Positions 1 through 42,411 of a stretch of 42,411 bases of DNA are shown here, in pieces. The stretch covers positions 84,396-126,806 of the forward strand of contig LQBH01000002.1 of NCBI GenBank assembly GCA_002030015.1, read 5' to 3'. Made by a program: the position numbers and the translations under genes. Position 1 is the first letter of the stretch, and each line of letters opens with the position of its first letter. Under the pieces are notes generated by a model, which worked only from the letters and a program-made list of their open reading frames with translations, was not told the DNA's origin and did not search any database. This DNA comes from a delta proteobacterium MLS_D. GTDB taxonomy: Bacteria > Desulfobacterota > Syntrophia > Syntrophales > UBA2210.

Positions 1-853
1 TGACGCCGTGGCCTCACTGTGCGATGTTGTTTTTCTCGCCGTTCCTCATGGAGAAGCGATGGATGCGGCTTCTCGCTTTGTCGAAGCGGGGAAACGGGTG
101 ATCGATCTGAGCGCCGATTTCCGGTTGCACGATCCCGAGATCTATGAAGCATGGTACGTGCGGCACCGGGTTCCGGAACTTCTGCCCGAGGCCGTCTACG
201 GTCTTCCCGAGTTATACCGGGAACGCATATCTGAAGCCCGACTCGTAGCGAATCCCGGCTGCTATCCCACCGGTGTCATTCTGGGCCTCGCGCCGCTTTT
301 GCGGGGCGGGTTCATTGATCCCGGATCCATCATCATAGACGCGAAATCGGGAACAAGCGGCGCCGGAAGAGAGGTGAACGTCGCTTCTCTCTTCTGCGAA
401 GTAAACGAGGGGTTCAAGGCCTACAAAGTTGGTACTCACCGTCACACGCCCGAGATGGAACAGGAACTCTCCCTTCTTGCCGGCAGTGATATCACGGTGC
501 TGTTCACGCCGCATCTCGTACCGGCGAACCGGGGCATACTGAGTACCATGTACGGAACGCCCGGTAGGGAAGCTGATTCGGATCTTCTGTTGGAAACATA
601 CCGGGAATTTTACAAGGGTGAACCCTTCGTCAGAATCTGCGAAAAAGGTGTTTTCCCCAACATCTCGGCGGTCAAAGGTTCGAACTTCTGCGATATAGGA
701 GTTACCGTAGATGAGCGGACAGGCCGCGTTCTGGTCGTAGCGGCAATCGACAACCTTGTAAAGGGGGCCGCCGGCCAGGCGATTCAGAACATGAACTTGA
801 TGATGAAACTGCCGGAAGACGCCGGATTAAACCTGGTGCCCCTGTTTCCCTGA
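1..853 (+). CDS. argC: N-acetyl-gamma-glutamyl-phosphate reductase, 5'-truncated by window edge
   Basis: ArgC reduces N-acetyl-glutamyl-phosphate to the semialdehyde with NADPH in arginine biosynthesis, in the cytoplasm. The reading frame is open to the first base, in frame with base 2, so the gene begins outside the window; the GTG at 8 is internal. About 283 residues are present of a family length near 345, so roughly 60 N-terminal residues (the start of the NADPH-binding Rossmann fold) are missing. The catalytic cysteine lies in [10 protein letters not shown]. Other family signatures are [15 protein letters not shown], the HRHTPEM segment and [15 protein letters not shown] near the C-terminus. 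The stop TGA is at 851-853. No other arg gene is in the window. The identity is secure; only the start is unseen. Confidence 0.95.
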
Positions 854-885
854 TTTTCAAAGTGATGGTTCCGTATCGATTAAGA

Positions 886-909
886 GCACCCGGCGCAAAC
901 GGCCGGTGC
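886..909 (+). terminator. Possible weak hairpin after argC
   Basis: GCACC-C-GGC (886-894) can pair with GCC-GGTGC (902-909) with one bulged C and a loop of about seven bases. It sits between argC and cysS, but no T-run follows it, so it is at best a weak or Rho-assisted terminator. Confidence 0.25.
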
Positions 910-970
910 GTGTCGTCGCTCAGCCTGCATAGTTGCTGAACTATGTTTCACTGGTATTTTGGTGATTGTC

Positions 971-2455
971 ATGACATTGAAAATTTACAATACCCTGAAT
1001 AAGCGGAAAGAAGATTTCATACCCCTGGAGGAGGGGAAGGTTGGTTTCTACGTGTGCGGCATTACCGCGTATGATGTCTGCCACATCGGCCATGCCCGGT
1101 CGGCGATTGTTTTCGACGTCATCTATCGTTACCTCAAATACAGAGGATATGCCGTTACCTACGTCAAAAATTTCACCGACGTCGACGACAAGATTATTGA
1201 AAAGGCTTTGAAAGAAGGGGTTGATATCGGGACCATAGCCGATCGGTACATTCGGGAGCATAATGAAGACATGGACGCCCTCGGCGTAGCCCGCCCGACG
1301 GTCGCTCCCAGGGCGACGGAAAATATCAAAGGCATGATCAGGCTTATCGAGCGGCTCCTGGAGCGGGGTCTGGCTTACGTGGTCGACGGCGATGTCTTCT
1401 TTGCCGTCGAACGGTTCGAAGGGTACGGAAAACTTTCGGGGCGGACGCTCGACGAAATGATGGCCGGCGCACGCATCGAAGTGGACAAAAAAAAGAAAAA
1501 TCCTTATGACTTCGTGCTCTGGAAAGCCGCGAAGAAGGGAGAGCCCTGGTGGGATAGTCCCTGGGGCAGGGGACGTCCGGGGTGGCACATCGAATGTTCC
1601 GTCATGAGCCAGCGTTTCCTCGGCGAGACCTTTGATATACATGGCGGTGGTGAAGACCTTATCTTTCCCCACCATGAAAACGAAATCGCCCAGGCCGAGG
1701 GTGCGACGGGCAAACCCTTCGTCCGGTACTGGGTGCACAACGGGTTCGTCAAGATCAACAGCGAAAAAATGTCGAAGTCCCTGGGAAACGTTTTCACCGT
1801 CAAAGACATCCTGCGGCGGGTTCACCCCGACGTTGTTCGGCTGTTCATGCTGCGGAGTCACTATAAAAGCATTATCGATTTCTCCGAAGACGGGCTGCGG
1901 GACGCCCGGTCGGCAATGGAGCGGTTTTATACGACGCTGGAAACGGTGAACAAGCTGCTCGCAGGCGGTGGTGACTTTGATGATTTTTCCGGGAAAGATC
2001 TGTCCGGCGAAGACGAGGCGTTTTTCAGGAATGTTGAATCCCTGCCGGAACGTTTTGTCGACGCCATGGACGACGATTTCAACACGGCCCGGGCCATCGG
2101 GTATGTATTCGAAACCCTTCGCCGGCTCAACACCTATATTTCGGACAACGAGGACCGCTCACGGGAGCGTGCCTTCCTCTTCGCGCTTGACACGGCAAAA
2201 AAACGGCTGCGGGAGACAGGCAAAGTGCTGGGTCTGTTTCTGGCGGATCCCTCCGAGTATTTCAGGCTCGACAGGGACCGGGAACTGCGCAGAAAGAACC
2301 TGACGGAAGAGGAAATCGATGCCCTCGTTGAGGAAAGGAACCGGGCGCGCCGTGAGCGCGACTGGGAAAAGGCCGACGCGATCAGGGACAGGCTTCGCGA
2401 GCGGGGTGTACTCGTCAGGGACAGTTCCGGGAGCAGTTCCTGGACGGTCCAGTAA
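971..2455 (+). CDS. cysS: Cysteinyl-tRNA synthetase
   Basis: This cytoplasmic class I aminoacyl-tRNA synthetase charges tRNA-Cys. The HIGH signature is at residues 38-41 (CHIGHARS) and the KMSKS loop is in NSEKMSKSLGN, near residue 270. Zinc ligands expected for CysRS are visible: Cys29 in YVCGIT, the Cys of IECSVMS, and the HHENE segment. The 494-residue length is usual for bacterial CysRS. The frame is open to a TTG at 959, but I chose the ATG at 971 because MTLKIYNTL is the family's normal N-terminus. No strong ribosome binding site precedes it. It is a single gene with 117 bases before it and 311 after. Confidence 0.97.
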   Translation: MTLKIYNTLNKRKEDFIPLEEGKVGFYVCGITAYDVCHIGHARSAIVFDVIYRYLKYRGYAVTYVKNFTDVDDKIIEKALKEGVDIGTIADRYIREHNEDMDALGVARPTVAPRATENIKGMIRLIERLLERGLAYVVDGDVFFAVERFEGYGKLSGRTLDEMMAGARIEVDKKKKNPYDFVLWKAAKKGEPWWDSPWGRGRPGWHIECSVMSQRFLGETFDIHGGGEDLIFPHHENEIAQAEGATGKPFVRYWVHNGFVKINSEKMSKSLGNVFTVKDILRRVHPDVVRLFMLRSHYKSIIDFSEDGLRDARSAMERFYTTLETVNKLLAGGGDFDDFSGKDLSGEDEAFFRNVESLPERFVDAMDDDFNTARAIGYVFETLRRLNTYISDNEDRSRERAFLFALDTAKKRLRETGKVLGLFLADPSEYFRLDRDRELRRKNLTEEEIDALVEERNRARRERDWEKADAIRDRLRERGVLVRDSSGSSSWTVQ

Positions 2456-2766
2456 CGCCGGTTCGGTGACGAAACCTTAAAGTTGGAGCACTTCGTCGCA
2501 GCAGGTTTCGACAAACTGCATGTGTCGGAAATACATTCTTTCCCTGCATAGAGCCGGAATTCCGTTCCGGTGCCCGGCTTCGGTTTCCATAGTGTCGTTC
2601 AGCTTTTTTGCCGCCGCCGATACCAAAATAACATTTGACATCCACGCCTTTTATCAGATAGGTAAGCAACCAGTAAGTGCCGTCAGAACCAGTAATATCA
2701 AACAGTTGCCTTACACTGACCGTAAAATTCCGCGCAGGGCGAACAAAACGCTGAGGATCTTGTGGC
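2456..2766. other. Intergenic region with one promoter-like site
   Basis: No convincing gene lies here. An open frame from 2520 has no recognisable protein features. A TTGACA at 2635-2640 is followed after 17 bases by a poor -10 match (ATAGGT, 2658-2663) and could be the promoter of the downstream transporter. No terminator for cysS was seen. Confidence 0.4.
2635..2663 (+). promoter_or_regulatory. Candidate promoter of the Na/Pi cotransporter gene
   Basis: The -35 box TTGACA is a perfect consensus. The spacing to ATAGGT is 17 bases, but the -10 box matches poorly. It lies about 100 bases upstream of the ATG at 2767. Position and the -35 box are its only support. Confidence 0.3.
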
Positions 2767-4374
2767 ATGTATGCTGAAGTGATAGCGGGCGTTATCGGGG
2801 GGTTGGGGCTCTTCCTGTTCGGCATCCACCTCATGAGCAATTCCCTGAAGACGCTGTCGCTGGGACTGCTGCGGGATCTCCTCGGTAAAATAACCTCTAA
2901 CCGGATAAAATCGGTTTTCCTCGGAATCGTCGTAACGTCACTCGTACAGAGTTCGAGCGCCACCTCAGTCATTCTCATCGGGTTTCTCAATGCGGGTGTC
3001 CTGACCTTGACCGCCGCCCTGCCCGTTATCTTCGGGGCAAACATCGGTACCACGGTCACGGCCCAGCTGATCGCCTTCAAGTTGACGAAATCAGCCCTGC
3101 TCTTCGTTTTCGTCGGGGCCATGGTGCATTTGTTCGCCGTGAAGGAAAAGACCCGGAACAAGGGTCTGGCGGTACTTGGTTTCGGCATTCTTTTCCTGGG
3201 ACTTGCGATGATGGGGTCGGCCGTCAAACCGCTCGCGGCAAACGAAGCCGTGATCAGTTTGTTGCTCAAATTCGGCGCCTATCCTCTCCTGGGAGTGGCA
3301 ACAGGAGTGGTCCTGACGGTTTTCCTGCAGAGCAGCAGCACCACCATCGGCATGGTCATAGCCTTTGCATCGGCGGGACTACTCGATCTTCCGTCCTCGG
3401 TGTACCTGGTCCTGGGAGATAATATCGGTACCTGTGTTACGGCGCTCGTGGCCAGTATCGGCGGAAGAAGGTCAAGCAGGAGGCTGGCTTTTGGACACGT
3501 CCTGTTTAATATTATCGGAACGGCGATCGTACTGCCCTTTATTCCACTTTATCTTCACTACGTGCCCATGCTTTCCGGCGACATCGCCCGCCAGATCGCA
3601 AATACGCACACCATATTCAACATCTTCAACACCATTGTGCTGCTTCCCTTCGTTCCCCTTTTCGTGAAATTCCTGGAACGGGTCGTCCCGGGGCGGGATT
3701 ATGAAAAAAAGGAAGGCGGATATCTGGAGGCCCACCTGCTTACAACGCCGGACCTGGCGATACGCGCCGCTCTCAGGGAATTATCGGTTATGGTGACCGT
3801 CTGTCAGGAAATGCTGGAAAAAGTCAGGCGGTGCACTGAAGATTACAATCACAAGCTGAAAAACGAAATAACCGTTGACGAGAACAGCGTCGACGATATG
3901 CAGAAAAAAATAACCACCTACCTTGCTGAAATCACTCAGGCCGGTCTGACCGAAAAGCAGCGACGCCTTGTGCCCGCCATACTGCACAGCGTAAACGACG
4001 TGGAGAAGGTGGGCGATTATTGCGAAGATATCGCCAAGCTTTCGCAGCGCCTGTACGAAAACAACCTGTCCTTTTCGCCGCAGGCGCAGGCAGAAATGGG
4101 ACGGCTTTTTGACAAGACCGAAGCGCTTATGAAACATGCGAAACAGGCAATGGATTACAATGATGAAAAAGCCGCCCTCATCAGCCTGAATATCGAGGAG
4201 GAGATAGACGTTCTCGTCGATCAGTACAAGCTGAACCATCTTAAACGCCTGGAGGAAGGTTCCTGTTTCAGCAACGCGGGACTTGTTTTTTCCGACATTC
4301 TTACCGATATTGAACGTATGAATGATCACTTGTGTAATATCACCAAAGGTGTTCTGCACCGGGGAAAACGGTAA
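2767..4374 (+). CDS. Na+/phosphate cotransporter family protein with PhoU-like C-terminal domain
   Basis: This is an inner-membrane transporter of the Na/Pi cotransporter II (NptA/YjbB) family. The N-terminal ~310 residues hold the two inverted family repeats, each with its signature: VQSSSATSVILIG near residue 60 and LQSSSTTIGMVIA near residue 185, plus GANIGTTVTAQ and GDNIGTCVTAL. Hydrophobic segments alternate throughout this half. Residues ~330-535 are hydrophilic, helical and PhoU-like (HSVNDVEKVGDYCEDIAKLS), the arrangement seen in bacterial members. The length of 535 fits. The gene stands alone with its own possible promoter and is not next to pho genes. Import versus export of phosphate cannot be told from the sequence. 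Confidence 0.9.
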   Translation: MYAEVIAGVIGGLGLFLFGIHLMSNSLKTLSLGLLRDLLGKITSNRIKSVFLGIVVTSLVQSSSATSVILIGFLNAGVLTLTAALPVIFGANIGTTVTAQLIAFKLTKSALLFVFVGAMVHLFAVKEKTRNKGLAVLGFGILFLGLAMMGSAVKPLAANEAVISLLLKFGAYPLLGVATGVVLTVFLQSSSTTIGMVIAFASAGLLDLPSSVYLVLGDNIGTCVTALVASIGGRRSSRRLAFGHVLFNIIGTAIVLPFIPLYLHYVPMLSGDIARQIANTHTIFNIFNTIVLLPFVPLFVKFLERVVPGRDYEKKEGGYLEAHLLTTPDLAIRAALRELSVMVTVCQEMLEKVRRCTEDYNHKLKNEITVDENSVDDMQKKITTYLAEITQAGLTEKQRRLVPAILHSVNDVEKVGDYCEDIAKLSQRLYENNLSFSPQAQAEMGRLFDKTEALMKHAKQAMDYNDEKAALISLNIEEEIDVLVDQYKLNHLKRLEEGSCFSNAGLVFSDILTDIERMNDHLCNITKGVLHRGKR

Positions 4375-4526
4375 GGTCCGCTCCCGGCACCGATGATTTC
4401 GGCAATCGGCCGTTACGCGATACATCGGTCGTAGAAGCAAAGTGCCGGTGTGGCCTCATGAAGCCCTTTTTCAGACGGTCTCGGAAAGGCATTCGGGATC
4501 GGTGACCCAGTATAAAGGATTCCGTC

Positions 4527-5699
4527 ATGTCGCAGGAAAAAGCATCACCAGGCGGGTCAAAAAGGATGCCCTCGTCTATTGCCGTGAGTGAATCGACGCC
4601 GGGAACCGTAGTAGTGACGCCGGTGGGACGTTTTTCACTGGACGAAGCGGAACTTCTCGCGGCTGACCTGAACACTGCGGCCCGCGATTCGCAGACGTCG
4701 AAACTTGTTGTGGATCTCTCGAAGGTGTCTTACCTGGACAGCGCCGCCGCCCTGTCGATCAAGATGTTCGCCGGGGACATGGAGCAGAACGGGCGTCCAG
4801 TCATGCTGGTGGGCATGGGGGGCGAAGTGCGGCGGATCATGGACATGATCGATCCGCGAATCGTCGAAGATGTTTCTGTTTCACGCCTTTCACATCCGGA
4901 GCCGGTACCCGCCGGTGCCATTGAGGGGATCGGTGAGGCTGCCGTCACCACCGCCGGTTCGTTCAAAGGGCTCATGGTGTTTACCGGTGAACTCATTCGG
5001 GCGGTTCTTCATTCACTGTTTCATCCACGCGACATCAGGTGGGATGACGTTGCCGGCAACATGAGGCGTGTGGGAGTCCAGGGTCTTCCGATCGTCGGGT
5101 TGATCAGCCTGCTCGTTGGACTTATCATCGCTTTCATGTCGTCGCTGCAGTTAAAGCCGCTGGGAGGAGACATCTTTGTGGCGGCACTGGTGGGAATCGC
5201 CATGGTCAAGGAACTGGCGCCCCTCATGACGGCGATAATCGTGGCGGGTCGTTCCGGCTCGGCCTTTGCGGCGGAAATCGGTACGATGGTGGTCAACGAG
5301 GAAGTGGACGCCCTTGCGATTATGGGATTCGATCCGGTGAGGTTCCTGGTGATTCCCCGAGTGGCGGCGGCCCTCATCGTTGTTCCGTTACTGACGCTGT
5401 ACGCTGATTTTTTCGGTCTGCTGGGCGGACTGCTTGTGGGAATGCTCGGTCTTGATCTGACGTTCATCACGTACATCGATCAGACGGGAAGCAACATTGC
5501 CTTGTCCGACGTAACCACAGGGCTTGTCAAGTCGGTTGTTTTCGCCGTGATTGTCTCGGGCATAGGTTGTTACCATGGCATGAGGGTGACGCGGGGTGCG
5601 GAAGGTGTCGGCAGGGCCACCACCGCAGCCGTCGTATCGGCCATTTTTTTTATTGTTCTCGCCGATTCAATTTTTGCCGTCGTTTTGCACTATCTGTGA
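4527..5699 (+). CDS. mlaE: Mla-type ABC transporter permease (MlaE) with N-terminal STAS domain
   Basis: This is the permease of a phospholipid transport system between inner and outer membrane. Residues ~20-115 form a STAS domain (GRFSLDEAELLAADLN, LVVDLSKVSYLDSAAALSI), equivalent to the separate MlaB subunit of E. coli. Residues ~145-390 are the MlaE permease, with family motifs around VGLIIAFMSSLQLKPLG, APLMTAIIVAGRSGSAFAAEIGTM and EEVDALAIMGFDPVRFLVIPR, and about five membrane segments. The 390-residue length reflects the fusion; plain MlaE is near 260. A ribosome binding site (AAAGGA) precedes the ATG. It heads an operon with mlaF, mlaD and an auxiliary lipoprotein; gaps within the operon are 3 to 42 bases. 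Confidence 0.93.
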   Translation: MSQEKASPGGSKRMPSSIAVSESTPGTVVVTPVGRFSLDEAELLAADLNTAARDSQTSKLVVDLSKVSYLDSAAALSIKMFAGDMEQNGRPVMLVGMGGEVRRIMDMIDPRIVEDVSVSRLSHPEPVPAGAIEGIGEAAVTTAGSFKGLMVFTGELIRAVLHSLFHPRDIRWDDVAGNMRRVGVQGLPIVGLISLLVGLIIAFMSSLQLKPLGGDIFVAALVGIAMVKELAPLMTAIIVAGRSGSAFAAEIGTMVVNEEVDALAIMGFDPVRFLVIPRVAAALIVVPLLTLYADFFGLLGGLLVGMLGLDLTFITYIDQTGSNIALSDVTTGLVKSVVFAVIVSGIGCYHGMRVTRGAEGVGRATTAAVVSAIFFIVLADSIFAVVLHYL

Positions 5700-5741
5700 C
5701 CTAAACGAGGATCTCCATATCAGGCACGACGGAGTGAAACC

Positions 5742-6515
5742 ATGCAGGATCATGAAAAACGGGACGATCGCGAAGTCGTTATCAGTGTAGAAGGTATGAC
5801 AGCCCGACTCGAGGGCAACACCATTCTGGAGGGAATTACCTTCAAGGTATTCCGGGGCGAGATTTTATTTATTGTCGGAAGGAGCGGGTCGGGCAAGACG
5901 GTACTCATGAAACACATGATCGGTCTGTTCAGGCCGGCGGAAGGTCGTGTTCTGATCAACGGCGTCGACGTTCACGGCGCGGGAGAGAGTGATTGGGCGG
6001 CCGTCAGGCGCCGAATAGGGGTGCTGTTCCAGGCCGGCGGCCTGCTGGGTTCCATGACCCTGGGTGACAACATGGCTTTGCCGCTGGAAAAGCGGTCCAA
6101 TCTGTCGGATAGCTTGAAAAAATCCATTATACGCATGAAACTCGGTATGGTCGGTCTTGCCGATACCGAACACCTGCTGCCGGCGGAACTGTCAGGAGGT
6201 ATGAAAAAGCGTGCCGGCCTGGCGCGGGCCATGGTAATGGACCCGGAAATATTGTTTTTCGACGAACCGTCGGCGGGGCTCGATCCCGTCACGTCGGTCG
6301 GCCTTGATGACACCATCGCCGGCATCAACCAGGGGATGGACACGACGATGGTCATCGTCAGCCACGAGCTTCCGTCGATTTTCAAAATCGGTCACCGAAT
6401 GATCATGCTCGACGGGCAACAAAAGGGTATAATCGCCGACGGGGATCCGCATTTCCTGCAAGGGGAATCCCGCGATGAACGGGTCGTGAATTTTCTGAAC
6501 AGGCGGGACGCCTGA
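5742..6515 (+). CDS. mlaF: Mla-type ABC transporter ATP-binding protein (MlaF)
   Basis: This is the cytoplasmic ATPase driving the MlaE permease. The Walker A motif is GRSGSGKT at residues 46-53. The ABC signature is LSGGM near residue 150, followed by Walker B ILFFDEPSAGLDP and the switch histidine in IVSHEL. The 257-residue length is normal for MlaF. The ATG at 5742 lies 42 bases after mlaE. The C-terminal segment DERVVNFLNRR resembles the short tail of MlaF proteins. The neighbours mlaE and mlaD confirm the assignment. Confidence 0.95.
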   Translation: MQDHEKRDDREVVISVEGMTARLEGNTILEGITFKVFRGEILFIVGRSGSGKTVLMKHMIGLFRPAEGRVLINGVDVHGAGESDWAAVRRRIGVLFQAGGLLGSMTLGDNMALPLEKRSNLSDSLKKSIIRMKLGMVGLADTEHLLPAELSGGMKKRAGLARAMVMDPEILFFDEPSAGLDPVTSVGLDDTIAGINQGMDTTMVIVSHELPSIFKIGHRMIMLDGQQKGIIADGDPHFLQGESRDERVVNFLNRRDA

Positions 6516-6537
6516 GCGTATCCGGAAGGGAGCAACC

Positions 6538-7509
6538 ATGACGAAGGACAGGGACGGGTCGAATTTCACAATCGGCCTTTTCGTAATCATCGGACTTCTT
6601 ATCGGAATTACCGCTGTGATCTGGCTGGGAGTGTCGGATTATTTCGCCGCCGGAACACGGTACGTCACCTATTTCGACGAATCCGTACAGGGACTTTCCG
6701 CTGATTCCTCCGTTAAATACCGCGGCGTGACAGTGGGCCGCGTGGAACAGATCAACATCGCGCCGGACAACAGGTACATCGAGGTGGTGATGAAAATCGA
6801 CGTCGGCGAGGATCTGCATCATTCGACGGTTGCCCAGCTCAAGCCGGTGGGCATTACGGGGATGGTGTTCGTGGAACTGAACCTGCGGGATCCGGACGAA
6901 ACCCTGCCGGTGCAGGAACTTTCATTCGAACCCGGCTACCCCGTCATCCCTTCCCGGCCGTCGGGTATCAGCGAAGTATTCGCGCGGATTCACCTGATGG
7001 CGGACAAGATCCTTGAGATTGATTTCAAGGGTATAACAGATGAAATACGATCGGCGGCACGGGCCCTGCGGTTAACCTTGAGTAATCCCGCCATCGAGGA
7101 TATCATGAAAAACCTTGATACAACTGCGGTTCGCCTTGAAGAAACCTTGACCAGGGTACATCAAATAATGGACGATGAAGAACTGGAGGAGGTCATCAGG
7201 GACATGCGAGAAACCCTCGCGGAAGGAAAGGCATTCCTTGCCGCGGCGGGCGAAGCGGTCAGGGAAGCGGATTTGCCCGGAACCTCGCGGCAGATAGCCG
7301 AGCTTGCGGAGCGCCTCGAAGAGAGAATCGACAAGGCCGTAGACAGTATAGACAACGCGGCCCGGCTCTCGACGCTTGAAATCAGGGACGCCGGTTCGCA
7401 GTTCCGACGGACGGTGCGAAGCATCGAGGAACTCTCTGAACGATTATATCTCAGTCCCTCGGATCTCATTTTTGGCGGTCCTCCCCCGCGGGATGAAGAA
7501 GGAGAGTGA
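6538..7509 (+). CDS. mlaD: MCE/MlaD-family lipid transport protein
   Basis: This is the periplasmic, membrane-anchored lipid-binding subunit of the Mla transporter. A single N-terminal transmembrane anchor covers about residues 10-33 (FTIGLFVIIGLLIGITAVIWLG). The MCE domain follows at ~38-120, with the typical YFDESVQGLSADSSVKYRGV and GRVEQI sequences. The remaining ~190 residues are helical and probably coiled coil, including long charged heptad-like stretches (LEETLTRVHQIMDDEELEEV). The 323-residue length is long compared with E. coli MlaD (~180) but common for MCE proteins with helical tails. A GGGAG ribosome binding site precedes the ATG. Confidence 0.93.
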   Translation: MTKDRDGSNFTIGLFVIIGLLIGITAVIWLGVSDYFAAGTRYVTYFDESVQGLSADSSVKYRGVTVGRVEQINIAPDNRYIEVVMKIDVGEDLHHSTVAQLKPVGITGMVFVELNLRDPDETLPVQELSFEPGYPVIPSRPSGISEVFARIHLMADKILEIDFKGITDEIRSAARALRLTLSNPAIEDIMKNLDTTAVRLEETLTRVHQIMDDEELEEVIRDMRETLAEGKAFLAAAGEAVREADLPGTSRQIAELAERLEERIDKAVDSIDNAARLSTLEIRDAGSQFRRTVRSIEELSERLYLSPSDLIFGGPPPRDEEGE

Positions 7510-7512
7510 CCC

Positions 7513-8190
7513 GTGAAACGATGTTTGATGAGCGAGAGTATGCGTCGACGGGAAGCGCGCATTCGAGCCGGCGCGGTGTTCATTCTCGGATGGCTGCTTG
7601 TGACGGGATGCGCGGGCGGTGGCGCGACGCCGCCGGACGTCACGCGATACGTGCTGGAATCACCGCGTTCCCTCGAAGAAATGAAAGAGGAAGTACCCTG
7701 CAGCCGGGGCACGATTACCGTCAGACGCTTTTCGTCGGCGGAAGCGTGCAACGGAACCGCCATGCTTTACAGCCGCGGGTCCGGCGAACAGGGAGCGTAT
7801 CGGTATCATCGCTGGTGGAATACTCCCGCCGAAATGGTCACCGATTTTCTCATGAAAGAATTGTCGCGGTCAGGGCTGTTCACCGCGGTTTTTACTGCAT
7901 ACACCAGCGAGAGGAGCCGGTATCAACTTGAAGGCCGGGTAACGGACTGTATCGAGATTATCGATGCCGACGGGCGAAGGGTTGTACTTGGGTTTACCGT
8001 TGCCCTCCTTGATGTCAAGGGGGATCGTTTACGCGGCCGGCTGGTTTTCCAGAAGAACTACCGTGCTGAAAAAGCCTGTAGACCTGAAACCCCGGCCGGA
8101 TTCGCGCGGGTTGCGGGTGATATAATGGGCGAACTTTCGAAAAAATTGATCAGTGACATAACGGACGCGATCGAACAGGACCGCGAATAA
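7513..8190 (+). CDS. ABC-type transport auxiliary lipoprotein
   Basis: This is a probable outer-membrane or periplasmic lipoprotein accessory to the Mla/MCE transporter, similar to the PqiC/DUF330 type. It has a lipoprotein signal peptide with lipobox LVTGC at about residues 31-35, after a hydrophobic stretch (AGAVFILGWLL). The mature part contains the family's YVLESPRS start and a WWNTPAEMVTDFLMKEL segment resembling the usual W..PP..ML..AL region. The GTG at 7513 was chosen because AAGGAG (near 7500) stands 8 bases upstream; ATGs at 7528 and 7540 are alternatives. It starts 3 bases after mlaD stops. Its position as the last gene of the transporter set supports the role. Confidence 0.8.
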   Translation: MKRCLMSESMRRREARIRAGAVFILGWLLVTGCAGGGATPPDVTRYVLESPRSLEEMKEEVPCSRGTITVRRFSSAEACNGTAMLYSRGSGEQGAYRYHRWWNTPAEMVTDFLMKELSRSGLFTAVFTAYTSERSRYQLEGRVTDCIEIIDADGRRVVLGFTVALLDVKGDRLRGRLVFQKNYRAEKACRPETPAGFARVAGDIMGELSKKLISDITDAIEQDRE

Positions 8191-8226
8191 GTGCGCGACG
8201 ACGCGTCAGGGAAGGAGAAACGTGCT

Positions 8227-8913
8227 GTGGAAAACCGCCCGCCGGTGACGGTTACGGTATCGAGGCAGATGGGAAGCGGTGGTACCTACATAGGGTATCT
8301 GCTTGCCAAGGAACTGGGTTTCAGATACCTGGATCGGGAAATTCTAAAGGAAGCGGCCAGATACCTGGGTACAGGCGTGTCCTGGGTGGAACCGTACGAT
8401 GAAAAATCTCCGGGTATCGTTGAGAACATCATCAGGGCTTTTTCGTTCGGAACGCCGGAAATGGGACCCGCAATGCCTCCTCCTCTTCCCGTCTACGAGA
8501 AAGACCTCTTTGCAACCGAGTGCAAGGTCATGAATGAAATAGCCAGGCGGAACAGCGCCGTCATCGTGGGACGGGGTGGATTCTGGGCGCTCAGGGACCG
8601 GCCCGGCACCCTCAATGTCTACGTACATGCCCCTCCGGAGATGCGGATTCAAAGAATAAAGAGAGTCTGGAAAGTTTCCGGATACGATCGGGCGCGGGAA
8701 ATGATAAAAGAGTCGGACCGTCGACGGGCGGCCTTCATACGCGACATGACCGGACTGCACTGGAGCGACGCTCGGAACTATCACATTACGTTCGACACCG
8801 GCCTGGTCGATCTCTCATCGTGTGTGTCGGCCCTCGTCAGGATAGTGGACAAGGTGACGCAGCGCCTTGATTCGGGGGACGATGTGCCGTCTCTTGCGGA
8901 CAACCTTTCCTGA
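8227..8913 (+). CDS. Cytidylate kinase-like family protein
   Basis: This is a cytoplasmic P-loop protein of the cytidylate-kinase-like group, which is distinct from Cmk. The N-terminal TVTVSRQMGSGGTYIG is the degenerate P-loop, followed by LAKELGFRYLDREIL. AVIVGRGGFWAL and the arginine-rich lid RIQRIKRVW also fit the family. The frame is open from a GTG at 8191, but the GTG at 8227 has AAGGAG at 8212-8217, nine bases upstream, so I place the start there (228 residues). The substrate is unknown for this family; a nucleotide kinase activity is inferred from the fold. It directly follows the Mla operon and may be co-transcribed. Confidence 0.75.
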   Translation: MENRPPVTVTVSRQMGSGGTYIGYLLAKELGFRYLDREILKEAARYLGTGVSWVEPYDEKSPGIVENIIRAFSFGTPEMGPAMPPPLPVYEKDLFATECKVMNEIARRNSAVIVGRGGFWALRDRPGTLNVYVHAPPEMRIQRIKRVWKVSGYDRAREMIKESDRRRAAFIRDMTGLHWSDARNYHITFDTGLVDLSSCVSALVRIVDKVTQRLDSGDDVPSLADNLS

Positions 8914-9023
8914 AGGGAAAATTCGTGCGCCGTTCCTTCCGGTACGTCGCTATGTGTTACTCAAGGAGGAACAACCGCGGAAAAGATTTCCGTTCCATGA
9001 TAACGGGAAGGTAAGGCGACCTT

Positions 9024-10046
9024 ATGGACAAGGGGAATGCGGACACACTGATCGATGAACGGGGTCGTCCCCGTTTTGGTATTCATTCCGTCCCGCCGTC
9101 GTTATTCAACCTTGAAGATTTCCGACTCTATGGCTCACGGGGTGGGAACTCCCTGTCGAAACGGTTGATCCTCGCGTTTCGAATGAAGCGGTGGCAGTAC
9201 CTTGGTGTGTGCAACGACGACGTTATATTCGGCGTCGCTGTTGTTCGCCTGGGCTACCTGAGCAACCTTTTCGCCTACCTGTTCGACCGACGGACGAGGA
9301 CGATCGACGAGTACAACATTGTCCGGCCGGGAGGAAAATCCGCGGTGTTCCAGGGGACATCACGTTCCGGCACCGTCGCCTTCACGGCGGGACGGTCCTC
9401 TCTTTCAATTATCAACGGACCTTCCACTGTTTCCCTGAAGGGAACCATCGGCGGGAAATTGTCAGTCGACCTTGACTTCCAGAGATACGCGGAACCCCTT
9501 GTATGCCTGACTCGCGTGGGGTTAAAAGGATTCAACTACGCTCACAAGGAAGCGGGATTCGCCGGAAAGGGTAAAATATCCCGCGGCGATACGTCCTGGA
9601 ACATTAATGCCGGGCAATCCTTCGGAGTTCTCGATTACACACTGGGATACCTGTCACGCCACACGTTCTGGAACTGGGCCGCCGGCGGCGGTATCGACAG
9701 TCGGGAAAACCGTGTGGGATTCAATTGCGTCCAGGGCATAAACGAAACCGGATTCACGGAGAACGCCTTCTGGATAAACGGTCGCCTGTTCAAGGTGGAC
9801 GTGGTCCATTTTCGATATGACGACGATGATTTTTTAAAACCCTGGGATATCGCGTCGAACGACGGACGGGTAACGATCCGTTTCGTACCGGAAGGCATCC
9901 GGTCGGCAAACATGCAGGCGGGTCTGTTTACCTCACGCTTCAGTCAGCCTTTCGGCCGTTTTCAGGGATCGCTTCGAGGAAAGGGAATGTCCGTTCAATT
10001 GGCGGATGTCTCCGGTTTTACGGAAGAACACTATGCCCGATGGTAA
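9024..10046 (+). CDS. DUF2804 domain-containing protein
   Basis: This is a protein of 340 residues matching the DUF2804 family: an N-terminal FGIHSVPPSLFNLEDFRLYG and WQYLGVCNDDVIFGVAVVRLGY, then FNYAHKEAGFAGKG and AGQSFGVLDYTLGYLSRHTFWNWA. The family has no established biochemical role; the lipocalin-like beta-rich pattern suggests binding of a hydrophobic ligand, which is inference. No signal peptide is seen. A GGAAGG element lies 11 bases before the ATG. It follows the cytidylate kinase-like gene by 110 bases and precedes the tat promoter, so it probably ends the mla transcription unit. Confidence 0.75.
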   Translation: MDKGNADTLIDERGRPRFGIHSVPPSLFNLEDFRLYGSRGGNSLSKRLILAFRMKRWQYLGVCNDDVIFGVAVVRLGYLSNLFAYLFDRRTRTIDEYNIVRPGGKSAVFQGTSRSGTVAFTAGRSSLSIINGPSTVSLKGTIGGKLSVDLDFQRYAEPLVCLTRVGLKGFNYAHKEAGFAGKGKISRGDTSWNINAGQSFGVLDYTLGYLSRHTFWNWAAGGGIDSRENRVGFNCVQGINETGFTENAFWINGRLFKVDVVHFRYDDDDFLKPWDIASNDGRVTIRFVPEGIRSANMQAGLFTSRFSQPFGRFQGSLRGKGMSVQLADVSGFTEEHYARW

Positions 10047-10067
10047 GGCAAACAGCGGAGAAACAGA

Positions 10068-10097
10068 TTGACAAAGTTCAAGGATTACGTCTATAGT
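10068..10097 (+). promoter_or_regulatory. Sigma70-type promoter of the tat operon
   Basis: TTGACA (10068-10073) and TATAGT (10092-10097) are separated by 18 bases. The ATG of tatA lies 35 bases downstream of the -10 box. Both boxes are close to consensus, and it is the only clear promoter between DUF2804 and tatA. Confidence 0.65.
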
Positions 10098-10131
10098 CTG
10101 CGAATTCGTGACAGAGGAAGGGAAAACCGTC

Positions 10132-10464
10132 ATGTTCGGCATTGGAATGCCAGAGCTTATTGTGATTCTTGTCGTGGCCCTGATAATCATCGGTCCCAAG
10201 AAACTGCCCGACCTGGCCAAGTCGCTGGGCAAGGGGCTGGCGGAATTCCGCAGGGCCACCGATGACGTCAAAGAAGGCTTCCGCGTCGACGATATCAAAA
10301 AAGACGCGGACGGCATAAAAGATTCCCTGTTGCGCGGTGCCCTTTCCAGGGACAAGGAAGCGTCCGGGCGGACCTCCGATCGGAAGAGCGACACCGCGGA
10401 CGGCGGTAACGGTGAAAAAAAGGATGACGACGCGGGCGGCGACAGCGGCGATAAAGTAGAATAA
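10132..10464 (+). CDS. tatA: Sec-independent translocase TatA/TatB-family subunit
   Basis: This is the pore-forming or receptor-type subunit of the twin-arginine translocase, exporting folded proteins across the inner membrane. It starts [21 protein letters not shown], a short membrane helix, then the G-P hinge and an amphipathic helix ([21 protein letters not shown]). The Gly-Pro after the helix is TatB-like, and the length of 110 is between TatA and TatB, so one protein may serve both roles. The tail is charged low-complexity sequence rich in K, D and G. I chose the ATG at 10132 because the upstream GTG at 10108 would add residues in front of the hydrophobic N-terminus. tatC follows. Two Fe-S proteins in this window carry Tat-like signals and are likely clients. 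Confidence 0.88.
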
Positions 10465-10539
10465 ACAAGTTCTTTCCATTGCCATGGGGCCCGCGCAAGA
10501 ACAATGCTCCGTGAAGGCGTTTCCGCGTGAATTTCTTCC

Positions 10540-11310
10540 ATGAAAACTAATAATCTCGACGACGAACAAAAAATGCCCCTCACCGATCACCTGGAGGAAC
10601 TGCGGTCGCGGTTCATCAGGGTAATGATCGTCCTCGCCGCGGGATTCGTGGTCTGTTTTCTTTTCAAAGAACGTATTTTCGGGTTTGTCGCGTACCCGCT
10701 CCAATGCGTCATGCCCGAAGGAAGTTCAATGATTTTCACCGGCCTGCCGGAGGCCTTTTTTACCTATTTGAAGGTTTCTCTTTTCGCGTCGCTATTTCTC
10801 ACCAGCCCCTACACTCTTTACCAGACATGGAAATTCGTGTCCCCGGGTCTCTACCCGACGGAACAAAAATATGTGGTGCCTTTCGTGGTGCTTTCCACGC
10901 TTTTCTTCGTGGGAGGGGCGCTTTTTGCCTATTTTCTCGTTTTCCCGCTTGGATTCGCCTTTTTTCTCGCTTTCGCGACCGACTCCATAGCGGCCATGCT
11001 GTCCATGAAGGAATATTTGTCTTTCTCCATGAAGCTGCTCCTTGCGTTCGGCGTCATGTTCGAACTTCCCATATTCATGTTTTTCTCCGCCAAGATCGGT
11101 CTCATAGATTCCGACGTTTTGAAAAAGAACAGGAAATATGCGATACTACTAATATTTATAATCGCAGCAACGCTGACGCCTCCTGACGTGGTGACCCAGA
11201 CAATGATGGCGGTTCCCCTCGTCCTGCTCTACGAACTGAGCCTGTGGGTGGTGAAACTGGCTGAAAGGAAGAAAAAGAGGGGAGTCGCCGATACCGAAGA
11301 CGGCGATTGA
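10540..11310 (+). CDS. tatC: Sec-independent protein translocase TatC
   Basis: This is the polytopic receptor of the twin-arginine translocase, in the inner membrane. The N-terminal MPLTDHLEELRSRFIRV and the SPYTLYQTWKFVSPGLYPTEQKY loop are TatC signatures. The conserved FELPIF segment and six hydrophobic segments are present. Length 256 is typical. It lies 75 bases after tatA and ends just before the PBP gene. The C-terminal tail is lysine-rich. Confidence 0.96.
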   Translation: MKTNNLDDEQKMPLTDHLEELRSRFIRVMIVLAAGFVVCFLFKERIFGFVAYPLQCVMPEGSSMIFTGLPEAFFTYLKVSLFASLFLTSPYTLYQTWKFVSPGLYPTEQKYVVPFVVLSTLFFVGGALFAYFLVFPLGFAFFLAFATDSIAAMLSMKEYLSFSMKLLLAFGVMFELPIFMFFSAKIGLIDSDVLKKNRKYAILLIFIIAATLTPPDVVTQTMMAVPLVLLYELSLWVVKLAERKKKRGVADTEDGD

Positions 11311-11320
11311 CGAAACTGAT

Positions 11321-13729
11321 ATGAGCGGGGGCGCGGAAAATAAAAGAAGTAAGACGGTAAAAAAAAATAAGAAGAAGCTGCTCTTGAAAGCTCTCGCAGT
11401 CTGTTTTATTCTGCTGCTGGCTGCGGCCGGTTCCGCCGCCTGGTTCCTGTACGCCCTTGATCGCGATCTTCCCAGCATACAGCAACTTCGTGATTATCGT
11501 CCCAGCATTATAACCCGTATCTATGCCGATAATGATGAGCTGATCGACGAGTTTTACCTTGAAGATCGAAGGGTCATCAACATAACCGAACTGCCTCCTC
11601 ATGTTGTTCAGGCCTTTGTAGCCGCCGAGGACTCCCGCTTTTTCAGTCACCGCGGCATCGATACTCAGGGTATACTTCGCGCCTTTTACCGTAATCTTCA
11701 GGCGGGGCGGATTGTCCAGGGCGGAAGCACCATAACTCAGCAGGTTGCCAAGTCTCTTTTTCTCACCCCGGAAAAAAGTTATATTCGGAAACTGCGCGAA
11801 GCGATGCTCGCCTTCAAGATCGAGCGCTACCTTAACAAGTATGAAATCCTGAATCTCTACCTGAATCAGATTTACCTCGGTCACGGTACCTACGGGATCG
11901 AAGCGGCTTCGGAACGATATTTCGGGAAAGAGGCGAAGTATCTCACCCTTTCCGAATCGGCCCTTCTGGCGGGGCTGCCCAAGGCGCCGAGCACCTACAG
12001 CCCGCTTTTCCGGCTGGAAAAGGCCCGAAAACGGCAAGTGTATGTGTTGAACAGGATGACAGAGGACGATTATATAACGGAAAGGGAACGCGACGAGGCC
12101 GCCAGCGAACCATTGACCTTCAAAAAGCCGGGCGATTCCCCCAAAATCGCGCCTCACTTCACGGAGATGGTACGGCAGTATCTCCAGTCCACTTACAGCA
12201 GCCGGGTGCTCTACAAAGAGGGCCTTGAGGTCTATACGACGCTGGACGTATCCATGCAGGAAGCAGCCATGGAAGCGATAGAACGGGGACTCAGGGAACT
12301 TGACAAACGGCAGGGCTTTCGCGGCGTGTCGGAGAACATACCCTCCGAACAATTCGAGAGCTTTCTCGATTCCCTGTGGATCGAGCTGGGGAGAGCGGTG
12401 CCCGGGAAGGGGCACGTCGTGCCGGTCCTGGTGACCGGTGTCGATCGCGAAGCGAAAACCCTCACAGTGAGTGTCGGGCCCTATGACGGTACGATGACCC
12501 TGGAAGACATGAAGTGGGCGGCAAAAAACGACCTGGACGATCCGGGTGAACTACTCCATGTCGGAGACGTCGTGCAGGCGAGAGTGATCGAATTGCTGGA
12601 GGATGACAACGGTCAGACCCGCTTCCGGTTCGAGCTGGAGCAGGAACCGGAGGTACAGGGCGCCCTTTTGTCTGTCGATGCCGGGACCGGTGAAATCAAG
12701 GCCATGGTGGGCGGTCGGGATTACGAACAGAGCGAATTCAATCGTGCCGCGCAGGCTGTCAGGCAGCCCGGCTCGGCCTTTAAGCCCTTTATTTACACGG
12801 CGGCCTTCGACCGGGGAATGACACCCTCGACGGTTGTAATGGATACGCCCGTTGTATACCGGGATACACTGGAGGACAGCACCTGGAAGCCCCGTAATTA
12901 CGAAGAAACGTTTCATGGTCCCACGACGCTTCGCACGGCGCTGATCCGTTCCAGGAACCTGGTCACCATCAAGATTCTGAAAGACATGGGCATCGAGTAC
13001 GCCGTCGATTACATACAGAACATGGGAATCACCTCGCCCCTGGCCCGCGACCTTTCGCTGGCCCTGGGCAGTTCGGGAGTAACGCTGTCCGATATGGTCG
13101 CCGGGTTCAGCGTGTTCGCCAACAACGGCGACCGGGTTGAACCCTTTTTCATTCGCAAAGTCGTGGACCGGAGTGGAAACGTTCTCGAAGAAAACCATCC
13201 CGTCGTAAAACGGGTCGTCGATCCGAGGGTCGCCTTCATAACCTGCCATCTGCTGCAGGGGGTCGTGAAGGAAGGAACAGGGTGGAGGATCAGGGTGCTT
13301 AAACGGCCCGTGGCCGGAAAAACGGGAACGACGAACGACCTGAGGGATGCCTGGTTTGTCGGGTTTACTCCTTCGCTGGTAACCGGTGTATGGGTCGGGT
13401 TCGATGATTTCAGACCTCTTGGAAAGTTCGAAACAGGTTCCCGGGCGGCGAGCCCCATATTTCTTTACTTCATGCAAGAAGCCCTCGCCTCAATGCCCGT
13501 TGAGACCTTTAATCCACCCGAGGGCGTCGTCTTCGTCCGCATAGACCCGGAAACAGGTCTGCTCGCGAATCCCGACGACAAAAACAGCGTTTTCGAATGT
13601 TATCTCGAAGGAACGGAGCCCAGTCAAAAGACGGCGCCGAAACGTACCTATCCCGGGCGTCTGACGGAGAGGCCGGGGAACGATCTCGGCTCATTCCTGA
13701 GAAACGAAGGAGAAAGGTCGCTCGAATGA
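11321..13729 (+). CDS. mrcA: Class A penicillin-binding protein 1A (transglycosylase/transpeptidase)
   Basis: This bifunctional peptidoglycan synthase is anchored in the inner membrane with its domains in the periplasm. A short lysine-rich cytoplasmic tail precedes a transmembrane helix at about residues 26-46. The GT51 glycosyltransferase domain has the catalytic glutamate in AAEDSRFFSHRGID and the motif QGGSTITQQVAKSLFL. An OB-like insert lies around residues 310-430. The transpeptidase domain has the active serine 485 in GSAFKP, SRN as the SxN motif, and KTGT at 667-670. Length 802 fits PBP1A. The start is 10 bases after tatC, so it may be in the tat transcription unit. The next promoter begins about 20 bases past its stop. 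Confidence 0.95.
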   Translation: MSGGAENKRSKTVKKNKKKLLLKALAVCFILLLAAAGSAAWFLYALDRDLPSIQQLRDYRPSIITRIYADNDELIDEFYLEDRRVINITELPPHVVQAFVAAEDSRFFSHRGIDTQGILRAFYRNLQAGRIVQGGSTITQQVAKSLFLTPEKSYIRKLREAMLAFKIERYLNKYEILNLYLNQIYLGHGTYGIEAASERYFGKEAKYLTLSESALLAGLPKAPSTYSPLFRLEKARKRQVYVLNRMTEDDYITERERDEAASEPLTFKKPGDSPKIAPHFTEMVRQYLQSTYSSRVLYKEGLEVYTTLDVSMQEAAMEAIERGLRELDKRQGFRGVSENIPSEQFESFLDSLWIELGRAVPGKGHVVPVLVTGVDREAKTLTVSVGPYDGTMTLEDMKWAAKNDLDDPGELLHVGDVVQARVIELLEDDNGQTRFRFELEQEPEVQGALLSVDAGTGEIKAMVGGRDYEQSEFNRAAQAVRQPGSAFKPFIYTAAFDRGMTPSTVVMDTPVVYRDTLEDSTWKPRNYEETFHGPTTLRTALIRSRNLVTIKILKDMGIEYAVDYIQNMGITSPLARDLSLALGSSGVTLSDMVAGFSVFANNGDRVEPFFIRKVVDRSGNVLEENHPVVKRVVDPRVAFITCHLLQGVVKEGTGWRIRVLKRPVAGKTGTTNDLRDAWFVGFTPSLVTGVWVGFDDFRPLGKFETGSRAASPIFLYFMQEALASMPVETFNPPEGVVFVRIDPETGLLANPDDKNSVFECYLEGTEPSQKTAPKRTYPGRLTERPGNDLGSFLRNEGERSLE

Positions 13730-13748
13730 GCACGGGCAATATTTTTTC

Positions 13749-13775
13749 TTGACATTACTTACATCATTGTATAAC
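13749..13775 (+). promoter_or_regulatory. Promoter of the ilvB1 leader transcript
   Basis: TTGACA (13749-13754) and TATAAC (13770-13775) are separated by 15 bases, slightly short but with two good boxes. The site is immediately downstream of the PBP gene and 39 bases before the leader-peptide start, as expected for an attenuator transcript. Confidence 0.6.
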
Positions 13776-13813
13776 AAGGCCAGATCATCACGAGTCACGG
13801 GAGAAAATACGTC

Positions 13814-13903
13814 GTGCGAAACAGATCGGTGGTAGCGGTACTTGCTGAAGTAGTAGAGGTACTCGTCGTAGTACCCTCGGGGACTGCCGCTCGACCGCTC
13901 TGA
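13814..13903 (+). CDS. Valine-rich leader peptide of ilvB1 attenuator
   Basis: This is a 29-residue open frame from GTG at 13814 to TGA at 13901-13903. Residues 6-20 read VVAVLAEVVEVLVVV, with nine valines and two leucines in fifteen codons. A GGGAG ribosome binding site (13799-13803) lies about ten bases upstream. It sits between a promoter and two intrinsic terminators, directly ahead of acetolactate synthase. This is the layout of the E. coli ilvB (IvbL) leader, where ribosome stalling at scarce Val-tRNA permits readthrough. By analogy its translation, not the peptide, is regulatory. The codons GTA and GTC at the end of the run lie inside an RNA hairpin (13856-13878). No isoleucine codons are present. 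Confidence 0.85.
   Translation: MRNRSVVAVLAEVVEVLVVVPSGTAARPL
13856..13878 (+). promoter_or_regulatory. Hairpin within the Val codons of the leader
   Basis: GAGGTACT (13856-13863) pairs with AGTACCCTC (13870-13878) with one bulged C and a six-base loop. It covers leader codons 15-22. A ribosome stalled on the valine codons would prevent it from forming. It is the likely pause or protector hairpin of the attenuator; this role is inferred. Confidence 0.5.
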
Positions 13904-13921
13904 AACGCACCGAATGGATCG

Positions 13922-13955
13922 AGCCGCGGGCCCCGCAAAGCCCGCGGCTTTTTTT
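13922..13955 (+). terminator. Attenuator terminator 1 upstream of ilvB1
   Basis: AGCCGCGGGC pairs perfectly with GCCCGCGGCT around an eight-base loop, and seven Ts follow (13949-13955). It is a textbook intrinsic terminator located after the leader-peptide stop and before ilvB1, so it must be conditionally read through. Confidence 0.85.
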
Positions 13956-13969
13956 ATCGAAAAAGCCGC
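13944..13969 (+). promoter_or_regulatory. Candidate antiterminator linking the two ilvB1 terminators
   Basis: GCGGCTTTTT (13944-13953, the 3' arm and U-tract of terminator 1) is perfectly complementary to AAAAAGCCGC (13960-13969, the 5' arm of terminator 2), with a six-base loop. Forming it would disrupt both terminators at once. The pairing is visible in the sequence; its regulatory use is inferred. Confidence 0.55.
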
Positions 13970-13996
13970 TTCCCACGGAGAAGGCGGCTTTTTTTT
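13960..13996 (+). terminator. Attenuator terminator 2 upstream of ilvB1
   Basis: AAAAAGCCGC-TTC (13960-13972) pairs with GAAGGCGGCTTTTT (13980-13993) with one bulged base; eight Ts run from 13989 to 13996. It stands 28 bases before the ilvB1 start codon. Confidence 0.75.
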
Positions 13997-14024
13997 ATTA
14001 TTTATTACGGACCAGGAGATGATC

Positions 14025-15701
14025 ATGGAAAGAACAGGTGCTGAAATACTTTTGAACACATTGAGTGAAGAGGGAGTCTCAGAAATTTTCGGGTACCCGG
14101 GGGCGAGTACGCTCGCCATTCACGACTGTATAAACGAAACCGGCATCAGGCACCTTCTTGTCAGGCACGAGCAGGCGGCGGCCCATGCCGCGGATGGATA
14201 CGCCCGCGCGACAGGGAAAGTGGGCGTCTGCATCGCCACGTCCGGACCGGGCGCCACGAACCTCGTAACGGGCATCGCGACCGCCTATATGGATTCAACA
14301 CCGATGATCGCATTGACGGGACAGGTCACGACAGGCCTGCTGGGGAGCGACGCTTTCCAGGAAACTGACATCATCGGCATCACCATGCCCATCACGAAGC
14401 ACAGCTTTCTTGTCCAGGATGTCCGGGACATGGCTTCCACGGTGCGCGAGGCCATAAACATCGCCACAAGCGGTCGTCCCGGGCCCGTGGTTATCGACTT
14501 GCCCCGTGACGTTCTGGCCGCGCGCTGCAATGACGACGAAGAGGGCGGCGGGGGCTTTCTGGAACAGCAGGAAATCCATTTCGGCGAGGAAGAACTGCGC
14601 CGCCTGAAGCAGATCGCCCGTCTCCTGAATGAATCGGAACGACCCGTCCTGCTTGTCGGTGGAGGAGTCAAGCTTTCGCAGGCCTTTACGGAACTTGCCG
14701 ACGTTATACAAAAGGGAAATATCCCTTTCGTGACCACCATGATGGGCATCGGGTCGGTGTATACGCCCAACGGGTTCAACCTGGGGCTCATCGGCACTCA
14801 CGGCACGGACCTGGCAAACCGCATAGTGCACCAGTCGGATTTCATTCTTGCCGTGGGAGCGAGATTCAGCGATCGGACCACCTCCGTTATCGAAGAGTTC
14901 GCGCCGCTGGCAACCATCGCCCAGATCGATGTCGATCCCACATCAATCGGGAAAAACATCAAGACGGATATTTCCGTCGTCAGCGATATCCGGGTTGCCC
15001 TGCAGGAATTGCTCGGTCTGGTGACCGAAAAAAAGCGGGAAGACTGGATTGATCGCATAGACAGGGAACGCGAACGTATCGCAAAAGAAGGAAGTGACGA
15101 TGGATGCGGCCCCGCCGGCGAGTGCATCCGGATGGTGCAGGAATGCATGCCCGAAAAAACCATTGCCGTCACCGACGTCGGGTTGAACCAGATATGGGCG
15201 ATCCGCAGCTGGAAAGTGAAGATACCCCGCGGGTTGATAACTCCGGGAGGCCTGGGAACCATGGGTTTCAGCGTCCCCGCTTCCATGGGCGCCAGGATAG
15301 GCGCCATCGACCACGAGGTGGTCGTCTTTACCGGTGACGGGGGATTCTTCATGAACATTCAGGAACTGGCGACTATTGGTTTCTACAATATCCCCGTCAA
15401 GATCGTCGTGTTCAACAACGGCAACCTGGGAATGATCAGGCAGATACAGCATCATTTTTACAATTCGCGGTACCGCGACAGCAGGCTTTCCGATCTGGTT
15501 GATATTACCGAGATAGCAAAAGGATTTGGTATACCGTCGGAAAAGGTTGCCGCCGAAGATCCCCGGAAAGGCATTGAAAAACTGTGCGGTTCCGAGGGCC
15601 CCTTCCTCCTGGAAGTTGTCGTGGACGAGAATAATTACGTCTACCCCATCATTCCTCCGGGAAAATCGAATGTGGAAATGATCTACGGCCGGTCGGAGTA
15701 A
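14025..15701 (+). CDS. ilvB: Acetolactate synthase, catalytic subunit (isozyme 1)
   Basis: This thiamine-diphosphate enzyme makes 2-acetolactate or 2-aceto-2-hydroxybutyrate, the first common step of Val, Leu and Ile synthesis. The catalytic glutamate is in LLVRHEQAAAHAADGYARATG, the central FAD-type domain has VLLVGGGVK, and the ThDP motif runs from TGDGGFFMN to VFNNGNLGM. The frame is open from 13914, but I placed the start at the ATG 14025, six bases after AGGAG (14014-14018); MERTGAEILLNTL is the normal N-terminus. That gives 558 residues, typical. It is controlled by the attenuator just upstream and is followed by its own small subunit. It is one of two divergent large subunits in the window. 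Confidence 0.95.
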   Translation: MERTGAEILLNTLSEEGVSEIFGYPGASTLAIHDCINETGIRHLLVRHEQAAAHAADGYARATGKVGVCIATSGPGATNLVTGIATAYMDSTPMIALTGQVTTGLLGSDAFQETDIIGITMPITKHSFLVQDVRDMASTVREAINIATSGRPGPVVIDLPRDVLAARCNDDEEGGGGFLEQQEIHFGEEELRRLKQIARLLNESERPVLLVGGGVKLSQAFTELADVIQKGNIPFVTTMMGIGSVYTPNGFNLGLIGTHGTDLANRIVHQSDFILAVGARFSDRTTSVIEEFAPLATIAQIDVDPTSIGKNIKTDISVVSDIRVALQELLGLVTEKKREDWIDRIDRERERIAKEGSDDGCGPAGECIRMVQECMPEKTIAVTDVGLNQIWAIRSWKVKIPRGLITPGGLGTMGFSVPASMGARIGAIDHEVVVFTGDGGFFMNIQELATIGFYNIPVKIVVFNNGNLGMIRQIQHHFYNSRYRDSRLSDLVDITEIAKGFGIPSEKVAAEDPRKGIEKLCGSEGPFLLEVVVDENNYVYPIIPPGKSNVEMIYGRSE

Positions 15702-15772
15702 TCGGGAGAATGCGGCGGATGAATCATGGGACCGCCGCTGCGAATAAACGTCGAAAATGAAGGAGCAGGAAC

Positions 15773-16264
15773 GTGAAAAGCGAAGTGAAAGAACATGTCA
15801 TTTCAATGCTCGTCAATAACAGGCCCGGCGTTCTGGCGCGTGTGGCCGGTGTGTTCGGAAGACTCGGCTACAATATCGAAAGCCTTTGCGTTGCCGAAAC
15901 GATTTCTTCCAAGGTATCCCGTATCACGTCGGTGAGCAAGGCCGATCCGGCTTTCACGGAAAAGGTCAAAAAGCAGTTGAACCGCCTTGTGGACGTGATT
16001 TCTGTTGCCGAGCTTGAAGACGATACCTCGGCGAAGCGGGAGATGATGCTCATCGGCATTACGATTGACGAGAAAAATCGTCCTGAACTTTCACGGGCGA
16101 TTACCATGTTCGGATGCACGGTTATCTCCATGAAGGATTCGTACTGTATTCTGCAGGTCGTGGGGAACAGGGGAGACGTGGAAACGGTGCTTAATTTTCT
16201 CACCCCCCTGGGCGTAAAGGACATCGCCCGGACCGGCGCCGTTGCGCTGGAGAGCGGGGCCTGA
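15773..16264 (+). CDS. ilvN: Acetolactate synthase, regulatory subunit (isozyme 1)
   Basis: This small subunit activates the catalytic subunit and usually confers feedback inhibition by valine. It has an N-terminal ACT domain (HVISMLVNNRPGVLARVAGVFGRLGYNIES, residues ~6-75) and the C-terminal IlvN domain (AKREMMLIGI). The 163-residue length is typical. A GTG at 15773 with AGGAG upstream is the start. It is 71 bases downstream of ilvB1 and ends the first unit; a second promoter and leader follow. Whether it pairs only with isozyme 1 is not known. Confidence 0.93.
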   Translation: MKSEVKEHVISMLVNNRPGVLARVAGVFGRLGYNIESLCVAETISSKVSRITSVSKADPAFTEKVKKQLNRLVDVISVAELEDDTSAKREMMLIGITIDEKNRPELSRAITMFGCTVISMKDSYCILQVVGNRGDVETVLNFLTPLGVKDIARTGAVALESGA

Positions 16265-16329
16265 GCGGAGCTTACGGGTAACAGGTTCGCAAAGGCGCCT
16301 TTTCACTGCTTCACGACTTGATTATTATC

Positions 16330-16358
16330 TTGACAGGGTGAGGTTCACCTGCTAGACA
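16330..16358 (+). promoter_or_regulatory. Promoter of the ilvB2 leader transcript
   Basis: TTGACA (16330-16335) and TAGACA (16353-16358) are separated by exactly 17 bases. It lies 65 bases after ilvN1 and 40 bases before the second leader peptide, giving ilvB2N2CD a promoter of their own. Confidence 0.65.
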
Positions 16359-16398
16359 GGGCACGTTACATGATTCGAGATGCGCGAGGTTCATTGCC

Positions 16399-16479
16399 GT
16401 GGTCGTTGAGAACACAATAATAATTATCGGCGTAATTATTATTTCCTCCGCTTACCGGGAGGGCCGGGCGATGGTCTGA
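16399..16479 (+). CDS. Isoleucine-rich leader peptide of ilvB2 attenuator
   Basis: This is a 26-residue frame from GTG at 16399 to TGA at 16477-16479. After a VVE-type start it reads TIIIIGVIIIS: seven isoleucines and a valine in eleven codons, including two rare ATA codons. GAGGT at 16386-16390 is an eight-base-spaced ribosome binding site. A promoter lies upstream and a strong terminator 18 bases after the stop, directly before acetolactate synthase 2. This matches amino-acid attenuation, here tuned to isoleucine supply. The Ile codons themselves form a perfect hairpin (16416-16443). The frame is open further upstream, but no better start codon is present. Confidence 0.83.
   Translation: MVVENTIIIIGVIIISSAYREGRAMV
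16416..16443 (+). promoter_or_regulatory. 11-bp hairpin formed by the Ile codons
   Basis: AATAATAATTA (16416-16426) is the perfect reverse complement of TAATTATTATT (16433-16443), with a six-base loop. Both arms consist of the leader's isoleucine codons, so a stalled ribosome would directly block the structure. A second small hairpin (CCTCC 16445-16449 with GGAGG 16458-16462) follows. GGCCGG (16462-16467) can pair with CCGGCT (16509-16514) in the terminator stem-loop as a possible antiterminator core. Confidence 0.5.
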
Positions 16480-16497
16480 TCTTTGGACATAGAAGAT

Positions 16498-16532
16498 AAA
16501 AACCGCTGCCGGCTCTTCGGCAGCGGTTTTTT
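16498..16532 (+). terminator. Attenuator terminator upstream of ilvB2
   Basis: AAAAACCGCTGCCG (16498-16511) pairs perfectly with CGGCAGCGGTTTTT (16518-16531) around a six-base loop, and the T-run continues to 16532. It lies between the Ile-rich leader and ilvB2, so it must be conditional. Confidence 0.85.
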
Positions 16533-16655
16533 ATTTTCGACGGCATGCGCGGCAGGCGGCATCACCGTCGAAACGCCGTGTGCCCAAGGGAGGGAACGAT
16601 TCTCATGCGGGCGCGACAATATCAATGAAGTTACAGATAGTGAGGAGGTATAATT

Positions 16656-18359
16656 GTGGAACTTAACGGTGCTCAAATTCTGGTTCGAACGCTGATGGAA
16701 GAAGGGGTGGATACGATTTTCGGTTACCCCGGTGGTTCGGTGCTCGACATTTACGACCAGTTGTTCCAGTCGCCGATACGTCATATTCTCGCGCGGCATG
16801 AACAGGGGGTGACTCACGCCGCTGACGGTTACGCGCGGGCGTCGGGCAAGACCGGGGTCTGTATCGTCACCTCGGGACCGGGGGCGACGAACACGATAAC
16901 GGGAATTACCACGGCCTTCATGGACTCTATTCCCATGGTTATCTTGACGGGGCAGGTTCCCACTCAATTCATCGGCACCGACGCCTTCCAGGAAGCCGAC
17001 ATCATCGGTATTACCCGTCCCTGTACGAAACACAATTTCCTGGTCAGAAGAGTTGACGAACTGGCCAGAACCATCCGCGAGGCCTTCTATATTGCCTCCT
17101 CCGGCCGGCCGGGTCCCGTGCTTGTCGACCTCCCCAAGGATGTCATGCAGGCCAGGATGGAATACCAGGACGTTCCCGCAAAGAGACAGGCCAGAAAGGA
17201 ACCGGTATTCCTGCCCGATACGGCTGACCTGGAGCAAACGGTGGCCATGCTTAAGGAAGCAAAGAACCCTGTTATTCTTGTGGGAGGCGGCGTTCTTCGA
17301 GGTCGGGCTTCCGAAGAACTTCGCGAGTTCGTCCGCAAGGTAAAAATGCCCGTGGCCTCCACTCTCATGGGTCTGGGTTCGTTTCCCGCTGACGACCCTC
17401 TCTGGCTCGGCATGGTCGGCATGCACGGCATGTATTACGCCAACATGGCCGTGAGCAATTGCGATCTTCTGGTCACCCTGGGTGTGCGTTTTTCCGACCG
17501 CGTGACGGGGAAACTGTCGACCTTCGCTCCCCGGGCGAAAATCATTCAGGTCGACGTGGACGCCACTTCCATAAACAAGAACGTCCTGGTACACCTCCCC
17601 ATCGTGAGCGACTGCAAGTCCGCCCTTGTTCAACTGAATACCATGCTGGGCAACAACGGTCTGGAAGATCTCAGGGAATCCCGCAGGCACTGGCTCGACC
17701 AGATCGAAAAGTGGCGGGTCGAGGGCGCGCTGACTTACACCCGGGGCGAGCTCATAAAACCTCAGATGGTTATCGAAACGCTGAACCGGCTGACCGGGGG
17801 GAACGCCATCATCGCCACGGAAGTGGGGCAGAACCAGATGTGGACCGCCCAATTTTACCGGTTTAATGAACCGAATACCTTTCTCACATCGGGAGGACTC
17901 GGTACCATGGGATACGGATTTCCCGCCGCGATCGGCGCCCAGGTCGCCTTTCCCGACCGGCTGGTTGTGGACATCGCGGGCGACGGCAGTATCCAGATGA
18001 ATATTCAGGAGCTTGCCACGGCGGTGAAACACAACCTTCCCGTGAAGATCGTCATTCTCAACAACGGGTATCTGGGAATGGTTCGGCAGTGGCAGGAACT
18101 GTTTTATGAAAAACGTTATTCACATACCAATATCAGCGGCCAGGTCCCGGATTTCGTCAAGCTTGCAGAGGCCTACGGCGCGCTGGGTTTGCGAACGGCC
18201 GACCCCGACGAGGTGGAATCCGTTCTGAAAAAGGGAATAGAAGCGTCCGGACCGGTTATTATGGATTTCCTCGTTGAACCGGAAGAGAAGGTCTATCCCA
18301 TGGTCAATCCCGGCGCCGCCCTGACCGAAATGCAGTTGGGACGAGAAACGGGTCTGTAG
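16656..18359 (+). CDS. ilvB: Acetolactate synthase, catalytic subunit (isozyme 2)
   Basis: This is a second ThDP-dependent acetohydroxyacid synthase large subunit, 567 residues. MELNGAQILVRTLMEEGVDTIFGYPGG is the canonical start; the catalytic glutamate is in ILARHEQGVTHAADGYARASG, and GDGSIQMN through LNNGYLGMVRQWQ is the ThDP site, with the LGMVRQWQ sequence typical of anabolic AHAS. The start is GTG 16656, seven bases after GAGGAGG (16642-16648). It is more like the standard bacterial IlvB/IlvI than isozyme 1, which has LGMIRQIQ instead. It is placed after the Ile-rich leader and upstream of ilvN2, ilvC and ilvD, so it is probably the main biosynthetic enzyme. Confidence 0.96.
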   Translation: MELNGAQILVRTLMEEGVDTIFGYPGGSVLDIYDQLFQSPIRHILARHEQGVTHAADGYARASGKTGVCIVTSGPGATNTITGITTAFMDSIPMVILTGQVPTQFIGTDAFQEADIIGITRPCTKHNFLVRRVDELARTIREAFYIASSGRPGPVLVDLPKDVMQARMEYQDVPAKRQARKEPVFLPDTADLEQTVAMLKEAKNPVILVGGGVLRGRASEELREFVRKVKMPVASTLMGLGSFPADDPLWLGMVGMHGMYYANMAVSNCDLLVTLGVRFSDRVTGKLSTFAPRAKIIQVDVDATSINKNVLVHLPIVSDCKSALVQLNTMLGNNGLEDLRESRRHWLDQIEKWRVEGALTYTRGELIKPQMVIETLNRLTGGNAIIATEVGQNQMWTAQFYRFNEPNTFLTSGGLGTMGYGFPAAIGAQVAFPDRLVVDIAGDGSIQMNIQELATAVKHNLPVKIVILNNGYLGMVRQWQELFYEKRYSHTNISGQVPDFVKLAEAYGALGLRTADPDEVESVLKKGIEASGPVIMDFLVEPEEKVYPMVNPGAALTEMQLGRETGL

Positions 18360-18423
18360 CGAGACGACGTTCGCCATCGTCGGTTGCGGAATAACAGCAT
18401 AATCACGAAAGGAATCGGATGCC

Positions 18424-18897
18424 ATGAATGTTGATAATCACACTATTTCACTTCTGGTAAAAAACAAGCCGGACGTTCTGGCCCGTATATCGGGTCTATT
18501 GAGCGCCAAGGGGTTCAACATAGAAAACATCAGCGCCAACGTGACCATGAATCCCGACATTACGAAAATAACCATGGTCGCCAAGGGCGACACGGCAACG
18601 ATCGTCAAGATTGAAAAAGAGATGAAAAAACTTATCGATGTAGTCGACGTATTGCGCGTCAAGAGCAAAATCGCCATACAGAGAGAAATGGCACTGGTGC
18701 GCGTCAAAATCGATCGTAAGACCCGGGATGATGTCATAAAGTCTCTGGATCCCCTGCAGTGTCGTGTTCTCGACGAGTCTTCCGACCGCCTGGTGCTTGA
18801 AATGACAGGTGAAACGGCAGAAATCGACCAGGCGTTGGTCTCGCTGGAAGCGCTTGGTATGGAGGACATGAGTCGGTCGGGCGTCGTGGTTTTATAA
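18424..18897 (+). CDS. ilvN: Acetolactate synthase, regulatory subunit (isozyme 2)
   Basis: This is a small ACT-domain subunit of 157 residues. The ACT domain reads HTISLLVKNKPDVLARISGLLSAKGFNIE and the second domain begins near AIQREMALVRVK. It is clearly divergent from the first small subunit (15773-16264), consistent with two dedicated pairs. AAAGGA precedes the ATG at 18424 by nine bases. The gap to ilvC is 32 bases, indicating co-transcription. Confidence 0.93.
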   Translation: MNVDNHTISLLVKNKPDVLARISGLLSAKGFNIENISANVTMNPDITKITMVAKGDTATIVKIEKEMKKLIDVVDVLRVKSKIAIQREMALVRVKIDRKTRDDVIKSLDPLQCRVLDESSDRLVLEMTGETAEIDQALVSLEALGMEDMSRSGVVVL

Positions 18898-18929
18898 GCA
18901 GCAACAAACAACAACAAGGAGATGAAACA

Positions 18930-19982
18930 ATGGCGGATATTACAATTGGAGGAGTCACTGAAAAGATCGTGACGGCTGAAGAATTTACCATGGAGAAGGC
19001 CCGCGAAGTCCTGAAGGACGAAACAATAGCCGTTCTGGGCTATGGTTCGCAGGGGCCGGGCCAGGCCTTGAACCTGCTGGACAACGGGTTCAAGGTTATT
19101 GTGGGGCAGCGGAAAAGCAAGGCCTGGGACAAAGCGGTTGAAGACGGGTTCGTCCCCGGCGAGACCCTCTTTCCCATCGAGGAAGCGGCGCGTCGGGGCA
19201 CCATCGTCATGTTCCTCCTTTCGGACGCGGGGCAGAAGGCCGTGTGGCCGACCATAAAGCCCTACATGACGGAGGGGAAGGCACTCTACTTTTCACATGG
19301 TTTCCCCATTACCTACAGGGAACAGACCGGTGTCATTCCCCCGGAAAATATCGATGTTATCATGGTGGCGCCCAAGGGTTCGGGGCTGACGGTGCGGCGG
19401 AACTTTCTGGATGGAAGCGGTATCAATTCCAGTATCGCCGTTTTCCAGGACTACACGGGGCGGGCCTACGACCGTACCTGCGCCATCGGCATCGCCATCG
19501 GTTCGGGCTATCTTTTCCCGACGACCTTCGAAAATGAAGTTTTCAGCGACCTCACGGGCGAGCGAGGCGTGCTTATGGGTTGCCTGGCGGGCGTGATGGA
19601 GGCGCAGTATGAATGTCTGCGCAAGAACGGGCATGATCCCAGCGAGGCGTTCAACGAGACCGTGGAGGAACTCACCCAGAGTCTCATCCGCCTTGTGGGT
19701 GAAAACGGCATGGACTGGATGTACGCCAATTGCAGCACCACGGCCCAGCGGGGCGCTCTCGACTGGAAGGGAAGGTTCCGTGAGGCTGTCGCGCCGCTTT
19801 TCGACGAGCTCTATGAAAGCGTCAAGTCCGGCAAGGAGACGGAAATCGTACTGCGCGTGAACAGCGCTCCCGACTACCGCGAGCGGCTGGAGGAGGAGCT
19901 GTCGGCCATGAGAAACATGGAGATGTGGCAGGCGGGCGCCGTGTTGCGCGAGTTGCGCCCGGAAAGGCGTTCCAGGAAATAA
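18930..19982 (+). CDS. ilvC: Ketol-acid reductoisomerase
   Basis: This enzyme converts acetolactate or acetohydroxybutyrate to the dihydroxy acid with NADPH and Mg2+, the second step of Val and Ile synthesis. The nucleotide-binding loop is GYGSQGPGQALNLLDNG. Metal and substrate residues are in SDLTGERGVLMG and in the CSTTAQRGALDW segment. At 350 residues it fits class I. The sequence differs from the usual GYGSQGHAHA form of proteobacterial enzymes. From memory it resembles the Bacteroidetes and fungal Ilv5 type (GSGYLFPTTFE, NGHDPSEAFNETVEE, SAPDYRERLE), suggesting a transferred or alternative lineage. An AAGGAGATGA ribosome binding site precedes the ATG. Confidence 0.95.
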   Translation: MADITIGGVTEKIVTAEEFTMEKAREVLKDETIAVLGYGSQGPGQALNLLDNGFKVIVGQRKSKAWDKAVEDGFVPGETLFPIEEAARRGTIVMFLLSDAGQKAVWPTIKPYMTEGKALYFSHGFPITYREQTGVIPPENIDVIMVAPKGSGLTVRRNFLDGSGINSSIAVFQDYTGRAYDRTCAIGIAIGSGYLFPTTFENEVFSDLTGERGVLMGCLAGVMEAQYECLRKNGHDPSEAFNETVEELTQSLIRLVGENGMDWMYANCSTTAQRGALDWKGRFREAVAPLFDELYESVKSGKETEIVLRVNSAPDYRERLEEELSAMRNMEMWQAGAVLRELRPERRSRK

Positions 19983-20044
19983 TAATATTTTTTTCGTGAT
20001 ATTTCGGGCATTGCCGGCCCGGGCTTTCGGAAAGGAATTGAGCC

Positions 20045-21712
20045 ATGAGAAGTGATTCGATGAAAAAGGGACTTGAGCGTGCGCCGCACCGTTCGCTCTT
20101 CAAGGCAATGGGATACACCGACGAAGAATTGTCGAGACCGCTCATAGGTGTGGTAAATTCCGCCAATGAAATCATTCCGGGACACGTTCATCTCTCGATC
20201 ATTGCCGAGGATGTGAAGGCCGGTATACGAGCGGCGGGTGGAACACCCGTCGCGTTTCCCGTTATCGGTGTCTGCGACGGTATTGCCATGGGGCATGCCG
20301 GCATGAAATATTCCCTGGCCAGCAGGGAACTCATTGCCGATTCGATCGAAATTATGGCGACGGCTCATCCTTTTGACGGAATGGTCATGGTCACCAACTG
20401 CGACAAAATCGTACCGGGCATGCTCATGGCGGCATTGCGCCTCAATATTCCCACCGTCGTTGTCAGCGGCGGTCCCATGATGGCGGGCAAATACGAAGGT
20501 GAAGCGGCGGACCTTATCAGCGTGTTTGAAGGTGTGGGGCGCGTCAAGGCGCACTCGCTGACCAAAAAAGGCCTGAAAGCGCTGGAGGACAGCGCCTGTC
20601 CCGGATACGGTTCCTGTTCCGGCATGTTCACGGCGAATTCCATGAACTGTGTCACCGAGGCCCTCGGCCTCGGGCTCCCCGGCAACGGGACCATTCCCGC
20701 CGTAAACGCCGCCAGGAGGAGACTGGCAAAAGAAGCGGGAATGCGGGTCATGACCCTGGTAAAACAGGATCTGAAACCCCGTGACATCGCGACCCTCGAG
20801 GCCTTCAAAAACGCCATCGCCGTGGATATGGCGCTTGGTTGCTCCACCAACACGGTGTTGCACATTCCCGCCGTCGCGCACGAAGCGGGGATCAACCTCG
20901 ATCTGGACATCTTCAATTCGATCAGCTCGAAAACGCCCAACATCTGCCGCCTGAGCCCCGCGGGCGAGCACCATGTGGAAGACCTGTACGAAGCGGGAGG
21001 AATCCAGGCTGTGATGAAAGAGATATCCGCTCTGGGCGTTATAAGCACCGATCTCCCGACAGTGACGGGAAAGACCGTGGGTGAAAATTTCAAGAACGCC
21101 GCCGTGAAGAATCGAGACGTCATTCGGCCGGTGAACGATCCTTACGGGACGGAAGGTGGAATCGCCATTCTTCGCGGGAACCTGGCGCCCGACGGCGCGG
21201 TGGTCAAACAGTCCGCCGTGGCGCCCGACATGATGGTGAATGAAGGTCGGGCGCGGGTTTTCGATTCAGAGGACGAGGCCATTGATGCTATTCTCAACGG
21301 TCATGTTGAGCCGGGGGACGTGGTGGTCATCCGTTACGAAGGTCCGAAGGGAGGTCCGGGCATGCGGGAAATGCTGTCCCCCACCTCGGCCATTGTCGGA
21401 ATGGGACTGGATACGTCGGTGACGCTTCTCACGGACGGGCGTTTCAGCGGCGGAACCCGCGGCGCCGCCATCGGCCATATTTCACCCGAAGCCGCCGAGG
21501 GCGGTCCCATCGCCCTCGTAAAGGAAGGCGATACAATCGCCATCAATATACCGGGCAAGACAATAACCCTGAAAATCACCGACCGGGAAATGGAGCGAAG
21601 AAGGAAGGCCTTTAAGCCGAGAAAACCGGCGATCACCTCCGGATACCTCGCGCGCTACGCGAGTATGGTCACATCCGCCAGCACGGGCGCCGTTTTTCGG
21701 GACGATGAATAG
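20045..21712 (+). CDS. ilvD: Dihydroxy-acid dehydratase
   Basis: This Fe-S dehydratase produces the 2-keto acids of the Val, Leu and Ile pathways in the cytoplasm. Cluster and active-site cysteines appear in [10 protein letters not shown] and [20 protein letters not shown], with GLGLPGNGT following. The C-terminal domain includes [26 protein letters not shown]. The length of 555 is typical. The ATG at 20045 has GGAAAGGAA upstream; an ATG at 20060 is an alternative. It is the last gene of the ilv unit, and no terminator is seen in the 111 bases before the convergent acyl-CoA synthetase. Confidence 0.97.
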
Positions 21713-21823
21713 GGGAAAATCTGTTTTTTCATCGGCGAGGGGAGAGACGGGGACGGGTGTAACGATGCCGGTCAACAGTTTCGCCCGTTCTTTCTCCTCG
21801 CTCCACGTTCGCCGTGCCGCGGT

Positions 21824-23824
21824 TCACTCGTACATTGCGTCAATTTCCTTCTTGAATTTTTTTTCGATGACGCGGCGCTTCATCTTCATGCTCGGCGTCA
21901 GTTCTCCCGTTTCAATCCGGAAGGGCTCCGACAGGATCGAACAGTACTTGACCTGCTTGTAGCGGGGGAGACCCCGGTTCACGTCGTCGATCCCGCCCCG
22001 TATGAGATCGAGCACCATCCGGTTCGACAGCATATCTTTCGGCGACGCCTTCGCGGCTTCCGTTCCCGTCATCCGGTACGCGATCTTTTCGAAATCGGGC
22101 ACGATGAGGGCGGTGCAGTATCGTCTTCCATCGCCGACAACCATGGCCTGGTCGATGAACAGTTGTGCCGTAAGTGCCTCTTCGATCGGCAGGGGGGCGA
22201 TGTTTTTTCCTCCCGCCGTAACGATAATGTCTTTTTTCCGATCCGTAATGGAAAGAAATCCTTCATCGTCGAATCCGCCTATATCGCCCGTTTTGAACCA
22301 GCCGTCGTCCGTAAAGACTTCCCTCGTCTCCCGCGGCAGGTTCCAGTAACGGGAAAACACCTGTGGTCCCTTCGCCAGTATTTCTCCGTCGTCTGCTATT
22401 TTTTCTTCCGTGTCGACGACGGGGCGGCCCACCGTGCCCGGCTTTACGCGCAGACGGTATCCTATACGGCGGTAGGCGATAAACAGTTTTATCGATCTCA
22501 GGAATCCCGCGAATGGACTGAGACCCCGGGCCTGGGATTCCACCATGACATCGACGAGCCATTCGATCATTCGATTGTCCCGGCGGGTCAGGTTTTCCTC
22601 GGACAGGTCGAGAATTTCCGGTTCATTAAAATTAAGCACGGCGCAGGTTTCGGTTAGGCCGTACCCCTCATTGAGCTGTATGCCCAGGGCCCTTATGAAG
22701 TTGCACACCTTTTCGGGGAGTCTCCCCCCTCCGGATACGCCCAGGACGAGCCTGTCCAGGCCGGCGTTTTTCTTTATTCGGCTGAAAACCAGGCGGTCGG
22801 CGGCGGCCAGTTTCAGCATATCCCCCGTATCCAGGGCTTTTCCCGTTGCCATCGATTCAGCGTATTTCGTGCCGGCGGCCATGGCCCACTTAAACAGGGC
22901 GCGGGTTCGGGGCGACAGGGACTCCGCCCGTGACTGCACCGCGTCGTAGAGTTTCTCGAAAAAACGGGGAATACTGATGATTACGTTCGGCCGGATTTCA
23001 CGAATGTCGCGGGCCAGTGTGTCGTAACGTTCGGCGAAAACCAGGACGCCCCCGAGATGAAGACCTCCCACGTGATAATCGGTGGTCCTTCCGTAAACGT
23101 GGCAGAGAGGAAGATGTACCAGGTGAACGAGATGGAGATTTCGTTCTTTCTGGCGCCTGACGAGCGTCGAATTCGACGCCTGTCGAATGTTTGCCGTCCA
23201 GTTTCCCTGCGTGAGGACGACGCCCTTGGGGTTCCCTGTCGTGCCCGAGGTGTAAATGATCGACGCCGTGTCATGGGGGTCCACGGAATCGATCATGTCT
23301 TCAAGTTCCCCTGCGGGCATATGCCGGCGTCCACGTTCCATGGTTTCGGAAACGGTGTAAAGGTTGTCCGGCCGCCCGCCGCTCCAGGGTTCCATGACGA
23401 TGATCGTTGACAGGGGGACTCCCTCTTGCCTGAGACGAAGCGCGAGCTCGGCCTTGTCGACGGTCGAGGCGATGAGTACCCTGGTGCCGCTGTCTTTTAT
23501 CATGAAGGCGAGTTCGGCTTCAGTGAGAGTGGAATAGAAGGGAACCCCTGTAGCTCCCGCCGCCTGTATCGCCTGATCGGCGACGATCCACCAGGGGCGG
23601 CTTTCCGAAAAAAGCGCGACGCGGTCGTCCTTTTCCACGCCCAGAGACACAAGTCCCCTTCCTAAATCCAGGACCTGCTCCCGGACTATTTTCCAGGTCA
23701 TATCGTGGAACGTCCCGGTCAGTCGACCCGTTCTGTCGAATTTCGACGAAAGAAAACGCTGTGTGTCAACCTGGCGCTGGGCCTGGCGATGGAAGAGACC
23801 GCAGAGAGTGTCTTTTTCGAACAT
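21824..23824 (-). CDS. Long-chain acyl-CoA synthetase (AMP-forming)
   Basis: This member of the ANL superfamily activates a fatty or related carboxylic acid to its CoA thioester with ATP. The AMP-binding motif is YTSGTTGNPKGVVLTQ near residue 190. LNEGYGLTET is near residue 385, and GWFKTGDIGGFDDEGFLSITDRKKDIIVTAGGKNIAP closes the family signature. At 666 residues it exceeds the usual 600-640. A helical insertion of about 60 residues separates YGLTETCAVL from the KPGTVGRPV segment that normally follows closely (22445-22640). No strong ribosome binding site precedes the ATG. It is convergent with ilvD and follows the MBL hydrolase gene. The substrate chain length cannot be told. Confidence 0.88.
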   Translation of the reverse strand: MFEKDTLCGLFHRQAQRQVDTQRFLSSKFDRTGRLTGTFHDMTWKIVREQVLDLGRGLVSLGVEKDDRVALFSESRPWWIVADQAIQAAGATGVPFYSTLTEAELAFMIKDSGTRVLIASTVDKAELALRLRQEGVPLSTIIVMEPWSGGRPDNLYTVSETMERGRRHMPAGELEDMIDSVDPHDTASIIYTSGTTGNPKGVVLTQGNWTANIRQASNSTLVRRQKERNLHLVHLVHLPLCHVYGRTTDYHVGGLHLGGVLVFAERYDTLARDIREIRPNVIISIPRFFEKLYDAVQSRAESLSPRTRALFKWAMAAGTKYAESMATGKALDTGDMLKLAAADRLVFSRIKKNAGLDRLVLGVSGGGRLPEKVCNFIRALGIQLNEGYGLTETCAVLNFNEPEILDLSEENLTRRDNRMIEWLVDVMVESQARGLSPFAGFLRSIKLFIAYRRIGYRLRVKPGTVGRPVVDTEEKIADDGEILAKGPQVFSRYWNLPRETREVFTDDGWFKTGDIGGFDDEGFLSITDRKKDIIVTAGGKNIAPLPIEEALTAQLFIDQAMVVGDGRRYCTALIVPDFEKIAYRMTGTEAAKASPKDMLSNRMVLDLIRGGIDDVNRGLPRYKQVKYCSILSEPFRIETGELTPSMKMKRRVIEKKFKKEIDAMYE

Positions 23825-23897
23825 TATGAATTAATCCGACCGGCACGATCCAACGAAGCAGGCGCCCCGGCGGCCGGGCGGACCTCCTTTTTTTTAT

Positions 23898-24857
23898 TCA
23901 GGCTTTAAAGGTAAGTTTCGTTCCGCTCATGTTCAGAATAAAGCGGTCCGGCATAGCCTGTTCCACTGCCATGATCGCATTTCTTCCGGTACAGTGGCAG
24001 GGAATCACGTAATCGGGATGCAGGGCGATGAGCGCGTTGACCGTTTGCGGAATGATCTGCTCGAAATAGGGACCGGACAGATGAAATCCACCCATGACGG
24101 CATGAACCCTGTCGACACCGGTAACCTTTTTCGCGTAGGTAACCGTGTTTATGATGCCCGCGTGGGCGCAGCCGGATATGACGACGAGACCTTTTCCTTT
24201 GAGATTCATCACGACGGCCGAATCATCCTCGATGGGATCCCACTCCGCGACGCCGTCTTTTTCGCGGCGGGCGATGGGGAATCCCTTTTCAAAATCATTT
24301 GTACGTTCTATTTCACCGAGGAACAGGGCGCTGCCTCCCGCAAGTGAAAGCGGAGATTTCGTTGCAACGGCCCTGATATTTAATCTGTCGAGATCTTCAC
24401 GGGAAAAGCGGGGGAAATACAACTTGAAATCGGGAAACGGTTCCAGGTAACGGGGCGATTCGAACGCTGCCGGGTGGCAGACGAGGTCGATGCTGTCGGC
24501 GTCGATCATCGCACGGATCGCTTCGAGGCCGCCGGTATGGTCACTGTGCCCGTGGGAGAGCGCCAGGACTTCGATATCGTTCATCGGGATGTTCAGGGCC
24601 TTCGCATTATAGGCGGCCCCCTGGGGCGAAAAACCGAAATCGAAAAGCAGGGTTCTCCGTTCGTCGGCCGCCGTGGTCGTTACGAAAGCCGAAAAACCGT
24701 GTTCAGCTTGAATGGAGTTCTTGATCTCACCGTCTTTCAGGATCAAGGCCCTCGATATGATTTCAGAATTATCCTGCGCCGTCATCTCGATATAATTGTC
24801 CTGCAGGGTCACCACTTCAACTGCGTCAACTTCCTTGAGCGAAAAACCTGTTTCCAT
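23898..24857 (-). CDS. MBL-fold metallo-hydrolase
   Basis: This is a metallo-beta-lactamase-fold protein of 319 residues. The metal-binding motif is LSHGHSDHTGGL (HxHxDH), with further ligands in VISGCAHAGIINT and the C-terminal CHCTGR. The order and the GGFHLSG segment match the group annotated as ribofuranosylaminobenzene 5'-phosphate synthase-like or 7,8-dihydropterin-type hydrolases. The true substrate is unknown. A strong AAAGGAGG ribosome binding site stands seven bases from the ATG. It lies between greA and the acyl-CoA synthetase on the same strand. Confidence 0.8.
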   Translation of the reverse strand: METGFSLKEVDAVEVVTLQDNYIEMTAQDNSEIISRALILKDGEIKNSIQAEHGFSAFVTTTAADERRTLLFDFGFSPQGAAYNAKALNIPMNDIEVLALSHGHSDHTGGLEAIRAMIDADSIDLVCHPAAFESPRYLEPFPDFKLYFPRFSREDLDRLNIRAVATKSPLSLAGGSALFLGEIERTNDFEKGFPIARREKDGVAEWDPIEDDSAVVMNLKGKGLVVISGCAHAGIINTVTYAKKVTGVDRVHAVMGGFHLSGPYFEQIIPQTVNALIALHPDYVIPCHCTGRNAIMAVEQAMPDRFILNMSGTKLTFKA

Positions 24858-24927
24858 GAGTTCCTCCTTTTCATGATATTCGCAAAGAACCGCCCGCGTT
24901 CCAGGCCGTTTTGACCGTCGCGTTTTT

Positions 24928-25410
24928 TCAGGTGTGAGGTTTTATCGTGATATCGACGATTTCAAAACGTCTCACGCCGCCGGGCGTTTTGACCGAAACC
25001 GCATCCCCCACCTCCTTGCCGATGATCGCCTTGCCGATGGGCGAGGTCACGGAAATTTTATTTTTGTCGATATCGGATTCATACGGGCCGACCAGCAGAT
25101 ATTCAATCGTTTCTTCCTTGATCGTGTCCTCCAGAATAACGGTTGAACCGAACACGACCCGCTCGTCGGTCAGATAGTTCGGATCGATTATTTCCGAAGT
25201 CGCCAGCTTGTTTTCAATTTCCTGTATTTTGCCCTGAATGAAAGACTGCTGCTCCTTGGCGGCTTCATACTCGGCGTTTTCCGATATATCGCCGTGCGCC
25301 CGCGCTTCCTCGATATGCCGGATGTTCTCGGGAACCGCCACCTTGCGCAGGTGATCCAGGTCTTTTTTTAATTTATCGTATCCCGGCTTCGTGATCGGGA
25401 TTTTCTGCAT
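24928..25410 (-). CDS. greA: Transcription elongation factor GreA
   Basis: GreA rescues backtracked RNA polymerase by stimulating transcript cleavage. The N-terminal coiled coil carries the acidic tip region HGDISENAEYEAAKE, and the C-terminal FKBP-like domain ends with SPIGKAIIGKEVGDAV and the usual TPGG segment. Length 160 is normal. AGGGGGAA lies upstream of the ATG. It is 19 bases after the small membrane protein gene. Confidence 0.96.
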   Translation of the reverse strand: MQKIPITKPGYDKLKKDLDHLRKVAVPENIRHIEEARAHGDISENAEYEAAKEQQSFIQGKIQEIENKLATSEIIDPNYLTDERVVFGSTVILEDTIKEETIEYLLVGPYESDIDKNKISVTSPIGKAIIGKEVGDAVSVKTPGGVRRFEIVDITIKPHT

Positions 25411-25429
25411 GTCGCGTTCCCCCTGTTCT

Positions 25430-25777
25430 TTATTCTGCTTTTTCCGCTTTTTTCTTTTGTTTCACCGCGGCCTTTGCCAGCTTTTTCTCCAGCTTGGCCT
25501 TCTCCTTGGCCGCTTTGGAATCAATCGGCTGTTTATAAGTTTCCGTGTCCGCAGTTCCTCCACCTGAATTCCCGGCCGGCAACTCACTTTTCCGTTCCGC
25601 CGGCTGAAGCGGCTCGGAGCCGGCCCGCGCTTTCTTTTTCAGCCTGGCTCGCTCTATGAGATACTCGGCGAACTTTCTGCCGAACTGGCCTATGAAACCA
25701 GCCGCGAGTACCACAAGGACCCATGTCGCCAGATCAACCAGGGAAATTGTTTTCAGAATTGAAAGAATATTTTCCAT
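25430..25777 (-). CDS. Small membrane protein with lysine/alanine-rich tail
   Basis: This hypothetical protein of 115 residues is not assigned to any family I recognise. One hydrophobic segment is at about residues 13-32 (LATWVLVVLAAGFIGQFG). The rest is hydrophilic, and the last 35 residues are almost all K, A and E (KEKAKLEKKLAKAAVKQKKK), probably a charged helix. It lies 19 bases upstream of greA and 65 bases after mobB on the same strand, so it is likely co-transcribed. Coding potential is supported by the membrane segment and gene spacing only. Confidence 0.6.
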   Translation of the reverse strand: MENILSILKTISLVDLATWVLVVLAAGFIGQFGRKFAEYLIERARLKKKARAGSEPLQPAERKSELPAGNSGGGTADTETYKQPIDSKAAKEKAKLEKKLAKAAVKQKKKAEKAE

Positions 25778-25842
25778 AGCACGATGATTTCACTTTATCA
25801 ATGACTACTGATTTTACGAAACATTGATCCCGTCGCGGCAGG

Positions 25843-26346
25843 TCATTGTCGCGGTCTCGCCGCGATGTGGTCTTCTATCACCTGTACCAGGCCGTCGATA
25901 TCATTTATGTCGTACCAGGGCACATCCCGTTCCTGCCGACGGTCGCCGGCGACGGCAAGCAACGTGTCTTCCTTTGTGCACAGCGGCCCGTGCTTCGAGG
26001 CCGCGAGGGACACCTCGATCTTGGGGAAGGGATTGTTTTTAAAACCTTCCACCAGGATAATATCGGCGTTGTGAAGGTACCGATCGACCAGTTCTGATAT
26101 AGTATACTCTTTATCGGCGTCTTCCACGAGCGCCACCACCCGGGGGGAGGCGATGACCGTTGCCACGGAGCCAGCCCGCCGATGACGCCAGCTGTCCTTC
26201 CCCTCGTGGTCGATTTCAAAACCGTGACGGTTATGCTTGATGGTGGCCACGCGGTATCCCCTGGTTTTCAGGGCGGGGATCAGACGCTCGATGAGCGTGG
26301 TTTTGCCTGAGTTTGATTTTCCCACTATCGACAGAATCGGTATCAT
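25843..26346 (-). CDS. mobB: Molybdopterin-guanine dinucleotide biosynthesis protein B
   Basis: MobB is a GTP-binding adaptor in the conversion of molybdopterin to its guanine dinucleotide form, used by DMSO-reductase family enzymes such as the formate dehydrogenase at 36939. The P-loop is GKSNSGKTT at residues 9-17. The motifs ATIKHNRHGFEID and ILVEGFKNNPFPKIEV are typical. Length 167 is normal. It overlaps the end of the upstream DUF364 gene by four bases, so the two are translationally coupled. Confidence 0.93.
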   Translation of the reverse strand: MIPILSIVGKSNSGKTTLIERLIPALKTRGYRVATIKHNRHGFEIDHEGKDSWRHRRAGSVATVIASPRVVALVEDADKEYTISELVDRYLHNADIILVEGFKNNPFPKIEVSLAASKHGPLCTKEDTLLAVAGDRRQERDVPWYDINDIDGLVQVIEDHIAARPRQ

Positions 26347-27128
26347 GTGCTTTCTCGGTCGGCTGTTTTTCCCCGGTGCAGAAGGTTTACATAACGAAGC
26401 CAGGGACGCATTTCCGGTGTTCCTCCTCCCTCGGACACTACCTGCAGTAACTTCCCGTTGTTGATGCCGACGGAACCCGCGAGGTGGTTCACCGGGGTTT
26501 CCTCGAACAACAAAGGGTCAAGAGGCGTTGACGGCCCCATGAGGACAACATGCCTGGCGCCGCATACCCGGTCCAGTACCCCGTCGATAGTTCCGTTCAG
26601 CAGCGAAGTGGCCGTGACAATCACCACTGAAGCACTCTCGAGGATTTCGTTGCGCTGCCGTTCATCCTTGAAGCCGGGACGGCGCGGGTCGAGTTCCAGT
26701 ATAAAGAGCTCCGCGCCCGTCGCCTCGATCCGTTTCACCAGGGGCCCGAAAAATCCCACCATGCCCACCCGATCCTCAGCGGTAAGCCGCATCAGGTCGA
26801 TAGAATCTTCTTCGGTTTCCGGAGGGTCTGGGTGCAGGATGGCGTTCGCCGTCGCGAGCCCCAGGGTTCTTTCCATGGATGTCGTTCCCCCGGCAAGGCA
26901 CTTCAGCAAAACGGCCGCTTTCTCTCCCGCCAGTGTTCCCGCCCGGCTGAAGACAGTGCAGCCCGGTTCCATATCGTTTCTGAGAACGGCCGCGAGACCG
27001 AGACGATCATCCTCGACAACGACACCGGCGTATCCCAGGCCGATCCTCACGTCCGTAGCGGTCGCATTCGGGGCCGTTTGCAAGGCCCTGTCGACAATTA
27101 TTTGAGCGATGGATCTCCGTGTCGTCAT
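26343..27128 (-). CDS. DUF364 / heavy-metal-chelation domain protein
   Basis: This cytoplasmic protein of 261 residues has an N-terminal DUF4213-like region (ATDVRIGLGYAGVVV) and a C-terminal DUF364 domain (GMVGFFGPLVKRI, ILESASVVIVTATSLLNGTIDGVL). The family is described as putative heavy-metal chelation; no reaction is established. Coupling to mobB suggests a link with molybdenum or tungsten handling, which is inference. A promoter (27149-27177) and an inverted repeat over the ribosome binding site lie just upstream. Confidence 0.75.
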   Translation of the reverse strand: MTTRRSIAQIIVDRALQTAPNATATDVRIGLGYAGVVVEDDRLGLAAVLRNDMEPGCTVFSRAGTLAGEKAAVLLKCLAGGTTSMERTLGLATANAILHPDPPETEEDSIDLMRLTAEDRVGMVGFFGPLVKRIEATGAELFILELDPRRPGFKDERQRNEILESASVVIVTATSLLNGTIDGVLDRVCGARHVVLMGPSTPLDPLLFEETPVNHLAGSVGINNGKLLQVVSEGGGTPEMRPWLRYVNLLHRGKTADREST

Positions 27129-27130
27129 GA

Positions 27131-27145
27131 GTGACTTCCTGTCAC
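27131..27145 (-). promoter_or_regulatory. Inverted repeat over the DUF364 ribosome binding site
   Basis: GTGAC-N5-GTCAC is a perfect 5-bp inverted repeat. Read on the minus strand, the loop is AGGAA, the likely ribosome binding site seven bases from the ATG. It could act as an RNA hairpin hiding the site or as a small operator; both are inference. Confidence 0.3.
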
Positions 27146-27148
27146 AAT

Positions 27149-27177
27149 CTTGTACCTGAGCGTTATGATCCGGTCAA
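27149..27177 (-). promoter_or_regulatory. Promoter of the DUF364-mobB genes
   Basis: On the minus strand TTGACC (27177-27172) and TACAAG (27154-27149) are separated by 17 bases, ending 20 bases before the ATG. The short leader would begin close to the inverted repeat. Confidence 0.5.
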
Positions 27178-27515
27178 GAGAAGAAGCTGCACCCACAGGC
27201 CGCGATTGATTGTCTGTAGAACGCGGTAGCGACATATCAGTATGAAAGGATATAACAGAGAGGCCAGGGGTTATGGGCCACATATTTTCTCCCCTCCCCT
27301 GGCGGGAGGGGATTAAGGGGAGTGAGTGGCTGCACCGGGCAGAATGCTTCTCTGCGGGTTTCGTGCCACCATTCATGCCTGCTCTTTCATCCCCACCCTG
27401 ACCATCCCCCCTCAGGGGGGTGAACCGGAGTGGGAGACACCTTTCTCCTCATCTGAGGAGTAGCACATGTCGCATTGGATTAACAGGCGTTGAATTGTTT
27501 GTACCATGAACAGGC

Positions 27516-28630
27516 TCAATCAATCGCGGATCTGGGGGTGGCGTGACGAACGGTAAAAAAAGAAGCGTCGTTCGTACCGGGCTCTTTCGAAACGTGATCT
27601 ATGGAGCCCATTCGGAAATCCGCTCGTACTTCGACAAGTGCGGGACAAACAGGACATAGCCCGGGAGACATCCGGTTCTCATAACAACTGCCGAAGATAA
27701 CGGTTTGTCGCTCGATGATCGTTTGACTGTACCTTCGGCCGTGAGCGGTCGGTGATGTTTTTCCCCGGGACTCACGGTTGCGAAAATACTGAAACAACTT
27801 TTTCCAGAAAAAGTGGGTCAAACGATGTCGCTTGAGGCCCTCTTCCGAACCGAAAAGAAACCATCCCAGTTTTCGATGGGCCCTGATAAAAAAGCTGAAA
27901 CGGGAAACAAAGAGCCGGCCTTTCTTCATGCGCCAGCACCGGGGGGCTTCCATGGGTCTCCATCGCCCCGTGGCGATCTTCAACGCCTCCTGGGCAGCCA
28001 GCGACGCCAGGGTCCACTGAACGGGACAGAAAAGGGCGAGCGGTTTCATGCCTTTGAAATACTTAACGAACCAGTCTATGCGCCAGTTGCCGTCGGTGAT
28101 GTAGTGGTACTGGGCGCATCGGTATTCCTTCGTCCGGATTACATCCTGGAGTGTCGTGTAAGCTACGGGGGGAATGCCGAGAACGGCCTCGAGGGTGGGC
28201 GTGTTCTTCGTGAAGACGCTCACCCAGCCGGCGATTCCCGCGGGCAGGCAGAAAACGGTTGTTTTGCCGATCCTTCGGGCAGCTCGGAAAAAAAGAACGC
28301 TCAGGGCCAGGTTGTCGAGCGCCGGGATCACGATGTCGGCGTCCCGGATCATGTATTCCATTTCTTCAGCTTCGGGAAGGTGGTCCTGTTCGGTAATCCG
28401 GATGGCCGGATTGTGATCCGCCGAAGCGTTTCCGATGTCACATCCAGTTTGCTCCTGTCCACCGTGTCGGTGAAACAGGAGCCCTGGCGGTTCATGTTCG
28501 ACAGACTGTACCCGTCAAAATCAACAAGGATAAAACGGCCTGTTCCACAGCGGGTGAGTATAACGGCAACGACGGCGCCGATGCCGCCGCAGCCTATAAT
28601 AAGAACGGATGAACGTCTATTGCCCTTCAT
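27516..28630 (-). pseudogene. Frameshifted ThiF/MoeB-type E1-like adenylyltransferase
   Basis: The N-terminal 90 codons (28630 down) carry the ATP-binding fold GCGGIGAVVAVILTR and the FDGYSLSNMNRQ motif of E1-like enzymes that adenylate ubiquitin-like sulfur carriers. The frame then runs into a stop, while the continuation (NPAIRITEQ, then ADIVIPALDNLALSVLFF, ending near KIATGRW) is in another frame. One base appears lost or two gained around 28405-28425; no slippery sequence is visible, so I favour a mutation or sequencing error over programmed shifting. The last ~80 codons (27516-27760) do not look ThiF-like and may derive from an inserted intergenic repeat (CPALVEVRADFRMGS). The natural partner is unknown, and no ThiS/MoaD gene is adjacent. 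Confidence 0.7.
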
Positions 28631-28828
28631 GGTACCGCCCCAGAAAAAAAGAAGAGCGCAGAATACAAACAGACATAAAAAAGATGACGGCGGAACGGGA
28701 AGGATGGTGCAGCGTGATCAGTGTTTTATGTAATTCAGGATGAAGGAGTCTTTAAAATGAAAAACAAAGTTTTTATCAAAACAACATGATAATAATTACA
28801 AAATAACAACATTAAATAATAATAAATT

Positions 28829-28860
28829 ACTACAAAGAACCATAAAAGACTACAAAGAAC
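28829..28860 (+). repeat. Two direct copies of ACTACAAAGAAC, 20 bases apart
   Basis: Identical 12-base copies are at 28829-28840 and 28849-28860, starting 20 bases apart (about two helical turns). They lie 46-77 bases upstream of the -35 box of the AOR promoter, where an activator would bind. They are a candidate regulator site; the regulator is unknown. Confidence 0.5.
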
Positions 28861-28905
28861 TAATGTAAATCACTAAAATATTTAGGGAATTAATCTTTTG
28901 ATGTA

Positions 28906-28935
28906 TTGACACCCCCCTCTTTTTTATACGATAAT
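28906..28935 (+). promoter_or_regulatory. Promoter of the AOR unit
   Basis: TTGACA (28906-28911) and GATAAT (28930-28935) are separated by 18 bases. A leader of about 118 bases precedes the ATG at 29060. Confidence 0.6.
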
Positions 28936-29059
28936 CTTCCCAACTGGGAGTTCGACTGGAATCGTCCTGTATCGTGTCGGGTCGCAAGTCGAAAACATCA
29001 TCTTTGGAAAATGCGTAAATCACAACCACCATAACAAGCATATGGAGGGAGGTAGACCC

Positions 29060-29758
29060 ATGGAAGACAAAGCAAAAGTTCCTACCGCAACCCAGAGCGG
29101 AACGACACGTCGGGCATTTCTCAAGGGCGCCGTCGCCGCGACGGGAGGGGCGGTGGCCCTCGCGTCGGTAGCCTCCACGTCGCCGAAAGCTGCGAAGGCC
29201 CAGGATGCGGGTCCCAAGAGCCGGTATCTTTTCGCCGAGCGCCAGAACTGCACCGGATGCCGCGCCTGCGAGTACGCGTGTTCAACGTACCATGAAGGCA
29301 CCGTCCGTCCCGCGGCGTCCCGGGTTCACGTGTTACGGCACAAGGGCATCGTGGATGTTCCGGTGATCTGCTGGCACTGTGACGACGCGCCCTGCATCGA
29401 GGCCTGTCCCGTAACGCCGAAGGCGATCAAGAAGGACAAGGAAACAAACGGAATCATTCTGGACGAGAAGACCTGCCTGGGCTCGCGGTGCCTGCAGTGC
29501 GTGGATGCCTGCCCCGCCCAGTACCTGCGTACCCATCCCGACACGTGCAAGCCGCTGTTCTGTGATCTCTGCGGCGGCGATCCGCAGTGCGTCAAGGCCT
29601 GTCTGGCGCAGTCCGGGAATCCCCAGGGACCCTGTCTGCTCGGCAGTATGACCGGATTCGGCGTCAATCAGGCATTCCGCGACGTGACGCCCGAGGAAGC
29701 GGGTGAAGACCTGATCAAGCGCTTCTACTATCCCAACACTGAAGGCGGAAGGAGGTGA
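29060..29758 (+). CDS. Tat-signal ferredoxin-type Fe-S subunit of an AOR-family enzyme
   Basis: This is a 232-residue electron-transfer protein. The N-terminus has a twin-arginine signal (TTRRAFLKG, then a hydrophobic AVAATGGAVALASVA) and a possible cleavage region near AKA. The body has four [4Fe-4S] cysteine sets in DmsB/HybA order: CTGCRACEYAC, CWHCDDAPCIEACP, CLQCVDACP, and CDLCGGDPQCVKAC. The ATG at 29060 is preceded by GGAGGGAGG; an ATG at 29042 is upstream and in frame. It lies just before the AOR catalytic gene, like AorA or the YdhY-type proteins, so it probably wires electrons to that enzyme. A Tat signal on the partner of an AOR implies export of the pair, which is unusual. Confidence 0.85.
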   Translation: MEDKAKVPTATQSGTTRRAFLKGAVAATGGAVALASVASTSPKAAKAQDAGPKSRYLFAERQNCTGCRACEYACSTYHEGTVRPAASRVHVLRHKGIVDVPVICWHCDDAPCIEACPVTPKAIKKDKETNGIILDEKTCLGSRCLQCVDACPAQYLRTHPDTCKPLFCDLCGGDPQCVKACLAQSGNPQGPCLLGSMTGFGVNQAFRDVTPEEAGEDLIKRFYYPNTEGGRR

Positions 29759-29763
29759 GCGCG

Positions 29764-31584
29764 ATGGCAACGCCAAAGGGAGGATATTTCGGAAAAGTGC
29801 TCGAGATTAATCTCTCGAAGCAGTCGACAAAGGTGCGGGAGCTCACCGACGAGGTGGCCCGTAAATACCTGGGCGGTTCGGGCTTGGGCGCCTATTACCT
29901 CGCAACGGAATACGGTGCGGGTAAGGATCCCCTGGCCGAAGACGCCTTTATATTAATCGCTCCCGGTCCTCTGAACGGCACGTATTGCGTGTCCACGCGG
30001 ACCAGTTTCATCAACAAGAGTCCCTACACGGGTCTGCTGAGCCATGCCGAGGTCGGCGCTCACCTGGGGAACGAGATCAAGTGGGCCGGCTGGGACGGTA
30101 TTTACATCACGGGTCGTTCAGTGAAACCCGTCTGGCTTTACATCCAGGATGAGGAAGTGCAGTTCCTTGACGCGGCGAAGGTCTGGGGCAAGGACACCTA
30201 CGAAACAGAAGAGGACTTCAAAAAGGAAGTTGACAACCCCTATGCCCGGACGGCGGTCATCGGACCCGCGGCAGAGAACGGGGTGCCCTATTCGGCCGTT
30301 ATCGTCGAACGATTCCGGGCGGCCGCGCGTACCGGCACGGGCATGGTCATGGGCAACAAGAAGCTGAAGGGCATCGCCGTCAGCGGCACCAAGGCGGTTC
30401 CCGTTGTGGACAACGCGAAGTTCCTGCCCGCCGCCATGGAGGTCAAGGATTACGCCCTGCAGCGGGAAGCCTGGGCGGGAATCAAGCGCTGGGGGACCGG
30501 CGGTCTGCTCGAGTTGAAGCACTGGGCCACGGGCTCTCTCATCACGAAGAACTTCCAGACCACATGGTGGCCGGAAATTTACAACCTCGGCGGCGAGGAA
30601 GCGAACCGAAACTTCTGGCAGCGCCACGTGGCCTGTAACCATTGTCCCGTCCACTGCATGAAATACGGCGTGGTCCGTGACGGGAAATATAAAGGTCTTA
30701 TCGCCGAAGGTCCGGAGTATGAGACAGGCGGTTTGCTGGGAAGCAACCTGGGTATGACTGATTTCGGGTCCATGATGGCCCTCATCGAGGCGGCCGACGC
30801 ATACGGCTTCGACGCCATTTCGCTGGGGGGCTCGCTTGCTTTCGCGACGGAATGTATTGAGAAAGGTGTCCTCGCGGCGTCCGATCTCGATGGCATCAAC
30901 CTGAAGTGGGGCGACGGCGATACCTATCTTGAAATGATCAAGAAGATCGCCTACCAGGAAGGCAAGGCGGGCAAACTCCTTGGCAAGGGAGTTGACGCCA
31001 TGGCGAAGGAAATAGGCAAGGGATCCGAGGCCTGGGCAGTGACCACCAAGGGCAAGGAAATCGCCGCTCACGATCCCCGTGGCGACAAGGGACGCGGTTA
31101 CAGTTACGCCATGGGCACCTGTGGTGGTGATCACCACGAAGGATCGAGTCCCGGCGGCCTGGTTTTGCTGTCTCTGTTCAACTCGCTGGTCATGTGCTCC
31201 TTCGTGGGATTGACCCACACCAAGGAAATTCCCGATTCTCACGTCGCCATGCTCAATCCTCTCTGCGGTTGGGATATGACCGGCGACGAGCTGATGGCGG
31301 TGCCGAAACGCACTCTCACCCTTGAACGCTGTTTCCAGGTTCGCGAGGGAATCAGTGCCAAGGACGACGTGCTTGCCAAGCGGTTCACCTCGGAAAAGCT
31401 CCCCGAAGGACCAAAGCAGGGGGCGATCTGGACTGACGAGGATCAGAAGAAGATGCACGAATCCGTTTACGGTCTTCTGGGCTGGGATAGCAAGGGCGTT
31501 CCGACGGAGAAGACCCTTGAGGGTTACGGACTTGATTTCATGATCGATGACATCAAGGAAGCCCGCAAACAGTATAAACTGTAG
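29764..31584 (+). CDS. Aldehyde:ferredoxin oxidoreductase-family catalytic subunit (tungstopterin)
   Basis: Members reduce or oxidise carboxylic acids/aldehydes, or in the BamB branch dearomatise benzoyl-CoA, with a bis-pyranopterin tungsten cofactor and one [4Fe-4S] cluster. The N-terminal domain has YLGGSGLGAYYLATEYG and APGPLNGTYCVSTRTSF. The cluster motif is CNHCPVHC, and the C-terminal domains have AHDPRGDKGRGYSYAMGTCGGDHHEG and CGWDMTGDE. The length of 606 is normal. The start is ATG 29764, seven bases after GGAAGGAGG. No signal peptide is present; if exported it would ride with the Tat-signal Fe-S partner. A strong terminator follows. The substrate is unknown. Confidence 0.9.
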   Translation: MATPKGGYFGKVLEINLSKQSTKVRELTDEVARKYLGGSGLGAYYLATEYGAGKDPLAEDAFILIAPGPLNGTYCVSTRTSFINKSPYTGLLSHAEVGAHLGNEIKWAGWDGIYITGRSVKPVWLYIQDEEVQFLDAAKVWGKDTYETEEDFKKEVDNPYARTAVIGPAAENGVPYSAVIVERFRAAARTGTGMVMGNKKLKGIAVSGTKAVPVVDNAKFLPAAMEVKDYALQREAWAGIKRWGTGGLLELKHWATGSLITKNFQTTWWPEIYNLGGEEANRNFWQRHVACNHCPVHCMKYGVVRDGKYKGLIAEGPEYETGGLLGSNLGMTDFGSMMALIEAADAYGFDAISLGGSLAFATECIEKGVLAASDLDGINLKWGDGDTYLEMIKKIAYQEGKAGKLLGKGVDAMAKEIGKGSEAWAVTTKGKEIAAHDPRGDKGRGYSYAMGTCGGDHHEGSSPGGLVLLSLFNSLVMCSFVGLTHTKEIPDSHVAMLNPLCGWDMTGDELMAVPKRTLTLERCFQVREGISAKDDVLAKRFTSEKLPEGPKQGAIWTDEDQKKMHESVYGLLGWDSKGVPTEKTLEGYGLDFMIDDIKEARKQYKL

Positions 31585-31596
31585 TTGCGAAACACG

Positions 31597-31631
31597 ACGG
31601 GGCAGGCGGAAACGCCTGCCCCGTTCCTTTT
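31597..31631 (+). terminator. Intrinsic terminator after the AOR catalytic gene
   Basis: ACGGGGCAGGCG pairs perfectly with CGCCTGCCCCGT around a GAAA tetraloop, followed by TTCCTTTT. It separates the two-gene AOR unit from the ten-gene unit downstream. Confidence 0.85.
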
Positions 31632-31639
31632 GTGCATTT

Positions 31640-31890
31640 CACATCCATCCGTCTTTTTCAGGGGGTGTAGTGACTGCGGCCGAGACCTTTGAAAAATATT
31701 CCTTCCTGCCATTACGGGCAAGCAAAGCGCGATCCGGCATGATTCCCGTGAGGGGAATCCAGAAAATATTTGCAAACACTGGATGGCGGATCAAGCCTGC
31801 CCCGGATCTGACGCGGGGTCTGGTATGACGATATTGAAGCCGAGGGGTTTTTCAAAGGTCTTACGGCGAAGAAAGAATCCGCGCCGCCCG
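31640..31890. repeat. Degenerate intergenic repeat element
   Basis: This gene-free stretch contains nested palindromes typical of dispersed proteobacterial repeats: ATCCAG (31757-31762) with CTGGAT (31779-31784), CCCGTGAGGGG, and CCCCGGATCTGACGCGGGG. A frame running through it (PVRGIQKIF, PDLTRGLV) is the kind of spurious protein such repeats generate. Confidence 0.4.
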
Positions 31891-31896
31891 GAAATT

Positions 31897-31925
31897 TTGC
31901 CTTAGTTTTTATTGTCTGTTATGAA
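31897..31925 (+). promoter_or_regulatory. Candidate promoter of the Hdr-Fdh unit
   Basis: TTGCCT (31897-31902) and TATGAA (31920-31925) are separated by 17 bases and end 33 bases before the first gene. Because a strong terminator lies upstream, the unit needs a promoter here; the boxes are only moderate matches. Confidence 0.4.
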
Positions 31926-31958
31926 GAAGCATAAAGTCCTTTGCAGGGGAACTCGTTC

Positions 31959-32642
31959 ATGAAGTGGACGCGGCGAGACGTTATCTGTATCCTCGGTTCC
32001 GGCATAGCCTCCGGTGCTGTTTTTTCAGCCTTTAAAATTACCGGGGCGAAGGCGCTTCCGCGTCCTCCGGGGTCGCTTGTTGAGGATGAGTTCCTCAAGT
32101 TTTGTACCCGCTGTTACCAGTGCATAGAAATATGTCCCGTTGGCGCTCTTTCACCGGCGGGTGTATTCGACGGCATGATAAACTGGGGAACTCCCGTCCT
32201 GGATTTAAAAAAATGCATTTTCTGCCAGGACTGCATGCGCGTGTGTCCTACCAACGCCATTCAGAAGACTCCTGAGGAAGAAATTGATATCGGCAACGCC
32301 CGCATCGACCACGAGACCTGTCTTCCCTGGTCGGGGCAGCGAAGCTGCCGGAACTGTTACCGGGCGTGCCGGTATGACGCCATCGAGCTCAAAGACGGCA
32401 AGCCTGTCGTCATAGAGGAAAAGTGCAACGGGTGCGGCGCCTGCGAACGCCGGTGTCCCACGGATCCCAAGTCAATCGTGGTTCATTATGAAAAACACCG
32501 GCGCTACGACAGACCCGCCGATCGGGTGGCCCTGCGCCTCGAGGACAGGGTGGAGCCGCTTCCGACGCCGCCGGAGGATTTCCGCACGTGGCTGGTCGAT
32601 CGTGTCGAGCGGCTGGCCCGGTATCACGGGTTGATTGAATGA
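31959..32642 (+). CDS. Tat-signal NapG/YdhX-like ferredoxin
   Basis: This is a 227-residue polyferredoxin. The N-terminus MKWTRRDVICILGSGIASG is a Tat-type signal or uncleaved anchor. Four [4Fe-4S] motifs follow: CTRCYQCIEICP, CIFCQDCMRVCP, the variant set CLPWSGQRSCRNCYRAC, and CNGCGACERRCP. This matches NapG/YdhX-type periplasmic electron carriers that work with NapH-like membrane proteins, one of which lies at 39532. The frame opens at a TTG (31941), but the ATG at 31959 has AGGGGA in the right place. The stop overlaps the next start (ATGATGA). Confidence 0.85.
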   Translation: MKWTRRDVICILGSGIASGAVFSAFKITGAKALPRPPGSLVEDEFLKFCTRCYQCIEICPVGALSPAGVFDGMINWGTPVLDLKKCIFCQDCMRVCPTNAIQKTPEEEIDIGNARIDHETCLPWSGQRSCRNCYRACRYDAIELKDGKPVVIEEKCNGCGACERRCPTDPKSIVVHYEKHRRYDRPADRVALRLEDRVEPLPTPPEDFRTWLVDRVERLARYHGLIE

Positions 32643-33883
32643 TGACCGGCAAAGAATCACAGAATCCCGTTATCGTTGCCGGCGGCGGTGTCGCCGGCCT
32701 GACGGCCGCGCTCGATCTCGCCGCGGCGGGACGATACGTCGAACTTGTCGAAAGCGCCGAACATCTCGGCGGCCGCGTGTCGGAACTTGACAAGATATAT
32801 CCCGGTGATCACTGCGCCTTCTGCCCTCTCTGGACCGACATCAGGCGCGTGGAGGATCACGAAAATATCCGGGTTCGTCTGACATCGAGAATAACCGCCG
32901 TTGAGCGGAAACCGGACAGCATTCGCGTCACCATCACAACAGAACCCCGCTACATCGACGAATCGCTCTGCGTGTTCTGCGGCCGGTGCCGTGAAGCCTG
33001 CGCCGCCGACGCGGTACGGCCTTCATGGGAGCACGCGAGTCCCCCGTCTTTTTTCATCGATAAGACAGGATGCACGAAATGCGGCGACTGTGTCGACCAA
33101 TGTCCCACCGGCGCCATAGACATCGAAAGGCCTCCCGTCGAGATCGTCCTTTCCGCGGACGATATCATCTGGGCGACCGGCTTTGAAGAAGTCGATCTCA
33201 CGCCGTTGCCCGAATTCGGATATGGTACGCACCCCGACATCATGACATCGCTTGAGTTTGAAAACTGGATCGCCGAAGCCGGCGTGAATCAGGGGCGAAT
33301 TCTGCGACGGTCGAACGGGAAAGAACCCCGGAATATAGCCTTTATACAGTGCGCGGGCGCCCGCGACAGGCGATTGCTGCCCTATTGTTCCGGTGTCTGC
33401 TGCATGCACGCCCTCAAGCAGGCGCAGTGGATCAAGCGGCGCGCGCCGGAAGTGGGATGCACCATTTTTTATACCGATCTCAGAACGGTGGGGCGGGATT
33501 ACTTCGACTACGGCTTGCGAAGCCTGCGGATGACCACGGGAGTCGATCTTGTCAGGGGAAGGCCGGGAATGATACGGCCGCTGCCCGGCGGCGACGCGCT
33601 GGCGCTTAAATACGAAAACACGGAAACTCAGGCGGTGGAAATCGCCCGGTTCGATGTGGTTATACTCAACGGCAATCTCGCGCCGTCACAATTATTGCCG
33701 GGCAGCGAGGCGGATTCTCCGGTTGATCTTGATTCCCAGGGATTCGTCAGTGCGGGACGTGACGGAGCGGCGCCCTTCGCCTGCGGTTTCAGCCGTGAAC
33801 CCGCCGACATCGCCGAATCGGTGTTGCGGGCCTCATCGTCGGCGGTTACCCTCGCGGGGAGGAAGGACGGGCCGGAACCATGA
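32639..33883 (+). CDS. hdrA: Short HdrA-like FAD/Fe-S protein
   Basis: This is a flavoprotein related to heterodisulfide reductase subunit A, the FAD-bearing bifurcating subunit. The FAD-binding fold starts at once (VIVAGGGVAGLTAALDLAAAG). Two ferredoxin motifs sit inside (CVFCGRCREACAADAV, CTKCGDCVDQCPTGAI), and the HdrA-type FIQCAGARDRRLLPYCSGVCC lies around residues 235-260. At 414 residues it lacks the N-terminal domain and C-terminal ferredoxin region of full HdrA. It overlaps its neighbours at both ends (4 bases each). Starts at 32639 and 32642 are both possible. It is followed by a second, fuller HdrA. Confidence 0.82.
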   Translation: MMTGKESQNPVIVAGGGVAGLTAALDLAAAGRYVELVESAEHLGGRVSELDKIYPGDHCAFCPLWTDIRRVEDHENIRVRLTSRITAVERKPDSIRVTITTEPRYIDESLCVFCGRCREACAADAVRPSWEHASPPSFFIDKTGCTKCGDCVDQCPTGAIDIERPPVEIVLSADDIIWATGFEEVDLTPLPEFGYGTHPDIMTSLEFENWIAEAGVNQGRILRRSNGKEPRNIAFIQCAGARDRRLLPYCSGVCCMHALKQAQWIKRRAPEVGCTIFYTDLRTVGRDYFDYGLRSLRMTTGVDLVRGRPGMIRPLPGGDALALKYENTETQAVEIARFDVVILNGNLAPSQLLPGSEADSPVDLDSQGFVSAGRDGAAPFACGFSREPADIAESVLRASSSAVTLAGRKDGPEP

Positions 33884-35586
33884 AAAACATCACCGTTTTC
33901 CTCTGTACCTGTTTCGATGAAATCAACCGCGTCGTCGATTACGAGCGCCTTTGTTCGCACCTGTCCGACGATCCACGGGTAGCCGCCGTGACGGTGTCAC
34001 GGGGACTCTGCGTGAGCGGCGGGGCGGGAGAAATCGGCGCGTCCGTGAAAAGCGGCGACGGGAGGGTGCTCATAGCCGCCTGTTCACCACTGGCCCGCGG
34101 TGATCAAGTAATGAGAGACCTGGAACGTGCCGGCGTGCCGGCGTTTCGAAGGCACCTGGTTGATTTGAGAGAAGGCTGCGCCTGGATACACGGAAACAAC
34201 CCGGCCGCGGCTACGGAAAAGGCGCTGGACCTGCTCAACATGGGCCTGACCGCCCTCGAATACAAGGAGCCCTCCGCGGATGTCACGTTGAAAATAGCCG
34301 ACGAGGTGCTTGTCATAGGCGCCGGTCCCGCCGGCATGGCGGCGGCCACGGCCCTGGCCCGTTGCGGCGTCGACGTGAGAGTGCTGGAGCGCGGCGCGCA
34401 ACCGGGCGGTATGCTGGGACTGGTGTCCCGGAGCTACCCCGATAATACCGATCCGTCGGAAAAAATCGCGGCCTTCCGTGACCTGGCCGCTTCCGATCCG
34501 CGTATCACGTTCCATTCAAAAGTAAAAATAATTTCAGCCCGCGGCTACGCCGGGAATTTCACGGTCCGTTTCACCGCCGAAGGGGAGGAATTGCAGGCGC
34601 ACGCGGGGGCCGTCATTATCGCCACCGGGGGGCGGGTATTCCCACCGAAAGGGTACTACCGCTATGGCGAGGTACGGGAAGTGGTCAGCCAGATCGAGCT
34701 CGAAGCCCGTTTCAGAAAGGGCCCCGTAAAAAAAGAAAACGCCGTTTTTATTCAATGCGTCGGCGCCCGTTGCGAGGAGCGGCCCTATTGTTCGACCATC
34801 TGTTGCCCCGCGAGCATCAAGAACGCAATGCGGATCATGGATGAAAACGAGAACGCCCGGGTGTGGATTCTGCATCGGGACATCATGATGCCGGGCACCA
34901 CCCTCGAAGCCTATTACAAAAAAGCAATGGAACGGGGGGTGAGGTTTATTCGATACGCGGAGAGTGATCCGCCGCGTATCCTGGGGGATGAAGCCGTCGA
35001 GACCGTCGAGGTCCGCGACGATATTACCGGCGACAGGCGGACAATTCCGGCTGACCTGGTCGTGCTCAGCACTCCCCTCATAGCGGGGACGGATGCGGAA
35101 GCTATCGGGGATCTCTTCGGTATTCAGCGTGACAGCTACGGATTCTTCAGAGAGATATATCCGCTCCACCCGGTGGAAACCCGGATCGACGGCGTTTACA
35201 TCTGCGGTTCGGCCCGGTGGCCCGTTTCTTCAGAACAGGCAATGGTACAGGGCGAGGCGGCCGCCATGAAAGCGGCAGCGCTCGTGGGAAGGCAAACCAT
35301 CAGGGCTTCCGAATTCAGCCGCGTGCCGGGGGCGAAGTTCGGCCACGCCCGCGTGAACGAGGATACCTGTTCGGGATGCGGTAACTGTGCCGCCGTCTGT
35401 TCCTTCGATGCGATTCGGCTGCAGCGCAGGAGCGGGGAGGGAGAATTCCGGATGGTAAGCCGGGTTATCAAGGTTCGCTGCAAGGCCTGCGGGAATTGCC
35501 TTTCCGTCTGCCCGAACGGCAGCATGCAGATGCCCGAGATGAACACGAAGGCGTTATACGGCATGGTGGGGAAGGCCTTTTCGTGA
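33880..35586 (+). CDS. hdrA: HdrA-like FAD/Fe-S protein, near full length
   Basis: This is the second HdrA-type flavoprotein, 568 residues. The N-terminal domain (ITVFLCTCFDEINRVVDYERL) precedes the FAD fold EVLVIGAGPAGMAAATALARCG (near residue 143). The HdrA signature FIQCVGARCEERPYCSTICC and the C-terminal ferredoxin pair CSGCGNCAAVCSFDAI and CKACGNCLSVCPNGS complete the family order. It is the best candidate for electron bifurcation. The ATG at 33880 overlaps the previous stop, and an MvhD-like gene follows after 19 bases, as in Hdr-Mvh modules. No selenocysteine codon is seen here. Confidence 0.9.
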   Translation: MKNITVFLCTCFDEINRVVDYERLCSHLSDDPRVAAVTVSRGLCVSGGAGEIGASVKSGDGRVLIAACSPLARGDQVMRDLERAGVPAFRRHLVDLREGCAWIHGNNPAAATEKALDLLNMGLTALEYKEPSADVTLKIADEVLVIGAGPAGMAAATALARCGVDVRVLERGAQPGGMLGLVSRSYPDNTDPSEKIAAFRDLAASDPRITFHSKVKIISARGYAGNFTVRFTAEGEELQAHAGAVIIATGGRVFPPKGYYRYGEVREVVSQIELEARFRKGPVKKENAVFIQCVGARCEERPYCSTICCPASIKNAMRIMDENENARVWILHRDIMMPGTTLEAYYKKAMERGVRFIRYAESDPPRILGDEAVETVEVRDDITGDRRTIPADLVVLSTPLIAGTDAEAIGDLFGIQRDSYGFFREIYPLHPVETRIDGVYICGSARWPVSSEQAMVQGEAAAMKAAALVGRQTIRASEFSRVPGAKFGHARVNEDTCSGCGNCAAVCSFDAIRLQRRSGEGEFRMVSRVIKVRCKACGNCLSVCPNGSMQMPEMNTKALYGMVGKAFS

Positions 35587-35605
35587 GCCCACAGGAAGAC
35601 ATGAG

Positions 35606-36079
35606 ATGGCAGTGGAAGTAAGCAACAATCACAAGCAGCAGAAAGCGACCGAACGGACTCCCCGGATTCTGGTGTTTGCCTGTAAGTGGTGCGGTCTCAT
35701 AGGCGCCGACGGCGCGGGAAGAAAACGTGAGCCTCTGCCGCCGAATTTCCGCGTTATTCCCGTGGAATGCGTCGGGTCCGTGGAGCCGGACGCGGTCATC
35801 AGGGCCTTCGCGGACGGCATGGACGGCGTGATCGTCATGGGCTGTCATCTCGGCGGTTGCCGTTTCAACGACGCGAATCACGCGGCATTCAAGAGACTTG
35901 AGCTCCTGCGGGCGTTGCTCGAAGGCGTCGGCATCGGGCGCGACAGACTTCTTGTGACTTTTGGAACCGCCCACGAAGGCCACCAGTTTACGGACGTGCT
36001 GCGGAATTTTACAAACCTGATCGCAAAAAAAGAATCGCTTGATACTTCCTGGACCTCTTCACGGGCGAGGATGATATAA
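35606..36079 (+). CDS. mvhD: MvhD-like hydrogenase iron-sulfur subunit family protein
   Basis: This is a 157-residue [2Fe-2S] protein that passes electrons to HdrA in methyl-viologen-hydrogenase and formate-dehydrogenase Hdr complexes. Typical cysteines are in VFACKWCGLIGAD, in VECVGSVEP and in MGCHLGGCRFND. It lies between HdrA and the FrhB-like/FdhA genes, as expected for an adaptor between a formate dehydrogenase and HdrA. AGGAAG lies upstream of the ATG. Confidence 0.88.
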   Translation: MAVEVSNNHKQQKATERTPRILVFACKWCGLIGADGAGRKREPLPPNFRVIPVECVGSVEPDAVIRAFADGMDGVIVMGCHLGGCRFNDANHAAFKRLELLRALLEGVGIGRDRLLVTFGTAHEGHQFTDVLRNFTNLIAKKESLDTSWTSSRARMI

Positions 36080-36937
36080 ATGAAAACACAACAGGCAATG
36101 ATCGACCAGGCGAAATCGCTGCTGAAAAAACTGCTCGAAGACGGCGAGGCAACGGCCGTCTTCGGTCTTGCGAGGGGTATGGGCGGCGTTACAGCTCCGC
36201 GCATTTTTACGATGCCCGACGAGCTTGATTCACTGGTGCTCGAGCCGAAGTGGCCACTGGCCAAGCCGGCGATGGAAATTCTTCGAACGGCACCCGGAGG
36301 GTATCGACTGGCGGTGGTATGCCGCGGTTGCGATGAGCGGGCGCTCGTCGAACTGATCAAGCGGAACCAGGTTGACGCCGATGCCCTCGTCATGGTGGGT
36401 GTCGCCTGCAGCGGAGAACAGGCGAGTATCTGCCTCTGCGACCGTCCTTACCCGTCAAAACTCGACATCGGCGAAGCCGCTCACGGTGTCGACCCCTTTG
36501 ATGATCCCGGTGTCAAATACCTGCTCGAGGGGGACACGCATACCCGTATGGGACGCTGGGAGCGGGTCCTGAAGCGCTGTGTCAAATGTTACGGATGCCG
36601 GAATTCATGTCCCATCTGCGTCTGCGATCCCTGCAAGCTGGAAGGAGAACCCTGGGTGCGGCGGGGTATCATACCCACAGAGATTCTGTCGTTTCACCTC
36701 ATACGGGCGTTCCACCTGGCTGATACCTGCGTCGCCTGCGGCGCCTGCCAGGAGGCCTGCCCGGCGGGCATTCCGCTGGTGACGCTCCAGCACGCGATGC
36801 GCAGGGCGCTACGCGAGGGTTTTGAATACGAAGCGGGTCTGGATGTGAACGAAAAAACACCTGTCCTGTTCGATTTTATACAGGCACCGGAGAAGGATCG
36901 GCCGATACCGGACTGGATCAACACATTGAGAGATTAA
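36080..36937 (+). CDS. FrhB/FdhB-like iron-sulfur protein
   Basis: This is a 285-residue protein, probably the partner of the formate dehydrogenase that follows two bases after its stop. The N-terminal half (AVVCRGCDERALVELIK, VGVACSG) resembles the FrhB/FdhB group of coenzyme F420-type hydrogenase and formate dehydrogenase beta subunits. The centre has a cysteine-rich CVKCYGCRNSCPICVCDPC and the C-terminus a second motif CVACGACQEACPAGIP. Whether it holds a flavin is unclear. It starts at the base after the mvhD stop codon. Confidence 0.75.
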   Translation: MKTQQAMIDQAKSLLKKLLEDGEATAVFGLARGMGGVTAPRIFTMPDELDSLVLEPKWPLAKPAMEILRTAPGGYRLAVVCRGCDERALVELIKRNQVDADALVMVGVACSGEQASICLCDRPYPSKLDIGEAAHGVDPFDDPGVKYLLEGDTHTRMGRWERVLKRCVKCYGCRNSCPICVCDPCKLEGEPWVRRGIIPTEILSFHLIRAFHLADTCVACGACQEACPAGIPLVTLQHAMRRALREGFEYEAGLDVNEKTPVLFDFIQAPEKDRPIPDWINTLRD

Positions 36938-36938
36938 G

Positions 36939-38975
36939 ATGGACTGTCGTTTTGTCAGAACAACCTGCCCTTTTTGCGGAACCGGATGCGGCATGCTGCT
37001 GAAGGTAGTGGACGGACGCGTCGTGGACACCCTGCCCGACCGTGAAAGCGTGGTCGGCCGGGGACATCTCTGTATCAAGGGATGGTCGGCCCACGAGTTC
37101 GTTCACCATCCCGACCGGCTGACGCACCCCCTGGTGAAAAAAGGAGATTCGTTCGAACGGATTTCCTGGGAAGAGGCCATTTCCCTGGCCGCCGAAAAGT
37201 TTCGGGGGATCGCCGAACAGTATGGAAACGACGCGATTGGTGGATTCTCGTCGGCCAAGTGTACCAACGAGGAGAACTACCTTTTCCAGAAGCTGATACG
37301 GGCGGGGTTTCAGAACAACAACGTGGATCATTGCGCCCGGCTTTGACACGCCGCGACGACGGTGGGTCTGGTCCAGACCTACGGAAGCGGGGCGATGACA
37401 AACTCGATCACTGATCTGGCCGGGTCGAAGTGCATCTTTATCATCGGGTCGAACGCGGCGGAAAGCCATCCCATCATCATGGGAGAAATCTACAAGGCAA
37501 TGGATGCGGGCGGCGTGGTTATCGTCGTTGACCCTCGCAGGACGGCTGTGGCCGAAAACGCGCACATCCATCTCGCCATCGAGCCGGGAACGGACATCCC
37601 GCTGCTGGCGGGCATGATGCGCCATATCATGGACGAGGGACTCTACAACGCTGAATTCATCGAGGAGCGCGTCGAAGGATTCGAGGAATTCAGAAAGTTC
37701 GTCGAAGGGTGGACCGTCGAAGAAGCATCGCGCCAGTGCGGCATCGAGCCGTCGATGATCAGGCGCGTCGCCGAGATCTACGCGAAAGCTGATGAATCGG
37801 CAGTCGTCTACTGTATGGGCATCACCCAGCATGTCTGCGGATCGGACAACGTGATCGCCCTCTGCGATCTTACCATGCTCTGCGGTCACGTGGGAACGGA
37901 ACACTCCGGACTCTATCCCCTGCGAGGGCAGAACAACGTCCAGGGGGCCTGCGATATGGGCGCCCTGCCCAACGTCTATCCTGCCTACCAGCCCGTGGCG
38001 GACCCGGATATCAGGGCGAAATTCGAAGAGGCCTGGGGGCGCCCGCTTTCAGACAAGCCGGGCCTCACGGTTGTCGAGATGGTCCGCTCGGCGGGCTCGA
38101 AAATTCGCGGCCTTTTCATAATGGCCGAGAACCCGGCCCTTTCCGAGCCGGACGTCAATCACGTCGTCGAATCACTCCGTAAATTCGATTTTCTCGTCGT
38201 GCAGGACATTTTCATGAGCGAGACGGCCCGTTTCGCCGACCTGGTACTTCCGGGAAGCAGCTTCGCCGAAAAAGACGGCACCTTCACCAACACGGAACGG
38301 CGATTCCAGCTTGTGCGCAAGGCGGTGGATCCCCCGGGGTCGGCGAAAGACGATTTCTCGATTCTCTGCCTGCTGGGCAACGCCCTGGGACTTAATTTCA
38401 ACTACGAAAGTCCCGCCGACGTTATGTCCGAGATCAACCGGCTTGCTCCTCCCTACGGCGGGATCACCTATGACCGTTTGGAACGGCAGGGATTGCAATG
38501 GCCCTGTCCGAACGAGGAGCACCCCGGCACGCGCTTTCTGCACCAGGGACGGTTCACTCGGGGGAAAGGCCTCTTCGTCGTGCCGAATCATGTGGCGCCG
38601 AAAGAACTGCCGGACGAGGATTATCCCTGGTATCTGAGCACGGGCCGTATGTTCGCCCATTATCACACGGGTACCTTGACACGTCGCGCGAAGCAGCTTG
38701 ACCGTGAAGTGAGCCGGCCGTACGGAGAAATCAATTCCGAAGATGCCGCGAAGCTGGGCGTCGGTGAAGGAGGAGCGATCCGTGTCACCAGCCGGCGGGG
38801 CAGCATTGTGGTTGACGCGAAAATCACGGATCGGGTCAGAAAGGGATCAATCTTCATTCCCTTTCACTTCGCGGAAGCGAGGGCCAATATATTAACTAAT
38901 CCCGCTCTCGATCCCCGGTCGAAAACACCGGAATACAAGGTGTGCGCCGTTCGGGTCGAGAAAGGGGAATCGTGA
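36939..38975 (+). CDS. fdhA: Formate dehydrogenase alpha subunit, selenocysteine-containing
   Basis: This molybdenum or tungsten bis-MGD enzyme interconverts formate and CO2. The reading frame is interrupted only by TGA at 37344-37346, in NNVDHCARL-TGA-HAATTVGL. That is the active-site position, which is selenocysteine in E. coli FdhF (CARVUHG), so the full protein is 678 residues with Sec at 136. The N-terminal cluster motif is CPFCGTGC with a later RGHLCIKG. Further motifs are DPRRTAVAENAHIHLAIEPGTD, PLRGQNNVQGACDMG and, at the end, GRMFAHYHTGTLTRR. It follows the FrhB-like gene by one base and overlaps the HdrC-like gene by one. mobB at 25843 would help make its cofactor. Confidence 0.93.
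37344..37385 (+). promoter_or_regulatory. Selenocysteine UGA with SECIS-like stem-loop
   Basis: GGTCT starts 19 bases after the TGA, the same distance as the GGUCU apical loop in E. coli fdhF mRNA. Around it GTGGGTCTG (37360-37368) can pair with CAGACCTAC (37372-37380). Part of the match reflects shared Gly-Leu codons, and the best-pairing hairpin puts GGTCT in the stem, so the exact bSECIS fold is uncertain. Confidence 0.65.
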
Positions 38976-39436
38976 TGGAATCAACGGAACAGGCAGTCGA
39001 CCGGGTCAAACGTGAAGCGGGTATATACGCGTGCGTCGAGTGCGGCCGTTGCTCCGCCGTCTGTCCCATGGCGGAAATGTACACGACCTTTTCCGTGGCC
39101 ATGTCGCCGCGGGGCGTCATCAAGAAGGCGATCATGGGCGACGACCTGATTCACGACGTCAATCTCTGGTACTGTACCGAGTGTAACGCCGGGACCGACG
39201 TCTGTCCTCAGGGCGTGAGTTGCCGCGACCTGGTACGCGGTCTGCGCGAGATTGCCGTGAAAAACGGTCTGGGCGACAAGGCGCAGATATGCCCCCGCTG
39301 CGGCGAGCGATTCGTCGCGGTGCCCGTGGAAGAATTCGTGCTCTCGCGGCTCGCCGGGGAAGCACCCGGCGTGCACGAGTTGCTGAAAGTGTGCCCCGCC
39401 TGCCGGCGCGATCTGTACGTGACGAGAAACGCCTGA
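38975..39436 (+). CDS. HdrC-like 4Fe-4S protein with C-terminal zinc-ribbon-like motif
   Basis: This is a 153-residue protein with two HdrC-type cluster motifs, CVECGRCSAVCP near residue 17 and WYCTECNAGTDVCPQG near residue 60. The second half has CPRCGERF and CPACRRDLY, a CxxC...CxxC pair resembling a small zinc ribbon that is not part of ordinary HdrC. The ATG at 38975 overlaps the fdhA stop (TGATG). HdrC normally pairs with HdrB, but no CCG-domain HdrB is encoded in the window. It probably links FdhA or HdrA to another partner. Confidence 0.75.
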   Translation: MESTEQAVDRVKREAGIYACVECGRCSAVCPMAEMYTTFSVAMSPRGVIKKAIMGDDLIHDVNLWYCTECNAGTDVCPQGVSCRDLVRGLREIAVKNGLGDKAQICPRCGERFVAVPVEEFVLSRLAGEAPGVHELLKVCPACRRDLYVTRNA

Positions 39437-39531
39437 ATGCGGTGTCGCGGAAGTACATCCACCGGCGGAATCGGCGGGGAAGGTAAAACTAATAAAAATT
39501 ATGACCCGATGAGTTGTTAAAAGGAAACACA

Positions 39532-40848
39532 ATGGCGGAACCGGCAAAAAAACAGGACAACATTATTACGCTGGAAGACCTGAGGCCGCGTCGAAAAGAG
39601 CGATCCTACCTGGCGGATTATGTCATGCCGGCGCGGCACCCGAACATTCTCTTCGATCCCGGGAAATGCACCGGATGCGGTACCTGTGAGATGGTTTGCT
39701 CCCTGCGGAACCGGTCCGTCATCGCTCCGGCCTCGTCCAGTATCAAGATGCTCCGCGACGGAGAAAAGGGAAAAAACTTCGCTATCTACTGCCAGCATTG
39801 CCGGAAGCCGCTCTGCATAGAGGCCTGCCCCACCCGCGCCATCGAAAAAGATGAAAACGGCATCGTCAGCATCAACAAGCTGTTCTGCGTGGAATGCGGC
39901 CTGTGCACGCTGGCCTGTCCTGAATCAGCCCCGCTGCGCGACAGTAAAACAGGGGAAATCAACAAGTGTGATCTGTGCGGCGGTGATCCGCTCTGCGTGA
40001 AACACTGTCCCGAAAAGGCCCTGACGTTGACCAGGGGTAAATTCTTCCGCTGGATCAAGGCCGCCCGGTGGACGGTGCAGGCGGTGTCGTTCCTGCTGCT
40101 CGTCATGATCTTCGTGGGGACCTTCTGCTTCTTCAAGGCGGGACAAGTGAGCTTTGCCTGTCCCACGGGCATGCTGCAGAACATCGCGGCCTCAAAAACC
40201 ATCGTGCTGACCACATTGTCGGCGACGCTCGCCCTGATTGTTCTCACCATTCTTCTGGGGCGGGTCTTCTGCGGGTGGATATGTCCCTTCGGGTTCGTGC
40301 TTGACGTGATCGGCACTCTTATCCCGAAAAAGCTTGGCTGGCCGCGGTTTCTGAAGAGTCGCCTCACCAAGTACGGCATTCTCGGCGGCGCCGTCGGCGC
40401 CAGTGCCGCGCTGGGATTCCAGTCATTCTGCGTGGTCTGTCCCATCGGGACACTCTGCCGGTCCTACGGGGCGCAGGGATTCATGAGGGGAGCCGAGCTG
40501 GCCGTGGTTCCCCTCCTCGCTTCGACGGAAATCGCCCAGCGCCGGGCCTGGTGCCGTTATTTCTGCCCCGTGGGGGCCGTCCTTGCCCTCCTGACGAAAC
40601 TCGGCCTGCTCAAGATCGTCATCGGGGCGACAAGCTGCAAGAAATTTTCCTGTACCCAGTGTGCCGACGTATGTCCCATGGGCATCATCGATCGGGATCT
40701 CCTGCGGCAGGGTATTTCACCGAAAATACCAATGTCGGAATGCATCATGTGCATGCGGTGCATTGATCGGTGTCCCTACGGGGCGGCCAAGATTCGATTC
40801 CGCTGGCAGAAAGGGGTCCCGGGAATACCGGGGGAGACCAGGATATGA
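39532..40848 (+). CDS. Ferredoxin-NapH fusion membrane protein
   Basis: This is a 438-residue fusion. Residues ~35-175 are an AorA/HycB-type Fe-S domain with CTGCGTCEMVC, CQHCRKPLCIEACP, CVECGLCTLACP and CDLCGGDPLCVKHCP. Residues ~190-390 are a NapH-like polytopic membrane domain with about four helices and the CxxxCP signatures CGWICPFG and CRYFCPVG. The C-terminus carries two more clusters (CTQCADVCPMG, CIMCMRCIDRCPYG). NapH-type proteins exchange electrons with the quinone pool. The start is ATG 39532, eight bases after AAAGGA. The stop overlaps the next start (ATGA). Confidence 0.85.
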   Translation: MAEPAKKQDNIITLEDLRPRRKERSYLADYVMPARHPNILFDPGKCTGCGTCEMVCSLRNRSVIAPASSSIKMLRDGEKGKNFAIYCQHCRKPLCIEACPTRAIEKDENGIVSINKLFCVECGLCTLACPESAPLRDSKTGEINKCDLCGGDPLCVKHCPEKALTLTRGKFFRWIKAARWTVQAVSFLLLVMIFVGTFCFFKAGQVSFACPTGMLQNIAASKTIVLTTLSATLALIVLTILLGRVFCGWICPFGFVLDVIGTLIPKKLGWPRFLKSRLTKYGILGGAVGASAALGFQSFCVVCPIGTLCRSYGAQGFMRGAELAVVPLLASTEIAQRRAWCRYFCPVGAVLALLTKLGLLKIVIGATSCKKFSCTQCADVCPMGIIDRDLLRQGISPKIPMSECIMCMRCIDRCPYGAAKIRFRWQKGVPGIPGETRI

Positions 40849-42161
40849 ACTTTTTTGAAACGCATTACAACGGAAAGATATTGCTCGTCGACGCGGCGGG
40901 ATCAGCCTCCGAGTCGATGTCCCTGGAGTCGTCCCTTGTCAGGGAATACCTGGGCGGCGCCGCCCTGAATCGAGCGCTCTACGACCGGTTTCGCGACGAC
41001 GATCCCATCGTCTTCGGAACGGGTCCGCTCACGGGCGGTTTCGCGCCGGCAGCATGTCTGCTTGTAGCCACTTTCAGGTCGCCACTTACGGGACGGATTA
41101 CGAACGTGCCGCTTACCCTCCGAACAGGGCCCCAGGTGAAATACGCGGGCTTTGATTTTATTGTGCTGCGCAAAAAGTCGAGTGATCCGAAGGTTATTGT
41201 CGCGCATAACGAAGCGGTCACGTTGTCGCCCGGCGAAACATACAACGGTCTCCAGCTCACCGAAATGCTTGAGCAAGCGCGACGGGAGTTCGGCCGTCCC
41301 GAATCTTTCGTGTGGCCCGGCGCCGTAACACCGTCCTTGGCCTCAGCCGCGACCGGCAGGGGAGGGGGCTTCGACAGGCGGGGACTCGCGGCGGCACTGG
41401 CGGAAAAAAATATTAAAGCCCTTTTCATTTACGGAAACGATGGTCTTCCCTTCGGCGCCGACGATCTCGTACGGTCGGATCGGATCATCGGGGATATGAA
41501 AAAGAACCTCACGAAAAAAGAAGTCGGTTTCGCCGGCATCCTCGACAGGATCGGCGAGGATCAGGCGGCCCGGGCCGTCCCGCGGAGAAAAGTCCGCCAC
41601 ATGGCCTGCGCCCGGTGCCCTGTTCCCTGCATGAGCCACATACTCGTACCCAAAGGCCTGAGCGGGAGCGAGGGCACACTTCTGGCGGATCACCTGGGAT
41701 TCGCCGCGCTGGCGAAGCATGTCGGAATCGGCGTCTATAGGCTTATCACCGCCTGCAACGAGGCCGGCATTGACCCCATCGCCGTCGCCGACTGGCTTGC
41801 CGCGGGCATAACGCAGGAAGAGGTCCTGAGCTTCATAGCGAACCTCGTCCAGGGAAAAGAAGACAACGTGCCGACCGGTAACCGCGGCGGCGATTTCTAC
41901 GGACCTCTTTCCGAAGAAGACTGCGATTTCTTCGGCGGCGGGCTTCCACCCCTCTACGACACCGCCGACGAGGCGTCAATCGAGGCCTGGAAAACACGAA
42001 CAGCCCGTGCCATGATCCTCGGCGTCTGCCCCATTCTTGCGGCCCGCTTCCCCATGCTGGACGCCGCGTTGCCCTCGTTCCTCGCCGACAATACGGAACA
42101 GGCGAAAGCAATGGAACAAACCCTCGGGAGCCTTGCCGAAACCGTCATAACGGGGACGTAG
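40845..42161 (+). CDS. Shortened AOR-family paralogue, probably non-catalytic
   Basis: This 438-residue protein shares the AOR N-terminal fold with the enzyme at 29764: NGKILLVD, EYLGGAALNRALYDRF, FGTGPLTGGFAPAACLLVATFRSPLTG and GPQVKYAGFDFI. It keeps the cluster motif CARCPVPC near residue 260. It then diverges and ends about 170 residues early, with no equivalent of AHDPRGDKGRG or the CGGDHHEG region of the full enzyme. It may bind a cluster and serve as a structural or electron-transfer subunit, or be decaying. The start is ATG 40845, overlapping the previous stop. The frame extends upstream, but the family N-terminus is here. It is the last gene of the unit. Confidence 0.75.
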   Translation: MNFFETHYNGKILLVDAAGSASESMSLESSLVREYLGGAALNRALYDRFRDDDPIVFGTGPLTGGFAPAACLLVATFRSPLTGRITNVPLTLRTGPQVKYAGFDFIVLRKKSSDPKVIVAHNEAVTLSPGETYNGLQLTEMLEQARREFGRPESFVWPGAVTPSLASAATGRGGGFDRRGLAAALAEKNIKALFIYGNDGLPFGADDLVRSDRIIGDMKKNLTKKEVGFAGILDRIGEDQAARAVPRRKVRHMACARCPVPCMSHILVPKGLSGSEGTLLADHLGFAALAKHVGIGVYRLITACNEAGIDPIAVADWLAAGITQEEVLSFIANLVQGKEDNVPTGNRGGDFYGPLSEEDCDFFGGGLPPLYDTADEASIEAWKTRTARAMILGVCPILAARFPMLDAALPSFLADNTEQAKAMEQTLGSLAETVITGT

Positions 42162-42187
42162 TTAACTTATTAACTCAACTTTCGGGT

Positions 42188-42411
42188 TTAGCATTCATTA
42201 AGCGCCAATGTGTTTTTTGACAGATTGACGTAGGCAAGAGCCTCCCCCATTATCGTATCCAAGAGAGATCGTGCTGTTTTTTCACAGAAAGAGCCCAACT
42301 TTCGTATACTCTCCGTTGCCCGGGCAAGAATTCGGTACAGGGCTTCGATGAAGGATATATCGCTCAGTTCGTCGCAGCAGGCATAGAAAAGATCACCGAA
42401 GGTTCGAGAAT
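42188..42411 (-). CDS. 3' end of an unidentified minus-strand gene
   Basis: A frame on the minus strand is open from the window edge to TAA at 42190-42188 (73 residues seen). It reads GDLFYACCDELSDISFIEAL and ends VNLSKNTLALNEC, with an amphipathic helical pattern. I recognise no family. It would converge on the AOR paralogue with 26 bases between the stops. The short length leaves coding status uncertain. Confidence 0.4.
   Translation of the reverse strand, partial: SRTFGDLFYACCDELSDISFIEALYRILARATESIRKLGSFCEKTARSLLDTIMGEALAYVNLSKNTLALNEC

Follow-up and report, generated by a model that had tools for sequence, protein, structure and literature searches.

The window, as we call the whole 42,411-nucleotide stretch analysed here, belongs to the 2.5 Mb genome of the delta proteobacterium MLS_D; the closest relative with a name is L032, a metagenome bin from the Syntrophales. 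It contains an ilvBN-ilvBNCD cluster with the gene order ilvB1, ilvN1, Ile leader, ilvB2, ilvN2, ilvC and ilvD. The cluster opens with ilvB1 (about 14004-15701), and ilvN1 (15773-16264) precedes the leader. Downstream follow on the forward strand the presumably regulated gene ilvB2, encoding the large subunit of acetolactate synthase (16656-18359; TIGR00118, 815 bits), and ilvN2, ilvC and ilvD (18424-21712; NF008864, TIGR00465, NF002068). The leader ORF, a small unannotated gene between ilvN1 and ilvB2, extends on the forward strand from GTG at 16399 to the TGA stop ending at 16479 and encodes 26 amino acids, VVVENTIIIIGVIIISSAYREGRAMV. Seven of its 26 codons specify Ile (ATA ATA ATT ATC ... 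ATT ATT ATT), a run for an amino acid made by the operon; seven Ile in ten codons did not occur in fifteen first-order Markov windows. ATA, ATT and ATC account for 18, 27 and 55 % of the Ile codons in the neighbouring genes and for two, four and one of the seven in the leader, thus the codon choice differs from that of the neighbours, yet weakly, over only seven codons. A possible Shine-Dalgarno sequence, GCGAGG, can be read at 16384-16389. The promoter upstream (16330-16358, forward strand) is composed of TTGACA (16330-16335), a 17-nt spacer and TAGACA (16353-16358) with an extended TGC, and it is conserved in homologues: a TTGACA-like element followed after 16-18 nt by TAnnn(A/T/G) was present in 45 of 48 homologous leaders, with 1.9 expected from shuffles, and the extended -10 accompanies the TTGACA-type promoter in the conserved leaders.

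The leader is followed by an intrinsic terminator (16498-16535, forward strand) with a stem of 16498-16511 and 16518-16531 and a U run. A preliminary description of this DNA had reported a strong terminator, an Ile-rich leader and a perfect 11-bp stem formed by the Ile codons; on reading the sequence all are present in this place, the inverted repeat being 16416-16426 and 16433-16443 with a loop of six. The leader region as a whole is more stable than dinucleotide shuffles (z -4.6). Three further pairings were recognized on the forward strand. The antiterminator (16462-16514) joins 16462-16476 to 16501-16514. The P2 hairpin (16444-16463), UCCUCC (16444-16449) with GGGAGG (16458-16463), lies directly 3' of the Ile codons and is found in nearly all relatives. 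The protector helix P0 (16391-16474) pairs 16391-16398 with 16467-16474 and encloses the Ile-codon hairpin, P1, and P2 in the minimum free energy fold of a leader transcript that still lacks segment 3. The antiterminator excludes the terminator, and the protector excludes the antiterminator. P2 itself was considered as protector and rejected, because in 39 of 49 sequences P2 and the antiterminator can form together.

Homologues were collected with a covariance model, R1, whose structure omits the codon hairpin and also the antiterminator helix. Nearly all of the 49 homologous loci have an Ile-rich frame, alike in sequence and position, so the conservation of the frame on which the preliminary description had staked its reading is borne out. 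The congeners L004 and L005 both retain the leader frame and the pairings, and in the alignment L005 has an ATG where the window has its GTG start. In relatives, the region upstream of ilvB presents a core III-G/S-III followed by the hairpin, the antiterminator arm and the terminator. The covariation across relatives that had been proposed as a check is likewise found; its counts come from related sequences and are not independent events. In the antiterminator, 86 % of the cells were paired with two-sided changes at seven pairs (48 distinct sequences of the 49-sequence alignment), and registers slid as a control reached at most 64 %. Terminator and P2 covary and were 92 % paired in the 49-sequence alignment, which favours them, as both are part of the search model; P2 had z<-1 in 45 of 49 relatives. 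The antiterminator arm GG(C/A)TGGGTGATGGTTTG is conserved (A3 columns 86-101; window 16464-16479), and the stop codon crosses it in varying frames, for instance GGG TGA (L122-type) or GTG ATG GTT TGA (L113-type). Therefore the RNA and not the tail of the peptide is conserved.

The protector is supported by coevolution. Its 5' arm consists in the window of the bases immediately preceding the start codon, and in relatives of the first codons of the leader or of the bases right before the start codon; the first Ile codons form part of it in L157, L158, L159, L161 and L142. Examples of the pairing are CUCCAUUAU/AUAAUGGAG in L161, CCAUCAUUCAG/CUGGAUGAUGG in L133 and AUCACGC/GCGUGAU in L139. Swapping the arms among 32 non-redundant leaders revealed a preference of about 2 kcal/mol for the own antiterminator arm over those of others (p<0.0002; none of 5000 permutations was as good). 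Against dinucleotide shuffles, 21 of 49 sequences reached p<=0.05 singly and the window p=0.09, and the support for the protector is per sequence weaker than that for the antiterminator.

R1 matches were obtained in 124-126 of 155 Syntrophales genomes (about 80 %); the searches at class and at order level covered an identical set of 155 genomes, and the former is not independent of the latter. Elsewhere in the phylum, matches were limited to about 10 of some 285 genomes, and the weak ones L165, L166 and L168-L170 had neither ilvB nor cimA in the fetched DNA. Within the order, every match with a readable downstream gene in the fetched DNA precedes ilvB or cimA. The genome of the window itself has a second copy of the Ile attenuator, MTNRDFSTIIIIGGIIRGTQPCAAW, upstream of the citramalate synthase gene cimA (L142:1015-1155; G000:C1:92914-93054), and copies before cimA were also present in other Syntrophales genomes. 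The Ile leader thus sits between a promoter-like site and a cognate biosynthetic gene, ilvB or cimA. Citramalate synthase opens an Ile-specific route, hence ilvB and cimA are the targets expected of an Ile sensor. Judged from these positions, a single genome appears to run an Ile regulon of cimA and ilvB2NCD.

Taken together, the locus most probably encodes a ribosome-mediated transcription attenuator which senses charged tRNA-Ile and controls ilvB2-ilvN2-ilvC-ilvD; from sequence evidence we assign this reading a probability of roughly 0.9. It is strongly supported by the frame, the operon context, the conservation of the promoter and the covariation of antiterminator, protector and terminator, and from these we infer that the leader is translated, that the ribosome stalls in it and that the system responds to Ile in vivo. 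The class of element named in the preliminary description, an Ile-sensing attenuator, is upheld on these grounds. Most likely the leader, together with its alternatively folding RNA, turns on the Ile/Val biosynthesis genes when Ile runs low. The transcript would begin about 30 nt before the leader ORF. In the absence of leader translation, 16391-16398 would pair with 16467-16474, sequester the antiterminator arm and lead to the terminator. With plentiful Ile, the ribosome would reach the TGA at 16477-16479 and cover the antiterminator arm, again with termination as the outcome. In Ile shortage, the ribosome would stall within 16417-16443, where the seven Ile codons lie, and disfavour the protector, leaving 16462-16476 free for 16501-16514, so that no terminator would form and the operon would be transcribed. 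P1 and P2 would fold within the loop of the protector and probably draw its two arms together. When the RNA was folded with the ribosome set on one codon after another, the antiterminator stayed available throughout the Ile codons and was lost at about TAC16453; with the ribosome at the stop codon only the terminator formed. Ribosome-free equilibrium folding of the truncated window transcript preferred the antiterminator over the protector, therefore the protector has to prevail through kinetics, as the helix that forms earlier. Together, protector and folding by ribosome position describe, as modelled, a classical three-state attenuator.

The role of the codon hairpin P1 (16416-16443, forward strand; 11-12 bp) is a separate matter of mechanistic detail, attenuation as such being common to both readings. 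Apart from its repeat, the 42 kb hold only two inverted repeats of at least 11 bp with a loop of at most 10; both resemble terminators, and fifteen first-order Markov windows had no such repeat. The stem is outside chance for the window. Of the two others, one is the terminator of the leader, and the second, at 31597-31624, just past an ORF ending at 31584, is probably an ordinary terminator. P1 might be a selected functional element in its own right, a polymerase-pausing hairpin or an essential protector arm, with the position of the ribosome controlling the folding. Besides the perfect stem, its location inside the predicted protector and the completion of the stem by a Leu codon, CTG, in L123 speak for this. 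Hairpin stability was compared after permuting synonymous codons inside each leader: the mid-p was 0.04 for the window and 0.007-0.25 for distinct sequences of its family (sister genera). Over 43 distinct leaders the mean mid-p was 0.41 (z about -2), with the signal coming from the family of the window; outside it the p-values were near uniform, and P1 is missing altogether from many Ile leaders (L153, L157, L158, L159, L161, L142). Moreover, the family sequences are non-independent, the subset was picked after the result was seen, and ATA/ATT runs are inherently self-complementary, thus we regard a selected function of P1 as rather doubtful. As a conserved switch the hairpin is ruled out by the order-wide permutation test. 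P1 is dispensable, since within the order its advantage over permutations is confined to the family of the window; it is real and lineage-restricted, and in the model its role would not go beyond that of an inner protector arm. The preliminary description had the position of the ribosome on the codon hairpin directly control the folding; as a statement on the switch this is not supported, the conserved switch across the order being protector, antiterminator and terminator. That sensing codons and RNA structure are the same bases holds in the ordinary trp-type sense, as Ile codons pair with the antiterminator arm in several relatives.

A second leader, rich in Val, was located before ilvB1 (VRNRSVVAVLAEVVEVLVVVPSGTAARPL, GTG 13814 to TGA 13903), with a TTGACA upstream and a terminator at 13922-13949. 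A second terminator-like hairpin follows at about 13960-13996 (region 13814-13996). Similar Val leaders ending in GTAAR were seen in the relatives L017, L018, L035, L037 and L046, and doubled terminators in L018 and L026. One ilv cluster thus seems to carry two attenuators of different amino acid specificity, Val for ilvBN1 and Ile for ilvB2NCD. Such a tandem would offer a natural system for the division of two acetolactate synthases between valine and isoleucine synthesis. A combined proposal is tentative, though possible: that the sensing codons in the family of the window were chosen to self-fold inside a multi-branched protector, as stall site and structural arm in one, and that two sensors, one for Val upstream of ilvBN1 and one for Ile upstream of ilvBN2CD, separately control the two synthases. 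Family f12 (L139:1501-1634, L149:267-399) has the same RNA architecture with a mainly Val-coding run, LIVVVSVIVV or IVVVAVVV, an apparent retargeting of the sensor from Ile to Val with the RNA switch kept; such a codon change on conserved RNA would show how attenuators may be retargeted. Desulfobacterales-type relatives (L040, L043, L038, L050, L055, L067, L077) have different, Ile/Leu-mixed leaders with terminators upstream of ilvB, e.g., MFGLFIISLILIIGVLVGLIIACEAHRGLIMA in L043, a further attenuator type.

A strong terminator 234 nt past the ilvN1 stop could also be an ordinary terminator after ilvBN1, combined with an internal ilvB2 promoter and a fortuitous Ile-rich ORF. However, frame, Ile richness, antiterminator and promoter-to-ORF position are conserved order-wide and recur before cimA, which makes this explanation highly improbable. 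Still less probable is a riboswitch or T-box reading Ile or tRNA-Ile directly: although such genes are under T-box control in other phyla, the whole window had no match to Rfam 15 at gathering score and none to the T-box covariance model, weak matches included, and what is conserved is a stretch of coding sequence made up of Ile codons.

The Ile attenuator has to be seen as classical leader-peptide attenuation, a known mechanism, and its lineage-specific RNA family has no entry in Rfam. The Rfam amino acid leaders are elements of the same kind, and their scores here are at chance level: Phe_leader (RF01859) gave 20.2 bits on the Ile leader and Thr_leader (RF00506) 20.1 bits near the Val leader, both with a gathering score of 55, and membership was rejected. 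Among the accessible papers, our literature search revealed no earlier account for Syntrophales or for cimA; the main comparative studies of proteobacterial attenuators may contain one. The order-wide family in Syntrophales, apparently undescribed, provides an RNA model, a short gene missing from the annotation and a putative defined Ile regulon (cimA, ilvB2NCD). The leaders of E. coli ilvGMEDA and ilvBN have a short ORF rich in branched-chain codons and mutually exclusive protector, antiterminator and terminator before acetolactate synthase genes. The Syntrophales leader resembles them in the short codon-rich ORF, the three exclusive helices and the acetolactate synthase target. Both E. coli operons are listed among the known attenuators (PMC1183508). 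The uORF-dependent attenuation before ilvBN(C) by the Corynebacterium ilvBNC attenuator and the ilvB-II motif is a further likeness, in a different phylum (PMC10272879, PMC11857589). Compared with E. coli ilv, the Syntrophales leader differs in sequence and architecture, with a run of Ile codons alone, flanking a Gly/Ser codon at its centre, in place of mixed branched-chain codons and an extra P2 hairpin following the control codons, and it is also used before cimA.
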